Below, piece by piece: positions 1 to 62,532 of a DNA stretch of 62,532 bases. Made by a program: the position numbers and the translations under genes. The stretch is from a candidate division TA06 bacterium ADurb.Bin131. Its GTDB lineage: Bacteria > Ratteibacteria > UBA8468 > B48-G9 > DTJG01. The notes under the pieces were generated by a model that did not search any database, was not told where the DNA came from, and saw nothing but the letters and a program-made list of their open reading frames with translations. Each line of letters starts with the position of its first letter. Within the stretch, counting starts at the first letter, position 1. The stretch is taken from contig MWDQ01000146.1 of assembly GCA_002070645.1 (NCBI GenBank), positions 1 to 62,532 of the forward strand, read 5' to 3'.

Positions 1-2
1 TA

Positions 3-338
3 CCAGACGACCTTAAGGAAAAATGGACAACCAACTCAAGAAAATGGGTACTTGGCATTGATGTAAATAAAATGGCTAAACCTGTGGAAATTTCTGAGCC
101 AGTTGTTGAAGCAGGGGTCTACGATTCTCCACAGGGTACAGCACTTGTTCTTGCAAATTTCACATATCTGCCAATAGAAAACCTGAAAGTAGAGATTGAT
201 GTTGCAAAAAAACCTGTAAGGGTTGTTTCCTGTGAAACAGGTCCATTGAATTTTGTTAGCAGTGCAACGAAGAATGGATATAAAATCAGTTTCAGCATGG
301 AGTTAAAAATCAGTGATATTGTGCTTATTGAATTATAA
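3..338 (+). CDS. C-terminal fragment of a probable glycosidase-like protein
   Basis: The reading frame is already open at the left edge (first complete codon at 3) and ends with TAA at 336-338, so this is the tail of a longer gene. The visible ~111 residues alternate hydrophobic and polar residues with short loops, as in a beta-sandwich. The stretch LVLANFTYLPIENLKVEI resembles the C-terminal beta domain that closes many glycoside hydrolases, where a sugar-enzyme core is followed by a small domain. The next gene, 29 bp downstream, is a sialidase-like propeller, which fits a sugar-degradation operon. The Met at 72 is probably internal. The family cannot be decided from this fragment. Confidence 0.55.
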   Translation, partial: PDDLKEKWTTNSRKWVLGIDVNKMAKPVEISEPVVEAGVYDSPQGTALVLANFTYLPIENLKVEIDVAKKPVRVVSCETGPLNFVSSATKNGYKISFSMELKISDIVLIEL

Positions 339-367
339 TTTAACTTTTTATCCGTTGAGAATAAAAA

Positions 368-1339
368 ATGAATGTTAAATGTGTGTGGTGGGATGGTTAT
401 CATAATGCATTTACTGACATATCAAAATTCAATGGCAATTTTTTTATTACATTCAGACATGCAAAAGCCCATGCTGTCACAGGAAAGGGCGAGATATATG
501 TAATAAAATCTCAGGATACTAAAAAATGGCATCTCGCACAGAAATTTCCCGCTTTACCGGATAGCAGGGATCCAAAACTTTTTGTTTTCAAAGATAAACT
601 CGGGGTATTGTTTTTTGCAATATCAGATAACCCTGAAATGGCTGGACATTGGGTTCATGTTTATATCTCATATTCTGAGGATGGAAAAAGATTCTCTGAT
701 CCAGTGAGAATTGAAAATTATAATCTCAGATTCTGGAAAATAAGAAATTATAAAAATGTTATCTATGCTGCAACATGTAGATCAATGCCAGAGGAAAAAG
801 GCACATTTCTCTTCAGGTCTGTCGATGGATTAAGATTTGATTTTGTTTCAACTATTGTTAAGGACGATCATGCGAATGAAGCAGATTTATTATTTGAACA
901 AGATATATGCTATGCATTTGTCAGAAGAGAGGATTGTAAAACACCTGTTATTGCAGTTGCCGAATATCCTTATGAAAAATGGAAAAGATATACAATGAAT
1001 CTTGTTGTAAGAGGTCCGCATATTTTCAAATACAAGGGAAAAATTTACTGCGCAGGAAGAGTTTTTTTAAGACACAATGGAGAGATTTATTCATATATTA
1101 AAAATGAAACAGATTGCACTCCAAAAACAGCGATACTTGAATTAGACAGAAGAAATATGATTCTGAAACCTGTTAAAATTTTACCAAGTGGCGGAGATAC
1201 CTCTTACTGCGGCTCAATTATTGATAATGAGAAAATTTATATAAGTTATTACTCGCAACACGAAATCAATAAAAGAAAAAGTAAGGTTGGAAAACATGCC
1301 TCAGGAATATACCTTGCATCTGGGGCATTAATAGATTGA
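368..1339 (+). CDS. Sialidase-like / GH43-like beta-propeller protein
   Basis: A 323-residue protein without a signal peptide or membrane segment, so probably cytoplasmic. It carries repeated blades of the sialidase/beta-fructosidase superfamily, with Asp-box-like turns such as YSEDGKRFSDPVRI (about residues 102-115) and FRSVDGLRFDFV (about 150-161), followed by KDDHANEADLLFEQD. Proteins of this class cleave or bind glycosyl residues, and they are often annotated as exo-alpha-sialidase on weak evidence. Catalytic residues of true sialidases (an Arg triad, a Tyr/Glu pair) cannot be assigned by eye. It lies between a glycosidase tail and a secreted DUF4838 protein on the same strand. The substrate is unknown; a non-sialic-acid glycosidase or a non-catalytic propeller is equally possible. 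Confidence 0.6.
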   Translation: MNVKCVWWDGYHNAFTDISKFNGNFFITFRHAKAHAVTGKGEIYVIKSQDTKKWHLAQKFPALPDSRDPKLFVFKDKLGVLFFAISDNPEMAGHWVHVYISYSEDGKRFSDPVRIENYNLRFWKIRNYKNVIYAATCRSMPEEKGTFLFRSVDGLRFDFVSTIVKDDHANEADLLFEQDICYAFVRREDCKTPVIAVAEYPYEKWKRYTMNLVVRGPHIFKYKGKIYCAGRVFLRHNGEIYSYIKNETDCTPKTAILELDRRNMILKPVKILPSGGDTSYCGSIIDNEKIYISYYSQHEINKRKSKVGKHASGIYLASGALID

Positions 1340-1404
1340 AGATTGGGAATCAATGGAAAACAAAATAAATAATTTGTGGAACAACCAGGAAATCAGGAGG
1401 AAAA

Positions 1405-3828
1405 ATGAAGAAATATTGGTTATTATTGGCAGTTATTATGATTGTATCATCTTTTGTTGCATCTGCAGGAATTAAAGATAATACAAAGGATGGTAATATT
1501 CCTATTGTACAAAATGGAATGCCCGTGGCAGTCATTGTCATTCCTCTGGAGGCAAAAGAAAAATTTCCAAAGGCAATTGAATCAGCAAATGCAATTCAGA
1601 AATACATTCAGAAAATGACAGATGCTGAACTACCAATCATTATGGAAAATCAACAACATCCAGCAAATATTTCAACATTTATCTATGTTGGACACACTCA
1701 GGCAGCAAAGAAAAACAGAATAAGAGTACCATCGGGCTTTAATCCTGCAATAAGGCCTGATGTATATGAAGAAGAAGGGTACATCATAAAAACCATTGGC
1801 AACAATATCTTTATTGCAGGCAATGAAGATGGTCCCTATCAGGGAACAATCTATGCAGCGTATATGTTTCTTGAAAAACTCGGCTGCAGATGGTATTTCC
1901 CTGGGCAGTGGGGAGAGGTTATTCCACAAACAAAAACAATTACTGCCCAACGAATAGATATAGAAGCAAAACCCGATTTTGCAATGCGGGGAATCTGGAT
2001 TGACGGTAGATGGGGAATGACAGCAGAAAATCGAAAAATATATGCTGACTGGGCTAAAAAGGTTGGATTTAGTTCTGACTATACAGGTGGGCAAAAATTA
2101 TATCCAACCCCAGGAGATGGCTATCTTGCGCAGCCACTTCCTCCAAAGGAATATGCTGAATCCCATCCAGAATATTATGCAATGGACAAAACAGGAAAAA
2201 GAAATATAAGTCCTACAACACACCCATCATTTGCAATGTTATGTCTTTCAAACCAGGAAATGCAAAAAGAATATATTAAAAATGTCAAAGAGGCATTTGA
2301 AGGAAAAAAGAAATACCCGAATATCAGCGAGATTGGAATAGGAATTTCACCGCCAGATGGAACCCCTTATTGTTATTGTGAGACATGTCTTGCGCAAAGT
2401 CAAAATTTTAATTATCCAACATATGTTCACGAAAGAATGCAAAGTGAAGAGGTATTTTCTTTTGCCTGCAAGATTGCAGATACATTTCCTGATAAATGGG
2501 TTGCTGTTTCTGCCTATGCATTAAGAGAAATGCCTCCCCAGGGAGTTAAACTCAGACCAAACATGGTTGTGATGTATGCTCCAATAAGTTGTTGCGTTCT
2601 TCATCCAAATAATGCCACTGACTGCTGGAGAAGAATTGAAATGATGCATATACTCAAGCAATGGATTAAACTTACGCCCCATGTCTGGTTATATGACTAT
2701 ACTCCAGGGCTACTCGTGAGTGGGTTTATCCCTGAAAGAGATGTGGCAAACTTTGCAATCAATGCGCCAATCTATAAGCAAATTGGGCTTAAGGGATTCG
2801 GTAGACAGGGAAGCAATGCAATGATGTCAACCTGGATTAGTTATTATACCTCAGCAAAACTTATGTGGGATGTAAATACAGATGTAGAAGCAGTGAAAAA
2901 AGATTTTTACTCAAAGTTTTTTGGAAGCCAGGCAGGCCCCTATATACAGGCATGGTGGGATTCCTGCGAAGAACAATTATTAAAAGCAAAACTCCACGTC
3001 CATGAGGACTGGCTTATAAACAATGTCTACACATTAGACTTTGCCAATTCCATCCATAGATTTTATGAATCTGCAAAAAAATGTTCAATGACAGAAGAAG
3101 AAAAACAACACTTCAGAATATTTGAGTTGATTGTGGAAAATTTTGAGGCCTGGACCCAGATGCATAATGCAGAGATGCTCCTCGACTATAAAAAAGCAAA
3201 GAAAAGTGCAACAAAAATGATAGAAACACAGGAAAAACTCTACGAAATCTCTGAATTCCTTATCGGCAAAGGAGGGTTTACCAACCAGTGGGAGTGTTAT
3301 ACAAAAGGAAGAGAAATACGGCTTAGTAAACTTGAGCAAATGACAAATGGTGAATCAGGAATAATGATTGCCCAGGTTCCTATAACAGCAAAATTCACAA
3401 GAGACAGATTTAATGAAGGAGTAATCGCTCAATGGTATCTTCCTGAATTCGAGGATACAAAATGGGGAACAGAAAATACATTTTACCTCTGGGATCAACA
3501 GGACAAACCTGAGGATGCTGTTGGTCATGATTACGATGGCTACGGATGGTACAGATTCTGGGTTGATATTCCATCAAAATGGAAAAATAAGCCAACCCAT
3601 TTTTATTGCGGAGGAGTAATAAACGAAGGATGGGTCTGGGTCAATGGCGAATATGCAGGACATAAACCACATTCAATCTGGTGGATGGGTGAGCATGATT
3701 TTGACCTTGATATTACAAAACTTGTCAGATATGGTGAAAAAAATCTTATAACAATAAGGGTCTGGAACAACTCTGAACTCGGGGGACTTTACCGCAGAGG
3801 ATTTATATGGTCCCCTAATAAACAATGA
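1405..3828 (+). CDS. Secreted DUF4838-family protein (glycoside-hydrolase-like)
   Basis: An 807-residue secreted protein. The signal peptide is residues 1-21, with cleavage predicted after ASA. The segment LGCRWYFPGQWGEVIP (about 158-173) is the signature that precedes DUF4838, an alpha-glucuronidase-like fold family common in polysaccharide utilisation loci. A TIM-barrel-like body rich in Trp and Tyr follows. The last ~130 residues (GGVINEGWVWVNGEYAGHKP, then DITKLVRYGEKNLITIRVWN) form a jelly-roll of the type found at the end of beta-galactosidases, which usually binds carbohydrate. The start at 1405 is preceded by a strong AGGAGG ribosome-binding site. The protein probably acts outside the cytoplasmic membrane on glycans; the exact bond cleaved is unknown. 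Confidence 0.8.
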   Translation: MKKYWLLLAVIMIVSSFVASAGIKDNTKDGNIPIVQNGMPVAVIVIPLEAKEKFPKAIESANAIQKYIQKMTDAELPIIMENQQHPANISTFIYVGHTQAAKKNRIRVPSGFNPAIRPDVYEEEGYIIKTIGNNIFIAGNEDGPYQGTIYAAYMFLEKLGCRWYFPGQWGEVIPQTKTITAQRIDIEAKPDFAMRGIWIDGRWGMTAENRKIYADWAKKVGFSSDYTGGQKLYPTPGDGYLAQPLPPKEYAESHPEYYAMDKTGKRNISPTTHPSFAMLCLSNQEMQKEYIKNVKEAFEGKKKYPNISEIGIGISPPDGTPYCYCETCLAQSQNFNYPTYVHERMQSEEVFSFACKIADTFPDKWVAVSAYALREMPPQGVKLRPNMVVMYAPISCCVLHPNNATDCWRRIEMMHILKQWIKLTPHVWLYDYTPGLLVSGFIPERDVANFAINAPIYKQIGLKGFGRQGSNAMMSTWISYYTSAKLMWDVNTDVEAVKKDFYSKFFGSQAGPYIQAWWDSCEEQLLKAKLHVHEDWLINNVYTLDFANSIHRFYESAKKCSMTEEEKQHFRIFELIVENFEAWTQMHNAEMLLDYKKAKKSATKMIETQEKLYEISEFLIGKGGFTNQWECYTKGREIRLSKLEQMTNGESGIMIAQVPITAKFTRDRFNEGVIAQWYLPEFEDTKWGTENTFYLWDQQDKPEDAVGHDYDGYGWYRFWVDIPSKWKNKPTHFYCGGVINEGWVWVNGEYAGHKPHSIWWMGEHDFDLDITKLVRYGEKNLITIRVWNNSELGGLYRRGFIWSPNKQ

Positions 3829-3896
3829 AACACATATATCTGTAAAAAAACTATGAAAAAAACGAAAAGAAAGATTAAAAAAGAGATAATTCTAAG

Positions 3897-4940
3897 ATGA
3901 GACGTGTCTTTTTGGGGAAAACAGGATTAAAAGTAAGCCGCACTGGCTTTGGGGCGCTTCCAATTCAAAGAGTTTCTATCCAGACAGCCTCAAAGATTCT
4001 GAATTTTGCCTATGATAGCGGGATAAACTTTTTTGATACAGCAAGAGGATATTCTGATAGCGAGAAAAAAATAGGAATTGCCTTCAAAAACAAAAGACAT
4101 AACATAATCATTGCAACCAAGATGTCTGGCAAGACAAAAAAAGAAATACTCGATCTTCTATGTATTTCATTAAAGCAACTTAAAACCGATTATGTCGATA
4201 TACTTCAACTGCACAACCCTGAAACACTACCTGACCCATCAGATGAAAATTCTTCATATGCAGGATTAAAAGAAGCACAAAAAAAGGGAATGGTAAGATT
4301 TATTGGAATAACCACACATAAACTGCAGGATGCAAAAAAATCAATTAAATCCTGTATGTTTGATACACTTCAATATCCACTTTCTTTATTATCCTCAGAT
4401 AAGGAACTTAGAATTATCGACATCTGCCAGAAGTATAACATCGGATTAATCGCAATGAAACCATTATGCGGAGGTCTATTAACAGATATTAATCTTGCTT
4501 TCAGTTTTTTATGGCAGTTTGAGAATGTAATCCCAATCTGGGGAATTCAAAGGATAAAAGAGATAAAACAGATTGTTGAACTATCTGAAAACCCACCAGA
4601 AATTAGTGCTGATTTAAAAAAAAGAATAAGACAGGAAAGGAAGGAACTCGGTTCATCTTTTTGCCGTGGATGCGGGTACTGTCTACCCTGTCCTGCTGAA
4701 ATTCCAATATCAATGGCAGCAAGAATGAAATTTTTATTAAGAAGATCTCCATACAAAAATTTTCTTACCCCACAGTGGCAGGAAAATATGCTTAAGATTA
4801 GAAACTGCACAAACTGTGGATCCTGCAAATCTAAGTGTCCATACAATCTTGATACACCAATAATTCTAAAAGACATGCTCGATGATTACATAGAGTTTGC
4901 AAGAAACAAAGGAATTATAATAAACAGGAGGGAAAAATGA
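3897..4940 (+). CDS. Aldo/keto reductase with C-terminal ferredoxin domain
   Basis: A 347-residue cytoplasmic protein. Residues 1-~245 form an aldo/keto reductase barrel with the catalytic tetrad intact: Asp47 and Tyr52 in FDTARGY, Lys75 in ATKMSG and His106 in LQLHNP. The C-terminal ~90 residues carry two cysteine clusters, CRGCGYCLPCP (about 256-266) and CTNCGSCKSKCP (about 303-313), each suited to a [4Fe-4S] cluster. This architecture is a recognised AKR subfamily of anaerobes and suggests electron transfer between ferredoxin clusters and a carbonyl substrate, possibly a sugar. The gene overlaps the following esterase-like gene by 4 bp (ATGA), so the two are probably translationally coupled. 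Its substrate is not evident. Confidence 0.87.
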   Translation: MRRVFLGKTGLKVSRTGFGALPIQRVSIQTASKILNFAYDSGINFFDTARGYSDSEKKIGIAFKNKRHNIIIATKMSGKTKKEILDLLCISLKQLKTDYVDILQLHNPETLPDPSDENSSYAGLKEAQKKGMVRFIGITTHKLQDAKKSIKSCMFDTLQYPLSLLSSDKELRIIDICQKYNIGLIAMKPLCGGLLTDINLAFSFLWQFENVIPIWGIQRIKEIKQIVELSENPPEISADLKKRIRQERKELGSSFCRGCGYCLPCPAEIPISMAARMKFLLRRSPYKNFLTPQWQENMLKIRNCTNCGSCKSKCPYNLDTPIILKDMLDDYIEFARNKGIIINRREK

Positions 4941-6823
4941 AAAATGATTATCGCCATATGATGCTCGATTACTTTATTAAAAGAATGAGAAAAATGAATG
5001 AAGAAAGAGAAACAGTCCTGAAAGAAATAAAATCCCAAAAAGATGCATTGAAATATCAGGAAAAGGTTAGAAGTACAATTAAAAAGGCATTTTCTCCATT
5101 ACCAGAGAAAACACCACTAAACCCAAAGATTACCGGTACTGTCAAAAGAAAGAATTATAGAATTGAAAAAATAATTTTTGAAAGCAGACCAGAGTGTTTG
5201 GTTACTTCAAATCTCTATATACCAGAGAAATTCGATCCTCCATTTCCAGCAGTAATTGGAACATGTGGCCATTCAATCAATGGTAAAGCAGCACCAAAAT
5301 ACCAGGAATTCTGTCAGCGGCTTGTTCATAATGGATTTCTTGTTTTGATATACGACCCATTTAATCAAGGAGAAAGAGACCAGTATACAAGATTGCCAAA
5401 AAATTCTCTTTTAAAACGTGGATGTTGCGCTGCGCATAATATGATGGGAAAACAAATGCAGATTATTGATGAATTTTTTGGCACATGGCGACTGTGGGAT
5501 GGAATAAGAGCACTCGATTATATTCTACAAAGACCAGAAGCAGACAAAAAGTTTATTGGTGTAACAGGAAATTCAGGCGGAGGAACAATGACAACATGGC
5601 TATGGCCTAATGAAAAAAGATTTACTGTAGCAGCCCCGAGTTGCTTTATTTCTCCCTTTAGATATAACATTGAAAATGAAATGCCACAGGATATTGAACA
5701 ATGTCCACCAGAAATATTTAATAACTATATAGAAATCAGCGATTTCTTCATAGCAAGAGCACCTGACCCCGTTATTTTATTAGGTCAGAATTATGACTAC
5801 TTTGATATAAGAGGATTTAAGGAAATCTATGAACAAGTAAAAAGGTTTTATGAAATTTTTGGAGCACAACAGAATCTTGCTTATTTTATCGGAAACAACC
5901 CACATGGCTATTATTCTGATGCTCAAAAAGCAATGGTTTCGTTTTTCTGCAAGATTGCAGAAAAACAAATTGTTTGTGAAGATCCTGAAATAAAAATTGA
6001 AAATGAAGATACACTCTTTGCCACTAAAAATGGTAGTGTGATTTCTTCTGGCTCAAAACCTGTTTATAAAATAATAGGTGAAATTGCTGATAAAATTAAT
6101 CAGTCCAGGAAAAAGATGTCAGAGGACGAATTAAAGAAACAGATTAAAAAACTTCTAAAAATCCCTGAAACAAAAGTCCCTTATTATAGGGTCTTAAGAC
6201 CACAGATAATAAAAAAAGAGATTATAGCAAGGTATGCAATTGAAACAGAACCAGGAATATGGGTTATTCTCAAAAATAAATCAGAAAGACCTGATTTTAT
6301 TTATAATCTTGAGGTTGAAAAGGAAATAAATCTGTGCATCCCGAATATCTCCTCTGAGGATGAGATACTGAAAAGAAGAAAATTTTTGCCTGGGTGCCAG
6401 GAATATTTCATTGATGTTAGAGGAATTGGCGAATCAATGCCAGAAGAAAAGAAAAACTTTTTCAGGCCGTATGGCTATGATTTTATGATTGACAGATGTT
6501 TTTATATGTTTGGAGAAAGTTATCTCGGAAAACGAATTTACGATACGCTATCTGTCATTGAATTGCTAAAATCAAAAGGTTGCGAGAAAATTAACCTCTA
6601 TGGAAATTATCAAGGAGCGATAATTGGAATTTTTGTTGCATTTCTTTCAGATGTAATATCAAAGGTTTATCTTGAAAAACTTTTAGATTCATTCAGCGCA
6701 TTGAGCAGAAAAATTTCTACAGGAGTCCCTTCTTCCAATCTTCCAAAAGGAATACTTAAGATTACTGATATTCCTGAAATTATTGATGCTGTAAAGAAGA
6801 AAAAAGAATTAATCATTCTTTAA
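4937..6823 (+). CDS. Two-domain alpha/beta hydrolase (acetylxylan-esterase-like), second domain degenerate
   Basis: A 628-residue protein without a signal peptide. The first half is an alpha/beta hydrolase related to acetylxylan esterases and dienelactone hydrolases. The nucleophile elbow is GNSGGG with Ser213, an acidic residue lies near 288-291 in DYFDIRG, and the likely catalytic His322 is in NPHGY. The second half (about 420-628) again looks like this fold, with FIDVRGIGES and a second elbow GNYQGA at 556-561, but the nucleophile position is Tyr558, so this domain is predicted inactive in ester hydrolysis. Two-domain versions occur in PVC-type bacteria. The 4-bp overlap with the preceding reductase suggests the two act together, probably deacylating and reducing a sugar derivative. 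That pathway is inference. Confidence 0.78.
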   Translation: MKNDYRHMMLDYFIKRMRKMNEERETVLKEIKSQKDALKYQEKVRSTIKKAFSPLPEKTPLNPKITGTVKRKNYRIEKIIFESRPECLVTSNLYIPEKFDPPFPAVIGTCGHSINGKAAPKYQEFCQRLVHNGFLVLIYDPFNQGERDQYTRLPKNSLLKRGCCAAHNMMGKQMQIIDEFFGTWRLWDGIRALDYILQRPEADKKFIGVTGNSGGGTMTTWLWPNEKRFTVAAPSCFISPFRYNIENEMPQDIEQCPPEIFNNYIEISDFFIARAPDPVILLGQNYDYFDIRGFKEIYEQVKRFYEIFGAQQNLAYFIGNNPHGYYSDAQKAMVSFFCKIAEKQIVCEDPEIKIENEDTLFATKNGSVISSGSKPVYKIIGEIADKINQSRKKMSEDELKKQIKKLLKIPETKVPYYRVLRPQIIKKEIIARYAIETEPGIWVILKNKSERPDFIYNLEVEKEINLCIPNISSEDEILKRRKFLPGCQEYFIDVRGIGESMPEEKKNFFRPYGYDFMIDRCFYMFGESYLGKRIYDTLSVIELLKSKGCEKINLYGNYQGAIIGIFVAFLSDVISKVYLEKLLDSFSALSRKISTGVPSSNLPKGILKITDIPEIIDAVKKKKELIIL

Positions 6824-6948
6824 TCAAGAACCCACGGATTCTCTTCTGCAATACAGGACTTTTCAATCATTAAAACGACCCTTTCAAAATCAATATCATA
6901 TGATTAATGACAATCAGAACCAATCGAAAATCTTATACCTTTTGAGGC

Positions 6949-7166
6949 AGAGGCAAACTGACTGATCCTTTAGTGGTGTTTTTGTCTATTTCTCAATAGT
7001 TCCAAAATCTTTTATATCCATCCCTAAATCCCCTTTTGCAAAGTGGGAGATTTTAAATCCTCTCTTTTAGAGGGGTGTCTCGTAGAGACAGGGCATTCAA
7101 TCATCAAAACCCTCCTCTTTTTTATTCGGTTTTCCAACATAAAAGTTTCATCTGTTTTTTGGCAGT
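6949..7166. mobile_element. Diverged copy of the MITE-like intergenic element
   Basis: This accounts for most of the gap between the esterase-like gene and tRNA-Leu (6824-7337). It aligns by eye almost end to end with the better-preserved element at 51649-51908: a TTTAGTGGTG segment, then TTTTATATCCAT, a C-rich/G-rich block, the hairpin TGTCTCGTAGAGACA (7076-7090), ATTCAATCATCAAAACCC, and TTCGGTTTTCCAACATAAAAG. Its ends (6949-6957 and 7158-7166) match the ends of the other copy in position, but the inverted repeat has decayed. No transposase is encoded. Small open frames here are fortuitous. I see nothing else in 6824-6948 or 7167-7337. Confidence 0.65.
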
Positions 7167-7337
7167 ATCCTCGAATGATAAAAATTTTTCATACCCATGC
7201 ATTTTGTCAATTCAATCAAAAAGTGTAAAATTTATTAATAGCATACCCTTCTTATAGGTCGAATGAAAAAAAATGTGGGGAAATTGGCATTCCCTATGTT
7301 ATAGGAAAAAGATTAAAGAGGAGAACCCCCTTAAAGA

Positions 7338-7419
7338 GCGAGGATGGCGGAATGGCAGACGCGCTGGACTTAGGATCCAGTGGGTAACCCCCGTGAGAGT
7401 TCAAATCTCTCTCCTCGCA
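7338..7419 (+). tRNA. tRNA-Leu (anticodon UAG)
   Basis: An 82-nt class II tRNA. The acceptor stem GCGAGGA (7338-7344) pairs with TCCTCGC (7412-7418), and the discriminator is A7419. The anticodon stem CTGGA/TCCAG (7364-7368/7376-7380) encloses a 7-nt loop with anticodon TAG at 7371-7373, which reads CUN leucine codons. A long variable arm (about 7381-7393) and a T arm GAGAG-TTCAAAT-CTCTC complete the fold. The 3' CCA is not encoded. A methyltransferase gene begins about 90 bp downstream on the same strand. Confidence 0.96.
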
Positions 7420-7512
7420 TTATAAATTTGATGAAAAGGCATTACATATAAAGGATTTTAGTATTTTAATATGATGTTCTGTATCACTGTTTACTTCTCG
7501 ATGAAGGTCTGT

Positions 7513-9057
7513 ATGGAAAAAAAGAATTGTGCTGAATATAAAGGATTTACAAGTAAAGAAAATAAGAATACCGGGTATGTAAGGGATATATCTACCCCTG
7601 ATTATACTTCAGTTAAAAATAGGCGAAGAGATTTTGGGGCACATATGACTTCTGTTGATATTTTTAAGAACTTCATTTTCCCGGAGATAAAAGATTTTCT
7701 TTATGACTATGCGTGGATAGATTTATTTGCAGGTGAAGGAAATCTAATCTTACCAATTCTGGATGCAATTCAAATAAATAAAAGGATTGAATTTTTTAAG
7801 GAGCATATTTTTCTTTTTGACGTTCAAAAGGAGATGGTCGATAGATCTATTCAAAATGCACAAAGATATGGAATACCCTATGAGGTAGCAAGAACCAATA
7901 TACAATTAAGAGATACCTTGCAAAATTATCCAGATTTCAAACGACTTAAATATCCTTGTTATCATATAACAAACCCTCCATATCTTTATCTTGGTTATAT
8001 TGTCAAGAAATCAGAAAGAAACCTTGGATATTTTTCTAATCAAAATGAAGGTTATCAGGATTTATATCAGGTTGCTCTTATGAACGATTTAAGGCATAAT
8101 CTTCAAAGGTTGATTTATATCATCCCGACTAATTTTCTATTCGGATTTTCAGTATCCAATAAAATTAGAAGGGATTTCTTTTCTTTTTATGAAATTACAA
8201 AAGCCATAATATTTGAGAGAAAAATTTTTGAATTTACTGGAACGAATGTTTGTATTTGTTTTTTCGAAAGGAAAAATCACCCATCTAACCAAGAAATCAA
8301 CTTTTACGCTCTAAAGGTTAACAGTAAAATTATCAAAAAAAAATATAGGTTGTCGGTTAACGATTGTTATAGAGCAGGTGGAGAATTTAATGAATTTATC
8401 TCTTATTTCAGGCCTTTAGAACCATTGAAAATTAAGTTTTACTTAACTATTGATGAGATTCAAAAAAATAAAGGGAAAATTCCTGTTAAACTTCTGGATG
8501 TGAATAGCTTTTCCAATGGTTATTTTAGATTTGATACGTATATGGTTCACAAGGATTTTCATGATAAACTAAAAAGTAATCCACTCTTTGTAAGAACACT
8601 TGATACAGGAAAATGGGAAGGAAGATGCGGGATTTATAATGTTCAAGAAATATTTGGGGTAGACGGAATAGTTGTTAAAAAGAAAAAATACCGTACGCAC
8701 CCTATTCAAATTTTTATAACCCCTGTACTTTCAGAATGTGATTTGTTGTTATTAAAAGATTATTTCAATGTTATGCTCGAGTACTTTCGAGAAATCACTG
8801 ATAGCGAATTTCTAACCACCTTTAAGTATTCCTCCTCAGATTATATCCGAAAATATCTTGGTTTATCACAGACGCGTAAGTTATTAGAAACTCTTCCTGT
8901 TCATCTAATATCTGCTGAGGATAAAAAAAGATTGAGAACCTTTATAAATCAAAAGGACATAGAAGGAATCAAGGATATCTTATCAAGCCAGAACAGGAAA
9001 ACCGTGAGTGCATTGTTGCTTAAGGATTTTATTTCTGAGCAATTGCGAAACAATTGA
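7513..9057 (+). CDS. Solitary N6-adenine DNA methyltransferase
   Basis: A 514-residue cytoplasmic enzyme that transfers a methyl group from S-adenosylmethionine to adenine in DNA. From the chosen start, the AdoMet-binding motif DLFAGEGN lies at 70-77 and the catalytic NPPY at 154-157. The motif order (AdoMet site first, recognition region C-terminal) and the RRRDFGAHMTS lead-in fit a gamma-class, TaqI/Eco57I-like enzyme. The C-terminal ~280 residues should be the target-recognition domain. I prefer ATG 7513 because GAAGG lies 5 nt upstream; the upstream in-frame ATG at 7471 has no well-placed site. No restriction endonuclease lies alongside: neighbours are tRNA-Leu and a convergent thuA-like gene. 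It may be an orphan regulatory methylase, or a remnant or acquired gene inserted near the tRNA. Confidence 0.85.
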   Translation: MEKKNCAEYKGFTSKENKNTGYVRDISTPDYTSVKNRRRDFGAHMTSVDIFKNFIFPEIKDFLYDYAWIDLFAGEGNLILPILDAIQINKRIEFFKEHIFLFDVQKEMVDRSIQNAQRYGIPYEVARTNIQLRDTLQNYPDFKRLKYPCYHITNPPYLYLGYIVKKSERNLGYFSNQNEGYQDLYQVALMNDLRHNLQRLIYIIPTNFLFGFSVSNKIRRDFFSFYEITKAIIFERKIFEFTGTNVCICFFERKNHPSNQEINFYALKVNSKIIKKKYRLSVNDCYRAGGEFNEFISYFRPLEPLKIKFYLTIDEIQKNKGKIPVKLLDVNSFSNGYFRFDTYMVHKDFHDKLKSNPLFVRTLDTGKWEGRCGIYNVQEIFGVDGIVVKKKKYRTHPIQIFITPVLSECDLLLLKDYFNVMLEYFREITDSEFLTTFKYSSSDYIRKYLGLSQTRKLLETLPVHLISAEDKKRLRTFINQKDIEGIKDILSSQNRKTVSALLLKDFISEQLRNN

Positions 9058-9133
9058 TATAATGATATATATTTTGATGAAATTTTTGAAGGAAAGGAAA
9101 GATATTAATCGATAAAATGTACATCAGGTTAAT

Positions 9134-9799
9134 TCATATGATTGACCCAGATGCCCACAACATTCCTCTTTTTACTATTTCCTTTGCCTCGGGTATAGTG
9201 AAATCTTTTGCAGTGTGTCCAACAGAACAATAAAAAACCCTACCCTTTCCATACATTCTTTTCCATACAACAGGCATAACGCAACCCTTTATCCAGAAAA
9301 TATCATCTGTCCCATGAAAAATTGTTGTCGCAAGAACATTATTTGACGGGTCAACATGCAGATAATATTGTTCTGATTCTACATCAAAATCATCAATATC
9401 TTTTGTTATGGGATCCTGTTTATCTATTATATTCACCCTGTACTTTACTATTCCACCTGGATGTGCAACCCATTGCCCTCCAACCATAAACTGATATTCT
9501 GTATTATTTCTGAAAGAATCAGCCATTCCACCGTGCCACCCTGCAATCCCAACACCATTTTTAACAGCAGTAAGCAGGCCTTTTTCCTGCTCTGGTGTTA
9601 TTGTTCCCATTGTCCAACAAATAACAATAAGATTAAAAGATTCTAATTCTTTTACATCGAGAAAAGAATCTAATGTGTTTGATACTTTAACCTCAAAATT
9701 ATTTTCAATAAGAACTGGAACAAAGGTATCTACACAGTTTTTAGGATCATGTCCATCCCATCCGCCCCATACCATCAATGCTTTTTTCATAGGACCCAT
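9134..9799 (-). CDS. ThuA-like domain protein
   Basis: A 221-residue protein with the glutamine-amidotransferase-like fold of the ThuA family (trehalose utilisation). Visible features are the N-terminal strand [12 protein letters not shown], the segment [19 protein letters not shown], the family-typical [13 protein letters not shown] (about 83-95), and [18 protein letters not shown] near the end. ThuA-like proteins are linked to sugar keto-derivative metabolism, but most lack a proven reaction. No signal peptide is visible. AAAGGA 8 nt upstream supports the first ATG. It lies 52 bp downstream of the lolA-like gene on the same strand, so the two may be co-transcribed. Confidence 0.85.
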
Positions 9800-9851
9800 C
9801 TCAGGAATCCTTTATAATACAGGATATAAAAACACAATTACGATAAAAAAA

Positions 9852-10607
9852 TCATTTAGGAAGCATACCCTTAAATGCCTCTGTCATATCCATCTTCTTT
9901 GCATTGTCTGGAAATTTGACATCAAAAATACTGTCAGGAACTCCGCTCATCTTTATTTCTAAAAAATCAATCCACATACCGGGTGTTTCTGTTTCTCCAT
10001 AGAGTTCCATTTTTACCGGCATAAGAGATTCATAATCAAGCCAGTAAAGGAGTTTCTTAAATAACATTGGCGTATTTACTGGAATATTCATAGAATTTTG
10101 TATTGCCTCGAGATTTGCTACTGTAATTAAATAGAACTTCTTTCCGTCTTTGTTCACTTCCTCGACAGTTACCTTATCCTTAATTTTTTTCCATATCTCG
10201 ATATCTGATCCAAAAATAAAATTATTATTGCTCCAGAGTTTCTTTTTTATTTCATCAGAAAAATCACTCAGATTAACTGTCATTATGGTGTTATTAAAAC
10301 TGTTATAAGTGATTAAATTCTTATCATTCAGCAATGTCGTTATCTGCATTGCCTGATCCATACCAGGCATGTGTGTGGTTGCATCGACACGCAGTTTATT
10401 ACCTTTTACCCACATTTTCATAGGCATCTTCATACTCGTTCCCATAACTGACATATTCATCTCAAAGTTTGCACTTAATTCCTTAACATCTCCGTATTTG
10501 CTTGTAATTTTCTGAAAAAAAGATTCCTTTAAGCCCAGATTCTGTGCAAACAAAAAACCTGAACTAATCAAACCTATAAAGCATAATGCAAAAATTTTTC
10601 TCTTCAT
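9852..10607 (-). CDS. LolA-like outer-membrane lipoprotein-sorting protein
   Basis: A 251-residue protein exported to the periplasm (signal peptide 1-21, ending LFA). The body matches the LolA/LolB-like half-barrel: FFQKITSKYGDVKELSANFEMNM near the N-terminus, a MWVKGNKLRVDATTH strand, and LYWLDYESLMPVKMELYG toward the C-terminus. Members carry lipoproteins or other acyl molecules across the periplasm. This longer version with a methionine-rich strand (MGTSMKMPMKM) belongs to the broad 'outer membrane lipoprotein-sorting protein' group rather than canonical LolA. A strong GGAGG site precedes the ATG. It is divergent from the iclR gene and upstream of the ThuA-like gene. Confidence 0.72.
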   Translation of the reverse strand: MKRKIFALCFIGLISSGFLFAQNLGLKESFFQKITSKYGDVKELSANFEMNMSVMGTSMKMPMKMWVKGNKLRVDATTHMPGMDQAMQITTLLNDKNLITYNSFNNTIMTVNLSDFSDEIKKKLWSNNNFIFGSDIEIWKKIKDKVTVEEVNKDGKKFYLITVANLEAIQNSMNIPVNTPMLFKKLLYWLDYESLMPVKMELYGETETPGMWIDFLEIKMSGVPDSIFDVKFPDNAKKMDMTEAFKGMLPK

Positions 10608-10697
10608 TTCTCTACCTCCTTGCGTTAGTACCTGCTAAACTTATTACCCAGATACCTACCATTTTTTTTACTTATAATTTATTCTTTATATTCAAGT

Positions 10698-10763
10698 CTG
10701 TCAAATCATTAATCACTTGACAGAATTTTTTTATATTGTAAAATTGGTTTAACATTGTAAAAT
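10698..10763 (+). promoter_or_regulatory. Candidate promoter and operator of the iclR/QueG-like operon
   Basis: A promoter-like pair TTGACA (10717-10722) and TAAAAT (10739-10744) has a 16-bp spacer. The -35 box is the right arm of a perfect inverted repeat, CTGTCAA at 10698-10704 and TTGACAG at 10717-10723, separated by 12 bp. A 10-bp direct repeat ATTGTAAAAT occurs at 10735-10744 and 10754-10763, covering the -10 and start region. IclR proteins bind palindromic sites near their own promoters, so autoregulation is plausible but inferred. No clear ribosome-binding site precedes the iclR ATG. Confidence 0.45.
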
Positions 10764-10766
10764 AAA

Positions 10767-11522
10767 ATGAAAAAAATTGCAGTAGTGGATAAGATTGTAA
10801 AAATAATTGAGATAGTGGCAGAAAATAACGGAATATACACAATGAGTGATATTTCAAAGGCCTTAAATATGCAGTCATCCACAACCTATAACCTTTTGCA
10901 GAATCTTGTCATATCTGGATATCTCGAAAAAGATCAAAACTCAAAAAAATACAAAATTGGGAATGAACTTTTGGAGTTGATAAAACCTGTATCAAAAAGA
11001 AAAATCATTATCACTGCGTCGGAAAAGGTTATAAAGGAACTTGCAGAAAAGGTACAGGAATCAGTGGTGCTTGCAATTTTTTACAATGGCGAAAGATATA
11101 TAATAGCAAAAGCAGAATATACAGACCATCTTGTTAATGTTAACCTTGACCTTTTTCAAAAAACTACCTGCTATGAAACTGTAACAGGCAGGATTTTACT
11201 TGCATATCTTTCTGAAACAGAATTAAAAGAATATGTCAGAAGACATGGATATCCAGAAAAAAAATGGAACGGGATTCTCAATTTTACATCCCTGAACAGT
11301 GCCATAAAAGAAATACAAAAAAAACAGATAGTAATAAACAAAACAAATGAAGTATCTGCTGTTGCTGTTCCTGTTTTTGGACCAGATAAAAGTGTATGGG
11401 CATCACTCGGTATTTATCTTCCTACAACACGGTTTACAAACTCAAAAAAAAATCAACTGATAGAAGAGGTCAAAAGAGCCGCAGGAGAAATATCAAAAAA
11501 CTTGATTGAGGAGAAAAAATGA
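10767..11522 (+). CDS. IclR-family transcriptional regulator
   Basis: A 251-residue DNA-binding regulator. The N-terminal winged helix-turn-helix (about residues 10-65) includes TMSDISKALNMQSSTTYNLL and ends in the wing GYLEKDQNSKKYKIG. The C-terminal ~170 residues match the IclR effector domain, including ETVTGRILLAYLSE and VAVPVFGPDKSVWASLGIYLP. IclR proteins sense small aromatic or sugar-acid metabolites. The stop overlaps the start of the first QueG-like gene by 4 bp, so the regulator heads that operon and probably controls it. A palindrome and direct repeats lie at its promoter. Confidence 0.93.
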   Translation: MKKIAVVDKIVKIIEIVAENNGIYTMSDISKALNMQSSTTYNLLQNLVISGYLEKDQNSKKYKIGNELLELIKPVSKRKIIITASEKVIKELAEKVQESVVLAIFYNGERYIIAKAEYTDHLVNVNLDLFQKTTCYETVTGRILLAYLSETELKEYVRRHGYPEKKWNGILNFTSLNSAIKEIQKKQIVINKTNEVSAVAVPVFGPDKSVWASLGIYLPTTRFTNSKKNQLIEEVKRAAGEISKNLIEEKK

Positions 11523-13753
11523 AAAACTTGACTGAACAGGTAAAAGATTATGCAAAAACGCTTGGTGCTGACTTCGTGGGAATTGCTCCTGTTGAAAGGT
11601 TTAAGAATGCTCCTTTAAGAATGAGTCCACAGGGACTTTTACCATCTGCAGAATCAGTGATTGTATGCGGTATCCATCATCTCGATGCTTCTATTGAATT
11701 AAGTGGAGAACCCACACCGCATAATATGGGTTCTTATTCAACCCAGAGTAGTGTTATGAATCCTACACTTGATGATATATCATTTAACATTGCTATCTTC
11801 CTTGAAAAAAAAGGATATAGGACGCTTCCTATTGTTTCAAGTAATATCTGGAGGTATAAAGGTTATAAGGACCTGAAAGTGCATTTTGCTCCTGATATTG
11901 CTCATCGATATGCAGCAGTTGCAGCAGGACTTGGAGAGATTGGATGGAGTGGATTATTTTTGCACCCTGAATTTGGACCAAGAGTTCGCCTCGTTACAAT
12001 AATAACTGATGCAGGGCTTGTCCCGGATAAGATGTATGGTGGGAAAAAACTTTGTGATAAATGCATGGAATGTGTTAAAAATTGTCCTGTCGACGCATTT
12101 AGAAAAGAGGTTAAAAAAATAAACGAGATTGAGATTGCAGGAAAAAAATACAAATTCCCTGAAACAAATAAGTGGAGATGCGGATGGGCAGAGAATTTTG
12201 GATTAAATCTTTTCCTGGAAATTCCAAAAAAAATAGATGAAGATGTAATCCTAAAAAATCTTGAAAAGTATGGGTACTCAGCAGGAGAAATCGGTAGTTG
12301 TTTGAGGTTTTGTATGATACCTGAAAAGAGGTATTACGACAAAACCTATAGCAGGGCACCAAGAAGAAAAAAATCAAAAAAGAAAATCAGCATGGAAGAA
12401 TTAAAGAAAATAACGGATAAATATCTGATTGATTATCTTTGCATAAAAAATAATAATAATAATAATATAGATAACGAACAATTGCATCCAGAATATTATC
12501 TGCCTGATGTTACATCAATAATCTGCATTGGAGTAAAAAAATTAGGGTTAGCATCTAAGGAAACAGAAAATCATCTTATATCGCGAATAATGGGATACGC
12601 AGCATTTGACATTGCCCATTATCTTGATATAAACGGCTATTCTGCGATAACACATCCGCAGATAGACAGTAATCTTATTGCACACACACTGAAAACCTGG
12701 CACAAAAATACAACTTACTCAACAGTTCTTACAGGGGCAGACATCCAGGAAATTCAGGTTATAAGAAAACCAAACAAAAAGGAGATTGAAAAGGAGAAAT
12801 TCAGAGATTTTTGTAAGGGAACAGGGGTTGATCTTGTTGGTTTTTTTGATTGTTCCCGGTTCAAAGAATTTAAGACAAAATTCCTGAAAAAATTTCCACT
12901 TCAACAACAAAAAGAAACAGTTTATGATGCAGCCAACAACATTTATATGCCATATAGCCCTGAGATAAAAGATGAGGAGATAAAATTAAAAAGTCCTGAG
13001 GACTATCTTGGTAATGCAAAATCTATTATTGTAATTGGTCTTCACTTTCCTGATGCCTCGATTGATACAGCAAAAATTACCCCTGCTGAAACAGTGGGAC
13101 CTTATGCATTCGCCCAATTTGAAACACTTAACCTTCTCAATGATGCTGCGTACAAAATCATAAAAAGATTGAATGATTCTGGATATAAAGCAGATTACTG
13201 TTATGATTTAACAGGACTTTCTTCGTTTGTTTTGAGTTCAAGGGGAATTCTTCCAGATATGAGAGCAAATGCTTTTGCTGCTATGCTTGCAGGCCTTGCA
13301 CATATTGGAAAAAACGGATGCCCTATTACTCCCGGATTTGGTCAGAGACAAAGATTTCTGAGCATAATAACAGATTTTCATTTCTCAAATGATCCACTTC
13401 TCGAGGATAAAAGTCCATGTGAAAAATGTACTGAATGTATTGAAGGTTGCCCGACAAATGCAATAAAGACATGCAAGGAAATAAGATTAGAAGGTATTGA
13501 GTTTAAGATTCCATTGATTGATGATTTTTCCTGTGATTGGGCTAAGAGATATGGACTTATTGGAAAAGAGGGTCCTGAATATATGGGGCTGGATGTAAAC
13601 CATAATATACCTGCGGAAAAAACTCTAAACAAACTATGCGAAAATCTGATAAAGACCAGATGGGGAGTTCAAAAAAGACATTTGAATATCTGCGAGGAAT
13701 GTATCAGAATCTGTCCCTATAAAGGACAAAGGGGAAAAAATGATAACATCTGA
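11519..13753 (+). CDS. Fused QueG/RdhA-like iron-sulfur protein (2.5 modules)
   Basis: A 744-residue cytoplasmic protein made of repeated modules of the family that includes epoxyqueuosine reductase (QueG) and reductive dehalogenase catalytic subunits. Module 1 (about 1-280) has GLGEIGWSGLFLHPEFGPR, then Cys179, 182, 185, 189 (CDKCMECVKNCP) and Cys261/265 (CLRFC). A central half module (about 290-425) keeps only the N-terminal fold (SIICIGVKKLG, DIAHYLDINGYSA) and has no cysteine cluster; an asparagine run encoded by six AAT units (12449-12466) lies at its start. Module 2 (about 430-744) has ITPGFGQRQRFLSIITDF, Cys634, 637, 640, 644 and Cys725, 728, 732. Family members bind two [4Fe-4S] clusters, and QueG and RdhA also bind cobalamin. 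No Tat signal is present. The stop overlaps the next paralog by 14 bp. The reaction is unknown. Confidence 0.8.
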   Translation: MKNLTEQVKDYAKTLGADFVGIAPVERFKNAPLRMSPQGLLPSAESVIVCGIHHLDASIELSGEPTPHNMGSYSTQSSVMNPTLDDISFNIAIFLEKKGYRTLPIVSSNIWRYKGYKDLKVHFAPDIAHRYAAVAAGLGEIGWSGLFLHPEFGPRVRLVTIITDAGLVPDKMYGGKKLCDKCMECVKNCPVDAFRKEVKKINEIEIAGKKYKFPETNKWRCGWAENFGLNLFLEIPKKIDEDVILKNLEKYGYSAGEIGSCLRFCMIPEKRYYDKTYSRAPRRKKSKKKISMEELKKITDKYLIDYLCIKNNNNNNIDNEQLHPEYYLPDVTSIICIGVKKLGLASKETENHLISRIMGYAAFDIAHYLDINGYSAITHPQIDSNLIAHTLKTWHKNTTYSTVLTGADIQEIQVIRKPNKKEIEKEKFRDFCKGTGVDLVGFFDCSRFKEFKTKFLKKFPLQQQKETVYDAANNIYMPYSPEIKDEEIKLKSPEDYLGNAKSIIVIGLHFPDASIDTAKITPAETVGPYAFAQFETLNLLNDAAYKIIKRLNDSGYKADYCYDLTGLSSFVLSSRGILPDMRANAFAAMLAGLAHIGKNGCPITPGFGQRQRFLSIITDFHFSNDPLLEDKSPCEKCTECIEGCPTNAIKTCKEIRLEGIEFKIPLIDDFSCDWAKRYGLIGKEGPEYMGLDVNHNIPAEKTLNKLCENLIKTRWGVQKRHLNICEECIRICPYKGQRGKNDNI

Positions 13754-14639
13754 AAAGGTAAAAAATGCTGCAAAAAAATTTGGTGCAGACCTTGTTGGGA
13801 TTGCATCTATGGATAGGTTTGAAGGAGCCCCAAAACAAATGGACCCGAGATACATAAACCCTGATGCAAAAGCACTGATTGTAATTGGATTGAGAATTCC
13901 TCGTGGCGCATTAAGAGGTATAGAGGAAGGAACCTATTTCCTTTCGTATTCATCTCAGGCGTATGGAAGCATAAACATGATTTATAACCCCTTTATTCTA
14001 TACCATCTAACAAGGTACATAGAAGACCATGGATACGAAGCAACACCTATTCCAAATGATTACTACGACTGGCCAGCAATTGAATATCACAGTGGGAAAC
14101 TGAAAGAGAACTGGTCAAAGCCTGTATCGCCTGAAAAACCAGCGCCAGATGTATTTATCCATTTTCGAATTGCCGCTTTCTGCGCAGGATTGGGCGAAAT
14201 AGGATATAGCAAGATATTCTTAACACCTGAATTCGGACCAAGACAAAGGTTTGCCTGTATTCTAACAGATGCACCACTTAAACCAGATCCTCTGGTTGAA
14301 CCTGGTACAATCTGCGATAGATGCATGATGTGTGTAAAAGAGTGTTCAGCAGGTGCAATAAGCACAAAGGAAACAATAAAGATAAAAGTGGCTGGAAAGC
14401 AACTTGAATGGGGAAAACTTGACATTGAAGCATGTTCAAAAGGATTTCAAGGAATGAAGCCATACACGAGGTATAATCCTTTTATAGGAGAGCCTTCTCC
14501 TGCTATTCTTTATTCACGGGCAATTGAAGGTGGAAGAGGATGCATACGGGCATGTATGATACATCTTGAAAAACAGGGAAAGACGAGAAATAGATTCAAG
14601 GAACCCTTCAGGAAAAGAAAAACATGGCAGATGGAATAA
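13740..14639 (+). CDS. QueG/RdhA-like iron-sulfur protein, paralog 2
   Basis: A 299-residue single-module member of the same family. It starts with KNAAKKFGADLVGIASMDRF, has the family core GLGEIGYSKIFLTPEFGPRQ, and then the cluster Cys192, 195, 198, 202 (CDRCMMCVKECS). Here the Pro that normally follows the fourth cysteine is Ser. A second cysteine set includes GCIRACMIHLEKQ near the C-terminus. The segment RIPRGALRGIEEGTYF is shared with the two paralogs downstream but not with the fused protein, so paralogs 2-4 form a subgroup. The gene overlaps both neighbours (14 and 16 bp), as in a tightly coupled operon. A redox role, perhaps on a corrinoid or an oxygenated substrate, is inference. Confidence 0.8.
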   Translation: MITSEKVKNAAKKFGADLVGIASMDRFEGAPKQMDPRYINPDAKALIVIGLRIPRGALRGIEEGTYFLSYSSQAYGSINMIYNPFILYHLTRYIEDHGYEATPIPNDYYDWPAIEYHSGKLKENWSKPVSPEKPAPDVFIHFRIAAFCAGLGEIGYSKIFLTPEFGPRQRFACILTDAPLKPDPLVEPGTICDRCMMCVKECSAGAISTKETIKIKVAGKQLEWGKLDIEACSKGFQGMKPYTRYNPFIGEPSPAILYSRAIEGGRGCIRACMIHLEKQGKTRNRFKEPFRKRKTWQME

Positions 14640-15649
14640 AATTTTCTGTCGGATATCAGTTGATGGACGAAGAAAAAATTTTTCTTGATATTGTAAAAAA
14701 ATTCAGAAAGAAAATAGATGAGGTTTATTTTGCGTGGTTAAATCTACCAAGTGGTCGAGGACCAATTGCAGACAAAATTGGATATATTAACTGGGAAGCG
14801 CAAAAACAGATTGAGTATGAACTGAAACAGTTTAAGAAACTCGGAATAAAACTAAACCTGCTATTAAATGCATCCTGCTGGGGGGATCTTTCCCTTTCTA
14901 CAGTACTGGCAAATAACGTGATTTCAATTATTGATTATCTTGGACAGGAAACAGGCATTGATTCAATAACCGCATTTTCTCCAGTCATCGCGTATACAAT
15001 CAAGAAAAATTTTCCTGACATAGAGATTAGGGCATCAGTAAATATGAGGATTGGAACAATAACAGCAATGGAGCAAATTGCTGAATTGTTTGATAGTTTT
15101 GTTATGCAAAGAGAATACAACAGAGATTTTCAGAGAATAGAAATCTTAAAAAATTGGTGTAAAAAGAACGGAAAAAAATTGAGTATACTTGCCAATAGCG
15201 GCTGTATAAACTTTTGTCCTGTTCAAACATTTCACGATAATGTAATTTCACATGAAATTGAGGTTTTTTCAAAAACAAACATAATGAAGGATATCCCTGG
15301 TAATTGCTGGACCTATTATAAAAAAAGAGAAAACTGGAATACACTTTTATGCAATTCATGGATAAGACCAGAGGACATCCACTATTATGCTGATTTTTTT
15401 CCTGTCGTAAAACTCGCAACAAGAATAAATCCAGAACCAGAAAAGGTAATAGAAGCGTATTGTATTGAAAAATATAAGGGAAACCTCCTTGATATTCTCG
15501 AGCCATCTCATAGTGGACTTTTGTTTCCATATATCATTGATAATACAAAATTCCCTGATGATTGGTTTTTAAAATCTGCGGCCTGTGGAAAAAATTGTGA
15601 GGAGTGTTGTTATTGTAAGGATGTTTTTGTTCAACAAAAATATGGCTGA
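14624..15649 (+). CDS. U32-like (UbiU/UbiV/TrhP-type) iron-sulfur protein
   Basis: A 341-residue protein resembling the peptidase-U32 superfamily, whose characterised members (TrhP, UbiU, UbiV) support hydroxylation reactions and in several cases carry a [4Fe-4S] cluster. It shows the barrel strands IKLNLLLNASCWGD and EIRASVNMRIGT, the FDSFVMQREYNRD helix, and a cysteine segment NSGCINFCPVQTFHDN with Cys194 and Cys198. Further cysteines occur in LLCNSWIRPEDI (about 240) and a dense C-terminal group CGKNCEECCYC (about 322-332). The start lies inside the end of the preceding paralog, and a hairpin (15645-15668) follows the stop. Placement among four QueG-like genes suggests one pathway. The assignment to U32 rests on pattern only. 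Confidence 0.5.
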   Translation: MADGIKFSVGYQLMDEEKIFLDIVKKFRKKIDEVYFAWLNLPSGRGPIADKIGYINWEAQKQIEYELKQFKKLGIKLNLLLNASCWGDLSLSTVLANNVISIIDYLGQETGIDSITAFSPVIAYTIKKNFPDIEIRASVNMRIGTITAMEQIAELFDSFVMQREYNRDFQRIEILKNWCKKNGKKLSILANSGCINFCPVQTFHDNVISHEIEVFSKTNIMKDIPGNCWTYYKKRENWNTLLCNSWIRPEDIHYYADFFPVVKLATRINPEPEKVIEAYCIEKYKGNLLDILEPSHSGLLFPYIIDNTKFPDDWFLKSAACGKNCEECCYCKDVFVQQKYG

Positions 15650-15668
15650 ATATATTAAAATATTCAGC
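15645..15668 (+). other. Intra-operon hairpin
   Basis: GCTGAATAT (15645-15653) is perfectly complementary to ATATTCAGC (15660-15668), with a 6-nt loop. It starts at the stop codon of the U32-like gene and lies before the next paralog. There is no T-run, so it is more likely an mRNA processing or stability hairpin than a terminator. Confidence 0.45.
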
Positions 15669-15687
15669 ATATAACAATGGAGACAAT

Positions 15688-16533
15688 ATGGAAAAAGAAA
15701 GATTAAAAGAATACGCAAAGCAGATTAAGATAGATATTATTGGCGTTGCAAGCATTGATAGATTTAATGGAATCTCTGCGCAGAATCATCCAGGAAGCAT
15801 TTTCCCTGAGGCAAAAAGCATCATTGTTATCGGAAAAAGAATTACGCGAGGTTCATTAAGGGGAATAGAGGAAGGAACACAGTTTGGTCTTTATAATATG
15901 TATGGCTATCACTGGCTCAACAACAGAATTCTTGCCCTCGCAACCTTTAAGATGTGTGAATTTCTCGAGGATCACGGGTATGAGGCGGTTCCTATTCCTG
16001 GAATTTCTTCTGAAATTCAAACAATGGGAATACCAGTAAAAAAAGGTGCGCCAGCCCCAAATGTTATGGTTGATATACAGGACTCGGCTATAAGGGCTGG
16101 ACTTGGTGAAATAGGATATTGTGGAATTTTTCTAACAGAAAACTTCGGTCCAAGACAGAGATTCCAACTTATAATCACGGACTCAGAGATTGAGCCAGAC
16201 CCTATAAAAAAAGAGAATGTTTGCGATTTGTGTATGGAATGTGCAAAGATATGCCCCCTCGCGGCTATAAGCCATAAGAAAAAAACAATTCATATCTGCG
16301 GGAAAAAAATGACCATTGCGGATGTTGACTATGATAAATGTGCTATATGCAGGAATGGAGTATCCAAGGATATGTATTATGAAAATGCAAAGCCCGACAG
16401 GATCGCAGCACTGTGTTCAAGAACATGTCTTGCACATCTTGAAGAGAAAAAAAGAATTAAAAATCTGTTTAACAAAAATTTCAGAAAAAGGAAAGCATGG
16501 AAGATTGATAAATCAGGCGAGGTCATAAGATAA
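15688..16533 (+). CDS. QueG/RdhA-like iron-sulfur protein, paralog 3
   Basis: A 281-residue single-module protein. The core is GLGEIGYCGIFLTENFGPRQ, followed by Cys179, 182, 185, 189 (CDLCMECAKICP) and further cysteines in CAICRNGVSKD and CSRTCLAHLEEKK that can complete a second cluster. N-terminal VASIDRF and ITRGSLRGIEEGTQFGLY place it with paralogs 2 and 4. It is the shortest complete module in the cluster. GGAGA a few bases before ATG 15688 supports the start, and the next paralog begins 12 bp after its stop. No signal peptide or corrinoid-specific motif can be recognised by eye. Confidence 0.8.
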   Translation: MEKERLKEYAKQIKIDIIGVASIDRFNGISAQNHPGSIFPEAKSIIVIGKRITRGSLRGIEEGTQFGLYNMYGYHWLNNRILALATFKMCEFLEDHGYEAVPIPGISSEIQTMGIPVKKGAPAPNVMVDIQDSAIRAGLGEIGYCGIFLTENFGPRQRFQLIITDSEIEPDPIKKENVCDLCMECAKICPLAAISHKKKTIHICGKKMTIADVDYDKCAICRNGVSKDMYYENAKPDRIAALCSRTCLAHLEEKKRIKNLFNKNFRKRKAWKIDKSGEVIR

Positions 16534-16545
16534 AAAGGGGATAAA

Positions 16546-17589
16546 ATGAAAATTTCAAAAGAAAAAATCAGAGAACAGGGATATAGACTCGGGCTTGATC
16601 TTATTGGTTTTGCCAGTATAGAAAGGTTTAAGGATGCCCCTGAAAACATGCATCCTGCGGGTATTTTCCCTGAAGCAAAAACAGTTATTGTTGTTGGTAA
16701 AAGGATACTCAGGGGTGGATGGAGAGGAATTGAGGAAGGAACAAATTGGATTTCATACACATACTTTGATTATCATGGACTTCTGAATACATTTTTTATA
16801 CCAGAGCCATTATATCAACTTGCCTGTTTTATAGAGGATTATGGATATGAGGCAGTTCCATATTATCCCGGGGTTCCAGAAACACACATGTCTGTCAAGC
16901 CATTAAGAAAGGGCCAGCCCTCTCCAGATGTTAATCTTGCTATAAGGATTGCTGCTACCTGTGCAGGCCTGGGTGAAATTGGATGGAGCAAGGTATTTCT
17001 GACGAAAAAATTTGGGCCAAGGCAAAGAATACACGCAATAATCACTGATATGGAAATTGAACCAGATGAACTGGTAAAACCAGGAACAATATGTATAAAA
17101 TGTATGAGGTGCGTAGAAGGATGTCCTTCGAAAGCAATTCCACATATAAAGGAAAATAAAAAAATCCAAATAAAAATTGAGAATAATCAATATGAATGGG
17201 CAGATATTCATTTCGGTAGATGCACATTGAGTTATCATGGTGGGGATTCGAGGATTTCTCCTTTCATACACAAAGATTTTCCTGGCTGGAATATAGATGC
17301 ATCAAAACAGGATTTTTCTGAGGAAGCAGCATACAAATTTTGCTGGACACTATCAACAGGCAGATGGAGAAAAACAAATGAATTTCCCTCTGGATATATC
17401 ATTGAGGGACATGCAATGTTGCAGAAATGGGGAGAAGGTGGTAGTTATGGAATTTGCGGTTCAAGGGGATGTATGAGAAGTTGCTTTGATTATCTCGAAC
17501 AAAGAAAAAATGTGGAACAAACCTTTAAGACAGGAAAATTCATAAAAAGAAAAAGATGGATACTTCCTTATAAGGTCTCCAGAAAATAA
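16546..17589 (+). CDS. QueG/RdhA-like iron-sulfur protein, paralog 4
   Basis: A 347-residue member, longer than paralogs 2 and 3 because of an insertion between the two cysteine groups (about 215-320, with GGDSRISPFIHKDFPGWN). The core GLGEIGWSKVFLTKKFGPRQ precedes Cys183, 186, 189, 193 (CIKCMRCVEGCP). A later group GICGSRGCMRSCFDYLEQ (near 305-322) likely ligates the second cluster. It is the last gene of the IclR-headed operon, and a convergent dehydrogenase gene ends 29 bp away. The insertion may alter substrate access. The function is unknown beyond a predicted redox role. Confidence 0.8.
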   Translation: MKISKEKIREQGYRLGLDLIGFASIERFKDAPENMHPAGIFPEAKTVIVVGKRILRGGWRGIEEGTNWISYTYFDYHGLLNTFFIPEPLYQLACFIEDYGYEAVPYYPGVPETHMSVKPLRKGQPSPDVNLAIRIAATCAGLGEIGWSKVFLTKKFGPRQRIHAIITDMEIEPDELVKPGTICIKCMRCVEGCPSKAIPHIKENKKIQIKIENNQYEWADIHFGRCTLSYHGGDSRISPFIHKDFPGWNIDASKQDFSEEAAYKFCWTLSTGRWRKTNEFPSGYIIEGHAMLQKWGEGGSYGICGSRGCMRSCFDYLEQRKNVEQTFKTGKFIKRKRWILPYKVSRK

Positions 17590-17618
17590 AAAACTCAAAA
17601 AAAGGTATGCAACCAACA

Positions 17619-18605
17619 TTACTGTTTAATATTTTTTAAAACCTCATGGTTACATAAATTTTTTGGTACCTTTCCATTTAATACCCTTACCACCTCATCA
17701 ATCACAATATCTTTCAGCACATTAATTGATTTTTCAGAGTAATAGGCGTAATGCGGTGTGCAGATAACATTATCCATATATAAAAGGGGATTGTCTTTAT
17801 CCAGTGGCTCTTTTTCAAAAACATCTAAACCAGCACCTGCTAATTGATTGTTCCGCAGCGCCTTTATCAAGGATTTTTCATCAATCAATCCGCCTCTCGA
17901 TGTATTAATAAGATATGCTGTGTTTTTCATCAGTTCCATTTCTTTTTTTCCTATAAGATGCCAGGTTTTTTCTGTTAAAGGGCAATGAAGAGAAATATAA
18001 TCACTGTTTTTCAAAACATCCTGCAACGATGCTTTCTTTACACCAAAACTCTTGAGAATATCACTTTCTACAAGAGGATCATAACAAATTACCTTCATAC
18101 CTAAACATCTTGCCTTTTTCGCAAGGGACCTCGCTATTTTCCCAAAACCAACCAGCCCGAGTGTCTGATTGTTTATGCTTCCAATATAGCCAGAATTATT
18201 TACAGTTTTTATTGAATCAAGTATAAAAAACTTTTTTAATCTGCGACAACATGCGAGTATAAACATTAATGCATGATCTGAAACCTCTTCAGTACAGAAT
18301 TCCACAACATTCGAAACCATAATTCCTTTCTCTGTCGCTGATTTAATATCAATATTGTCCATACCTGTTCCACATCTAATAATAAAACGACATTTCTTGA
18401 GATGTTTTATCATAGTAGACGTAATCTTTGTACCTGTAAAAATAATTACATCTACATTTTGAAGGATTTTTGAGATGTTTTTTTCAATCTTTACTTCTAT
18501 AAGCCGAGCACCAATTCCTGCAAGTTTTTCGTAGTCCTTTTTTCTGAATCTGTGTGCATCAGGATCAATATTTATAACAGTAAATTTATTTTTTTCATTC
18601 ACCAT
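17619..18605 (-). CDS. D-2-hydroxyacid dehydrogenase (NAD-dependent)
   Basis: A 328-residue enzyme expected to interconvert a 2-oxoacid and a D-2-hydroxyacid with NAD(P)H. The nucleotide-binding loop is GLVGFGKIA at about 150-158; the third Gly of the usual GxGxxG is Ala158. The catalytic residues are in place: Arg237 in NTSRGG, Glu266 in DVFEKEP and His285 in CTPHYA. The start overlaps the end of the HpcH/HpaI aldolase gene by 11 bp. The pair suggests an aldolase producing or consuming a 2-oxoacid that this enzyme reduces or forms. The substrate, perhaps tartronate, glycerate or a sugar-acid derivative, is inferred. Confidence 0.9.
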   Translation of the reverse strand: MVNEKNKFTVINIDPDAHRFRKKDYEKLAGIGARLIEVKIEKNISKILQNVDVIIFTGTKITSTMIKHLKKCRFIIRCGTGMDNIDIKSATEKGIMVSNVVEFCTEEVSDHALMFILACCRRLKKFFILDSIKTVNNSGYIGSINNQTLGLVGFGKIARSLAKKARCLGMKVICYDPLVESDILKSFGVKKASLQDVLKNSDYISLHCPLTEKTWHLIGKKEMELMKNTAYLINTSRGGLIDEKSLIKALRNNQLAGAGLDVFEKEPLDKDNPLLYMDNVICTPHYAYYSEKSINVLKDIVIDEVVRVLNGKVPKNLCNHEVLKNIKQ

Positions 18606-19362
18606 CTGTCTTTATTTGAGAGATAATATTTTTGCAGCAACTGGTTAAAAGCGAAATTTCATGACCCACAGCAATAAATTGAAACCCCTGATTAATCCTT
18701 TTTTTTATATCCTCTGGCTGCGAAGCAATAATTCCAACAGGAACACTCGCATTTTTACATGTTTTTAGTATATACTGCACATTTTCCTCAATAGAAGGAT
18801 GTTTCATATCTTTGATTAAACCCATTGAGGCAGAAAGATCATTTGTCCCTATAAAAACAGCATCAATACCCTTCACACTTATAATACTTTCGAGGTTTCT
18901 AACTGCATCTATATGCTCTATTTGAACAATAACGAGGATATTTTCATTTGACTTCTCAAAGTATTCATCAAGCCATTTCCCGAATCCACTTGCTCTGTGC
19001 GGACCAATACCACGAATGCCCTCTGGTGGATATCTTGTTGCTCTAACAGCCATCTCCGCCTGCTCTGCATTATTTACCATTGGAATAATCAAACCCATTA
19101 CCCCTGTATCAAGCACTTGTTTAATCACAACAAAATCATTCCACGGAACTCTTACAATTGGTGTGGTATCTGTACCCGAAATTGCCTGAGTCATTACCTC
19201 AATTGATTCTATTCCTATAACTCCATGCTCCATATCAAAAACAAGCCAGTCAAATCCTGCCCGTGCCATTACCTCTGATATTGCTGGATGGGCTGTGATA
19301 ACAAATGATCCTACAACTGTTTTACCATACTTCAACTTCTTTTTAACAATATTTTCTGGCAT
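18595..19362 (-). CDS. HpcH/HpaI-family aldolase
   Basis: A class II aldolase of the HpcH/HpaI family (256 residues from the chosen start), which cleaves 2-oxo-4-hydroxy acids such as 4-hydroxy-2-oxoheptanedioate or 2-dehydro-3-deoxyglucarate to pyruvate and an aldehyde. Signature stretches are FDWLVFDMEHG, PIVRVPWND with the pyruvate-binding Arg, GIIPMVNNAEQA-like LIIPMVNNAEQAEMAV, RYPPEGIRGIGPHRAS, the metal-binding Glu of VQIEH, and the Asp of GTNDLSASMG. I place the start at ATG 19362 because GGAGGT lies 7 nt upstream; upstream ATGs at 19365 and 19377 are possible but worse placed. The gene overlaps the following dehydrogenase gene. Confidence 0.9.
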   Translation of the reverse strand: MPENIVKKKLKYGKTVVGSFVITAHPAISEVMARAGFDWLVFDMEHGVIGIESIEVMTQAISGTDTTPIVRVPWNDFVVIKQVLDTGVMGLIIPMVNNAEQAEMAVRATRYPPEGIRGIGPHRASGFGKWLDEYFEKSNENILVIVQIEHIDAVRNLESIISVKGIDAVFIGTNDLSASMGLIKDMKHPSIEENVQYILKTCKNASVPVGIIASQPEDIKKRINQGFQFIAVGHEISLLTSCCKNIISQIKTDGE

Positions 19363-19464
19363 CATTAGAACCTCCATATCTTGAAGATAATTTGTTTTAT
19401 TTTCGTCTCCCCAGAAACCGTCTTACTCTTTTTTCCCCTACACCTTTCATAAGATAATTTTACT

Positions 19465-20181
19465 TCATCCTTCTTCGTTTTTCGAAAGGATTTTCTTCAA
19501 TATATCCGGCCTATTGGTAGTTATAAACTGTGCACCTGTTTGAATTGTCCTAATTATGTCTTCTTCAGTATCAGGCGTCCATCCATTAATAATAAATCCA
19601 CGGGACAAAAGATTTTTTACAGAGATTTTTGTAAGATAATTAAAATTAATGTCAATCTTTCTTATGCCGGATGCAATTAAATCTATAAGATTTTCAGGAA
19701 TACTGCTACTTATAAGGGATGTCACAATTTCAGGAGATATGTTTCTGATTTGCTTCACATATTCAAGATTAAATGAACCAACAAAAACCCTATCTCTGAA
19801 ATTACAATCATCAATCACCTTTATAAGTTTTTCTGTATCACACTGCTTTATTTCTATCAAAATCCTTGTATTTGAATCCATTGCTTCAAAAACCTCTTTA
19901 AGATGAGGAATCTTTTCTCCTGAATAACCCTTCCACCTACCTGCATCATATCTTTGTATTTCTTTATAGGTCATCTCTTTTACAAATCCAGAACCATCTG
20001 TTGTCCTATCAATCTTTTCATCATGTAAAACAATAATTTCATTATCCTTTGTCTGACGGACATCAAGTTCAATAAAATCAACGCCAAGTTCAATTGCCTT
20101 TCTAAAAGATAGAACAGTATTTTCTGGATAAATCGCGCTAAAACCCCTATGAGCAACCACTATAATAATTGATTCAAACAT
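19465..20181 (-). CDS. Glycerophosphodiester phosphodiesterase
   Basis: A 238-residue GDPD-family protein that hydrolyses glycerophosphodiesters to sn-glycerol 3-phosphate and an alcohol. It has VAHRGFSAIYPENT at the N-terminus, the metal-binding FIELDVRQTKD, and the catalytic IIVLHDEKIDRTTDG, all intact. No convincing signal peptide is present, so the cytoplasmic UgpQ-like form is likely. ATG 20181 is chosen because GGAGGT lies 9 nt upstream; the upstream ATG at 20217 would overlap the preceding gene by 31 bp. It follows the DUF3604 gene by 5 bp. Confidence 0.92.
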   Translation of the reverse strand: MFESIIIVVAHRGFSAIYPENTVLSFRKAIELGVDFIELDVRQTKDNEIIVLHDEKIDRTTDGSGFVKEMTYKEIQRYDAGRWKGYSGEKIPHLKEVFEAMDSNTRILIEIKQCDTEKLIKVIDDCNFRDRVFVGSFNLEYVKQIRNISPEIVTSLISSSIPENLIDLIASGIRKIDINFNYLTKISVKNLLSRGFIINGWTPDTEEDIIRTIQTGAQFITTNRPDILKKILSKNEEG

Positions 20182-20186
20182 TTTAT

Positions 20187-21608
20187 TTATACCTCCATGA
20201 ATATTGGGCTTAACCATGCTATTTCACCATCTTCTCTTTCAACCCGTACATAAAAGTACTGTTCCCCACAATAATTCTGTTCGAACTCAATCTTAAATTG
20301 ATTCTTCTTTATATTAAAGGACTTATAAATTTTCCCATCCGACATAACCACGATTCTATCAAATAATACCTCACTAACACCTGATATCTCGAAATGTAGT
20401 TTTCTCGCGTTAACAAGAATACTGCCTGATTCAACATCGTTGATTGAAAAATTAAGAATAGGTTTTATGTTGCTTGTTGCATAACATTTTCTCTGGTAAA
20501 GAGCATTAAAAATATCTTTCCTGCCAATGTTTTTTACCTTTACAGCGGTTATTCCCTGTCTGTATAAATTTTTATAATCGTCTGGCTGCTCCTGCATATT
20601 ATGAAGTTCATCTCCAGGTCTACCGTCGTGAATATCACCTCCCCCAACAAAACCAAACCTATACCCCATATTGAGTGCATCTATAACATGTTGGCCCTTT
20701 TGTTCTCCACCCATGGCTTTTATGGGCCTTGTATTTCCTTCATCAGCACCAAGTTCGCTGCTTCCCCAGACAGAATATATTTCAACAAGAACCTCAACCT
20801 GCGGATCATAACTCAAATTCCAGTTTACCCCCATTATTTTATTGGCACTATGATGCGGAATAACAAGAGCGCCGTATTTTCTTGCCACACTATAAACTGT
20901 GTCAATATTATCAATACCTGCTCTTAAAATCCGGCCCGTATTATCAGGATAATAGATATTTCTATGACCTGCCTTATGATCTGTCCATTCCTCAGCAATC
21001 AGAGTTGCAAATTTTCCCTGTTCATTAAAATCATTCGCCACACTACAAAAATAATCCCATTGCCTATTTGTAATCCATTCACTATGATCAGAAACAGAAA
21101 AAAAATCAAGAAATGCTTCTTCCTTTGCAAAGGTATAAAGTTCCTCAGGACATCTCAGTCCATCAGAAAAAAATGTTTGCGAGTGCAAATCTCCCCAATA
21201 GATTCTGTATTTTGGGTTTTCTTCGACAATAATGGGATTGGAATATGTCTCAATCCCTGTTTCAGGATGAATCAATCTAATAAACTTAATTCCTGGTTCA
21301 TTGAATCTTAATCCCTGAACTCTTCCAAACCTTCTTTTATCACCAAAGAAAACTCCACTGTAATTTGAAAATTTTATTTTCCTACCTTCTATTTCAATCA
21401 CAACATCTTCAATATCCCCGTCATAAACATTATCAAGATATTTTATTCCCCTCGGAGAAAGATTAAACAGCCCATTAAGTGTTGGAGGTTTCACGTAGCA
21501 ACCCCAGCCAACAGGATGCGGTTCAGTTAAAACCTTGAATTTAAGGGTAAACTCTTCACCAACAGATAAAATAGATGGTGCAGATGTATAAAATCCTTTT
21601 ACTTTCAC
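20187..21608 (-). CDS. DUF3604/PHP-like metallohydrolase
   Basis: A 473-residue protein with an N-terminal beta-sandwich (about 1-125) followed by a PHP-like metal-dependent phosphoesterase domain. Likely metal ligands are in YWGDLHSQTFFSDG (about 133-146), FSVSDHSEW, ALVIPHHSANK and FVGGGDIHDGRPGD. DUF3604 proteins accompany sugar and phospholipid catabolism loci, and their substrates are mostly unknown. The start is GTG at 21608, 2 bp after the preceding stop, with a purine-rich AAGGAGAAG upstream. No signal peptide is visible. Its neighbours (GDPD and the corrinoid-activation-domain protein) suggest a phosphoester substrate but do not prove it. Confidence 0.8.
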   Translation of the reverse strand: MKVKGFYTSAPSILSVGEEFTLKFKVLTEPHPVGWGCYVKPPTLNGLFNLSPRGIKYLDNVYDGDIEDVVIEIEGRKIKFSNYSGVFFGDKRRFGRVQGLRFNEPGIKFIRLIHPETGIETYSNPIIVEENPKYRIYWGDLHSQTFFSDGLRCPEELYTFAKEEAFLDFFSVSDHSEWITNRQWDYFCSVANDFNEQGKFATLIAEEWTDHKAGHRNIYYPDNTGRILRAGIDNIDTVYSVARKYGALVIPHHSANKIMGVNWNLSYDPQVEVLVEIYSVWGSSELGADEGNTRPIKAMGGEQKGQHVIDALNMGYRFGFVGGGDIHDGRPGDELHNMQEQPDDYKNLYRQGITAVKVKNIGRKDIFNALYQRKCYATSNIKPILNFSINDVESGSILVNARKLHFEISGVSEVLFDRIVVMSDGKIYKSFNIKKNQFKIEFEQNYCGEQYFYVRVEREDGEIAWLSPIFMEV

Positions 21609-21610
21609 AT

Positions 21611-22324
21611 TTACCTTCTCTTCTCCTTTAGTTTCAGAGCCGCCTCTATCCCGATACTATTCCATAATTCCTCGTCAAACTCAGCACTTCTACCAGGGCA
21701 ATTTTTCCTTCTACAAAGCTTACACCCACTATAATCCCTTTCTGTAGGGAATAATATTCCTGATACACTTTTGTTTGGAATCATAAGATATGTTTCTGTA
21801 AGTCGAACACCAATAAGTTTCTCAACATCCCCGAATAGGGCAAAAAGTTGTTTTTGTTGTTCAATATGCCAGATACCTGCCTCGCCACCACCAGGAGCCA
21901 TTGTTGCTGTTTTATTCAGCATATATCTTTTCTTAATATATCCCATTAGTTTATTTCTTGCTATTTCAAGAAAATATCCCTTTATTGTATCCCACCAGTA
22001 TTCTTTTAAGAATTCATACTGGTCAAATTTTACAGAGTTAAGTTCAGCACCACAGGTTGCAATATACGCAAAAACCCTCTCTGTGTTTTCAAGATTCTTT
22101 CTTAACGTTAAACTTGTAAATTTAACTCCATTTATAACAACAGAATCATCGGCCATTGATTCAACAAAACCTTCAAGATATATTGCTTTTGGATTAGCAA
22201 TGCTTAATGCCTTATTCACAAGTTCCTTAAACTCAGTTTCATCTTCACTGCCCTCTGCAATCTTTAACTTCCTCATAAGTAACCCTGCATCAAAATCAAA
22301 CTCAAAATCCTTCAATATTTCCAT
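21611..22324 (-). CDS. Stand-alone MetH-type corrinoid activation-domain protein
   Basis: A 237-residue protein matching the vitamin B12-dependent methionine synthase activation domain (AdoMet-binding reactivation region) without the rest of MetH. Visible landmarks are VFAYIATCGAEL (about 85-96), the MAPGGGEAGIWHIEQQ stretch (about 142-157), the NKSVSGILFPT motif typical of these stand-alone forms, and a terminal CKLCRRKNC cysteine group. In characterised systems this domain methylates cob(II)alamin back to the active state during reduction. Stand-alone versions accompany corrinoid methyltransferases. It is the first gene of the minus-strand operon and lies near the QueG/RdhA-like cluster, whose families also use cobalamin. 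No corrinoid methyltransferase is in the window. Confidence 0.8.
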   Translation of the reverse strand: MEILKDFEFDFDAGLLMRKLKIAEGSEDETEFKELVNKALSIANPKAIYLEGFVESMADDSVVINGVKFTSLTLRKNLENTERVFAYIATCGAELNSVKFDQYEFLKEYWWDTIKGYFLEIARNKLMGYIKKRYMLNKTATMAPGGGEAGIWHIEQQKQLFALFGDVEKLIGVRLTETYLMIPNKSVSGILFPTERDYSGCKLCRRKNCPGRSAEFDEELWNSIGIEAALKLKEKRR

Positions 22325-22671
22325 AACATCCCCCTTAATTTAATTTGTTTAGTATAATATCAAAGCAAAGAATTACAAAAAACATTTTCAACCTGCATAC
22401 ATCATCGCGAGAAATTAAAAAGATCATGGCGCACACGCCTAAAACAAAAATATCAAAAACTGGATTACCCTATGTTTTACATTTCTCGTTTTGTCTATTT
22501 CCTATTTTCATTTCTCAAAACACGCGCCAATTTTTCAACCCCCCTCTTTCATAAAGGGAGGTTAAAAAGGATTTTAATTCTCAATTCTTAAGTCAAGATT
22601 CAAATTTGTTTTTCTTACATCCTCAAAAATGTCCCTTTATTTTTTCATAAAAAACTTAAATCTCAAATAAA
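22325..22671. other. Intergenic region with a short C/G hairpin repeat
   Basis: 347 bp without a credible gene. At about 22537-22575 a CCCCCTCTTTCATAAAGGGAGG-like hairpin followed by TTAAAAAGGATTTTAATTC belongs to the intergenic hairpin-repeat family seen elsewhere in the window. The rest is AT-rich and shows no clear promoter, RNA or terminator. The 69-codon open frame at 22345-22554 has no ribosome-binding site and looks fortuitous. Confidence 0.4.
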
Positions 22672-23820
22672 TCAAATGGCTGAATACTTCAGGAAAAGAT
22701 GCTGGACAAGCCCTGCGAGAAAAAGAATAATACAGGGAAACAAAAGAAACCATCCAATGCTTATGTTCAACATTATCCCGAGCAAAAATGGTCCACATAC
22801 AGAAGCAATTCCAACAAGGGCTTCGTTAATTCCTATATTAAAACCAGATTTTTCTTCATCATTAATGGCATAGAAAACAGAAGTATAAAAAGCATGTCCT
22901 GCATATATTCCGAGAAGCCCAGCAAAAATAAAGATTGCTGCGCTCTTATAAAAAACAAGTGGCACTATCAGAGAGATTATTCCGAGAAGCTTCATAATAT
23001 GATGTGAAGAAATCCTGTACCTAAAAACAGAAAAAAATGATACCGCATAACCAGCAATTGCCTGGAAGATAAAAAATACAAAAACAGCAATTCCTGCCAT
23101 CTGTTTGCTGAACATAAAGGATGATATTGCCACCTTTGGAAGAAGATATCTTACCCCTGTTGTAACAAGCGCAACGCAAAAAATCTCTGCCCACGCAATC
23201 CACACATACTTCTTTACAAATGGGCTCCTCTGTGCCTCTTTTTTATCTTCTTCAATAATGACATCAAGGGGTTTCTTTATTTTTTCTGAAAGAATAATAC
23301 CTGAAATAATAATTAAACTTGAAATAAATATTGGAAGCTGCGCATAAAAAACACCCGAATTTATAAGAGAACCTTCTGCAAGAGATCCAAAAGCCATTCC
23401 ACCACTCCATGAAAGCGTATAAAAAGCAGAACTTTTGTGATATGCCAGCCCTGTATTATTTCCCATAAATATCTGAAAACCAACAAAGAAAAATGAAGAA
23501 CAAAACCCACCGAGAAAAAGAAGAACAAAGAGAGGGAAAAGAGATACGCAGAAATAAAAAAATCCTCCAATAAAGATAAAACTTATACAACTTGCAATCA
23601 TAAACCAGGGAGCATTTTTTTTACTGATAACCTTACTCAACATAATACTCGAAAAAGAATATGTTATTCCCCACACAGAGCCGAGTATCCCCATAACAAC
23701 CGAGGATACTCCAAGTTCCACTGCCCTTATAGAAGAAAAAAGAAGGACAGCAGCAACCGAAAAATCCATCAGTGCCGGAAAGATATAAATCCATAAACCC
23801 TTTTTCATTATCGTGTTCAT
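22672..23820 (-). CDS. MFS transporter
   Basis: A 382-residue integral membrane protein with about 12 hydrophobic helices, two bundles of six separated by a charged cytoplasmic loop (EKIKKPLDVIIEEDKKEAQR, near residues 183-202). This fits the major facilitator superfamily. The first helices contain FSVAAVLLFSSIRAVELGVS and MGILGSVWGITYSFSSIM; the C-terminal half has a Gly-rich GIYAGHAFYTSVFYA. No substrate signature is recognisable. It stands alone between two intergenic gaps. By proximity it could import or export a product of the GDPD/DUF3604/aldolase operon, which is inference only. Confidence 0.88.
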   Translation of the reverse strand: MNTIMKKGLWIYIFPALMDFSVAAVLLFSSIRAVELGVSSVVMGILGSVWGITYSFSSIMLSKVISKKNAPWFMIASCISFIFIGGFFYFCVSLFPLFVLLFLGGFCSSFFFVGFQIFMGNNTGLAYHKSSAFYTLSWSGGMAFGSLAEGSLINSGVFYAQLPIFISSLIIISGIILSEKIKKPLDVIIEEDKKEAQRSPFVKKYVWIAWAEIFCVALVTTGVRYLLPKVAISSFMFSKQMAGIAVFVFFIFQAIAGYAVSFFSVFRYRISSHHIMKLLGIISLIVPLVFYKSAAIFIFAGLLGIYAGHAFYTSVFYAINDEEKSGFNIGINEALVGIASVCGPFLLGIMLNISIGWFLLFPCIILFLAGLVQHLFLKYSAI

Positions 23821-23890
23821 ATATTTTTCTCAAACTGGCATCTACCAAACCTGTTTCATGTCTAAATACATGGCAGCAAAAAATATGGCG

Positions 23891-23960
23891 AGGAATTTTA
23901 TCCCATGCGTTTTTTTAACACTGTAAATACATTGCACCTTAAAGTGCTCGCTACATTCTT
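23891..23960 (-). repeat. Diverged intergenic repeat modules C and D
   Basis: GAGGAATTTTATCCCATGC (23891-23909) is a worn copy of the module written GAGGGACTTTAGTCCTGTGC at 46384 and 60543. It is followed by CACTGTAAATACATTGCACC...GTGCTCGCTACATTCTT (23920-23960), which matches 48397-48438. Each module can form a small hairpin (for example GGAC-TTTA-GTCC in the intact version). The gap 23821-24085 holds no gene. Confidence 0.5.
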
Positions 23961-24085
23961 AATTTTATATTTTTCATCTTACAATCTAATAACCATTAAG
24001 TATTCATCACCACTTTGCAAAAGAGGAATAAGAAGCGAAAAAAATTACAAAGTATAAACAATACAAAAGAAAGCAGGAAAAGAGT

Positions 24086-25327
24086 TTACCGCGACCACGC
24101 GGGGCTATAACAGTTTTCCTTATCTCCTGTCAATTGACGTAATTCACCTGTAAATACATCAACAATCCATATTGAACATTTGTAATTCTGTCTTCTTGTA
24201 AAAACTATATGCCTGCTATCTGGCGCCCAGGAAACAGATTCAGACCAACCAATTTTCACTGGAAGCAAGGAACTCTTTTTACTACCAGTATCATATATAA
24301 CCATCTGAAAAATACCCTGCGTCCTAATCAAATAGCATATATATTTTCCATCAGGCGACCATACCGGTGCTACTGCGTAATCATATCCATAACTTATTCT
24401 TCTGATACCCGCACCATTTCTATCCATTATGTATATCTGGGGTCTACCACTTCTATCAGATGAAAAAACAATATACCTACCATCAGGTGAAAAACAAGGA
24501 CTTGTATCAATTCCGGATGAATGCGTCAGACGTCTTAAAATATTTCCATCCAGGGCAGCAAGATATATTTCAGGATTACCATCCTTACTTAATACAACAA
24601 CCATTTCTGAATTTACCTTTGAAAAATCGACAAACGCATTAATACCAGGAAATGAAAAAATGGGCATTTCCTGTTTATTTGCCAGATCAAACAATACAAC
24701 CGATGGATAGCCTGTTTTATACGAAATATAAGTCAGTTTATCGTCTGAAAGAAATTTTGGAAAATCTTTAATACAGGGTGAATCCGTAATCTGAATTTTA
24801 TTTTCTCCATCATAATCAACAATAAAGATTTGAGAACTTCCTGAACCACCCGAAACATACGCAATCTTTGTTTTTGCGATTGGCTGCCTGCCAGTAAGAT
24901 AATAAACAATATCATCACAGGCAGAGTGGGCATTATAAGCCGGCAATGTTGAAATAGGATATACCTTTTTTAATCTTTCAGAATTATCTGAATCAACAAG
25001 TTTAACCTCAATCATTTGTTGATTTAACAACCTTACAATACAAACAAATTCGCTTTTTTCTGTTAAATCTTTGATTAACGAAACATCAGTAGTTTTATTA
25101 GAAAATAAACCCTGAACTGTGAAATATCCTGAGTAGTTAAGGTCTCTACTAAGTGTTTTAATGAAGGTAGAACAATATCTGTTTTCTTCTCCGATATAAA
25201 GGATACTGATGCCTGTCTTGCCCTTAAATTCCTTTGATATTGAAAGGAAAATCTTTTGCGATTCCTGCGAAAAACATATTCCTGCAAGAAAAAAAAGAAC
25301 AACAACTGCATTATAAAATTTATTCAT
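24086..25327 (-). CDS. tolB: TolB periplasmic beta-propeller protein
   Basis: A 413-residue periplasmic protein (signal peptide about 1-20, ending CFSQ) of the Tol-Pal system, which links peptidoglycan, outer membrane and cell division. The N-terminal domain (about 22-135) contains GISILYIGEENRY and the typical DDIVYYLTG helix. A six-bladed propeller follows with repeated DxSP.FSPDGR-type blades: HSSGIDTSPCFSPDGRYIVF, YAVAPVWSPDGKYICY, GWSESVSWAPDSRHIVF. It overlaps the tolA-like gene by 4 bp and is last in the pal-lysM-tolA-tolB operon. Length and order are normal for TolB. Confidence 0.92.
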   Translation of the reverse strand: MNKFYNAVVVLFFLAGICFSQESQKIFLSISKEFKGKTGISILYIGEENRYCSTFIKTLSRDLNYSGYFTVQGLFSNKTTDVSLIKDLTEKSEFVCIVRLLNQQMIEVKLVDSDNSERLKKVYPISTLPAYNAHSACDDIVYYLTGRQPIAKTKIAYVSGGSGSSQIFIVDYDGENKIQITDSPCIKDFPKFLSDDKLTYISYKTGYPSVVLFDLANKQEMPIFSFPGINAFVDFSKVNSEMVVVLSKDGNPEIYLAALDGNILRRLTHSSGIDTSPCFSPDGRYIVFSSDRSGRPQIYIMDRNGAGIRRISYGYDYAVAPVWSPDGKYICYLIRTQGIFQMVIYDTGSKKSSLLPVKIGWSESVSWAPDSRHIVFTRRQNYKCSIWIVDVFTGELRQLTGDKENCYSPAWSR

Positions 25328-26322
25328 TCTACACCCCTGGCAGAAAACTCTGCTGAAACATCTATAAAATCAAGCGCAATACCTGAAGGCAAAGATGGAA
25401 AAGGAGAACTTTTCCGCACTGCATTAACAACAGAAGAATCAAAGTCAGATGATCCAGATGTTTTTTCAATAATAACATCTGAAACTGAACCATCCTTGTT
25501 TATTCTAAAAGAAACAGTTGCTTTTTCACCCTTCAGTGCAGATGAAGATGGCCTTCTCCAGTTCTTATAAATCCTTGTTTTTATCTCGTCTATGTAATAT
25601 GGTGGAACATAGACATTCTGCGAAGATGAGGAAACAGAAGTAATATTGGATTGAACACTCCTTAAGGTATTACCAGATAATAACTTTTTATTACCTGTGG
25701 ATGTAATATTCCCAGAGAAACTATGCCCTGGCTGTTCCACAGAAGAACCAGAATTCTCAATCTTTGCAAGTAATTCTCCCTCATATTTCTTAGCCGAGAA
25801 ATTTCCAGAAGAATGCCCTGTTGCACCTGATGAACCTTTTGTGTTATAGCCAGGCTGGGAAGAACCTTTTATGTCTGAAATCTTTGATACCAGTGTATCC
25901 CTGTATGCCCTGCCTGAAAATGTTTCACCCACATCTTTCCCTCTGCCCTTGACTTCCCCTGATGCTGAAACATCCTGTCGCTTTGTTATTCCAGTTCCAA
26001 TGGACATCTCAAGATTCTTCGCATAATCATTAATACCCGGTTGTCCAGATGGAATATATGTTTTGTTTCCCTGTGTTGATATGCCTTCGGAAATTAAACC
26101 TTCCCCATAGTCCATTTCATCCGTATAACTGGAAGCATCCCCTCCAATGAATTCATTTGAAATATCAATAATATCAGCAATATAAACCGTTGCGTCAGTA
26201 TCAGGGACCTGTCGAGTTTTAACAGAAACAAGACATAATAAAATCAGGATGTGAAAAATCAATGAAAATATAAACCCTGTCTCACTTGTTTTTTGGTTTG
26301 TGCAAATAGATATGTTATTCAT
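25324..26322 (-). CDS. tolA: TolA/TonB-like energy-coupling protein
   Basis: A 332-residue inner-membrane protein with one N-terminal helix (about 17-36, FIFSLIFHILILLCLVSV), a long low-complexity periplasmic region rich in Ser, Gly and Thr, and a C-terminal TonB/TolA domain (about 240-332: YIDEIKTRIYKNWRRP, ATVSFRINKDGSVSDVIIEK, VNAVRKSSPFPSLP). It should transmit energy from TolQR-type motors to TolB/Pal. No tolQ or tolR lies next to it. It is coupled by ATGA overlaps to the LysM lipoprotein upstream and tolB downstream. TonB rather than TolA is possible from sequence alone; the operon favours TolA. Confidence 0.85.
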   Translation of the reverse strand: MNNISICTNQKTSETGFIFSLIFHILILLCLVSVKTRQVPDTDATVYIADIIDISNEFIGGDASSYTDEMDYGEGLISEGISTQGNKTYIPSGQPGINDYAKNLEMSIGTGITKRQDVSASGEVKGRGKDVGETFSGRAYRDTLVSKISDIKGSSQPGYNTKGSSGATGHSSGNFSAKKYEGELLAKIENSGSSVEQPGHSFSGNITSTGNKKLLSGNTLRSVQSNITSVSSSSQNVYVPPYYIDEIKTRIYKNWRRPSSSALKGEKATVSFRINKDGSVSDVIIEKTSGSSDFDSSVVNAVRKSSPFPSLPSGIALDFIDVSAEFSARGVE

Positions 26323-27635
26323 TTCTTTATTGATATAGGAACCTTAATGTACTGTCCTGCGTATATTCTGTCTGATGTAAGGTTATTAATACTTTTCAAA
26401 ACAGCCACGCTCGTATGATAACGAAAAGCAATACTGCTTAAGGTATCTCCTGGTTTTACAATTATATAAGAATAAGCCGGGATAATTGATGTTTCTGTCC
26501 TGACAGAATCAAGAGAAGTAATCTGCGCTTTATAAAGAGCAAGAACGCTTTCGCTTTTTGAAATATCCTCGAGAATATCTTTTATCCTTGCATAAAATTT
26601 CATCCTTTCTTCAATTTCCTTTGCATATTTTTCCTCAAGATATTTTTTCTCCTGCTGCATTGAATCTTCTATCTTCTGTGAATAATTAACAACAGATGAG
26701 GACACGTTAATAAGTCCCTCTAAATTTTTGATTCTGTTATCAAGAATCTGTATTCCACTTTCATGTCTTACAAGTTCAGAAATAATAATTGAAAATTTCT
26801 GTTTTAGTTGTGCATCAATATCATTAAATGATTTATTGATACCTTCATCAAACCTCTTTGAAAGACGGATGTTTTCGTCTTCTATTTTTTTATTTGTCGC
26901 TCTTATTACACTTTCATGTCTTGTAATCTCATCAAGAATAATCCCGAGTTTTTTCTCGAGTGTATTTGAAATATTTTTCTCTATTTGGACATTGTTTTTT
27001 TCGATGGCATCTATTCTTTTCTCAATCTGGTTGATTAAATCTGATTGCCTTGCATTGATTTCAGCCTGTTTTGTGAGTTCTTCTATAAATACCTTTGTCT
27101 TTTCATTTGATATACGCTCAATTTCCTTGGCTGCGAGCAATTTTGAATCTATTAAATTTTTTTCAATTTCATTTTGAAAAGCATCTTGGGTTTTTTGAAG
27201 TTCAAGAAAATTCTGCTGGAGGGTGAGAAAATTCTGATTAAGAATTTGATAACTTTTAACAAGATCATTTGCTAAAGAGATGGTTTTGTTCTGGATTTCT
27301 GATAATTGATTTATCCTGCTGTTAAGTTCGCTTATCATTGAGCGCATATCTTGCTGGAAATCTTCATTTTTTTGATATAGGGAAGATTCCATATCATTAA
27401 GGCGATTCTCAATCTTTTCCATCCTATCAGAAATATCACTAACTCTTGTAGCAATAATAGAAATCCTTTCATCATTAGATTCACCCTGCACATTTCCACC
27501 AGTAGAAGCCAAATTTATCTTATTTATTCCTGTTGGTTCTGGTTCTCGAACCCCTGTTTGAAAGCTTCCTGTATCCAGCTGCATACACCCGCAGAGTAAT
27601 ATCATAAATAAAATTACTGGAAATAAAGACCTCAT
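26319..27635 (-). CDS. Coiled-coil lipoprotein with C-terminal LysM domain
   Basis: A 438-residue predicted lipoprotein; the N-terminus MRSLFPVILFMILLCGC ends in a lipobox-like cysteine (Cys17). Residues ~55-370 are a long coiled coil with many repeats of the type ISDRMEKIENRLNDMESSL. The last ~50 residues are a LysM peptidoglycan-binding domain (YIIVKPGDTLSSIAFRYHTS ... IYAGQYIKVP). It occupies the place usually held by CpoB/YbgF in tol-pal operons and could act as a long tether between outer membrane and cell wall. ATG 27635 is chosen because GGAGG lies 4 nt upstream; an in-frame ATG at 27650 is upstream of that site. It overlaps tolA by 4 bp. Confidence 0.85.
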   Translation of the reverse strand: MRSLFPVILFMILLCGCMQLDTGSFQTGVREPEPTGINKINLASTGGNVQGESNDERISIIATRVSDISDRMEKIENRLNDMESSLYQKNEDFQQDMRSMISELNSRINQLSEIQNKTISLANDLVKSYQILNQNFLTLQQNFLELQKTQDAFQNEIEKNLIDSKLLAAKEIERISNEKTKVFIEELTKQAEINARQSDLINQIEKRIDAIEKNNVQIEKNISNTLEKKLGIILDEITRHESVIRATNKKIEDENIRLSKRFDEGINKSFNDIDAQLKQKFSIIISELVRHESGIQILDNRIKNLEGLINVSSSVVNYSQKIEDSMQQEKKYLEEKYAKEIEERMKFYARIKDILEDISKSESVLALYKAQITSLDSVRTETSIIPAYSYIIVKPGDTLSSIAFRYHTSVAVLKSINNLTSDRIYAGQYIKVPISIKK

Positions 27636-27659
27636 ATATCCTCCACCCATTATTATTGC

Positions 27660-28307
27660 TTATTCGCTGGTTTTCTTTACACCGAGTTTAAACTCACACC
27701 TTCTATTTTTTGCCCATGCCTGCTCATTATGTTCAGGGTCAGCAGGTTTTGAAAAACCATAACTAACAGTATGAATTCTTTCTGGAGAAATCCCGAGTAT
27801 AATCAAAATCCGTCTTATGGCAAGAGCCCTTTGCTCACCAAGCACAAGGTTATATTCACGCGTCCCTCTTTCATCACAATGTCCCTCAATCAGAACATGA
27901 ACCTCAGGATGCTGCTTCAGGTAAGATGCAATCTTTTTCAAAACATCCTGATACTTTTCTTCAACCTGATAACTGTCAAATGAAAAATAAATATTTTCAA
28001 AAATCTCCTTTGCAGAATCGTCAATCTGGGTCGCAGGTAAAAAATCAATGTCTGCTGGTATTCTCTGAAGTGGGACATCCCCTGATTCAAGGGCTGACTT
28101 AAAATCATAAATTGTCGCAAGACCTTCGCCTGAAAGTGGCTGTTGTTTTTCTTCTGTTGTATCGGTTACAGGTCTGGATGAGATATCAGATTGCCCCGAG
28201 GGAATACCCTGCTCTAATACTTTTGTGGATTCAGATGGTTTTTTTATTGATTGACACCCTGAGAATAAAATAAATGATATGCAGATGCAAGGAGTGATAA
28301 ATCTCAT
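27660..28307 (-). CDS. pal: Peptidoglycan-associated lipoprotein (OmpA-like C-terminus)
   Basis: A 215-residue outer-membrane lipoprotein. The signal ends in the lipobox FSGC with Cys18 as the lipidated residue. A linker of ~85 residues leads to an OmpA-like peptidoglycan-binding domain (about 108-212) with IYFSFDSYQVEEKYQ, VLIEGHCDERGTREYN, GEQRALAIRRIL and the terminal NRRCEFKL, a textbook Pal. It binds diaminopimelate-containing peptidoglycan and TolB. It is the first gene of the operon, with a GGAGG site before ATG 28307, and is divergent from the gene at 28504. Confidence 0.94.
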   Translation of the reverse strand: MRFITPCICISFILFSGCQSIKKPSESTKVLEQGIPSGQSDISSRPVTDTTEEKQQPLSGEGLATIYDFKSALESGDVPLQRIPADIDFLPATQIDDSAKEIFENIYFSFDSYQVEEKYQDVLKKIASYLKQHPEVHVLIEGHCDERGTREYNLVLGEQRALAIRRILIILGISPERIHTVSYGFSKPADPEHNEQAWAKNRRCEFKLGVKKTSE

Positions 28308-28428
28308 TTTTCCCTCCAGTGTTTTGTGTTCAAATTTTCTTTGTTCCTGGCATATAGCACTGATGATATTCTATCACAGAATTAACATACAATTCACTAC
28401 TGTTTAAGTATCACAAATACAATCATGG

Positions 28429-28457
28429 TTGACTGAAAATCATATTCAATGTAAATT
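28429..28457 (+). promoter_or_regulatory. Candidate sigma70-type promoter for the 28504-32705 operon
   Basis: TTGACT (28429-28434) and TAAATT (28452-28457) are separated by 17 bp and lie 47 bp before ATG 28504. A purine-rich AAAGGAG precedes the start codon. This is a consensus match by eye only. Confidence 0.4.
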
Positions 28458-28503
28458 ATCATCAAGGCGGCCACCAACTGATTAAAAAACCGAAAGGAGA
28501 CAA

Positions 28504-31488
28504 ATGAAAAAAGTAAAGATATTGATAGTAGCATTATTTATAATGGTTGCGGGTTGTTATGCCCAGGTATTGCAGATTGCACCAATGAAAAAAGATCCTG
28601 CAGTAATTTCAAGGTTTCTAACAGTTCCTCTCGAGGAGTTTGCAAACGAAAAAGGAAACCTTCCAACCACTGAAAAATCAATAATGGTCGCTGGTATTCC
28701 ATTTCAACTGATAAACAAACAGGATGTGGATACGGTTTCATTGAAAAACGTTTGCTGGAAGGACTGGCAGAAGGATCCAAGTTCCTATTACTCTAATTAT
28801 GACCTTGCACCAAAAGAACCAGACCCAACAAGAATTATGACACATATACCTGTTGACTATTATAGCTCAATCTATATCCTGGCAAATTGTGATAATAATA
28901 GAAATTTTAATAATGTCGTTACATTCAGGATTGGGAAATTCGGTGGATCAGGACAAACAAAATACACTGATTTTTCAGTGCAGGTTCCCAGAGCTGAATC
29001 TCCGAGAGGCGGAATGGGATTAATAAAAACAGATAACGAAAACATCTTTCTTATAAAAATCCCCCTTAATCAAGAAATATGGCAGGATTTTAAGAATCAA
29101 TTCACCATAGATGTTGATATAACAAAAGAGGTTCGTCTGGCAATCCGTAGACCAGATCCCTGCAGGTATCAAACAAGACCTCTCGGACTGCCATGCGGTG
29201 TCAGAATTTATGGAATTACCTTCGAACGAGCACCAGTAAAGATGGAGGTAAGCACAGATGAACCAGGTCATATTTTCAACCAGCCCCAAGTTCCTCAATT
29301 TAATATAATACTAACAAAATTGTCCAATGTAAGGCAATGCGAAATTGAGGCAAAAACAACAGATTATTATGGAAACACTACAACATTTTTAGTTTCTGAT
29401 ATTAACCTGCCCTATGGCACATCTCTCTGTGTTCCATTAAAATTAAATGTCTCAAAAAGAGGTTATTATGATCTTGCAATTACACTAAAAATAAACAAGC
29501 AACCTTTGTATACAAGGTACACAAGTTTCGCGCTTTTACCCAAAGATAACCGTAAATATCGCAATGAATCCCCATTTGGTACATGGGATTTTAGTGGCGG
29601 ACATTTTACCTGTAATGATCCTGATATTATTGGTCCACTTTATGTAAAGGCAGGCCTGAGATATGGTATGTTTGGATTTTCAGATGAGTCAAGGGAAAAA
29701 TATGGAGTTATAAAAGGAAACGACATGAAACTTGACCCTGATGGAATAGAAAAACTTGCAGAGAAAATTAAAACCGATACATCAATAAAACCCCCTGAAC
29801 GACTTATGATTTTCCACGAAAACGCCATATCAGGAGAGCACATAATGAGAGTTCCTGATGTTTTCACAGGAAGAAAGTATATCCTCAGCGAAGCAGAAGA
29901 AAAAAAATTCAAGGAGATGTGGGATATAGCAGAAAAAACAGCAAAAGCAATAAGAAAATATTTTCCTAAAACAGAGATTTATTTTGGAAATGGAGCACCG
30001 CAATTGCTCGAAGAATTTTGCAGAAATAAGTTTCCAGCAGAATTACTCGGCTCAAGAGGAAATGAATCAGGTAATTTTATGAGAATGCCTGAAACTCAAC
30101 CACCTGATTTTATTGCAAATAATGCTGGGCTGTGGATGGATAGGATGATTCTTGATTACTATGGATACAAAAATACTCCCTTAAGGCAATGCCATGAAAT
30201 GTGTTATCCAAATACAAACCCTGGCAATCTTTCACCAGAAACCCAGGCAAGATACCTTGTAAGACATATGATGCATTCACTCGCATGGCGTATTCCAATA
30301 ATAAGAACTGGAATAATAACTGATGTGGGAAATTCTTATTATTTCAGCAATTGGGGCGCAGCAGGATTTTGCTATGGTCTTCCTGATATAAGGCCAAAAC
30401 CAGCATACGTTGCTATTGCCACGATGACACAGATGCTTGATGGTGCTTCTTTTGTCCGTCCTGTCCCGACTAATTCTGTAGTTGTCTATGCGCCTGAATT
30501 CAGAAGAAAGGATAAAAAATATGTTGTTTGTTTATGGACGATAAGGGGAGAAAGACAGGTCAAATTGATATTTGGGAAAACAGGAAAGGCGACAATAACA
30601 GATATTATGGGAAACGATGTTCCTTTACAGATAAAAGAAAACTCGTGCTCAGTAGTTGCTTCAGTAGATCCCATATTCATCACCTCGGATTCTGAGGTTA
30701 AAAATATTATATGTGGAGCAGCATTAATGAAAAAAAGACCAGTTGGTGAAACTTTCTTAATCTCAAATGTTTCAAATCTTGATGACTGGACTATTGAACA
30801 GGATAATAATCGTGAACTTGAGATTTACAATTTTACCTGCCCGAGAAAAAAGGGAGATTTTAGGTTCAATATTGTTGATTCTTTTGAAGGCGAAACAAAT
30901 GTTCTGCAGGTCAAACCCAAAATACCTGTTGAGGGATCTGAATATCTGCCAATGTATCAGGTTCTTTCTCACAAAACAGGTATTGAAATTCCGGGCGTAC
31001 CAACAAAGATTGGACTTATGGTTAATGGAAATGGCGGCTGGGGCAGAGTAATCTTTGAACTCGAAGATGCTTCTGGCCAGAGGTGGATCTCAATTGGTGC
31101 AGAGCAAAAGGGCGAGCCAACAAGATGGATGGCTGACTGGTTCAAACCAGAGGAATTCTCGCAACTAAAATCAGCAAATCTTTGTGATTGGAATACAGAT
31201 GATGTATGGCAAAGAAGTTATATTAATTTTGAGGGTTGGAGGTATCTTGAATTTCCACTTCCAGGAAATTATCCAGGAGAAAATTATCACTGGCCTTACA
31301 GCAGCCAGTGGAGATTTTCAGGAGATGGTATTGTGAAATATCCATTGAGGTTTAAAAAACTCATTATTACAATCCCTGAAAAAATCCTATACCTGACAGA
31401 ATATAAACCAGTAGAAAGACAAGAAATCTATCTTAAAGACATAATGGTTACATACGAACCACCAGAAATTGCATTTAAACCAGAATGA
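28504..31488 (+). CDS. Large lipoprotein/secreted protein with predicted clan-A glycosidase core
   Basis: A 994-residue exported protein; the N-terminus carries a lipobox VAGC with Cys18. Residues ~25-350 are beta-rich. The middle (~350-700) looks like a TIM barrel: PFGTWDFSGGHF, KAGLRYGMFGFSDESREKYG, TEIYFGNGAPQLLEEF, and DIRPKPAYVAIATMTQML followed by a beta strand set KYVVCLWTIRGERQVKLIFG. That barrel-then-beta ending is usual for clan-A glycoside hydrolases, where KPAY.A marks the last barrel helix. The last ~250 residues form a carbohydrate-binding-like jelly-roll. No known family is recognised with certainty, and the acid/base pair is not obvious. It overlaps namZ by 4 bp. Confidence 0.6.
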   Translation: MKKVKILIVALFIMVAGCYAQVLQIAPMKKDPAVISRFLTVPLEEFANEKGNLPTTEKSIMVAGIPFQLINKQDVDTVSLKNVCWKDWQKDPSSYYSNYDLAPKEPDPTRIMTHIPVDYYSSIYILANCDNNRNFNNVVTFRIGKFGGSGQTKYTDFSVQVPRAESPRGGMGLIKTDNENIFLIKIPLNQEIWQDFKNQFTIDVDITKEVRLAIRRPDPCRYQTRPLGLPCGVRIYGITFERAPVKMEVSTDEPGHIFNQPQVPQFNIILTKLSNVRQCEIEAKTTDYYGNTTTFLVSDINLPYGTSLCVPLKLNVSKRGYYDLAITLKINKQPLYTRYTSFALLPKDNRKYRNESPFGTWDFSGGHFTCNDPDIIGPLYVKAGLRYGMFGFSDESREKYGVIKGNDMKLDPDGIEKLAEKIKTDTSIKPPERLMIFHENAISGEHIMRVPDVFTGRKYILSEAEEKKFKEMWDIAEKTAKAIRKYFPKTEIYFGNGAPQLLEEFCRNKFPAELLGSRGNESGNFMRMPETQPPDFIANNAGLWMDRMILDYYGYKNTPLRQCHEMCYPNTNPGNLSPETQARYLVRHMMHSLAWRIPIIRTGIITDVGNSYYFSNWGAAGFCYGLPDIRPKPAYVAIATMTQMLDGASFVRPVPTNSVVVYAPEFRRKDKKYVVCLWTIRGERQVKLIFGKTGKATITDIMGNDVPLQIKENSCSVVASVDPIFITSDSEVKNIICGAALMKKRPVGETFLISNVSNLDDWTIEQDNNRELEIYNFTCPRKKGDFRFNIVDSFEGETNVLQVKPKIPVEGSEYLPMYQVLSHKTGIEIPGVPTKIGLMVNGNGGWGRVIFELEDASGQRWISIGAEQKGEPTRWMADWFKPEEFSQLKSANLCDWNTDDVWQRSYINFEGWRYLEFPLPGNYPGENYHWPYSSQWRFSGDGIVKYPLRFKKLIITIPEKILYLTEYKPVERQEIYLKDIMVTYEPPEIAFKPE

Positions 31489-32705
31489 GCATAAGGAATA
31501 GTTTTATTTTTTTAATTGTTTTCTGCCTGTGTACACCACAGTTAAAATGTGCACCTGTGAAAACCGGCATAGAAGTATTGCGTGAACGAAATTTTGATGT
31601 ACTGCGTGGGAAGAATGTGGCTATTATTACAAATCAAACAGGCATTGACTCTATGTTCAGATTGAGCGTTGATATCTTAAGAAACGAGAGATCCTTGAAA
31701 CTTGCGGCAATACTTGCACCAGAACATGGGTTTCTCGGAGGAGTTCAGGGAGAAATTAAGGATTCAAAAGATAGCAAAACAAACATACCGGTTTTCAGTT
31801 TATACGGATCCTCGAGAACAATACCCGATGATAAAATAAAAAATATAGATGTTATTGTTTTTGATATACAGGACATAGGATCAAGATCATACACATACAT
31901 AAGCACATTGAAAATTGCAATGGAGGCAGCGGCAAAAAACAAAAAAGAGTTTGTTGTGCTAGATAGACCAAATCCTATTAATGGAATTATTGTCGATGGA
32001 CCTATTCTTAATGAGAATTTTAAATCTTTTGTGGGTATTGCCGAAATTCCATATGTTCATGGAATGACTGTTGGTGAATTGGCTTTACTCTTTAATGATG
32101 AATCTAAAATAAAATGCAATCTTACCGTTATTCCAATGAATGGCTGGAAGAGGTCTATGACATGGCAGGATACTGGTCTACCATGGGTTCCAACATCCCC
32201 CCATATTCCTGAACCTGATACACCCTATTATTATCCAATCACAGGACCAATTGGAGAATTATCAATTGTAAACATTGGCGTTGGATATACCCTACCCTTT
32301 AAGATTGTAGGAGCCCCCTGGATTGATGCAGAAAAATTTGCGAATGAATTAAACAAAAAAAATCTTGATGGAGTTATCTTCCATCCATTCTATTTTAAGC
32401 CATACTATGGTATCTTTAAGGATCAATTCTGCAAAGGTGTCAGGATAGTAATCAGCGATAGAAACAGTTTTAAGCCATTCGAGATATGCATTGCAATTAT
32501 GGATACCCTTATAAAACAATATCCTGAAAGGTTTAATTTTTCCCTTGTAAAAGACAGAACTAAAACATTCGATAATGTCTGTGGCACTGATACCATACGA
32601 AAGGATTTGATCTCTGGCAGCACAGATAAAACAATCATAAATAAGTATAAAAGGGACCTTGCCAAATTTATTGAAAAAAGAAAAAAATACCTCCTATATG
32701 ATTAA
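31485..32705 (+). CDS. namZ: Exo-beta-N-acetylmuramidase NamZ-like (DUF1343)
   Basis: A 406-residue exported protein (signal peptide about 1-22, ending LKCA) of family DUF1343, whose characterised member NamZ removes N-acetylmuramic acid from the non-reducing ends of peptidoglycan fragments. Diagnostic stretches are VAIITNQTGID, AAILAPEHGFLGGVQGE, VFDIQDIGSRSYTYISTL, VLDRPNPING, and PYVHGMTVGELALLFN. The start ATGA overlaps the previous stop, so it is coupled to the large lipoprotein. Together they suggest degradation of cell-wall or other amino-sugar polymers. The family assignment is strong; the exact substrate is inferred from the family. Confidence 0.9.
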   Translation: MSIRNSFIFLIVFCLCTPQLKCAPVKTGIEVLRERNFDVLRGKNVAIITNQTGIDSMFRLSVDILRNERSLKLAAILAPEHGFLGGVQGEIKDSKDSKTNIPVFSLYGSSRTIPDDKIKNIDVIVFDIQDIGSRSYTYISTLKIAMEAAAKNKKEFVVLDRPNPINGIIVDGPILNENFKSFVGIAEIPYVHGMTVGELALLFNDESKIKCNLTVIPMNGWKRSMTWQDTGLPWVPTSPHIPEPDTPYYYPITGPIGELSIVNIGVGYTLPFKIVGAPWIDAEKFANELNKKNLDGVIFHPFYFKPYYGIFKDQFCKGVRIVISDRNSFKPFEICIAIMDTLIKQYPERFNFSLVKDRTKTFDNVCGTDTIRKDLISGSTDKTIINKYKRDLAKFIEKRKKYLLYD

Positions 32706-32714
32706 TATTGGACA

Positions 32715-32740
32715 TACGGGGTCAACTCTTGACTCTTGAC
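32715..32740 (-). repeat. Intergenic repeat module F (reverse orientation)
   Basis: The reverse complement of the 26-bp segment at 46421-46446 and 61907-61932, identical by eye over the segment. It contains GTCAA-GAG-TTGAC, which can form a hairpin, and ends in CCCCGTA. It lies directly after namZ. Confidence 0.7.
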
Positions 32741-32825
32741 AGATGAGGATATAGCATTTAGTGATTTGATGATTTGATAACTCAAGACATGGAGAATACT
32801 CTACATTAAAAAGGAGTAAAACACT

Positions 32826-33152
32826 ATGAAGAAAACAATCAGCAATGATAAAATCTTTTTACTGGATGATAAATTAAAATATCAGAAGGATGCCATTGTA
32901 AGCAAGGAGATATTGAATAAAAAATCTGGAACAATTACCCTCTTTGCTTTTGACAAAAACCAATCCCTCAGTGAACATACTGCTCCTTTTGATGCCTTTA
33001 TCTATGTTGTTGATGGTTCTGTAGATATAACAATAGCCAGAGAAACAAACACCCTGAAGAAAGGTCAGATGATTATAATACCAGCAAATCAACCACATTC
33101 GCTTAAAGCGATTGCAAGGTTCAGGATGTTACTGGTGATGATTCGTTCTTGA
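32826..33152 (+). CDS. Small cupin-domain protein
   Basis: A 108-residue single-domain cupin. The first cupin motif includes EHTAPFDAFIYVVDGSVDI and the second LKKGQMIIIPANQPHSLKA, with His residues placed to bind a metal. Such small cupins serve as sugar-binding, isomerase or stress-related proteins, and the function cannot be resolved here. An AAGGAG site precedes ATG 32826. It is convergent with the hydrogenase operon, whose last gene ends 16 bp away. Confidence 0.85.
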   Translation: MKKTISNDKIFLLDDKLKYQKDAIVSKEILNKKSGTITLFAFDKNQSLSEHTAPFDAFIYVVDGSVDITIARETNTLKKGQMIIIPANQPHSLKAIARFRMLLVMIRS

Positions 33153-33167
33153 TGGAAAAAGGGATTT

Positions 33168-33797
33168 TCAAGGTTTTATTTTCTCGTCCAGGATAAGTGT
33201 TTCTCTTCTGCATTGAGGACAGATAACCTTAAAAATATCTGTGTATCTGAAAGGTTTTTCAATCTTTCTCTCGGATATTCCAGAATAAACTGTTAAAAGT
33301 TCTTGATTAATATTTAGAAGAATTCCCTGGGCAAAACTCAGGTGTCCAATCTTCTTTATTGCCCAGATAAGATGTTTCTTCGCCCCAATAATCCTTCCGC
33401 AGGACCTGCAAATAAGAAGTTCCTGCTCAACAAAATGACTATCCTGCCCCTGATGGAAATATGCAAGATCAAACTCCTTAGAAAGTTTAATCCCCTGATT
33501 GTCTGCAATACAATTTGCTTCGCATTGACCGCAAAAAATGCATATTCCCGAATAATGCGTAAGTTTACGTGTACCCATAAAATTTTTCTCATCAACTCTA
33601 TCCTCAAGTTGTATCGCACCTGCAGGACAAACAATAGAGCATGCTCCACATCCAACACATTTTTCAGGATTAAAAACCGGCTTCCCGCGAAATTTCTCAA
33701 ATGGGATATGTTCCTCATATGGAAATTTTGTCGTATACGGCTTTGAAATCATACTTTTTATTGCTTCTCTTAATTCTCTTATTTTTGGTTTTCTCAT
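33168..33797 (-). CDS. mbhN: Hydrogenase ferredoxin subunit (MbhN/NuoI-like)
   Basis: A 209-residue iron-sulfur protein. Two [4Fe-4S] motifs, CVGCGACSIVCP (about 47-58) and CIFCGQCEANC (about 85-95), match NuoI/MbhN/EchF subunits that carry electrons to the hydrogenase small subunit. Beyond these it has CRSCG (about 130) and CPQCRRE (about 194), which could bind another metal such as zinc. It is the last gene of the hydrogenase-Mrp operon, 17 bp after mnhG. The C-terminal extension is longer than in NuoI and makes it distinct. Confidence 0.85.
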   Translation of the reverse strand: MRKPKIRELREAIKSMISKPYTTKFPYEEHIPFEKFRGKPVFNPEKCVGCGACSIVCPAGAIQLEDRVDEKNFMGTRKLTHYSGICIFCGQCEANCIADNQGIKLSKEFDLAYFHQGQDSHFVEQELLICRSCGRIIGAKKHLIWAIKKIGHLSFAQGILLNINQELLTVYSGISERKIEKPFRYTDIFKVICPQCRRETLILDEKIKP

Positions 33798-33814
33798 CTT
33801 TGTTCTCGATTTTT

Positions 33815-34147
33815 TTAGGATTTATCAATGTCTTCCTTAAATTTATCAACAACACTCTTCTTCCATAGTTTCACACCACCAATATATGAAGCCCTTGCAA
33901 GGGCATGTTCTGTTGTAGGAGATATAATTAAAATAAACAATAAACACAAAAACGCCTTTGCAGAAAGTGGAGATAGCCCGGCGATTACCATTGTTCCCAA
34001 AAGTATCAATGATGTACCCATCGCAACGCATTTCAATGATGCCTGAAGTCGATTATATAAATCCGGCAATCTAATAAGCCCTACGCAGCCAACAGCATCA
34101 AAAATCACTCCAAAACACATTAAGGCAAACCCTATATTTTCTCTCAT
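33815..34147 (-). CDS. mnhG: Mrp/Mbh antiporter subunit G
   Basis: A 110-residue membrane protein with three helices matching MnhG/MbhC: FGVIFDAVGCVGLIRLPDLYNRLQASLK is the family hallmark, followed by a TTEHALARASY segment. It belongs to the ion-translocating membrane arm of the hydrogenase complex. GAGG precedes ATG 34147. It follows mnhF by 9 bp. Confidence 0.92.
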   Translation of the reverse strand: MRENIGFALMCFGVIFDAVGCVGLIRLPDLYNRLQASLKCVAMGTSLILLGTMVIAGLSPLSAKAFLCLLFILIISPTTEHALARASYIGGVKLWKKSVVDKFKEDIDKS

Positions 34148-34156
34148 ATTTTTTCC

Positions 34157-34417
34157 TCAGTCATCAAAGCCTCTTCCTTCAAGAAATTTTGAAAGCGCCA
34201 GAACACCGATAAAATTCAGCAATGACCATACAAGAGCAGAGGTAAGATAAAACTCTTTTCCTGTCCTTACACTCATAAGCGCGCCAAAAGCCACAATCAT
34301 AATCCCCAGTATATCCATAGCAACAGCCCTATCTGATGCTGTTGGACCCCTCGCCATTCTAAATAAACATAAAAAAGCGCAACAAGTCAAAGACACCATT
34401 AATATATTTATCATCAT
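34157..34417 (-). CDS. mnhF: Mrp/Mbh antiporter subunit F
   Basis: An 86-residue, three-helix membrane protein. FRMARGPTASDRAVAMDILG is characteristic of MnhF/MbhB. It overlaps mnhE by 4 bp (ATGA) and precedes mnhG, the usual order in Mrp operons. It is expected to form part of the sodium/proton translocation module. Confidence 0.92.
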   Translation of the reverse strand: MMINILMVSLTCCAFLCLFRMARGPTASDRAVAMDILGIMIVAFGALMSVRTGKEFYLTSALVWSLLNFIGVLALSKFLEGRGFDD

Positions 34418-34917
34418 TCAAATATCCTTTTTAAGATACGTTCAAACCTTCTTATAACATATGCTCCGGGTTCTTCTGCGCCAATATGCCGTATAAAAGC
34501 CATATGGATATAAAGATAATTATCCTCTGAAACCTCAACAGTAACAGCACCAGGAGCAAACCCAATACAGTTTGCAAGGATTCCAATAGCAAACTCTTTT
34601 TTTAAATTCGTCTTAACCTTTATTATTCCTGGGTTAATAGGCAATTCAGGATGTAGAACCCTGTATGCAAAATCAAAACTTGCGTGAAGAAATTCCCAGA
34701 AAAACACAAATACAAAACAAATAAACCACATATACCTCTTTGGTTCAAAAAACTTATGAGGAGATTCTGTAAAAACATCTCCAAAGAGTATACCCACAAA
34801 GATGCTTACAATTATTCCAACAAGAAAACTCTGGTAATCAAATCCCCAAGGCGTAAATGGCCAAACAAGCAAAACCCATACAATCAAAGAAAATAAAGCA
34901 AGAATAATTTTCCTCAT
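34414..34917 (-). CDS. mnhE: Mrp/Mbh antiporter subunit E
   Basis: A 167-residue protein with two or three N-terminal helices and a cytoplasmic C-terminal domain, matching MnhE/MbhA. FLVGIIVSIFVGILFG, the RVLHPELPINPGIIKVKT segment and ILANCIGFAPGAVTVEV are typical. It overlaps both mnhD and mnhF by 4 bp. Confidence 0.92.
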   Translation of the reverse strand: MRKIILALFSLIVWVLLVWPFTPWGFDYQSFLVGIIVSIFVGILFGDVFTESPHKFFEPKRYMWFICFVFVFFWEFLHASFDFAYRVLHPELPINPGIIKVKTNLKKEFAIGILANCIGFAPGAVTVEVSEDNYLYIHMAFIRHIGAEEPGAYVIRRFERILKRIFE

Positions 34918-36401
34918 TTTCCAAAAACCTCTCCTATGTATTGATTAGTCCCTCCAGCAAGAGCATTTACAACAGGACCAAAAACACCATTGACCCCACC
35001 TATGGCAAGCAGTCCGCCTATGGTACACAACACTGCAAGAATAATAAGGGATACTCTCATCAACGAAGGAACCTCTTTTATATCCTTAACTTGGCTTTCA
35101 TCAAATTCATCCCCATTTCCAAAAAATACATATCTCTGAATTTTAGCAAAGTATGCAAGGGTAAGGATACTTCCTATAACTACCCATAATGCAGAAAAAG
35201 GCCTGCCCGCTTGAATAGCAGCAATAATTATTATCAGTTTACTCCAGAACCCATTAAATGGCGGTATCCCGGATGTAGAAAAAAATGCAATCAGAGAAGA
35301 TACAGAGGTAACTGGCATTTTTTCTGAAAGACGTCCGAGTTTCCTAAGATTAAGATTCCCTGTTTCATATTCAACACTGCCAGAATTAAAAAACAACAGG
35401 GACTTAAACAATGAATGATTAAAAAGATGAAAAACACCTCCAAGGATACCCAGTGGACTTCCAAGCCCAAAACCAAGTATTATATAACCCATATGACTTA
35501 TACTATGATATGCAAGCAGTCTCTTAAAATTCCATTGCCCGAGCGCCATCAATGCTCCAATGATTATAGACGCTATGCCAAAATAAACAAATAGATTCGC
35601 AATTACCTGACTCATACCAAATATGTTATAGGTCAACCTCATTAAAACATATATTCCGAGTGATTTTATGATACCCCCAGCAAGAAGTGCAGAAACAGGG
35701 GCAGGTGCAGCTGTATATGCATCAGGAACCCATGCGTGAAATGGAACAATTGCTGCCTTTGTTCCAAATCCAACGAAAAAAAGGACAAATGCAAAAATTA
35801 CAACACTATCCGTGCCATATTGCTGAATAGAAGTAACGATATGCGCCATATTAAGGGTTGCAAATCTGCCATAAAGAAGCGCAATCCCGAGAAAAATAAA
35901 ATAGGTTGCAATCATATTTATAACAAGATACTTAAAAGATGCCTCGAGATCCTTTGAACCACAGCCAAATCCAACAAGAGCATAAGAAGCAATGAGGGCA
36001 ATTTCGAGGAAGATAAACATATTAAAAAGATCTCCTGTAAGTATAACACCATTCATCCCTGTTATAACCAGAAGTAAGAGGGAATAATAGCGAAGTTTTG
36101 ATGTATAGATTTTTTCCATATAATCAACTGAAAACAAACATGCCATAAACCCTATAAGATTAACAATAATCAGCATCATACTGCTGAAGCCATCAAGAAC
36201 AAAAATAATACCAATTGGAGCAGGCCATCCACCCATCTGATAGATACACTGATGATTAAGTGTTTCAAGCGAAAAAAGGAAAAGAATAAACGTAATCACG
36301 CTCGAGGACACGTCAGGAAACCACTTTAACCTGTGGCTGACAATCGGAATAAGAAAAGCGACAGCAGCCGGTATTGCTATAAACAAAGAAAGATTATCCA
36401 T
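34914..36401 (-). CDS. mnhD: Mrp/Mbh antiporter subunit D (proton-conducting, NuoN-like)
   Basis: A 495-residue protein with about 14 membrane helices of the complex I antiporter-like family (MnhD/MbhH/NuoN). The ion-path Lys lies in FGTKAAIVPFHAWVPDAY (about 225-242), and helices with GALMALGQWNFKRLLAYHSI and FNGFWSKLIIII carry the second Lys positions. A GGAG site lies just before ATG 36401. It is one of two such large antiporter-like subunits in the operon; the other lies at 37994-39781. Confidence 0.93.
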   Translation of the reverse strand: MDNLSLFIAIPAAVAFLIPIVSHRLKWFPDVSSSVITFILFLFSLETLNHQCIYQMGGWPAPIGIIFVLDGFSSMMLIIVNLIGFMACLFSVDYMEKIYTSKLRYYSLLLLVITGMNGVILTGDLFNMFIFLEIALIASYALVGFGCGSKDLEASFKYLVINMIATYFIFLGIALLYGRFATLNMAHIVTSIQQYGTDSVVIFAFVLFFVGFGTKAAIVPFHAWVPDAYTAAPAPVSALLAGGIIKSLGIYVLMRLTYNIFGMSQVIANLFVYFGIASIIIGALMALGQWNFKRLLAYHSISHMGYIILGFGLGSPLGILGGVFHLFNHSLFKSLLFFNSGSVEYETGNLNLRKLGRLSEKMPVTSVSSLIAFFSTSGIPPFNGFWSKLIIIIAAIQAGRPFSALWVVIGSILTLAYFAKIQRYVFFGNGDEFDESQVKDIKEVPSLMRVSLIILAVLCTIGGLLAIGGVNGVFGPVVNALAGGTNQYIGEVFGK

Positions 36402-36414
36402 TTCTCCTGCCTCT

Positions 36415-36762
36415 CTACTTTTTAAGTCTGTTCATTTCAGTAATATCAAATGTCCCATACCTCTGGTATAGCCGTATTGCAAGAGCAACCATTAATATTA
36501 AAGTCCCAAGCCCTGTTACAATTGAAATAAGAACCATTGCCTGAGGTAAGGGATCAACGGACATTGTTTTAAAATATTCCATCACAGTATCTGGCTCGAC
36601 AATAGGTACAACCCCATTTTTTCTCCATCCGAGCAAAATTAAAAAAAGATTTACGCTGTATTCCATAATCAAGAAACCAAGAATTATTTTTACTATATTC
36701 TTCTTACAGGTAACCCCATACAATCCAATAACAAAAAGAATAAAACACAAGGTATAAACCAT
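36415..36762 (-). CDS. mnhC: Mrp/Mbh antiporter subunit C (NuoK-like)
   Basis: A 115-residue, three-helix protein matching MnhC/MbhG/NuoK: IVKIILGFLIMEYSVNLFLIL with its membrane-embedded Glu, and DPLPQAMVLISIVTGLGT, the family signature. AAGGAGAAG lies upstream. It sits between mnhB and mnhD in the usual order. Confidence 0.93.
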   Translation of the reverse strand: MVYTLCFILFVIGLYGVTCKKNIVKIILGFLIMEYSVNLFLILLGWRKNGVVPIVEPDTVMEYFKTMSVDPLPQAMVLISIVTGLGTLILMVALAIRLYQRYGTFDITEMNRLKK

Positions 36763-36764
36763 TT

Positions 36765-37274
36765 TTAATTCTTCTCCTTGAAATTATCAAAAAATTCCGT
36801 AGATATAAGGCGTCTTGTACCATCAATCTCGATAACTCTTCTAACTGCAAGAATAATAAACACCATAAACAATCCAGTACCAATATTAACAGCAATTATA
36901 ATATTATAGATTGGCAATAGTCCTGCGCTGAAAAGGCGAAAGTTCGCAGATGGAAAAATTTTTTCGAGAAAATTCGAAAAAAACCCTCCAAACAAAATAC
37001 CGCAGCAACCGAGTACCAAAAATAACAGCGCAGCAGAACAATTAAAAATATATGCAGGTGTCTTACCGAATGATTCAAGAATTACATTCTTCCCAAATGC
37101 AATGGTCATAAGTATAAAAACACACCCGAGGACAATCCCTCCCGAAAATCCACTTGCAGGGCTTATATGTCCATAAAGAGTCAGATAAATCCCAAAGAGA
37201 AAAATAAATCCCTCAACCATTCGCACAGTATTCTTCACAATTAAACTCATGCCAGTTCTATTATTTTTTTTCAT
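36765..37274 (-). CDS. mnhB: Mrp/Mbh antiporter subunit B
   Basis: A 169-residue membrane protein with the MnhB domain: LFGIYLTLYGHISPASGFSG is the family signature, followed by helices and a GLLPIYNIIIAVNIGTGLFM segment. It overlaps the preceding MbhD/E-like gene by 14 bp and ends 2 bp before mnhC. It should anchor the antiporter module. Confidence 0.92.
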   Translation of the reverse strand: MKKNNRTGMSLIVKNTVRMVEGFIFLFGIYLTLYGHISPASGFSGGIVLGCVFILMTIAFGKNVILESFGKTPAYIFNCSAALLFLVLGCCGILFGGFFSNFLEKIFPSANFRLFSAGLLPIYNIIIAVNIGTGLFMVFIILAVRRVIEIDGTRRLISTEFFDNFKEKN

Positions 37275-37827
37275 CGTGATTTCCAGTTTTCTTCTTACGA
37301 CTTCTTACCCTCATTATGGCAAGGGCTCCCCATATCCCCGCAAATAGCGCACATAACTCAGCAAAGGTATCAAGCCCCCTATAATCAAGAAGTATTGCTG
37401 TCAAGATATTACTCGATCCTGTTTGTTTAAATCCAGAAGAAATATAATTATTTGAGGGAGCAGCGCTGATTCTTTCAATCCCTGGAGTACCAAACTCTGG
37501 AAGCGACCAAAATGCCCTTAAACCAAAAAGCGAAAAAACAAAAAGAAAAGCAAGTGTAACAGTAAGTCCAAAAAATTCCCTGTCTCCATCTATTGTAACA
37601 AGATCATGCCTGATGGTTGCCTTAATAAGAATAATAACCGTTAAAACCTCAACCACAAGTTGGGTGCTTGCTATATCAGGTGCTCCGAGAAGCAAGAAAC
37701 AGATACTCGCGGCAACTCCAACCGCACCAACAGAAATAACAGACGAAAGAAGATCCTTTGTTTCAAGGGCAATAATAGCGCCAATAACCATAAACACCAG
37801 AAAAAATTCTACAAGAAATTCAGTCAT
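37261..37827 (-). CDS. Fused MbhD-MbhE-like subunit (MrpA C-terminal region)
   Basis: A 188-residue membrane protein combining two domains that are separate genes in Pyrococcus Mbh. The first (about 1-85) is DUF4040/MbhD, with LGAPDIASTQLVVEVLTV; the second (about 90-175) is MbhE-like, with NILTAILLDYRGLDTFAEL. Both correspond to the C-terminal part of MrpA. AGGAG lies 9 nt before ATG 37827. A 166-bp gap (37828-37993) without a visible gene separates it from the NuoL-like gene upstream. Confidence 0.88.
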   Translation of the reverse strand: MTEFLVEFFLVFMVIGAIIALETKDLLSSVISVGAVGVAASICFLLLGAPDIASTQLVVEVLTVIILIKATIRHDLVTIDGDREFFGLTVTLAFLFVFSLFGLRAFWSLPEFGTPGIERISAAPSNNYISSGFKQTGSSNILTAILLDYRGLDTFAELCALFAGIWGALAIMRVRSRKKKTGNHDEKK

Positions 37828-37993
37828 CTTTTAACTCTCCTGACGCAGGAAAATATTCAATACAAAAATTGATATATAAATCTTAAAATTATCCCTCATC
37901 CTGTTTACTTTCAATTCTACATTTTCTATCCTACACCCTGTAATTTTCAATTATCTCCTTTATAACACCTTAATAAGGAAACATCGCCATAAT

Positions 37994-39781
37994 CTACCAT
38001 CTTAAAAAAACATAAAGCAGGGTTATCAATCCAAAAAGAATCCAGGTTAAATATGTTCCGAGTATCCCTGAATGTAATGAACGAAATCCTTCACTGAAGT
38101 ACATTGTAATTGACTTGCAAACCTCATAAAAATCAAGTGTCTTCCTTTCTGCTGCATGGTACATTGACCTTAAAAATTTCAGATCCTTTACTGTATTATA
38201 AAATTCAGTCCCTGAAGGTCTCATATCCTCACTTTGAACCTCCCCGCCAATAAAGGGCTCTGCAATCCTCCTTTTCTTCGGCACTGTAAGAGGATAAAAA
38301 AGCAACCCGAGAATAATCCCGGCTATAAGCAGAGCAAGCGGTAGAATCAGAGTAAAAATATTCTCAATATCAATTGATGGAACAACGGGAATAAGCAACC
38401 TGAACAAAGGAATCCTGATGAAAAATACACCAAAAATCAAACACAGAATCGCAAGCACAACCATGGGAAATACCATTGTCCAATGAGATTCTTTGATATC
38501 CTTTGTTTTTATTGTATCAGAATGTCTTCCGAGGAAAACAGCATGAATAATCTTCATAAAACTCGCAAGAGTTAATCCGCTTCCAATTAATGCCATAATA
38601 ATCCACAAAATCCATGATGGCTCTCCGTTTTTACTGCCTTCAATCAAACCCTGATAAATCATCCATTTAGAAAAAAACCCATTAAAGGGAGGGATTCCAC
38701 TGATAGCAAATGATGCAAACATAAATGATAAAAAGGTCAATGGGAGATTTTTCGCAAGGCCACCGAGATTGTCAAGATCAGTACTCCCGGATTGTTTTTC
38801 CACGCTTCCTGCCCCGAGGAAAAGACAACACTTATATATTGCATTGTTTATCATATGAAAAAGTCCACCGCATATCCCGATAGGATTTCCAGAAGCAATA
38901 CCAACAACCATATATCCAACCTGACTGACAGCATGGTATGCAAGAAGTTTCTTCATATTGTGCTGAATCAAAGCAAGAAACACTGCACCAATAATTGTTA
39001 TTGCGCCAACCAATCTAAGCAAAAACCATAAGGACTCATGATAGGAAAAAAGATTAAGACACACCCTCGCAAGAAGATAAATACCAAGTAGTTTATCAAG
39101 AGAAGCAGGAAGAAAAGCAATCACAGGAACAGGAACACTTTCAGAAATTTCAGGAATCCAGGTATGAAGCGGCATTACCCCTGCCTTTGCAAAGGATGCG
39201 CATATAAAGCATAAAAAAGCACAGGCACCAAGCCATCTATCAATCTGCAGATTTATATCAGTTATATTGATACAACCAGTAAGCACCCATAATAGTGCAA
39301 TCCCGAGTATAAGAAATGAATCACTCCCGCCAACGATAATAAATGTTTTCTTAGCAGGATATGATGCATCTGGACCTCCAAGGCCTACCATAAGATAAAG
39401 CGTAATCGCAAGAATACCCCAGAACACAGCCATCAATATAAGATTATTGGAAACTACAGCCCCAATAGCCGCTGCTAAAGTCCATAGTAGATAAGCATAA
39501 TACCTGTTTATAAAGTTATTTATAAATTTATAACTGTATGTAGCAATAACCAGGCCAAAAAAGCCAATGCCGAGGAGAGTCAAATTCGTTAGGTTATCCC
39601 ATAAAAACCACCTTTCCACTGGCGAGGGTGGGTCGCTGAATAAATACAAAAATACCACAAACAACACAAGACAAACATCAAATGCAATTCCCCATATCAG
39701 GGTTCTCATCCTGTCAGGAAGTAGGAGACACAATAATCCTGCAATAAAAGGAATACCAATTAGATAGTATATTATTTCCAT
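37994..39781 (-). CDS. NuoL/MrpA-N-like proton-conducting subunit
   Basis: A 595-residue antiporter-like membrane protein (about 14-16 helices). The conserved FAKAGVMPLHTWIPEISE (about 230-247) carries the ion-path Lys, and LIQHNMKKLLAYHAVSQVGY and FNGFFSKWMIYQG carry others. The C-terminal ~100 residues extend beyond the helix bundle with a soluble segment (RRIAEPFIGGEVQSEDMRPS), a feature of HyfB/EchA/MbhH-type subunits of group 4 hydrogenases. Its start overlaps the end of the large-subunit gene by 1 bp (TAATG). The operon therefore encodes two large pumps (this and mnhD). Confidence 0.9.
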   Translation of the reverse strand: MEIIYYLIGIPFIAGLLCLLLPDRMRTLIWGIAFDVCLVLFVVFLYLFSDPPSPVERWFLWDNLTNLTLLGIGFFGLVIATYSYKFINNFINRYYAYLLWTLAAAIGAVVSNNLILMAVFWGILAITLYLMVGLGGPDASYPAKKTFIIVGGSDSFLILGIALLWVLTGCINITDINLQIDRWLGACAFLCFICASFAKAGVMPLHTWIPEISESVPVPVIAFLPASLDKLLGIYLLARVCLNLFSYHESLWFLLRLVGAITIIGAVFLALIQHNMKKLLAYHAVSQVGYMVVGIASGNPIGICGGLFHMINNAIYKCCLFLGAGSVEKQSGSTDLDNLGGLAKNLPLTFLSFMFASFAISGIPPFNGFFSKWMIYQGLIEGSKNGEPSWILWIIMALIGSGLTLASFMKIIHAVFLGRHSDTIKTKDIKESHWTMVFPMVVLAILCLIFGVFFIRIPLFRLLIPVVPSIDIENIFTLILPLALLIAGIILGLLFYPLTVPKKRRIAEPFIGGEVQSEDMRPSGTEFYNTVKDLKFLRSMYHAAERKTLDFYEVCKSITMYFSEGFRSLHSGILGTYLTWILFGLITLLYVFLRW

Positions 39782-41016
39782 TAATTATCCCTTTCCCAAT
39801 TCTTCTCTTCCCATCTTGAAGGCGCAACTCCAATTTCTTTTTCTATCTTCCTTGTTTTTTCTTGACTCAACCTGATAAAATCAGATCCATCAAGAATCTT
39901 TTTCTGTGTATTTACATCATAGGCAACGATGGCTCTTTCAGTACAGCAGTAACATGGATCAACACCTGCCAGGATAATGGTAACATCAGAAATTGTTTCA
40001 CCAATGCAACTTGCCTTAAATGTTGGAATATTATTAAAACTTGGAGCCCTTATTTTATGTCTTAATGGGCTGCCTGTCCCATCACTTCTAACATAGTGAA
40101 AACATTCTCCCCTCGGCGCTTCATAGTGACCTATTCCCTCACCTGGCGGAATATTACGAACATCAATGGAAATTTCTCCTTTTTTCCCTTTTAGGTTATC
40201 AAGGCATTGCTCTATAATCTTCATAGATTCAAAACATTCGAGAAGTCGCACAACTGCCCTGGCAAAAACATCTCCCTCGTTCTGAGTAATAACCTTCCAT
40301 TCAACAAGGTCATATGCAGCGTGAGGGCTATCTCTTCTTACATCAATATCAAGTCCTGATGCACGAGCAACAGGACCAAGTGCACCAAATTCTTTTATAT
40401 CTTTGTCTGTTAAAACTCCTACGCCTTTTAATCTTGCGGCAAGCACAGGGTCATCAAGAACTGCATTTGTAAGCATATTAAGTTTTGGCTTAAGGTCTTC
40501 AAGAATTTTTCTTATTATTGGTATATAAGCATCATCTATATCTCTTCTCACACCACCAATCTTCATCATTGCATAATGATTTCTGTTGCCGGTAATCATC
40601 TCCATAATATCGAGAATCGGCTCCCTGTATTTCCATGCCCACATAAAAACAGTGTTATATCCGAGAAAATGGCCCGCAAGACCAACCCAGAGGAGATGGC
40701 TGTGAATCCTTTCAAGTTCTCCAATAATACAGCGGATATATTTTGCCCTTTCTGGAATTTCAACCTTCGCAAGATCTTCAACTGCATTGCAGTATGCAAT
40801 TGGATGAGAGGTTGAACATATCCCACAAATTCGTTCAACCAAAAATGTAATCTGGTCCCAGTGTTTACTCTCAGAAATTTTTTCAATCCCTCTATGGTTA
40901 TATCCCGCTATCCATTCTACATCTACAACACGTTCACCATCACAGTAAAGGGCAAAGTATTCCGGTTCCTCAAAAAGCGGATGATAAGGACCTATGGGTA
41001 CAATTACCTTTTTCAT
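39781..41016 (-). CDS. mbhL: [NiFe]-hydrogenase group 4 large subunit
   Basis: A 411-residue catalytic subunit. Both nickel-iron ligand motifs are intact: ERICGICSTSH with Cys64 and Cys67, and DPCYCCTER with Cys355 and Cys358. This separates it from complex I NuoD and from Mbs/Mbx subunits, which lose some of these cysteines. It therefore should evolve or oxidise H2. Only ~50 residues follow the last motif (AIVAYDVNTQKKILDG...), so no typical cleaved C-terminal peptide is evident. It overlaps the NuoC-like gene by 4 bp. Maturation genes (hypA-F) are not in the window. Confidence 0.94.
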   Translation of the reverse strand: MKKVIVPIGPYHPLFEEPEYFALYCDGERVVDVEWIAGYNHRGIEKISESKHWDQITFLVERICGICSTSHPIAYCNAVEDLAKVEIPERAKYIRCIIGELERIHSHLLWVGLAGHFLGYNTVFMWAWKYREPILDIMEMITGNRNHYAMMKIGGVRRDIDDAYIPIIRKILEDLKPKLNMLTNAVLDDPVLAARLKGVGVLTDKDIKEFGALGPVARASGLDIDVRRDSPHAAYDLVEWKVITQNEGDVFARAVVRLLECFESMKIIEQCLDNLKGKKGEISIDVRNIPPGEGIGHYEAPRGECFHYVRSDGTGSPLRHKIRAPSFNNIPTFKASCIGETISDVTIILAGVDPCYCCTERAIVAYDVNTQKKILDGSDFIRLSQEKTRKIEKEIGVAPSRWEEKNWERDN

Positions 41017-41453
41017 TTTTTGCCTTTCTGACTATCTTTTCTCAATGGAAAAACACCCTCTGGATATTCTTCAGTAAGAAGAAACCTTTTTAGTTCAGGG
41101 TGGTTCAAAAATTTTATGCCAAGAAGTTCATACATTTCCTTTTCTATGTTAAGAGCCCCTTTAACAACAGGAGTCAAAGATTCAATAACAGGGTCTTCCC
41201 TATCAAGTAATACCCTTAATGAAACAATAACATCTTCCCTATCAATTGAAAAATGGTATAAAACTTCCATACTATCAAGGTTATCAACACCAGTAGCAGT
41301 AATAAACCTTGCATCCATATCATTAAAGATGAATTTAGCAAAATCAAGAAGGTCCTTCTTATCTATTTCAATATAAATCCTTATGTCTGAGTGTATCTTA
41401 ATATTTATTATCCTATCCGAAAATCTTTTTTTTATTGTCTCAAGTGTATCCAT
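41013..41453 (-). CDS. mbhK: NuoC/MbhK-like 30-kDa subunit
   Basis: A 146-residue subunit matching the complex I 30-kDa family: ARFITATGVDNLDSMEVLYHF, SLRVLLDREDPVIESLTPVV, EKEMYELLGIKFLNHPELKR and the terminal EEYPEGVFPLRK. It supports assembly of the large and small subunits. ATG 41453 is chosen because GAGGGG lies 3 nt upstream; an upstream in-frame start at 41489 would overlap the small-subunit gene. Confidence 0.9.
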   Translation of the reverse strand: MDTLETIKKRFSDRIINIKIHSDIRIYIEIDKKDLLDFAKFIFNDMDARFITATGVDNLDSMEVLYHFSIDREDVIVSLRVLLDREDPVIESLTPVVKGALNIEKEMYELLGIKFLNHPELKRFLLTEEYPEGVFPLRKDSQKGKK

Positions 41454-41460
41454 TTTCCCC

Positions 41461-41883
41461 TCACTTAATACTATTAAGCAACTTGACAATCCCGGCTATC
41501 ATTGCCTCTGGTTTTGGAGGACAACCAGGAATATAAACATCAACAGGTATTATCTTATCAAGAGGACCTGCCATAGTATAACCATCTCTAAACATTCCAC
41601 CTGTACAGGCACAACTTCCTATAGCAACAACAAAACCAGGTTTTGGCATTTGCTGATATAGTTTTTTTACTCTTTCAATATTTTTAAGTGTTCCTATGCC
41701 GGTGACAAGAAGAACATCCGCATGTTTAACACTTCCAGCAAGAGTTATCCCGAATCTCTCAATATCAAATCTTGGAGTAAGACAATCCAGTATCTCAATA
41801 TCACAGTTATTACACGATCCCGTAGAAAGATGAAAAACAAAAAGCGATTTTTTCAGTGCCTTCTTTCTTAAACTAAGAACCAT
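41461..41883 (-). CDS. mbhJ: [NiFe]-hydrogenase group 4 small subunit (NuoB/MbhJ-like)
   Basis: A 140-residue soluble subunit that carries the proximal [4Fe-4S] cluster. Ligands are Cys24 and Cys27 (GSCNNCDIE), Cys91 (GSCACTGG) and Cys121 (PGCPPKPE), in the NuoB pattern. It connects the ferredoxin subunits with the NiFe site. AGGAG lies 5 nt before ATG 41883. A 228-bp gap containing a repeat separates it from the NuoH-like gene upstream. Confidence 0.93.
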   Translation of the reverse strand: MVLSLRKKALKKSLFVFHLSTGSCNNCDIEILDCLTPRFDIERFGITLAGSVKHADVLLVTGIGTLKNIERVKKLYQQMPKPGFVVAIGSCACTGGMFRDGYTMAGPLDKIIPVDVYIPGCPPKPEAMIAGIVKLLNSIK

Positions 41884-41908
41884 TAATACTCCTTTTATTG
41901 ATACAGGT

Positions 41909-42060
41909 AGTGCAAAACCTGGCTAAACCTTAGCAATGTTTTTTCTTTACAATAGTCTCAAAAGTTTTTATAACCCTACCCCTCTAAATTCCTCGTCCCC
42001 TTTTCCCATTTTCCTTCCTTAGTAAAAGGAAGGTCGAGATGGATTTCCCAAAAATCCCAT
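41909..42060 (-). repeat. Partial copy of the MITE-like intergenic element within the hydrogenase operon
   Basis: AGTGCAAAACCTGGCTAAAC... TCTCAAAAGTTTTTATAACCCTACCCCTCTAAATTCC matches the left ~85 bp of the element at 51649-51908. A different palindromic block CCTTCCTTAGTAAAAGGAAGG follows at about 42011-42031. The right end is not recognisable. It interrupts the otherwise tight operon between the NuoH-like and small-subunit genes. Confidence 0.5.
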
Positions 42061-42111
42061 TAAATTTCAAAATTCAGAATTTTAAATAACTTTTGTCCCA
42101 CCCAATGCCAC

Positions 42112-43020
42112 TTAACAACCCAATGCAGCAAGGACTATTGCAAACAAGCCAAACATTGTCAACCATCCCCAGGAAAATTTCAAGATTTGATCTATTCTAA
42201 GGCGGGGATTTGTGTTTTTAATAAGAACTATCAAAATAAGCACGAGGATATATTTTAATATCCCGACTACAGGATTAGAAAATCCCCCCATAAAATAAAT
42301 GACAAAAAACGATATTCCAACAGAAAGCAATATCCACTTCATCAATTTGAACAATGCAAGAGAAAGCCCAGAGTATTCAACAATTGTTCCTGCTGCAAGT
42401 TCTGTTTCTGCTTCAGAGACATCAAAAGGAACATAACCAATCTTTCCCATAAAGGCAATAATCCCAACAAAAAATGCAATAAATCCCGAAAGATATCCGA
42501 GGTTAATTCTGTAAATGTGCTGTAGTTTCACAATCTCAGCCACCTCTGTGGTGCCAAATTTTACAACAGGCACAAGTAAAGCAAGAATAAAGGGTAATTC
42601 ATAACTTAAAAATAATTTCAGTTCTCTTCCAGCACCAACAGACGCAAGCACATTACCAGAAGAAGCGCCCGCAATGACTATTGAGATGGATGGAATCATC
42701 AATAGATAGATGATTATTATTAAATCCCACTTTAACGGGTAAAAAAAACTGCCTGAAATTAATATAGCACCAGTTACTACTGTAGCAACTATGCCCGCAA
42801 CAGGAGCAGCAAGAAATAGAAACTGATTGGCGCCTTCGGGTATTACTGTTTCTTTACCAGTAAGTTTAATAAAATCAGCAAAGTTCTGCCACCATGGAGG
42901 CCCAACTCTCCATTGAATCCTTGCTGTGAGTTTTCTATCAAACCAACCACTCATAATTCCAATCAAACCAAATATAAAAAAACTTCCTGCAACAATTCCA
43001 AATATCTTAATAATCGCCAT
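42112..43020 (-). CDS. mbhM: NuoH/MbhM-like membrane anchor subunit
   Basis: A 302-residue protein with about eight membrane helices. GIMSGWFDRKLTARIQWRVGPPWWQNFADFIKL is the NuoH signature that contacts the soluble arm, and FVPFDVSEAETELAAGTIVEYSG-like VPFDVSEAETELAAGTIVEY is the second hallmark with its acidic residues. It joins the hydrogenase module to the ion pumps. It starts 2 bp after the ferredoxin gene. Confidence 0.93.
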   Translation of the reverse strand: MAIIKIFGIVAGSFFIFGLIGIMSGWFDRKLTARIQWRVGPPWWQNFADFIKLTGKETVIPEGANQFLFLAAPVAGIVATVVTGAILISGSFFYPLKWDLIIIIYLLMIPSISIVIAGASSGNVLASVGAGRELKLFLSYELPFILALLVPVVKFGTTEVAEIVKLQHIYRINLGYLSGFIAFFVGIIAFMGKIGYVPFDVSEAETELAAGTIVEYSGLSLALFKLMKWILLSVGISFFVIYFMGGFSNPVVGILKYILVLILIVLIKNTNPRLRIDQILKFSWGWLTMFGLFAIVLAALGC

Positions 43021-43022
43021 TT

Positions 43023-43514
43023 TTATTTTTTTATTTGATAGAGTTCAAGCCAGTTTATAACCCTGACAATTATGTTTTTTTCTATTTCATATAGATGCTT
43101 TTTATCCTCTGGTTCATTTTCGAGAACTTTTAATGCACCATACGGACAACTCTGAACACAAATAAACCTTTGATTTTCATCAATTCTACTTTCAGCACAA
43201 ACATCACATCTGTTTTTTGAATATAAAAGCCAGTCAATATCAATAGTTCCAAATGGACAGGCAAGGGCACAACTCTTGCACGAGATACACATAAAATTAG
43301 ACCGTGTTATAATCCCATCTTCCCTTTTCAAAGCCCTTGTAGGACATGAATTTACACAGGGATAATCATCACACCTTCTACATGCAAAATTAAATGCAAT
43401 TTGTTCTCTTAAAGAAATAATCCCATTATTCCCTGGGTGAAATATATAACTGCATCTAACCACGCACTCAGGACACCTATTGCAAATCTCATAATCAATA
43501 AAAAGTTTTTTCAT
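43023..43514 (-). CDS. Four-cluster polyferredoxin (HycB/CooF-like)
   Basis: A 163-residue electron-transfer protein with four cysteine groups suited to four [4Fe-4S] clusters: CNRCPECVVRC near residue 11, CRRCDDYPCVNSCP near 44, CISCKSCALACP near 76, and CDVCAESRID...CVQSCP in the last third. The pattern resembles HycB, CooF and DmsB subunits. It is absent from the archaeal Mbh operon and lies between the flavoprotein gene and the NuoH-like gene, so it probably carries electrons from the flavoprotein to the hydrogenase. ATG 43514 is chosen; a GTG at 43526 would overlap the upstream gene. Confidence 0.87.
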   Translation of the reverse strand: MKKLFIDYEICNRCPECVVRCSYIFHPGNNGIISLREQIAFNFACRRCDDYPCVNSCPTRALKREDGIITRSNFMCISCKSCALACPFGTIDIDWLLYSKNRCDVCAESRIDENQRFICVQSCPYGALKVLENEPEDKKHLYEIEKNIIVRVINWLELYQIKK

Positions 43515-43516
43515 AT

Positions 43517-44350
43517 TCAAGCCCACACAGATGGTTCATTTCTTATTGCATTATAAGTAAAAACTGGCCCGTCTTTACATACAAAATAAGGTCCAATAAG
43601 ACAGTGTCTACAATGTCCAACAGCGCAATACATCTTTCTTTCCATAGAAAGATAGATATCACTATCAGAGTATCCGAGATCAAGAAGTTTAAGTGTTGTA
43701 AATCTCATCATAACAGGTGGTCCACATACAACCGCAACGCTGTTAGAAATCTTAATATCAAGATTATCAAGAGTTGTTGTTACAAGGCCTTCCATAAAAT
43801 TCCAGCCCTCATCTTTTTTATCAACTGTAATTCTGAATGAAACAGGCATTTTCTCGCTATACCTTAACCATTCATCAAGAATCTGATTTTTATAGATATA
43901 ATCAGCAGGGGTTTTTGCTCCACAGCAAAAGGTAATTTTTTCATAAGCATTTATTGTATGTAAAAGTGAGAAGAAAAGCGATCGAAGCGGCGCAAGTCCT
44001 ACACCTCCACCAACAAGTAACACCTCTTTTCCCGCAAAATTTTCAAGGGGATATGGCTTGCCATATGGACCCCTGATACCAACGACATCACCTTTTTTTA
44101 ACGCATGTATAGCGCCAGTAACGAGGCCTGTTTTCATAACTGTAACCTCTATTTTTTCTGTCTTAAATGGAGAAGACGAAGGCGTAAATGGTGCCTCGCC
44201 GACATCAGGAACAGTCATAGAAATAAATTGTCCTGCCTCAAATGAAAATTGCTTTTCAGGTATAAGGACAATTGTCTTTATCGCAGGAGATTCCTCTATA
44301 ACACCATCGACAGTACATCTGATTGGTTCATAGATATTTGACTGATTCAT
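43517..44350 (-). CDS. FAD/NAD(P)-binding gamma subunit (HydG/AsrB/PyrK-like)
   Basis: A 277-residue flavoprotein. The FAD domain (about 1-105) contains FEAGQFISMTVPDVGEAPFT, the NAD(P) domain has VGGGVGLAPLRS (about 112-123) and CGPPVMM. The C-terminal Cys242, 247, 250 and 258 bind a [2Fe-2S] cluster as in PyrK, sulfhydrogenase gamma and sulfite reductase AsrB. It should exchange electrons between NAD(P)H and the iron-sulfur chain. GAGG 8-9 nt upstream favours ATG 44350 over the in-frame ATG at 44365. It overlaps the beta-subunit gene. Its presence at the head of an Mbh-type operon is unusual. Confidence 0.88.
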   Translation of the reverse strand: MNQSNIYEPIRCTVDGVIEESPAIKTIVLIPEKQFSFEAGQFISMTVPDVGEAPFTPSSSPFKTEKIEVTVMKTGLVTGAIHALKKGDVVGIRGPYGKPYPLENFAGKEVLLVGGGVGLAPLRSLFFSLLHTINAYEKITFCCGAKTPADYIYKNQILDEWLRYSEKMPVSFRITVDKKDEGWNFMEGLVTTTLDNLDIKISNSVAVVCGPPVMMRFTTLKLLDLGYSDSDIYLSMERKMYCAVGHCRHCLIGPYFVCKDGPVFTYNAIRNEPSVWA

Positions 44351-45374
44351 ATCCGACATCCTCATCCTTCTGTAAAAAAATATTTCTCAAAACCTTTCTC
44401 TTATCAATTTTCCCCGGACATCCTGCAATACATCTACCACAACCAGTACATCCAATCCTTCCATAATTGCTAACAATATATGAATACTTGCACGCGAATC
44501 TATTTCTATATCTCTCCCACAAAAGAGGTCTCGGAGATAAGCCAGAAGCCATCCTTGCATATCCTGGCAATAAGCAAGAATCATAAATCTTATTCTTAAT
44601 AAACCTTTCCCTATTGCTTGTGTCTTCGAGAAAAAAACAGACACAACTCGGACAGATACTGGTACATCCTCCACATTGAACACATCTTTGCCATATTTTT
44701 TCCCATATCTTTGAAGCAAAATTTTCAGGAAACTCTTCAGAAATGTTCCTTGGTAAATGAAAACTTTCATTATAGCTTACAATGGTGGACCTTACCCGTG
44801 ATCTTATTTTATTTCTTTCTTCTATCTCGATATCCTTTGCAGGGCGAAACAAATCCTTATTACTGATTAAGTTTTCTCCTTTTTTCGAGCCAACATCAAC
44901 AAAAAATCCATTTTCCATTATGCTGAGATTTAAGTCAAACCCATCATCAGGATAAGGTTTCAAACCCACAGCATCGCAGAAACAAACAGAAAGTGGATTT
45001 GCACAATCTATTGAAACAACAGTGGTATTCTGCCTCCTTGCCCTGTAGTTTGGATCCTTATATTCCTGGTTCAGAAAAACGCTATCAAGAATTCTCAAAG
45101 CAGAAAGATCACAGTTTGCTGCACCAATAATAACTGTTTGCTTCTCTTGTTCTAAAATCTCAGGAACAACCCTTTCCTTAAATGGGAAAAAGAATGATTT
45201 CAACGGCTGAACAGGCCTAACAATGCCAAAAACTGCCCTATCAAGATTCATTAACGACAGTGGCTCATAAATAAGAGCATCATTATAAGAAAAAGGAGCA
45301 ATAATAGAATAATTATCGAGATTCCCCTCGAGAAAGTCAAACCATCTTTTTTTTTCAATAAAATATGTATTCAT
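44328..45374 (-). CDS. Iron-sulfur beta subunit (HydB/AsrA-like)
   Basis: A 348-residue protein of the family that includes sulfhydrogenase subunit HydB and anaerobic sulfite reductase subunit AsrA. The N-terminal ~200 residues contain VIIGAANCDLSALRILDSVF and TVVSIDCANPLSVCFCDAVG. Two ferredoxin motifs follow, CVQCGGCTSICPSC (about 230) and CTGCGRCIAGCP (about 315). The partner is the flavoprotein encoded directly downstream. It is the first gene of the hydrogenase operon. ATG 45374 is preferred on family grounds; a GTG at 45398 is possible and neither has a clear ribosome-binding site. Confidence 0.85.
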   Translation of the reverse strand: MNTYFIEKKRWFDFLEGNLDNYSIIAPFSYNDALIYEPLSLMNLDRAVFGIVRPVQPLKSFFFPFKERVVPEILEQEKQTVIIGAANCDLSALRILDSVFLNQEYKDPNYRARRQNTTVVSIDCANPLSVCFCDAVGLKPYPDDGFDLNLSIMENGFFVDVGSKKGENLISNKDLFRPAKDIEIEERNKIRSRVRSTIVSYNESFHLPRNISEEFPENFASKIWEKIWQRCVQCGGCTSICPSCVCFFLEDTSNRERFIKNKIYDSCLLPGYARMASGLSPRPLLWERYRNRFACKYSYIVSNYGRIGCTGCGRCIAGCPGKIDKRKVLRNIFLQKDEDVGYESVKYL

Positions 45375-45429
45375 TAAAAAGTTTGTGAAAGTTATCACTA
45401 ATTTGCTTAAAAAATTTTAAATTACATAT

Positions 45430-45457
45430 AATTTAACACAAAATTTTTCCCTGTCAA
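45430..45457 (-). promoter_or_regulatory. Candidate promoter of the hydrogenase operon
   Basis: On the minus strand a perfect TTGACA (45457-45452) is followed after 16 bp by TAAATT (45435-45430), about 55 bp before the preferred start codon of the first gene. A consensus match by eye. Confidence 0.45.
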
Positions 45458-45484
45458 ATGAAAACAAACACATACCAGACGCAT

Positions 45485-45500
45485 TATTACTTAAGTAATA
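45485..45500. promoter_or_regulatory. 16-bp palindrome upstream of the hydrogenase promoter
   Basis: TATTACTTAAGTAATA is a perfect palindrome centred about 35 bp upstream of the predicted -35 box. This is where an activator dimer would bind. It does not match FNR or Rex consensus sites that I know. Confidence 0.4.
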
Positions 45501-45510
45501 GAAAAAATAT

Positions 45511-45620
45511 ATGTATGGGCCAATCCTTGATTCTTAACAGATGTGAAATTCTACTTCGGCCTTTGTTTCTAAAAGAAGGACAGGATGGATTTTAAATCCC
45601 TCTCTGAATCTCTCTCGTAT
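45511..45620 (-). repeat. Worn intergenic repeat modules (F-like and A-like)
   Basis: GTATGGGCCAATCCTTGATTCTTAACAGATG (from 45513) is a diverged copy of the reverse module F and its flank at 32715-32745. CGGCCTTTGTTTCTAAAAGAAGGACAGGATGGATTTTAAATCCCTCTC (from about 45556) belongs to the C/G hairpin block family found at 61700-61745. No gene is present in 45399-45625. Confidence 0.45.
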
Positions 45621-45625
45621 CCACA

Positions 45626-46225
45626 TTATAAAATGCCAATGGAAACTCTAAGTATCAGGATTACATCAGAGATATCAACTATATTGTCATTGTTCATATC
45701 TGCTTTTTGATTCAATTGGTTAAGACCTATTGCAATTCTTAAACAAAGTATTACATCTGAAATATCAACAGTGCCATCATTGTTAATATCTCCTTTACCT
45801 CCGCGTAAAATAGTATCACCTGTTATCTGGGTTCCCTCAGGGTTATCAAGTGTCATTACAGATCCAGAAAATTCATAATCGCCAGATGCCATTGGTGGAA
45901 CATAAGCCCTGTATGTTATAGAAAACGAAGGCACTCCGCCACCGCTAAAGGCAACCCATTTATAGATAATGTTTCCATTGTTATCAACCTCAGTGCCAGC
46001 CATCACCTGATATGTCGCCTGCACAGATGTTTCAATCATTGTGAAATCATCAGGGATATGTTCCCTGACAATTACACCACTAACACCAGGATCAACATTA
46101 ACATTGATTGTCACAGAAATATATCCGTTAGGTACATATGTCGGAGGAAGAGTCCTTGTGCCTGTTGTGCTGGCAAAACAAACACTACTAATAAGCAAAA
46201 AAATAAATGGTGCGATGTTTTTCAT
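45626..46225 (-). CDS. Secreted 'RDLP'-domain protein with type I dockerin
   Basis: A 199-residue secreted protein (signal peptide about 1-18, ending CFA). Residues ~22-140 form a beta-rich domain shared with the proteins at 51911 and 60694 (TRTLPPTYVPNGYISVTI ... YKWVAFSGG ... FSITYRAYVPP ... ITGDTIL). Residues ~143-199 are a type I dockerin with two calcium-loop repeats, GDINNDGTVDISDVILCLRI and ADMNNDNIVDISDVILILRV. Dockerins bind cohesins in cell-surface or cellulosome-like complexes, and no cohesin is visible in this window. The domain combination suggests attachment of the RDLP domain to a scaffold. Confidence 0.8.
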   Translation of the reverse strand: MKNIAPFIFLLISSVCFASTTGTRTLPPTYVPNGYISVTINVNVDPGVSGVIVREHIPDDFTMIETSVQATYQVMAGTEVDNNGNIIYKWVAFSGGGVPSFSITYRAYVPPMASGDYEFSGSVMTLDNPEGTQITGDTILRGGKGDINNDGTVDISDVILCLRIAIGLNQLNQKADMNNDNIVDISDVILILRVSIGIL

Positions 46226-46375
46226 ATAAAGTCCAAAATACTTTTATGGATGATATGTATTGATTTTAACACAGATATCCGACTTCCACACAAAATCAAC
46301 GCAAATACACCTTCTAAAATACTGGCATTACTTACACTTTTCAATTTGCAGTTCGCATCTCGCCTTTCAATAAAA

Positions 46376-46446
46376 ATGTAGTGAGGGACTTTAGTCCTGT
46401 GCTTTTTCATAACACCATTTGTCAAGAGTCAAGAGTTGACCCCGTA
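46376..46446 (+). repeat. Intergenic repeat modules C and F
   Basis: ATGTAGTGAGGGACTTTAGT (46376-46395) with hairpin GGAC-TTTA-GTCC, then CTGTGCTTTTT, a short spacer, and the 26-bp module F (46421-46446) with hairpin GTCAA-GAG-TTGAC. The same order recurs at 61863-61932. It lies directly downstream of the dockerin gene at 46458. Confidence 0.75.
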
Positions 46447-46457
46447 TTCACAGGTTT

Positions 46458-47315
46458 TCATTCAAGTCCAACTGCTTTTTTCAAGAGCAATACTACATCT
46501 AATATATCGATAACTCCATCGTCGTTTAAGTCTCCCATATCCTTCTCTGCCTTATCCAGATCAATAGCCATCCTGAGGACAAGTATAACATCTGATATAT
46601 CAACTGACAAATCAAGATTCACATCTCCCTTTTCATATAAATTGAGAACAATATCATTAGCAGGGAAAAAAGAATTTATATCCGCGCTAAATTTAGCCCA
46701 ACCGTATTTTCCATTATAACATTCGATCTTGACCGTGCTATTTTCATTATATTTGAAATAATCAGAAAGATCTGTTGCCCTTATAGAACCAATATCAATC
46801 AGCCAGTATCCAGAATTTTCAACAAGGCAACTTAAGGATTGCGATTGCTCTCCGTTGGTATTCTCCACTGAAAGGTAAACGATTGAACCAGAAGCAGGAT
46901 GGTTATCATTTTTAAATACTCTGCCATACTTAGTATCTGGTAGAGGTGGCGGTACCGAAATATTTTTTCCTGTAACAAAGGTACAGTGATTACCTTCATT
47001 ATTATACACATCATCATCTATAATGATATCAAAATAATATCTTGTTTCTGATTGTATCTGAAAAGGTTCACCAACAACAACGTAATGGGTTATTCCTGAA
47101 TATTGTTGTCCTCTTGAATCATACGCCACGCTGGTAATATTATCCGGGTCTAAACCAAACCGAATATATCCCGAACAATCCGAAAGAGTAATCCACGAAA
47201 TTGTAACCGAGTTATTCGTGACATTTGTAATTTTAGGATCAATGGGAATAGCTGATAAAGAAACCCTACACGTTATAAAACAAAAAGATAATAATAAGAA
47301 AAAATTGTTCCTCAT
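46458..47315 (-). CDS. Secreted FnIII-like/regulatory-like protein with dockerin
   Basis: A 285-residue secreted protein. After a signal peptide (about 1-22) comes an FnIII-like domain (about 25-110: TISWITLSDCSGYIRFGLDP, YDSRGQQYSGITHYVVVGEP, ETRYYFDIIIDDD). A carboxypeptidase-regulatory-like domain follows (about 125-225: YGRVFKNDNHPASGSIVYLS, GYWLIDIGSIRATDLSDYF). A dockerin is at ~228-285 (GDVNLDLSVDISDVILVLRM, GDLNDDGVIDILDVVLLLKK). The FnIII plus regulatory pair recurs in the next two genes. A 4-codon reading frame with a good GGAGG site (ATG at 47326-47324) ends in a TGA overlapping the start codon, so the gene may be read by coupling. Confidence 0.8.
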   Translation of the reverse strand: MRNNFFLLLSFCFITCRVSLSAIPIDPKITNVTNNSVTISWITLSDCSGYIRFGLDPDNITSVAYDSRGQQYSGITHYVVVGEPFQIQSETRYYFDIIIDDDVYNNEGNHCTFVTGKNISVPPPLPDTKYGRVFKNDNHPASGSIVYLSVENTNGEQSQSLSCLVENSGYWLIDIGSIRATDLSDYFKYNENSTVKIECYNGKYGWAKFSADINSFFPANDIVLNLYEKGDVNLDLSVDISDVILVLRMAIDLDKAEKDMGDLNDDGVIDILDVVLLLKKAVGLE

Positions 47316-47661
47316 TGTTCTCTCATTTTCCTCCTTTACTTTATTTTCTTCAATCTACGATTCGGAAAAACTGTTCTCCGAGAAGATTACCCTCTCGCAC
47401 AAGCATTTTCTCTCTCTAGGAGGGTAAGGTGGTTTTCTTCATTTGTAATTTCTCACTCTCCCCTCTTTATTACTATCCCTTACCCACACGCTATTGCTTT
47501 ATTTTCTTCCTTTGTAAAAGAAGATTTGCTTCCCCTTTATAAAATCCCCCTCACCCCCTTTAAGAAAGGGGGAACTTGCGGGTAAGGGATAGGTGAAGAG
47601 GGGTTGGGGAGATCCCCCCTATCAAATTTACATCTTATCCCTTATTATCTTGATATATCGG
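47316..47661. repeat. Intergenic region with C/G hairpin repeats
   Basis: 346 bp without a gene. CCCCCTTT-AAG-AAAGGGGG (47554-47572) forms an 8-bp stem and is followed by AACTTGCGGGTAAGGGATAG, matching 51740-51778 and 60430-60468. Related blocks lie at 47371-47430 (GAAGATTACCCTCTCGC, CTAGGAGGG) and 47594-47620 (GAGGGGTTGGGGAGATCCCCC). The repeats face the start of the dockerin gene at 46458 and the end of the gene at 47662. Confidence 0.65.
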
Positions 47662-48333
47662 TCATTTTTCAATATATAGAGTTTGAATAGGTCTGGTACT
47701 GTTAGAAGAAACTGTATAACAAAAGCAATTACATGGTCCTGTAAAAACAGTTATTTCAAAGACGTCCTCGCCTTTTGACCATAGAAAATAAGAGGAGAAA
47801 GAGTCATCTCTTATCCCGCCAAGATTGAGTGTCCAGTACCCTTCTTCATTGACAATACCAGCGAAGGATTGCGAACACCCTGTGCTTCCCCTTTTGTTGT
47901 TATCCTTAATCTGCAGAAAAACTACTGCATCTTTTGCCGGTGATTCGTCTTTAAATAAAACTTTTCCGTATACCTGGTTAGGTGAAGGTATTGAAAGGAT
48001 TGGTCCAGTTTCTACTACAAATGGTTTTCCACTATTATCAAAATACCTAGTGCCATCCGTCAATAAAAAATAATATTCTGTTTGTGGTTCAAGACCTGAT
48101 ACTGTTACAAAATGGATAAACCCCCTATAATCTGACCCTCTTTCATCATAGGAAAACATTGGAGAATTAACTGTTTTCCAATATTTCACGAAACCCTTGC
48201 ATTCACAATTGGTTGTCCAGACAATAGAAAATGAACAATCATTAATATTCGTAGTGCGAACCAACCCACAGATATATTCATCAGCATATAAAAATCCACC
48301 CAGTAATAATACAAAAAATAAAATCTTCTTCAT
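47662..48333 (-). CDS. Secreted FnIII-like/regulatory-like protein without dockerin
   Basis: A 223-residue secreted protein (signal peptide about 1-17, ending LYA). The FnIII-like domain has SIVWTTNCECKGFVKYWK, YDERGSDYRGFIHFVTVSGL and TEYYFLLTDG. The regulatory-like domain has VYGKVLFKDESPAKDAVVFL and GYWTLNLGGIRDDSFSSYF. It is the same two-domain unit as in the proteins at 46458 and 48492 but has no C-terminal module. It is unusually rich in cysteine (about ten), suggesting disulfides. GGAGGG lies 7 nt before ATG 48333. Confidence 0.75.
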   Translation of the reverse strand: MKKILFFVLLLGGFLYADEYICGLVRTTNINDCSFSIVWTTNCECKGFVKYWKTVNSPMFSYDERGSDYRGFIHFVTVSGLEPQTEYYFLLTDGTRYFDNSGKPFVVETGPILSIPSPNQVYGKVLFKDESPAKDAVVFLQIKDNNKRGSTGCSQSFAGIVNEEGYWTLNLGGIRDDSFSSYFLWSKGEDVFEITVFTGPCNCFCYTVSSNSTRPIQTLYIEK

Positions 48334-48360
48334 TTTAAATCCCTCCGTATCTTCCTCGTA

Positions 48361-48438
48361 GAACCAGAAATTTTAGTCCTGTGTCTATTCCCTCGGCACT
48401 ATAAATACACCTCACCTGAAGGTGCCCGCTGCATTTTT
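48361..48438 (-). repeat. Intergenic repeat modules C (worn) and D
   Basis: A worn module C (TTTTAGTCCTGTGTC, 48371-48385) is followed by module D (48397-48438), which has the hairpin CACCT-GA-AGGTG. The same C-then-D order, more diverged, is at 23891-23960. Confidence 0.5.
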
Positions 48439-48491
48439 TTCCTCACCTTTCACTCCTCTAATCAGCAAAAAGTAAGAGGTAAAATTTAGCA

Positions 48492-51400
48492 CTACTGCAA
48501 TATCATAACAGGAGATGGTTTAGCATTTTTTACATTTATAGATTTATTTGATGTTCCATCCACTGCACCATCAGCATTTATTTCAATAATATCTGTTGAA
48601 GAGTATATAAAGTACCCCGATAAATCCTGGAATCGAGCAGTACTTAAATTAACAACCCAGTATCCATTTTCATCAACAATTGAAGAAAGTTTTTGGGATT
48701 GTCCAGGACTACCAGAACCATCATTATCTTTGATTGTAAGATACACAATTGTTCCCTCTGCGTAAATAGTACCACCTGGCTTATAGACCTGCCCAAACAC
48801 GTTATCAGGTGATGGAAGACCTAAGGTTGGACCCGTTGTTATAGAAAAATGATTTCCGTTATTATTAAAAATAGTACCACCGCAGATAATGTCAAAATAG
48901 TACGTGGTTAAAGGAGAAAGACCACTCACAACAATATAGTGCGTTGTTGATGATATACCGGTGCCTCTTTTATCATATGAATTCATATTAAGAACCGCAG
49001 GTGCTGTTCCATAGGAAATATAACCTGTCTGGCTCGAACTTGTCGTCCACGACACAACAAATGATGTATCGGTAATATTTGATATAACTGGATTTATCAT
49101 TGCAGGTCCTGTATTAGAACCAGGAATCCACGAACTCGCGGTAAGACACCTAACAAAATAACCTTTCCCAGAATTTATTGAGAAATCATTAAAAGGAATC
49201 TCATCTATATGACTGTCCCACATCCCATTACGCCATCTCACAACCTCAACACAATCACCACCCTGAAGGTTTATCTCGTCTATCATCTTCTGGGCTGTAT
49301 AACCTTCAGGAAGCATAGCAGACGGTATTCCAACAAGGTTCCAGCCACTCGTAAGAGGAATAACAATCTCTGTAATATCTTTTCCAAAAATATTCCACAG
49401 AAATGTATTTTCCATTCTGACAAAATATCCTTTTCCTGCATCCACACTGAAATCATTTACAGGAACACCTACAATATACCCTTTCCAGGCATTGTTTATC
49501 CATTTAACGATTTCCGTGCAATTCCCACCTTTCGAAATAATCTCACCAGTAATAGACGATGCTTTTAGATCTGTGCCAATATTGACAGGAAGAGAAATAA
49601 GATTCCAGCCATTTGAAAGGTAAATTACATTGGTAGTACTGAATGTTGCGATAATCGAGAGATCCCCTGTAATAAGAATTGTTTTTGGATTATCAGTACT
49701 TGTGATATCACCTGCCCAGTTTACGAATATATAATCAGAATCAGGTATTGCAGTTAGCGTAACTGAGGATCCATACGGATAGAGGCCGGATGCAGGATCA
49801 AGATTTACTGTCCCCTGGCCCTGAATTATAATAGAAACTGTATGGGTATCAATAGCACATATTGCGGAAATGTTTTTATTGCCATCCATAGTAATCGTAA
49901 TGGATGTTTCTGTCCCGATTGCATCGCCTGTCCAGCGTACAAAATGATAATGAGGAGAAGGTATACAAACAAGTTTAACCGATGATCCATAATCATATGT
50001 CCCTCCAGAAGGTGATATTAAACCATTATCTGGTTGAGATACAGAAAGTGTATAGGTATCCACAGCAAAAGATGCACCAACATTTTTATTTGAATCCATA
50101 ACAATTGATTGCGGATTGACTGAGCCCGATACATCCCCTGACCACGAAATAAAATGATAATGTGCTGAAGGTATTGCAGTCAAACTTACTGATGTCCCAT
50201 ATGCATAACTTGCCTGGTCTGGTTGTCTACTAATACTACCCGAACCTGACACCACATTTGTTGTTAATGAATACATATTAATTAGAAAATTCGCAGTAAT
50301 TGTTTTGTTTCCATCCATTACAATTGTTTTTGGATTTTCACTTCCGTTTATATCCCCTGACCAATTTACAAAACTCCACCCATTAACAGGAATTGCTGTA
50401 ATCTGTACACTTGTCCCATAGTTGTATAACTCTTGGTCAGGGCTTTTCTTCACAGAACCAGAACCTGATGTTTGAAGATTAAGGGAATAAGTGTTTATTT
50501 CAAATATACAACTCAGTGTTTTATTACTATCCACGTGAATTGTTGTTGGATTTTGAGTTCCAGTTGCATCACCCGTCCAACGTACAAAATGATAGCCAGG
50601 CAATGGAGTAGCAGTTAGCACAACATCAGAACCATATGCATAAGAACCAGTAGATGGAGATATCGAACCATTTGAGGGCTGATTTACGGTCAGGGTAAAT
50701 GTACCTGTCGCAAAATTTGCAGCGATTGTTTTGTTTGAATCCATCAGAACACTAACAGGGTTTACAGTACTGGTTATATCACCACTCCAGGATATAAACT
50801 GATAGTGCGCATCAGGTATTGCGGTAAGTGTAACACTAACCCTTTCTCCATGTCTGTATGAAGAAAAATCAGGATTTTTGGTTACACTTCCTGACCCATT
50901 GATATTAACCTTAAGAATATGATCTGGTTGTAAAACAATATCTGGCATTTTAATAGACGCATCAGGTGAACCAATTGTTGTACTCAGAAAGTTTGTCCCA
51001 TATATACTTCCTTCAGCGAAAATTTCAATGGTATCTGTCTCTGAAAAAGAAAAATAATCAGACAGGTCTGATTTTCTTATTGCGCCAACATCCACAGCCC
51101 AGTATCCGCTTTCAACAATACCTGACAAAAGTTGGGATTGCCCTGAAGAACCAAAACCATTATTATCTTTCAGGGTAATAAAGGCAATAGTGCCTTCAGC
51201 AAATGTTGAACCATCATTCATCAGGATTCTACCATATCTTGTTGATGGAGATGGCGGAGAACTAATTACAGGACCTGTTGTTGCTGAATAATGGGCACCA
51301 GAATTGTCATAAGTAATCCCCCCGGAAATAATATCAAAATAATATGTTGTTGAAGTAGATAACCCATCAATCTCAACATAATGCGTTGTGCCCGAAAAAG

Positions 51401-51614
51401 ATAAACCTCTTTTATCATATGCAATCATATTCATATTAGACGATGATGTACCGTACCTTATATATCCCTGTTCTGAATTAGCAGTTATCCACGAAACATT
51501 AAAACACACATCCACTATATTTGAGGTCCTTATATACTGCGGAGTTGACGAAAAAGCGTACATCGCAAATACCAAGGTAAAAAAAACAATTGTTTTAGAT
51601 ATTCTTATAATCAT
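48492..51614 (-). CDS. Large secreted multi-repeat protein (FnIII, InlB-type, GWNLI modules)
   Basis: A 1040-residue secreted protein (signal peptide about 1-21). Order: FnIII-like plus regulatory-like pair (about 25-230); six consecutive ~70-residue bacterial (InlB B-like) repeats (about 234-662), each with the pattern YGS.V.LTAIP ... F..W.GD ... NPKTI.MD.NK.I.A.F; two 'GWNLI ... GKGYFV' modules (about 665-835); then a second FnIII-like plus regulatory-like pair (about 845-1040). It ends without a dockerin or anchor. Such repeats give elongated adhesin-like stalks. The GWNLI module is shared with the gene at 51911. GGAG lies 5 nt before ATG 51614. Confidence 0.82.
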   Translation of the reverse strand: MIIRISKTIVFFTLVFAMYAFSSTPQYIRTSNIVDVCFNVSWITANSEQGYIRYGTSSSNMNMIAYDKRGLSFSGTTHYVEIDGLSTSTTYYFDIISGGITYDNSGAHYSATTGPVISSPPSPSTRYGRILMNDGSTFAEGTIAFITLKDNNGFGSSGQSQLLSGIVESGYWAVDVGAIRKSDLSDYFSFSETDTIEIFAEGSIYGTNFLSTTIGSPDASIKMPDIVLQPDHILKVNINGSGSVTKNPDFSSYRHGERVSVTLTAIPDAHYQFISWSGDITSTVNPVSVLMDSNKTIAANFATGTFTLTVNQPSNGSISPSTGSYAYGSDVVLTATPLPGYHFVRWTGDATGTQNPTTIHVDSNKTLSCIFEINTYSLNLQTSGSGSVKKSPDQELYNYGTSVQITAIPVNGWSFVNWSGDINGSENPKTIVMDGNKTITANFLINMYSLTTNVVSGSGSISRQPDQASYAYGTSVSLTAIPSAHYHFISWSGDVSGSVNPQSIVMDSNKNVGASFAVDTYTLSVSQPDNGLISPSGGTYDYGSSVKLVCIPSPHYHFVRWTGDAIGTETSITITMDGNKNISAICAIDTHTVSIIIQGQGTVNLDPASGLYPYGSSVTLTAIPDSDYIFVNWAGDITSTDNPKTILITGDLSIIATFSTTNVIYLSNGWNLISLPVNIGTDLKASSITGEIISKGGNCTEIVKWINNAWKGYIVGVPVNDFSVDAGKGYFVRMENTFLWNIFGKDITEIVIPLTSGWNLVGIPSAMLPEGYTAQKMIDEINLQGGDCVEVVRWRNGMWDSHIDEIPFNDFSINSGKGYFVRCLTASSWIPGSNTGPAMINPVISNITDTSFVVSWTTSSSQTGYISYGTAPAVLNMNSYDKRGTGISSTTHYIVVSGLSPLTTYYFDIICGGTIFNNNGNHFSITTGPTLGLPSPDNVFGQVYKPGGTIYAEGTIVYLTIKDNDGSGSPGQSQKLSSIVDENGYWVVNLSTARFQDLSGYFIYSSTDIIEINADGAVDGTSNKSINVKNAKPSPVMILQ

Positions 51615-51648
51615 CTTATCTCCTTAAAACCAAATCAAACTCAAAATT

Positions 51649-51908
51649 GCAGTGTCAAACCTTGCTAATTCTTTAGTAGTGCTTTTGTTTATTTTTCAAT
51701 GTTTCAAAAGTTTTTATATCCATCTCTAAATCCCCCTTGCCCCCTTTAAGAAAGGGGGAAATTGTGGGTAAGGGGTAGTCCCCTTTATAAAAGGGGGAAA
51801 GAAAAGAGATTAGGGGTGTCTCGTAGAGACAGGGTATTCAATCATCAAAACCCATCTCTTTTGTCTTCGGTTTTCCAACATAAAAGTTCCATCTGTTTTT
51901 GACACTAT
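51649..51908. mobile_element. MITE-like element with terminal inverted repeats and direct-repeat flanks
   Basis: A non-coding element of about 260 bp. Its ends carry 9-bp inverted repeats, AGTGTCAAA (51651-51659) and TTTGACACT (51898-51906). It is flanked by the 10-bp direct repeat ACTCAAAATT at 51639-51648 and 51909-51918, two bases outside each terminal repeat, as expected for a target-site duplication. Internally it holds CCCCCTTT-AAG-AAAGGGGG (51740-51758), TGTCTCGTAGAGACA (51817-51831) and other hairpin modules. The right direct repeat overlaps the stop codon of the gene at 51911. No transposase is encoded, so any movement would need one in trans. Confidence 0.7.
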
Positions 51909-51910
51909 AC

Positions 51911-52846
51911 TCAAAATTCACAGGTAGACGCCTTGTTACTCTTAATAAAATATCCTCTCCATGAATCTACTTTAAAGTTATTAAATGGAAAGCCATAAAT
52001 ATATCCCTGCCAGGTGCTATTATACCAGCGGTCAATCTCTATCGCATCCCCTGATTGACTGCGGATCTTTTCCAGAACACCTTCCGCATTATAAGAACCA
52101 CAGGGAATTCCAATCAGGTTCCATCCGGATAAAAAAGAAACAGATACACCAGTTACAGGAATACCCGAGATTGTTACTGTCGCTGAAGATGTACATTTGA
52201 CAAAATATCCCTTGCCTATTTCGAGTGTAAAGTTATTGAATGGATAACCATCAATATGTCCCTGCCAGGTGCTATTATACCAGCGGTCAATCTCTATCGC
52301 CTGAGCCCCATAGGTATTCAACAAATCCAAAAACCCTTGAGCAGTAAACTGTGTTTTTGGCTCTAATGGCAAACATATAAGATTCCACCCATAGGAAAAT
52401 GGTAATTCTTTACTTTCAATGGACTGATGGTCTGAAATGCTACTATCGCCAGTTACCCCAACATCATCGATGCTCGTATGAAGAAGACCAGTAATCTGGT
52501 ATGTTCCAGTTGTTCCAGGTGGCACCTTAACAGTATACCTAACTGTAAACGGAGAAATCGGCGGCGTCCCATAGGCAAGCCACTTGTATGAATTTGTCGA
52601 CGCAACATATTTGCTATATGGCGGATCAGAACTAACAATTGACCAACCAGAAGGAAGTGTTTCTGTAAGAGCAAGCCCCTCTGCATTTGTAATTGGATTG
52701 ATATAAACAATTACAACAAATGTACTATCAGCGGTGTAGTAATCAGGTAAATCCCGCACAGCACTACTTCCACAAAGTGCAATGGAAGGAACAAGTGCAA
52801 AAACAATTAACAGCATAAATCCAAAAAATCCCCTAGGATTTCTCAT
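51911..52846 (-). CDS. Secreted 'RDLP'-domain protein with two GWNLI modules
   Basis: A 311-residue secreted protein with a signal peptide ending in ALC/ALCG near residue 25. Residues ~28-145 are the RDLP domain (VRDLPDYYTADSTFVVIVYI ... ETLPSGWSIVSSDPPYSKY ... YKWLAYG ... VRYTVKVPP). Two ~75-residue modules follow, each with GWNLI.LP, IEIDRWYNSTWQG and GKGYFVK or RGYFIK. The DNA of the two modules shares an identical 42-nt stretch (52004-52045 and 52259-52300). ATG 52846 is chosen because GAGGG lies 8 nt upstream; an ATG at 52861 is less likely. It lacks the dockerin that the other two RDLP proteins carry. Confidence 0.75.
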   Translation of the reverse strand: MRNPRGFFGFMLLIVFALVPSIALCGSSAVRDLPDYYTADSTFVVIVYINPITNAEGLALTETLPSGWSIVSSDPPYSKYVASTNSYKWLAYGTPPISPFTVRYTVKVPPGTTGTYQITGLLHTSIDDVGVTGDSSISDHQSIESKELPFSYGWNLICLPLEPKTQFTAQGFLDLLNTYGAQAIEIDRWYNSTWQGHIDGYPFNNFTLEIGKGYFVKCTSSATVTISGIPVTGVSVSFLSGWNLIGIPCGSYNAEGVLEKIRSQSGDAIEIDRWYNSTWQGYIYGFPFNNFKVDSWRGYFIKSNKASTCEF

Positions 52847-52861
52847 TCTTAAATCCCTCAT

Positions 52862-53381
52862 TTATCGTTGTTCTGCTTTTTATTCTCTGTTCCCAGGAAC
52901 AGAGAATAAAAGTAAGTGTTGCACCTTTCATTTTGCAACATGCATTCTGCAATTCCTTGATTTTCTTATCCCCTTGAAAATTCCATTTAAGGAAGCAGGA
53001 ACTTTAACTACTCCCCTCTTTTTGGTTCTCCCTCCTTTTGTAAAGAGGGGTTGGGAGAGATTTTCCCCCTCTAAATCCCCCTCGCCCCCTTTATAAAAGG
53101 GGGGAATTAGAGGGAGGACTTTTTAAATGGGGAACAAAGGAAGAGAACCTTTTTCAAAGGGGGAATTGGGGGGAGAACTTTTCAAAGGGAGAAATCTAAA
53201 ATCCTCCGCAGCGGGAAAAACAGAGTAAATATTAAAATGGGGTCGGGGAGATCCCGAGGTCTCACCTCTCCCCCTTTGTCAAGATGAGAATCAGAATCTC
53301 CCCCTTTCTCCTTCCTCGGAAGGGAATATCTCAAAAAACTCCAGTTGTTTCATGATAAAAAACTAAATCTACGTTGTAAAA
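52862..53381. repeat. Long intergenic run of C/G hairpin repeats
   Basis: 520 bp without a gene. From about 53020 to 53320 it is a tandem-like run of C-rich/G-rich blocks such as CCCCCTTTATAAAAGGGGGG (53087-53106), GGGGAATTAGAGGGAGGA, TTTTTCAAAGGGGGAATTGG and CCCCCTTTGTCAAGATGAG. It is the densest such array in the window. The part 52862-52990 shows GTTCCCAGGAACAGAG, a short palindrome, and nothing else clear. Confidence 0.6.
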
Positions 53382-56300
53382 TTACTCCAGCCACTTTCCC
53401 TGTGTCCAGTACATCTCTGATTTGCCAACAGCCGGTGGAGTATATACATAAAGCCCTATATATTGGTATTCGCCAGGCACGCTCGAAGCAGTGCTTGCAC
53501 TTCCACCTGTGTGGGTACCTTTTGTCCCTGCTGGACTTGCCCAGATATCTATTAAAGCAAGAAGTATTCCATCCCAGTTTTCAATATCTTCAGGCCATTT
53601 TATACCAAATCCTGATAGTTGTCTACTATTTGTCCATGCATCTATTGCATATAATAAATCCCAGTCCCCTATTATTCCATCGCTTCCTTCCTCATTTTCA
53701 AGAGTATAAACATCAACTGGAATAAAAGGACTTGAAATGCTTATGCTCGAATTCCCAGAAATAACAGCAGTATTTGCAATACCATCAATCATGTATTTGA
53801 TGTCTCCTTCTATTGGTTGAATCCCTGTTGAATTCGGTGCCTTCATCTTTATCCTTACAGTATGGTCTTTTACTCCACCATTCTGGCCTGTACTAAATAC
53901 AATCTTTATTGTCCTGTATCCTTGTGAGGGAGAATCATCATATACAACCGGAGCAGAAAATGCTGACCCATCTATGCTTACAAATATGTCTGATGTCAGA
54001 AAATCTGCAGTTATAATTTCCTCGAGAGTATATCCATTTGGCATACTCGCTTCATCAACATCAATAACCACACTATATTGGAAATCCTGATTTTTTGCTG
54101 TTCTTTTGCTCAAATTCCTCTGCGCAACAATTGTACCTTTCTCTCGTTTTATTCCCCAGATAAATTTATCATTGGTTGGCTCAAGACCAGTATCCTGATA
54201 AAGTGTGGCTAAATTTTCTCCATCTCCAGGAGTTGGATCTATCTTTGGCAATCTTGCTATCTTTATTGTCCTTGTCCCTGATGCAGGGTTATCGCTAACA
54301 TACCCTATATAATAAATGTCTGTTTCAACATTTACATCTCCAAAAAGTGGATAGTTTACATTAAGATTCTGCCCCCCCTCTACAACAAGTTCGCGACTAC
54401 TGCCATTTGTGTCAGTCGTATAAATCTGGTTTATTCCTGCAGGATTATCAGAAAGAAAGATTATCTTTTTCCCATCAGGAGAGTATGATGGCTGCATCTC
54501 ACTTATCGCAGGGGTATAGGTTATCTGCTTCAGTGTTCCTGGATAAATACTTGTACCATCATCGGTTTTTATCCCGAGTGTATAGATATCATATGTTCCC
54601 CCTATATCCCTTTTGCTAAAAACCAGCATTGTTCCATCAGGCGAAAATGAAGGGTGTTGAACATCTGTTGATGAAATATCTATTAATAGTGGGATATCAA
54701 CCTGTGCTGTATCCTGTTTTGCCATCTTTGCGTATATTCCATATTTATTTATCTTCTCTCTTTTTACAAAAACAACCCACCTTCCATCAGGGCTCCAGCA
54801 TGCATCCTTAATTTCATTACCTGCTGATGTTCCCTGCGCAAAGGTTACTTCTCCACTTCCATCATGGTTTGCTCTAATAAGTGTCTGTGGTACACTGTTA
54901 AAACCATATATAATCTTGCCCCCTGTAGAATCCATATCTGAAACAAACTTATCCACTGATATTGTTGATATTGCTGTGCCAGGGTTATCCCAGTTTGTGC
55001 CGTCATTATCGCTTCTGTATATAACCTGATTCCCACCAGCAGTATATACAATGCGGGTATCCTGAACATTAATCACCCTGCCTACCTCAGGAATTAGTGC
55101 AGATGCCCTGATAAAATCAATCTGTCCTGCGTATTCAGTTGTTGTAAAAGAACCAGTCCAGAATGTTAGTGCAATGTTTGTATTTGATATATCGTCTGAA
55201 TTATAGTATGCGCTCCAGACATCAGCACTGTTTAATGATGGGATTCCCATAACATTGGCTGAATAAAACATAAATCCTTGTTTTTCATCGTATATACTCC
55301 TATATACAGGGTCATATTCATCAAGTTCAGGAGTATTCGTAAGATTTTTTTCATCAAGGTTATCAATATCTAACCTGAAAATATCCTGTTTTCCATACTC
55401 AAGTCCCTGGAAGATTGCCTTTGTATAAATAATATATCTCGCGTCATAACGCCAGGCACTCTTTATTCTTCCATAACGAGGAGTCAGTGGAACATTATTA
55501 GTAAGATTTGTAAGATTTGTGCCATCAAGACCTACAGTATATATATCCTGTATTCCATTGTACACACCAATAAAAGAAACCAGTCCATTGTTTATAAATT
55601 CAACATCCTTAATAACTAAATCTCTGACATTACAAACAATCCCTTTTGTCAAACTTATTCTATTGTACGAGAACAATCTCGTGTTGCCATTAGAATCTTC
55701 TTCAACATAAACAATATGCCTATCATCAGGCGATAATGCTGCATATGGGTGATTGTTTCCATTATTAATCACAACCCCTTGACTGGCATTCCCAACAAAC
55801 CTGTCCTTGCTGATTATGTATATCTGCCATAAACCACTTATATTACTGGTATATATAACCTCTTTCCCATTACTGGAAAAAGAAGGATTCCTGATGATAT
55901 ATATACCAGAATATCCAGTGAGTTGCGTTTCACTCTTACTCTGTGTATTTTTAATATAAAGATTTCCAGTTCTTGTAATCTCTCCATTTTGGCGATAGAT
56001 ACCCTTAACATAAAGAAGCAAACCCTCAGTGGTCTCAGGAACCTCAACAGGAGGTAGTGGTGGAATAATCTCCCCAGCAATCTTTTCTGCTACCACAGGA
56101 AGAAACTCCTGCCAGGTTGTTAGCGACCATACATATCCATAATCAGTACTTGAAGATGTGGGTCTTTGAGCAGAATCAGGATATCCTGGGTAATGTGGCT
56201 GAACAATATCCCACAAATTATCAATATCAACACCTAAACCAACGCCAATTGCATTGATAATATCAATCCCAGCAGACATTGCATTATCTGATGCTGCAAG

Positions 56301-56759
56301 GGTCTCACTTATATCGAAGTTTCCGCCATCTGTAATAAGATTTATTGCCTGTCTTGTGCCATGCTCTTGCCAATTCATTATTGTGCTTACACCAAGATTA
56401 ATGGCATCCGCAAAATATGTTGAACCACTTATCATAACTATATTCCTTATTGTTGCTGCAACCTGGTCGGCAACTGCTTGGCTCGTAATTATAGTAGGAG
56501 GAACCTCTACCTTTTGTGCCCCATAACCCGAAAATTGGATTACTGTAACACTAACAGAACCATCACGTGGAATAATATTAGGGTCCTCAATTGCCTTTGC
56601 AAGACCTTCTTTCTCAGTATCAAATGGACTGCCATACATACTTCCAGAACCATCCATAAGAAAAATAAGGTCAGTCCCTTCTCTCGCATATATCTGTTGC
56701 AGAGTGCATAGGAAAAACCCTGCAAAAACAATAAACATCAACCGCATTTTTCTTCTCAT
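53382..56759 (-). CDS. Giant secreted vWA / PD40-propeller protein with conserved C-terminal domain
   Basis: A 1125-residue secreted protein (signal peptide about 1-25). Residues ~28-230 are a von Willebrand A domain with a complete MIDAS: Asp36, Ser38, Ser40 in DGSGS, a Thr in SGSTYF and Asp in LITDGG. Residues ~240-860 contain many WD40-like PD40 propeller blades (SPDGRWVVFVKR, FSPDGTMLVFSKRD, YSPDGKKIIFLSDN). Residues ~870-1010 are a beta-rich region with YDDSPSQGYRTIKI and NGGVKDHTVRIKM. The last ~110 residues hold the shared C-terminal domain (DGIIGDWDLLYAIDAW, WPEDIENWDGILLALIDIWA, MYWTQGKW). GAGG 5 nt before ATG 56759. Role unknown; adhesion or substrate binding is inferred. Confidence 0.8.
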   Translation of the reverse strand: MRRKMRLMFIVFAGFFLCTLQQIYAREGTDLIFLMDGSGSMYGSPFDTEKEGLAKAIEDPNIIPRDGSVSVTVIQFSGYGAQKVEVPPTIITSQAVADQVAATIRNIVMISGSTYFADAINLGVSTIMNWQEHGTRQAINLITDGGNFDISETLAASDNAMSAGIDIINAIGVGLGVDIDNLWDIVQPHYPGYPDSAQRPTSSSTDYGYVWSLTTWQEFLPVVAEKIAGEIIPPLPPVEVPETTEGLLLYVKGIYRQNGEITRTGNLYIKNTQSKSETQLTGYSGIYIIRNPSFSSNGKEVIYTSNISGLWQIYIISKDRFVGNASQGVVINNGNNHPYAALSPDDRHIVYVEEDSNGNTRLFSYNRISLTKGIVCNVRDLVIKDVEFINNGLVSFIGVYNGIQDIYTVGLDGTNLTNLTNNVPLTPRYGRIKSAWRYDARYIIYTKAIFQGLEYGKQDIFRLDIDNLDEKNLTNTPELDEYDPVYRSIYDEKQGFMFYSANVMGIPSLNSADVWSAYYNSDDISNTNIALTFWTGSFTTTEYAGQIDFIRASALIPEVGRVINVQDTRIVYTAGGNQVIYRSDNDGTNWDNPGTAISTISVDKFVSDMDSTGGKIIYGFNSVPQTLIRANHDGSGEVTFAQGTSAGNEIKDACWSPDGRWVVFVKREKINKYGIYAKMAKQDTAQVDIPLLIDISSTDVQHPSFSPDGTMLVFSKRDIGGTYDIYTLGIKTDDGTSIYPGTLKQITYTPAISEMQPSYSPDGKKIIFLSDNPAGINQIYTTDTNGSSRELVVEGGQNLNVNYPLFGDVNVETDIYYIGYVSDNPASGTRTIKIARLPKIDPTPGDGENLATLYQDTGLEPTNDKFIWGIKREKGTIVAQRNLSKRTAKNQDFQYSVVIDVDEASMPNGYTLEEIITADFLTSDIFVSIDGSAFSAPVVYDDSPSQGYRTIKIVFSTGQNGGVKDHTVRIKMKAPNSTGIQPIEGDIKYMIDGIANTAVISGNSSISISSPFIPVDVYTLENEEGSDGIIGDWDLLYAIDAWTNSRQLSGFGIKWPEDIENWDGILLALIDIWASPAGTKGTHTGGSASTASSVPGEYQYIGLYVYTPPAVGKSEMYWTQGKWLE

Positions 56760-56903
56760 CTTAGCCTCTTGTTGAGTAAACCCATCATTCCTCGAATCTC
56801 CCCCTCATCTGTAAAAAGGGGTTAGGTGAGATTTCAAATCCCTCTCGTGTCTCCCTTTGTCAAGGGAGAAGGAACTCGAAATCCCCATATCATTTCGATT
56901 ATC
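56760..56903. repeat. Intergenic hairpin repeat block
   Basis: A segment at 56838-56886 containing CTCCCTT-TGTC-AAGGGAG is nearly identical to 61733-61783. An AAAAAGGGGTTAGGTGAGATTT block precedes it. No gene is present. Confidence 0.6.
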
Positions 56904-59900
56904 TCATTCAAAAACTCCTGGCACCCAGTACATTTCATATAGACGCGCTGGATTTGAAGAATCATTTACATACTTATATCCGCCTTTATACTCTGAGTTT
57001 GCCCATATAGGAATTATTCCAGAGTTTCCACCAGCACCAATAAGTATGCTATCCCAATTGCTGATATCCTGTGGCCAGACAATTCCATATCCAGTTAATT
57101 GAGCATCCATTGCCCAGGCATCAATAGCGTATAAAAGATCAAAATCCTGGATTATTCCATCAGATATCACAAGATCAAATACATTCCTGGTATCAACAGG
57201 CATATATGGATTCTGCAACATTGTTGATCCGTTCCCTGCCACTGCATCAGCCCTCTGGGTTCCATTTAATGAATAACTGACATTCCCGATAAATGATTGG
57301 GTTCCTGTTTGAGATGGCGCTGTTAGAGTAATTCTAACAATATGATCTTTAACTCCACCATTTTTCCCTGCCATAAAAAGAAGCTTAAGGGTTTGGAGGC
57401 CTGCAGATGGAGAATCATCATAAAGCGTTGTTTCTGCCTTAATTCCATCAACATATACCTGAATATCCTTAAAGCCATCTGCACCAGAAGCAAATGTTTC
57501 ATTCAAAGTAAATGCAGTTGGAATGCTTGCCTCATCAACATCAATAGTTATCTGATATGTTATGGGAAGTCCTGTGGCAGATGCAATGCCAAGTGTCCTT
57601 GTTGCAACAATTGTACCCTTTGCTCTGTTCAACCCCCAAGAAAATCTTTCATAACCCTCTGGCACAGCAATCTGAGTATCAACAACACCTGTAACTAAAT
57701 TCTGCCCTGATGGAGATCCTGCGGGTGCAACCCTCGGAAGGGTTGCATACATAATCTCGTTATTTTCTACATATCCAATGGTATCAGTGCCCGTTGATAT
57801 ATCAAAAATAGGGCTGTATACTGGCCATCTATGACCTGGACCCGAAACAACCTTTTCAATACCAGTACCATTCACATCCATTGTATATATCTCGTAGTCC
57901 TCGATACCAAGTTCTTTGTTTGAACAATAAATAATCTTTGCTCCAGTATTAGAAAACGATGGCATTCTTTCGTGAACTGCAACGGTATTGGTCAGGTTCT
58001 GAGGGGTTTTTGTAGCAATAATACTGTCGTTTGTATTATCAATCTTCACAGGTATATAGTAAATATCAAACTTTCCACCTGGATCCTGTTTTGCATAGAC
58101 AATTCTTGTCATATCAGGATTAAAACTTGGCGCATCAATTGCTGTTGCCTGAATGTTTGTGGCAAGAGTGGATTCAGAATAAGTTGAATCCTTTGTTGCC
58201 CTTTTTGCATATATTCCATAAATCCCGGGTGATGTTCTTCTCGCAAAAACAATCCATCTTCCATCAGGAGAAACACTTGAACAATCAGAATTCTGACTTG
58301 GATTTAACGCAAAAGAAGTAAGGTTTGAACCATCATGGTTCATCTTTGATATACCTGTGGGTACTGATTCCATCGTAAACGAAATTGTTCCACCATTTTT
58401 AGAAATCGATGGATTTGACTTATTGGCATTTAAGGACGAGGGTGTTAATTGGACACCATTTGTATCAAAACCAGTACCTGTCCAGTCAGACCTGAACACC
58501 TCTCTGTATGAACCAACCTGTTTTACGTAAACAAGCCGTGTTGCATCAATTGTTATAATCTCTGCTGCAGCCGTTGGAGGTAAAGGAGACCAGTTTGCAA
58601 GACCTGTGTTTATATAGGTAACCCGTTGTTCTTTTGAAACATTGCTATTTGAAAGTGTGGTTGTATCATAGTTTGCCTGCCACAAATCCCTGTTACCAGG
58701 AATTAATTCTGCCTCGTAAAACATCTGGCCATTATCCAGTATGAGTGTTACCCAGCCCCTGTCAACATCATCCCCAAAAAATGTTGGGCTGAACTCATCA
58801 ATATCTCTGGTGTCTGTTACATTGTATTCAGTGATAGTGCCATTGGCTATATCAACCTCAGCAATGTATACCTCCCAATTTCCATACGCAAAACCTTCAT
58901 AATTTCTTTTTGAATAAATCAACAATGGGTTTGCTGTTGTTGCATTTCTCCAGGAGCTCTGTATCCTATCGTACTCTGGTGTAATTGGAACATTAATTGT
59001 AACCTTTTTATAGTTTGCGCCATCTATCCCGATAACATAAATATCCTGCATTCCGTTTTTAACTCCGACAAAAGCGATAACACTCGAATTCAAAAATACA
59101 GGATGTTTTATCTCTAAATACTTCTCTGATTTTATCTGGGTTAGTGTTTCTGTAGAAAAATTATATGTCCATAATTCTGTTCTGTCGGTTCTTTCCCAGG
59201 TAAAAACAACAAGTCCTTGGGTTCCATTGTAATTTGGCGAGATTGCTGCATACTTTGAATTAATCGTTGAGGGAATTGCATCCTGATTATTTTTCTTAAG
59301 GATTAACCCCTGACTTAGGCCAGACACAGTTGCCTGTGTGCTTACAAGGTAAACCCTGAAGTTTGCTGTTGCAGGATCCGGGCTATATGTATAAAGAACC
59401 TTTGATCCATCAGGAGTAAACATTGGATTTAAGATTACACCCTTTCCACCATTTGAATAGTTTGTAACCTTTCTTTCAGTGTTTGCTTCAATCTCTTTTA
59501 CAAACAGGTTTCCTGTGCTGGTTATATCTCCATCTGCATTTCTTGTAATTTTTTCCACATAACAAATCTGGCCCTCATCAGACAATGGAACATATGCAGG
59601 AAACACCTGCCATGGAATAGAAACCTGAGTGCTCGCGACAGGGGGGGTATTATCAACAACACTCACTGTTAAGGTGTAATTACCTGCTGTGCCAGGTTGT
59701 GGAGTACCAGAAAGAAGACCTGTTGAACTATTAATTGTTACGCCATTTGGCGCACCAGAAACGCTCCAGGTATAATTACCAGTTCCACTCGAAACAGTAA
59801 ACTGCACACTTACAGGCATATTTTCTTTTCCATCTGCCATTGTTGTCGGTGAAATACTTCCGAGCGCTTCAACAACTGTTATTGTAACAGAATGCGTCCC

Positions 59901-60230
59901 GCCTACACCAGTTTCAGGATATGCATTTACTGAAATTGGATAAGAACTAGGAGAAGTCGAGCCACTCGTAAACACATAAAGATCAGCAGTGCTATAAGGC
60001 GAAGGAGCATTCCGGGATATTGAAACTACTCCTCCTGTCACAGTCCCTGTTTCTGTCCAGGTAAAGTCACCACTATCACCACTGACTGGCGTAGCAGTAT
60101 AAGTACCACTTATTGAACTACCTGCCCTAACGCGCAATGTGGAAGGGCCCGAAACTGTCGCTGCGTCAACAGTAAAACAAATCCCTGCAATAAAAAGAAC
60201 ACAACCAAGCAAAACCCTTATACCTTTCAC
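56904..60230 (-). CDS. Giant secreted Ig-like / PD40-propeller protein with conserved C-terminal domain
   Basis: A 1108-residue secreted protein (GTG start at 60230 with GGAGGAG 3-4 nt upstream; signal peptide about 1-23). Residues ~25-215 are Ig-like, including a putative-Ig domain (YTWSVSGAPNGVTINSSTG, LSGTPQPGTAGNYTLTVSV). PD40-type blades fill ~220-860 (MFTPDGSKVLYTYS, SVSPDGRWIVFARR, SFNPDMTRIVYAKQ). The remainder matches the protein at 53382: YDDSPSAGLQTLKL, NGGVKDHIVRITL, then the terminal domain DGIIQDFDLLYAIDAW, WPQDISNWDSILIG, EMYWVPGVFE. It is a tandem paralog whose N-terminal part has been swapped. Confidence 0.8.
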   Translation of the reverse strand: MKGIRVLLGCVLFIAGICFTVDAATVSGPSTLRVRAGSSISGTYTATPVSGDSGDFTWTETGTVTGGVVSISRNAPSPYSTADLYVFTSGSTSPSSYPISVNAYPETGVGGTHSVTITVVEALGSISPTTMADGKENMPVSVQFTVSSGTGNYTWSVSGAPNGVTINSSTGLLSGTPQPGTAGNYTLTVSVVDNTPPVASTQVSIPWQVFPAYVPLSDEGQICYVEKITRNADGDITSTGNLFVKEIEANTERKVTNYSNGGKGVILNPMFTPDGSKVLYTYSPDPATANFRVYLVSTQATVSGLSQGLILKKNNQDAIPSTINSKYAAISPNYNGTQGLVVFTWERTDRTELWTYNFSTETLTQIKSEKYLEIKHPVFLNSSVIAFVGVKNGMQDIYVIGIDGANYKKVTINVPITPEYDRIQSSWRNATTANPLLIYSKRNYEGFAYGNWEVYIAEVDIANGTITEYNVTDTRDIDEFSPTFFGDDVDRGWVTLILDNGQMFYEAELIPGNRDLWQANYDTTTLSNSNVSKEQRVTYINTGLANWSPLPPTAAAEIITIDATRLVYVKQVGSYREVFRSDWTGTGFDTNGVQLTPSSLNANKSNPSISKNGGTISFTMESVPTGISKMNHDGSNLTSFALNPSQNSDCSSVSPDGRWIVFARRTSPGIYGIYAKRATKDSTYSESTLATNIQATAIDAPSFNPDMTRIVYAKQDPGGKFDIYYIPVKIDNTNDSIIATKTPQNLTNTVAVHERMPSFSNTGAKIIYCSNKELGIEDYEIYTMDVNGTGIEKVVSGPGHRWPVYSPIFDISTGTDTIGYVENNEIMYATLPRVAPAGSPSGQNLVTGVVDTQIAVPEGYERFSWGLNRAKGTIVATRTLGIASATGLPITYQITIDVDEASIPTAFTLNETFASGADGFKDIQVYVDGIKAETTLYDDSPSAGLQTLKLLFMAGKNGGVKDHIVRITLTAPSQTGTQSFIGNVSYSLNGTQRADAVAGNGSTMLQNPYMPVDTRNVFDLVISDGIIQDFDLLYAIDAWAMDAQLTGYGIVWPQDISNWDSILIGAGGNSGIIPIWANSEYKGGYKYVNDSSNPARLYEMYWVPGVFE

Positions 60231-60693
60231 ATTCTCCTCCTTTTTGTTGGTTTACAAGATATATATATCCTTTTTGTATTTCGTATTTTACAATTTTCAA
60301 TTCTCACGTCATACTCCCCTTCCTCTGTAAATTCCTGTTCCTCCCCTCTTTTATAATTTCCAATTTCTCCCCTCTTTTGTAAAGATGGGTTAGGGGAGAT
60401 TTCCTCCTCCCTCCTAAATCCCCCTTTGTCCCCCTTTATAAAAGGGGGAACTTGTGGGTAAGGGATAGTATAAAAGGGGGAAAGAAAAGAGATTGGGGTA
60501 TCTCGTAGAGGCAGGGCATTCAATCATCAAAACCCATGTAGTGAGGGACTTTAGTCCTGTGTCTTTTTCTCTGTATTCCCGAATTTTCAATTTAACCTGA
60601 AATATATTTTTATCTTTTTTTATTCTTATGTCAAATGTCAGATAATGTTCAACAAGAAAATTACCATCCCTTTCCTTGCTTTTCTACAGGTTT
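60231..60693. repeat. Intergenic mosaic of hairpin repeats
   Basis: 463 bp without a gene. It contains C/G blocks including CCCCCTTTATAAAAGGGGG (60430-60448), followed by AACTTGTGGGTAAGGGATAG, then the hairpin-type module B (TCTCGTAGAGGCAGGG, 60501-60516, arms slightly altered), ATTCAATCATCAAAACCC, and module C (60535-60567). The order A-B-C matches 61780-61890. The open frame 60227-60523 on the minus strand is built from these repeats and is not a credible gene. Confidence 0.65.
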
Positions 60694-61593
60694 TCATTCA
60701 AGTTCAACTGCTTTTTTCAATATCAATATTACATCTAATATATCAATAAATGCATCATTATTAATATCAGAAATTGCGATTATCCAATCGTTATAAGGTG
60801 AACAATAGGTCTGTCCATCAATTATCATATCAAGAGAGACAGCGGCTCTTAAACATAAAATTACATCAGAAATATCCACACATCTATCTTTGTTGATATC
60901 TGCTTTTTGAATCTCAATTGTGTATGTTCCTGATACTATCTGGCTCGGTGAAAACCCCTCCTTAAATGCCCTTGCCTTGATTGTAGTGGTCTCTGTTAGA
61001 TGAACTGGCGAAATATATTCAAAAGAACCTGTATCAGGATCAGCGCCATCAACTGTATAATAAATTGTCGCGTCATTAATAGAACAGGTAATCTCAATAT
61101 CAGGGAAAAAATTATAAAAACTTTGGGGCTCTGGAGAAAAAACAGGGCTTAAAATTGGCATTATCTCGGAAATTGTTGTATCCCCAGTAATATCTGTTAT
61201 AGAATAGCCATCATTCAAAGTACCAGAAAAAACATATTGTCCACCTGTGCCAGCAGGAACATTAACAGTATATCTAATGATAAAGGAATCAATGGGAAAT
61301 TGACTGAAGGCAAGCCACTTATAGGAATTTGTGGATGCAATATACTTACTCCATGGTGGATCAGAATTAACAATTGACCAGCCAGAGGGAAGGATCTCAG
61401 TTACAACGATCCCAGTTGATGGAAAATTAACAGTATCAGTAACAACATAAACAACAACATTAAAGGTTGCCCCGGAAACATAGCAATCAGGAAGATCTCG
61501 CGTGGCAATATTCTCGGCAAAGCAAAAGCACGCGAACAAAACCAATAAAGAAAAAATAAACACAATTTTCTTTCGGATAATTTCTGTAATCAT
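60694..61593 (-). CDS. Secreted 'RDLP'-domain protein with chitobiase-type domain and dockerin
   Basis: A 299-residue secreted protein; ATG 61593 is chosen because AAGGAA lies 6 nt upstream and a signal peptide (about 1-26, ending CFA) follows at once. Residues ~28-150 are the RDLP domain (ATRDLPDCYVSGATFNVVVY ... LPSGWSIVNSDPPWSKY). Residues ~160-225 match a chitobiase/beta-hexosaminidase C-terminal-like domain (ATIYYTVDGADPD, TTTIKARAFKEGFSPSQIVS). A dockerin ends the protein (ADINKDRCVDISDVILCLRA, SDINNDAFIDILDVILILKK) with an insertion between the repeats. The last ~65 bp are nearly identical to the end of the dockerin gene at 46458. Confidence 0.8.
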   Translation of the reverse strand: MITEIIRKKIVFIFSLLVLFACFCFAENIATRDLPDCYVSGATFNVVVYVVTDTVNFPSTGIVVTEILPSGWSIVNSDPPWSKYIASTNSYKWLAFSQFPIDSFIIRYTVNVPAGTGGQYVFSGTLNDGYSITDITGDTTISEIMPILSPVFSPEPQSFYNFFPDIEITCSINDATIYYTVDGADPDTGSFEYISPVHLTETTTIKARAFKEGFSPSQIVSGTYTIEIQKADINKDRCVDISDVILCLRAAVSLDMIIDGQTYCSPYNDWIIAISDINNDAFIDILDVILILKKAVELE

Positions 61594-61935
61594 ATATATT
61601 TCCTTATGTCTTATGTTAACAAAGACATTCATAAGTGTCAAGTAAATTTTGAAATTCACTTCTTTCCCTACTCTCCTTCATCTAATTTCCTGTTTCTCCC
61701 CTCTTTCGTAAAGAAGGATTGGTGGAAATTTTAATTCCCTCTCGTGTCTCCCTTTGTCAAGGGAGAAGAAACCCGAAATCCCCCTTGCCCCCTTTACAAA
61801 AGGGAGCAAGAAAAGAGATTAGGGGTGTCTCGTAGAGACAAGACATTCAATCATCAAAACCCATGTAGTGAGGAACTTTAGTCCCGTGCTTTTTACAACA
61901 CAATTTGTCAAGAGTCAAGAGTTGACCCCGTACCT
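61594..61935. repeat. Intergenic mosaic of hairpin repeats (modules A, B, C, F)
   Basis: In order: C/G blocks from about 61695, a CTCCCTT-TGTC-AAGGGAG hairpin (about 61747-61764), module B with TGTCTCGTAGAGACA (61826-61840), ATTCAATCATCAAAACCC, module C (61863-61890) and module F (61907-61932). This is the most complete B-C-F string in the window. No gene is present. Confidence 0.7.
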
Positions 61936-61973
61936 AAAAAAAAGCAGGGCAGGAAAAATCCTGCCCTGCTTTT
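61936..61973 (-). terminator. Rho-independent terminator
   Basis: A perfect 12-bp stem, AGCAGGGCAGGA/TCCTGCCCTGCT (61943-61954 and 61959-61970), with a 4-nt loop, is followed on the minus strand by a run of eight T (61943-61936). It lies just after the stop of the gene ending at 61990. It is unlike the dispersed repeats and is the clearest terminator in the window. Confidence 0.9.
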
Positions 61974-61989
61974 AATTCATAATTCTACA

Positions 61990-62532
61990 TCAATCACTCC
62001 ACTCGCCTTGTGTCCAGTACATCTCAGCAATACCCGATGTACCACCTTCGGTAGCGTAAAGATCAAATTTGGTCTGGTTGTCGTAATCACCGATGTACAG
62101 GTATTGCCCTGCTTCTTTCGAAGCAGCAGTTACCTGACCACCGAGGCAGTTGTTCTCCACACTCCAATACCATCCAGAGGTTTTAGCAGGACTTGCCCAG
62201 ATATTAACCACAGCCAGGATAATGCCATCCCAGTGCTGTATATCTGCTGGCCAGCCAGTACCATATCCAGGAAGTTGCGCGCTTGATGACCATGCCTCAA
62301 TACCATAAAGAAGGTCAAGGTCCTGAATAATACCATCTGACTTGTTTGCTTCTTTCTTTACATTATACTTATCAACAGGACAGTATGGATTAAGGATATT
62401 CAGGGTGCCATTCCCTGAAACAAGCGCTGATTGTGCCTGGTCATTCATAAAGTAACTTATTGTTCCAGAAAAACTTTTTGTTCCAGTACCAGCAGCAGTA
62501 ACAGAGATTGTAAGGATATGGTCTGCAACAGT
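61990..62532 (-). CDS. C-terminal part of a third giant paralog (truncated by window edge)
   Basis: The minus-strand frame runs open to the right edge, so only the last ~180 residues are visible. They match the ends of the proteins at 53382 and 56904: a beta strand with DHILTISVTAAGTGTKSFSG, YFMNDQAQSALVSGNGTLN, then the shared C-terminal domain DGIIQDLDLLYGIEAW, WPADIQHWDGIILAVVNIWA, and the end EMYWTQGEWSD. This copy has an insertion with SGWYWSVENNCLGGQ. A strong terminator follows at 61936-61973. It is probably a secreted PD40-type protein by analogy. Confidence 0.8.
   Translation of the reverse strand, partial: TVADHILTISVTAAGTGTKSFSGTISYFMNDQAQSALVSGNGTLNILNPYCPVDKYNVKKEANKSDGIIQDLDLLYGIEAWSSSAQLPGYGTGWPADIQHWDGIILAVVNIWASPAKTSGWYWSVENNCLGGQVTAASKEAGQYLYIGDYDNQTKFDLYATEGGTSGIAEMYWTQGEWSD

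Follow-up and report, generated by a model that had tools for sequence, protein, structure and literature searches.

Non-cellulosomal cohesin and dockerin proteins are known from Cloacimonadota, Omnitrophota and ANME archaea (PMC8542988, PMC10066038, PMC9012536), and in Ca. Stygibacter a C25 peptidase ends in a dockerin (PMC8542988). The locus described here resembles these systems, as it also comes from an uncultured anaerobe and encodes secreted dockerin-bearing proteins. It differs in that those reports deal with recognised dockerins, whereas the domain analyzed here escapes the dockerin model.

The domain ends three neighbouring proteins encoded in the window, which is the whole analyzed stretch of 62,532 nucleotides of contig MWDQ01000146.1 from candidate division TA06 bacterium ADurb.Bin131. 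It is duplicated and C-terminal, and resembles type I dockerins (PF00404) in its paired loop-helix units, in the acidic EF-hand-type loop that its compact relatives have in repeat 1, and in its place on secreted proteins of the same gene clusters, often behind a beta-sandwich. Unlike them, it has no Pfam match, no calcium loop in repeat 2, an invariant Trp closing each helix (LL..I..W), a WP..WD linker, a C-terminal Y.Y...W stretch and a repeat period of 27 residues rather than about 31; in the window copies, the first loop is also stretched and has lost ligands.

Three neighbouring proteins and their shared C-terminal region

All features given below are on the minus strand. Protein 1 (1125 aa; 53382-56759) has a signal-peptide-like N-terminus followed by a vWA domain (aa 30-176; 56232-56672; PF00092, E=1.2e-14), a TolB/PD40-type beta-propeller region (54210-56027, limits approximate; PF07676, E=6.5e-23), a beta-sandwich (53730-54170) and the terminal EF-hand/dockerin-like domain (53385-53729; profile A2, E=6.0e-23, this copy being included in the profile). 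TIGR02800 also aligned with the propeller, at E=4e-30, yet below the family cut-off. Protein 2 (1108 aa; 56904-60230) consists of a signal-peptide-like N-terminus, a putative Ig domain (He_PIG), a PD40 propeller, a sandwich placed by alignment (57210-57680) and the terminal domain (56907-57209; A2 E=8.9e-23, copy included), which carries a GAGGNSG insertion in half 2. Protein 3 (61990-62532) is truncated because the window end (62532) is also the contig end; it lacks its 5' end and retains a partial sandwich and the terminal domain (61993-62388; A2 E=6.4e-23, copy included). Its complete orthologues have 924-935 aa and a signal-peptide-like N-terminus.

An earlier note on this DNA, made from the sequence alone, had claimed that three tandem proteins with different N-termini end in the same duplicated domain of about 100 residues. 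The domain is indeed found at each C-terminus, with the motifs SDGIIGDWDLLYAIDAW...KWPEDIENWDGILLALIDIWA...EMYWTQGKW in protein 1, SDGIIQDFDLLYAIDAW...WPQDISNWDSILIGAGGNSGIIPIWA...EMYWVPG in protein 2 and SDGIIQDLDLLYGIEAW...WPADIQHWDGIILAVVNIWA...EMYWTQGEW in protein 3. The shared unit, however, is larger than was thought, and comprises the PD40 propeller, a beta-sandwich of ~140 residues and the terminal domain, in this order; proteins 1 and 2 are 46% identical over 230 residues. The N-termini differ between proteins 1 (vWA) and 2 (Ig-like He_PIG), while that of protein 3 lies off the contig. The genes are neighbours, but an ORF of 321 aa (60694-61659) separates the second from the third.

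This ORF encodes a secreted protein with a DUF11-like sandwich, Fn3_assoc and a C-terminal type I-like dockerin (PF13287 E=6.7e-17; Dockerin_1 below cut-off), the dockerin occupying a slot comparable to that of the terminal domain. Two further secreted proteins encoded nearby end in type I dockerins, one at 46458-47315 (PF00404, 20.1 bits, or 25.8 with in-frame neighbours) and one, with a DUF11-like sandwich, at 45626-46225 (PF00404 over cut-off). The sandwich of such dockerin-bearing neighbours is homologous to that of the compact relatives of the terminal domain (hhalign probability 96%, E=9.5e-10). In Foldseek searches of the PDB with the sandwich, cohesins were among the best matches (target TM 0.43-0.64), together with pilin and adhesin Ig-like domains; PF00963 did not match in the carriers. 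No match was obtained with PADLOC, nor with Rfam over positions 52800-62532.

Internal duplication and the EF-hand-like loop

The two halves of the domain, proposed earlier to be related, repeat each other beyond chance. When the family profile was slid along itself, the top score was at offset 27, where DSELLYTIDLWASN faces DFWLLKIIDFWAKG, and this score was matched in none of 2000 column permutations with profile A3 and in 1 of 2000 with profile A2. Half 1 of protein 1 (D1016 to W1042; 53634-53714) is a stretched EF-hand-like loop with a helix, half 2 (W1055 to W1073; 53541-53597) is the loop-less repeat WP..I.NWD..LLALIDIW, and both are followed by a Y-x-Y ... EMYW stretch (Y1098 to W1118; 53406-53468) in which Y1098 and W1118 are invariant and a low-confidence hairpin is predicted (strands E235-242 and E251-257).

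The compact relatives, two of which are encoded in this genome, have an EF-hand loop, DTDGDKKISDSELL, with a full acidic ligand set, and the loop-less repeat 27 residues on. Their loop follows the pattern D-x-[DNE]-x-[DN]-x-x-I-x-x-x-[DE], then LL..I..W, and thus agrees with the canonical EF-hand (calmodulin-type, PF00036/PF13405, PS00018) over 12 residues, at D1, D/N/E3, D/N5, I8 and E12. It departs from it at position 6, often W, F, S or K and Gly in the EF-hand, in the loop-less second hand, and in giving no Pfam EF-hand match. It is mostly because of position 6 that the PROSITE pattern PS00018 strictly matched only 2 of 30 copies, against 0.06% of shuffled copies. Ligand positions 1, 3, 5 and 12 of the first repeat are complete in 17/30 copies; a second loop was not found in any aligned copy.

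In the window copies, ligands 1 and 3 are missing from the gapless loop and the loop is stretched, while the Trp, Leu and Gly core positions are invariant. Judged from their sequences, these copies form a derived branch whose loop 1 has been stretched and has lost its first ligands, so that their folding probably depends on calcium weakly or not at all. For a compact copy, AlphaFold2 predicted a sandwich followed by two helices (179-196 and 202-217) and a short hairpin, with a pLDDT of 80-93 in most of the sandwich and about 50-65 in the terminal domain. For the window copy, the values were mostly 60-86 over the strands of the protein 1 sandwich and about 35-50 in the terminal domain.

Distribution and a proposed docking role

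A search of 35 genomes of the phylum gave 30 occurrences of the terminal domain in 11 genomes of one order, with 1-5 copies per carrier genome; it was not found in ~350 genomes from outside the phylum. The copies share a common ancestry, and within the order the domain is C-terminal in every case. The count of copies and the check for secretion suggested earlier gave two further copies of the compact type on contig C19 of this genome (2250-2432 and 4831-5007), and signal-peptide-like N-termini in all full-length carriers, which also all have the propeller. PD40 was detected in 28/29 carriers, the sole exception being the window fragment, and in one relative the domain is carried by a C25 peptidase. 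Viral contigs yielded no relatives, either by the compact alignment or by a consensus.

A possible distant relative, L088, was found in genome G177 of another phylum (14 genomes). There, two DUF11-like modules are followed by an EF-hand-like segment, MDSNQDFRISTSEMMIYIAQWKSGGAVSTSDMMSGIAIWKAGEIYHF, which matched the family profile alone weakly (6.0 bits and E=0.00067 when this one protein was searched). The segment is similar in having D.N.DFRIS..EM..YI..W after the DUF11-like modules, repeated as S..MM..IAIW, and a Y.F hairpin-like end; it is dissimilar in being internal to the protein, in its shorter linker and in the absence of a propeller from the part of the protein examined. No second copy of this type was found in the phylum of G177, and plasmids searched with the L088 region gave no match. 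Other matches to the motif that had led to L088, HPAD..D.R....E...Y...W..G, were weak and did not hold up. A profile broadened with L088 and run on 386 genomes returned no more convincing relatives, the leftovers having E>0.001 and mostly short or broken frames.

With moderate confidence, we read the terminal domain from these comparisons as a dockerin-like EF-hand-pair module, specific to this lineage, that would serve for docking, or else for capping, outside the cell. In this reading it comprises a duplicated loop-helix unit and a C-terminal hairpin, and Sec-exported propeller proteins carry it at their end, downstream of a DUF11/cohesin-like beta-sandwich. In compact copies, calcium outside the cytoplasm would fold loop 1, and the loop-less repeat 2, together with the Trp/Leu/Ile faces, would complete a small helical bundle. 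This bundle may dock on a sandwich-type partner, be it a further secreted protein encoded in the cluster or one of the genome's cohesins, and the propellers, the vWA domains and the C25 peptidase of one relative would thereby be kept together in a complex at the surface or outside the cell.

A possible but less likely role is that of an intramolecular cap, in which the EF-hand-derived C-terminal lid packs on its own beta-sandwich and does no more than stabilise the protein, with no separate partner. Within the order, the same kind of sandwich directly precedes the domain in every copy examined, the loss of ligands in the window branch around an invariant Trp/Leu/Gly core fits a structural role, and a general docking tag would be expected in more than 1-5 copies per genome. 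Against a cap, neighbouring proteins that have a homologous sandwich carry true dockerins in the same slot, and the conserved aromatic pattern of both halves could make a binding face.

Relation to dockerins and to sorting signals

By the tests run, the terminal domain is not a dockerin. When four isolated domains were searched, PF00404 gave no match at E<=10, and it was absent among the families of the 29 carriers at E<=0.01. No NCBIfam or PDB profile match to dockerins was obtained either; dockerins of the same genus match PDB dockerins easily. Comparison with these same-genus dockerins by hhalign gave probabilities of 0.5-1.0% over 1-10 columns. In an ungapped column test, the loop-helix was in register with both of their repeats, with 0.35-1% of permutations scoring equally, and the best PDB matches of the compact profile were calmodulin EF-hand loops, marginal (E=0.017) and confined to the loop. 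Of two dockerin traits, the tandem duplicated loop-helix repeat is present in the domain, and two calcium-binding F-hand loops (DxNxDGxxDxxD) are not found.

The idea of a divergent dockerin, raised in the earlier note, survives in part: the EF-hand loop of the compact homologues, the dockerin-like slot, the duplication and the tie to secretion speak for it, but the domain has no Pfam or NCBIfam match in the libraries searched (as the note had supposed, it is not a named domain), no significant match to same-genus dockerin profiles and no second calcium loop. We consider it improbable that it is a true dockerin that has diverged past recognition and still binds the genome's cohesins. This genome does have cohesins (contigs C115 and C143; 3 matches over the Pfam cut-off, one of them in cis with a dockerin), type I dockerins are encoded in 11/11 carrier genomes, and position and duplicated loop-helix are similar; however, the Pfam and profile tests were negative, the second loop is absent, the repeat spacing is 27 and not about 31, and same-genus dockerins do not display a similar erosion.

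The same note had also suggested a sorting or anchoring signal, and this found no support. A C-terminal signal for a secretion or attachment machine, like the type IX CTD, is quite improbable: it would agree with a strictly C-terminal domain whose carriers are secreted and include a gingipain-like C25 peptidase, but SprA (SprA_N) gave nothing over cut-off in 35 genomes (in a search that gave no match in control genomes either and may therefore lack sensitivity), there was no match to Por_Secre_tail or another CTD, and helices are predicted rather than an Ig-like CTD. The 30 copies have neither LPXTG nor a hydrophobic segment at the C-terminus, where Kyte-Doolittle values over 19 residues reach at most 1.26. 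Neither a T9SS nor an LPXTG or transmembrane anchor is supported. That the likeness of the halves to each other and to EF-hands is a chance similarity of amphipathic helices in an unrelated new helical fold would fit the absence of an EF-hand connection by hhalign or Pfam and the low confidence of the structure models, but is very improbable given the compact copies with complete ligand sets, the register with dockerin loops, the calmodulin loops as top PDB matches and the permutation test of the repeat.

For the preferred reading of an extracellular docking module, a further extension can be envisaged, although we regard it as rather doubtful: the terminal domain and the conserved sandwiches of the secretome might form a separate, undescribed docking code alongside the ordinary cohesin-dockerin pairs. 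Its plugs would depend on calcium in the compact type and not in the window type, and would join proteins with propellers, vWA domains or peptidases in a complex at the cell surface of an uncultured phylum. If the domain docks, it would be a type of plug that standard dockerin searches overlook, and the extracellular complexes of uncultured anaerobes would be under-counted. The intact and eroded calcium loops in one genome would also provide a natural series for an EF-hand that loses its calcium dependence and keeps its place.

A common C-terminal end in neighbouring proteins

The earlier note had proposed that three neighbouring proteins end in the same domain, and this was borne out: two full proteins and a third that is truncated have a common C-terminal end, and all three are encoded on the minus strand within the final 9 kb of the window. 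Protein 1 (53382-56759, minus strand) combines a vWA domain with a PD40 propeller, while protein 2 (56904-60230, minus strand) carries a putative Ig domain together with a PD40 propeller. Protein 3 (61990-62532, minus strand) is represented by its final 180 residues only, its start lying beyond the contig end. Three further genomes of the genus each encode an orthologue of protein 3, of which two are complete (924-935 aa) and one is also cut, and the four sequences form a single clade in the phylogeny (four rows, support 99/99). A small dockerin-bearing protein (60694-61659) is encoded between proteins 2 and 3.

The window also contains a palindromic intergenic element, CCCCCTTTNTNAAAGGGGG, at positions 47554-47572, 51740-51797, 53085-53103, 60430-60448, and 61788-61806. 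A total of 13 matches were counted on both strands, against 0.01 expected; all except one lie between secreted-protein genes, and the element is accompanied by longer repeats of 86-96 nt. Of note, repeated GWNLI..P ... W ... GKGYFV modules are common to the neighbouring secreted proteins encoded at 51911-52861 and 48492-51614, the larger of which also contains six InlB B-type repeats.

Anatomy and distribution of the terminal domain

The proteins bearing this terminal domain, hereafter carriers, are 796-1385 aa long when complete, and all full-length carriers begin with a hydrophobic N-terminus of the export type, as judged from sequence. PD40 repeats were detected in 28 of the 29 carriers, and the terminal domain forms the end of the protein in every one. 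In one carrier (L103:4962-9119, also L084), a gingipain-like C25 peptidase is fused to both a PD40 propeller and this domain.

Phylogenetic analysis separated the terminal domain into two types, a wide type (14 rows), which includes the window trio, and a compact type (15 rows), each supported at 100/100. Loop 1 of the compact type is an EF-hand loop without gaps. Ligands 1, 3, 5, and 12 are all present in 17 of the 30 copies, two of which are wide copies from another family of the order; the 12 wide copies from the genus of the window are without the full set. In the second half of the domain, the motif LL..I..W recurs at +27 residues, without the loop. The near-terminal Y and W are invariant, and both lie inside a predicted hairpin. 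In five genomes (loci L092, L095, L101, L106, and L107), the compact carrier genes adjoin two genes named by eye, one for a redox regulator resembling Rex (IPQETIRRL.LYLR) and the other for a dehydrogenase-like protein.

Two further copies of the homologous tail are encoded in the source genome, both on contig C19. Using a profile built from 19 copies, we detected 30 copies, every one in a single order; they are spread over 11 of the 35 phylum genomes examined, whereas no copy was detected among the remaining ~350 genomes in a broad sample. A one-pattern scan of 84,980 species genomes returned seven loci, which were tied to genomes of the same order. Their records carry the label Candidatus Omnitrophota, "bacterium" or, in one case, Vermiphilus. 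The record labelled Vermiphilus sp. (L082, DYKA01000026.1) shares a genus with records labelled Candidatus Omnitrophota, and its label is likely a naming conflict. A weak profile score and a similar module order hint at kinship with one locus from another phylum (L088), where an EF-hand-like segment lies behind DUF11-like modules.

Relation to dockerins and EF-hands

True type I dockerins are numerous in the phylum, occurring in 16 of the 35 genomes examined, including all 11 carrier genomes. They are C-terminal for the most part, and they match PDB dockerins in profile searches. The suggestion that the terminal domain is itself a divergent dockerin held in part. No match between it and dockerins was obtained by Pfam, PDB profile, or hhalign searches. 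Its loop and helix do align with each of the two dockerin repeats in the register that would be expected, with 0.35-1% of permutations being as good. In addition, the first PDB matches of the compact profile are calmodulin loops, at a marginal E of 0.017, and the sandwich preceding the terminal domain is homologous to that of dockerin-bearing neighbours. Based on these sequence comparisons, we therefore classified the domain as dockerin-like rather than as a dockerin.

The AlphaFold2 models, built from shallow alignments (11 and 14 rows), show a sandwich followed by two helices and then a hairpin; only the sandwich was predicted with good confidence. The Foldseek matches, which appear to concern the sandwich, were to cohesins and to Ig-like domains of adhesins or pilins, with TM scores too low to choose among them.

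Another contig of the source genome, C115, encodes at one end a single polypeptide (L015) in which a cohesin is directly followed by a dockerin. The opposite end of this contig finishes in the same sequence (ASEDGKNTYDIAVIAKTKVYIPDTY...), so that the contig is probably either circular or a mis-join.

Probable export and possible docking of the carriers

From their sequence features, the carriers would be exported by Sec and would fold outside the cell, with calcium bound in loop 1 wherever the ligands persist. The Trp-rich helical pair of the terminal domain would then dock or cap. In the main rival explanation, the terminal domain caps its own protein intramolecularly instead of docking; we infer docking because the terminal domain and dockerins share the same slot and because cohesins are present. 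In Ca. Stygibacter, a cellulosome-like assembly was inferred from C-terminal dockerins, one of them on a C25 peptidase (PMC8542988), and non-cellulosomal dockerins were described in a giant ORF of Omnitrophota (PMC10066038).
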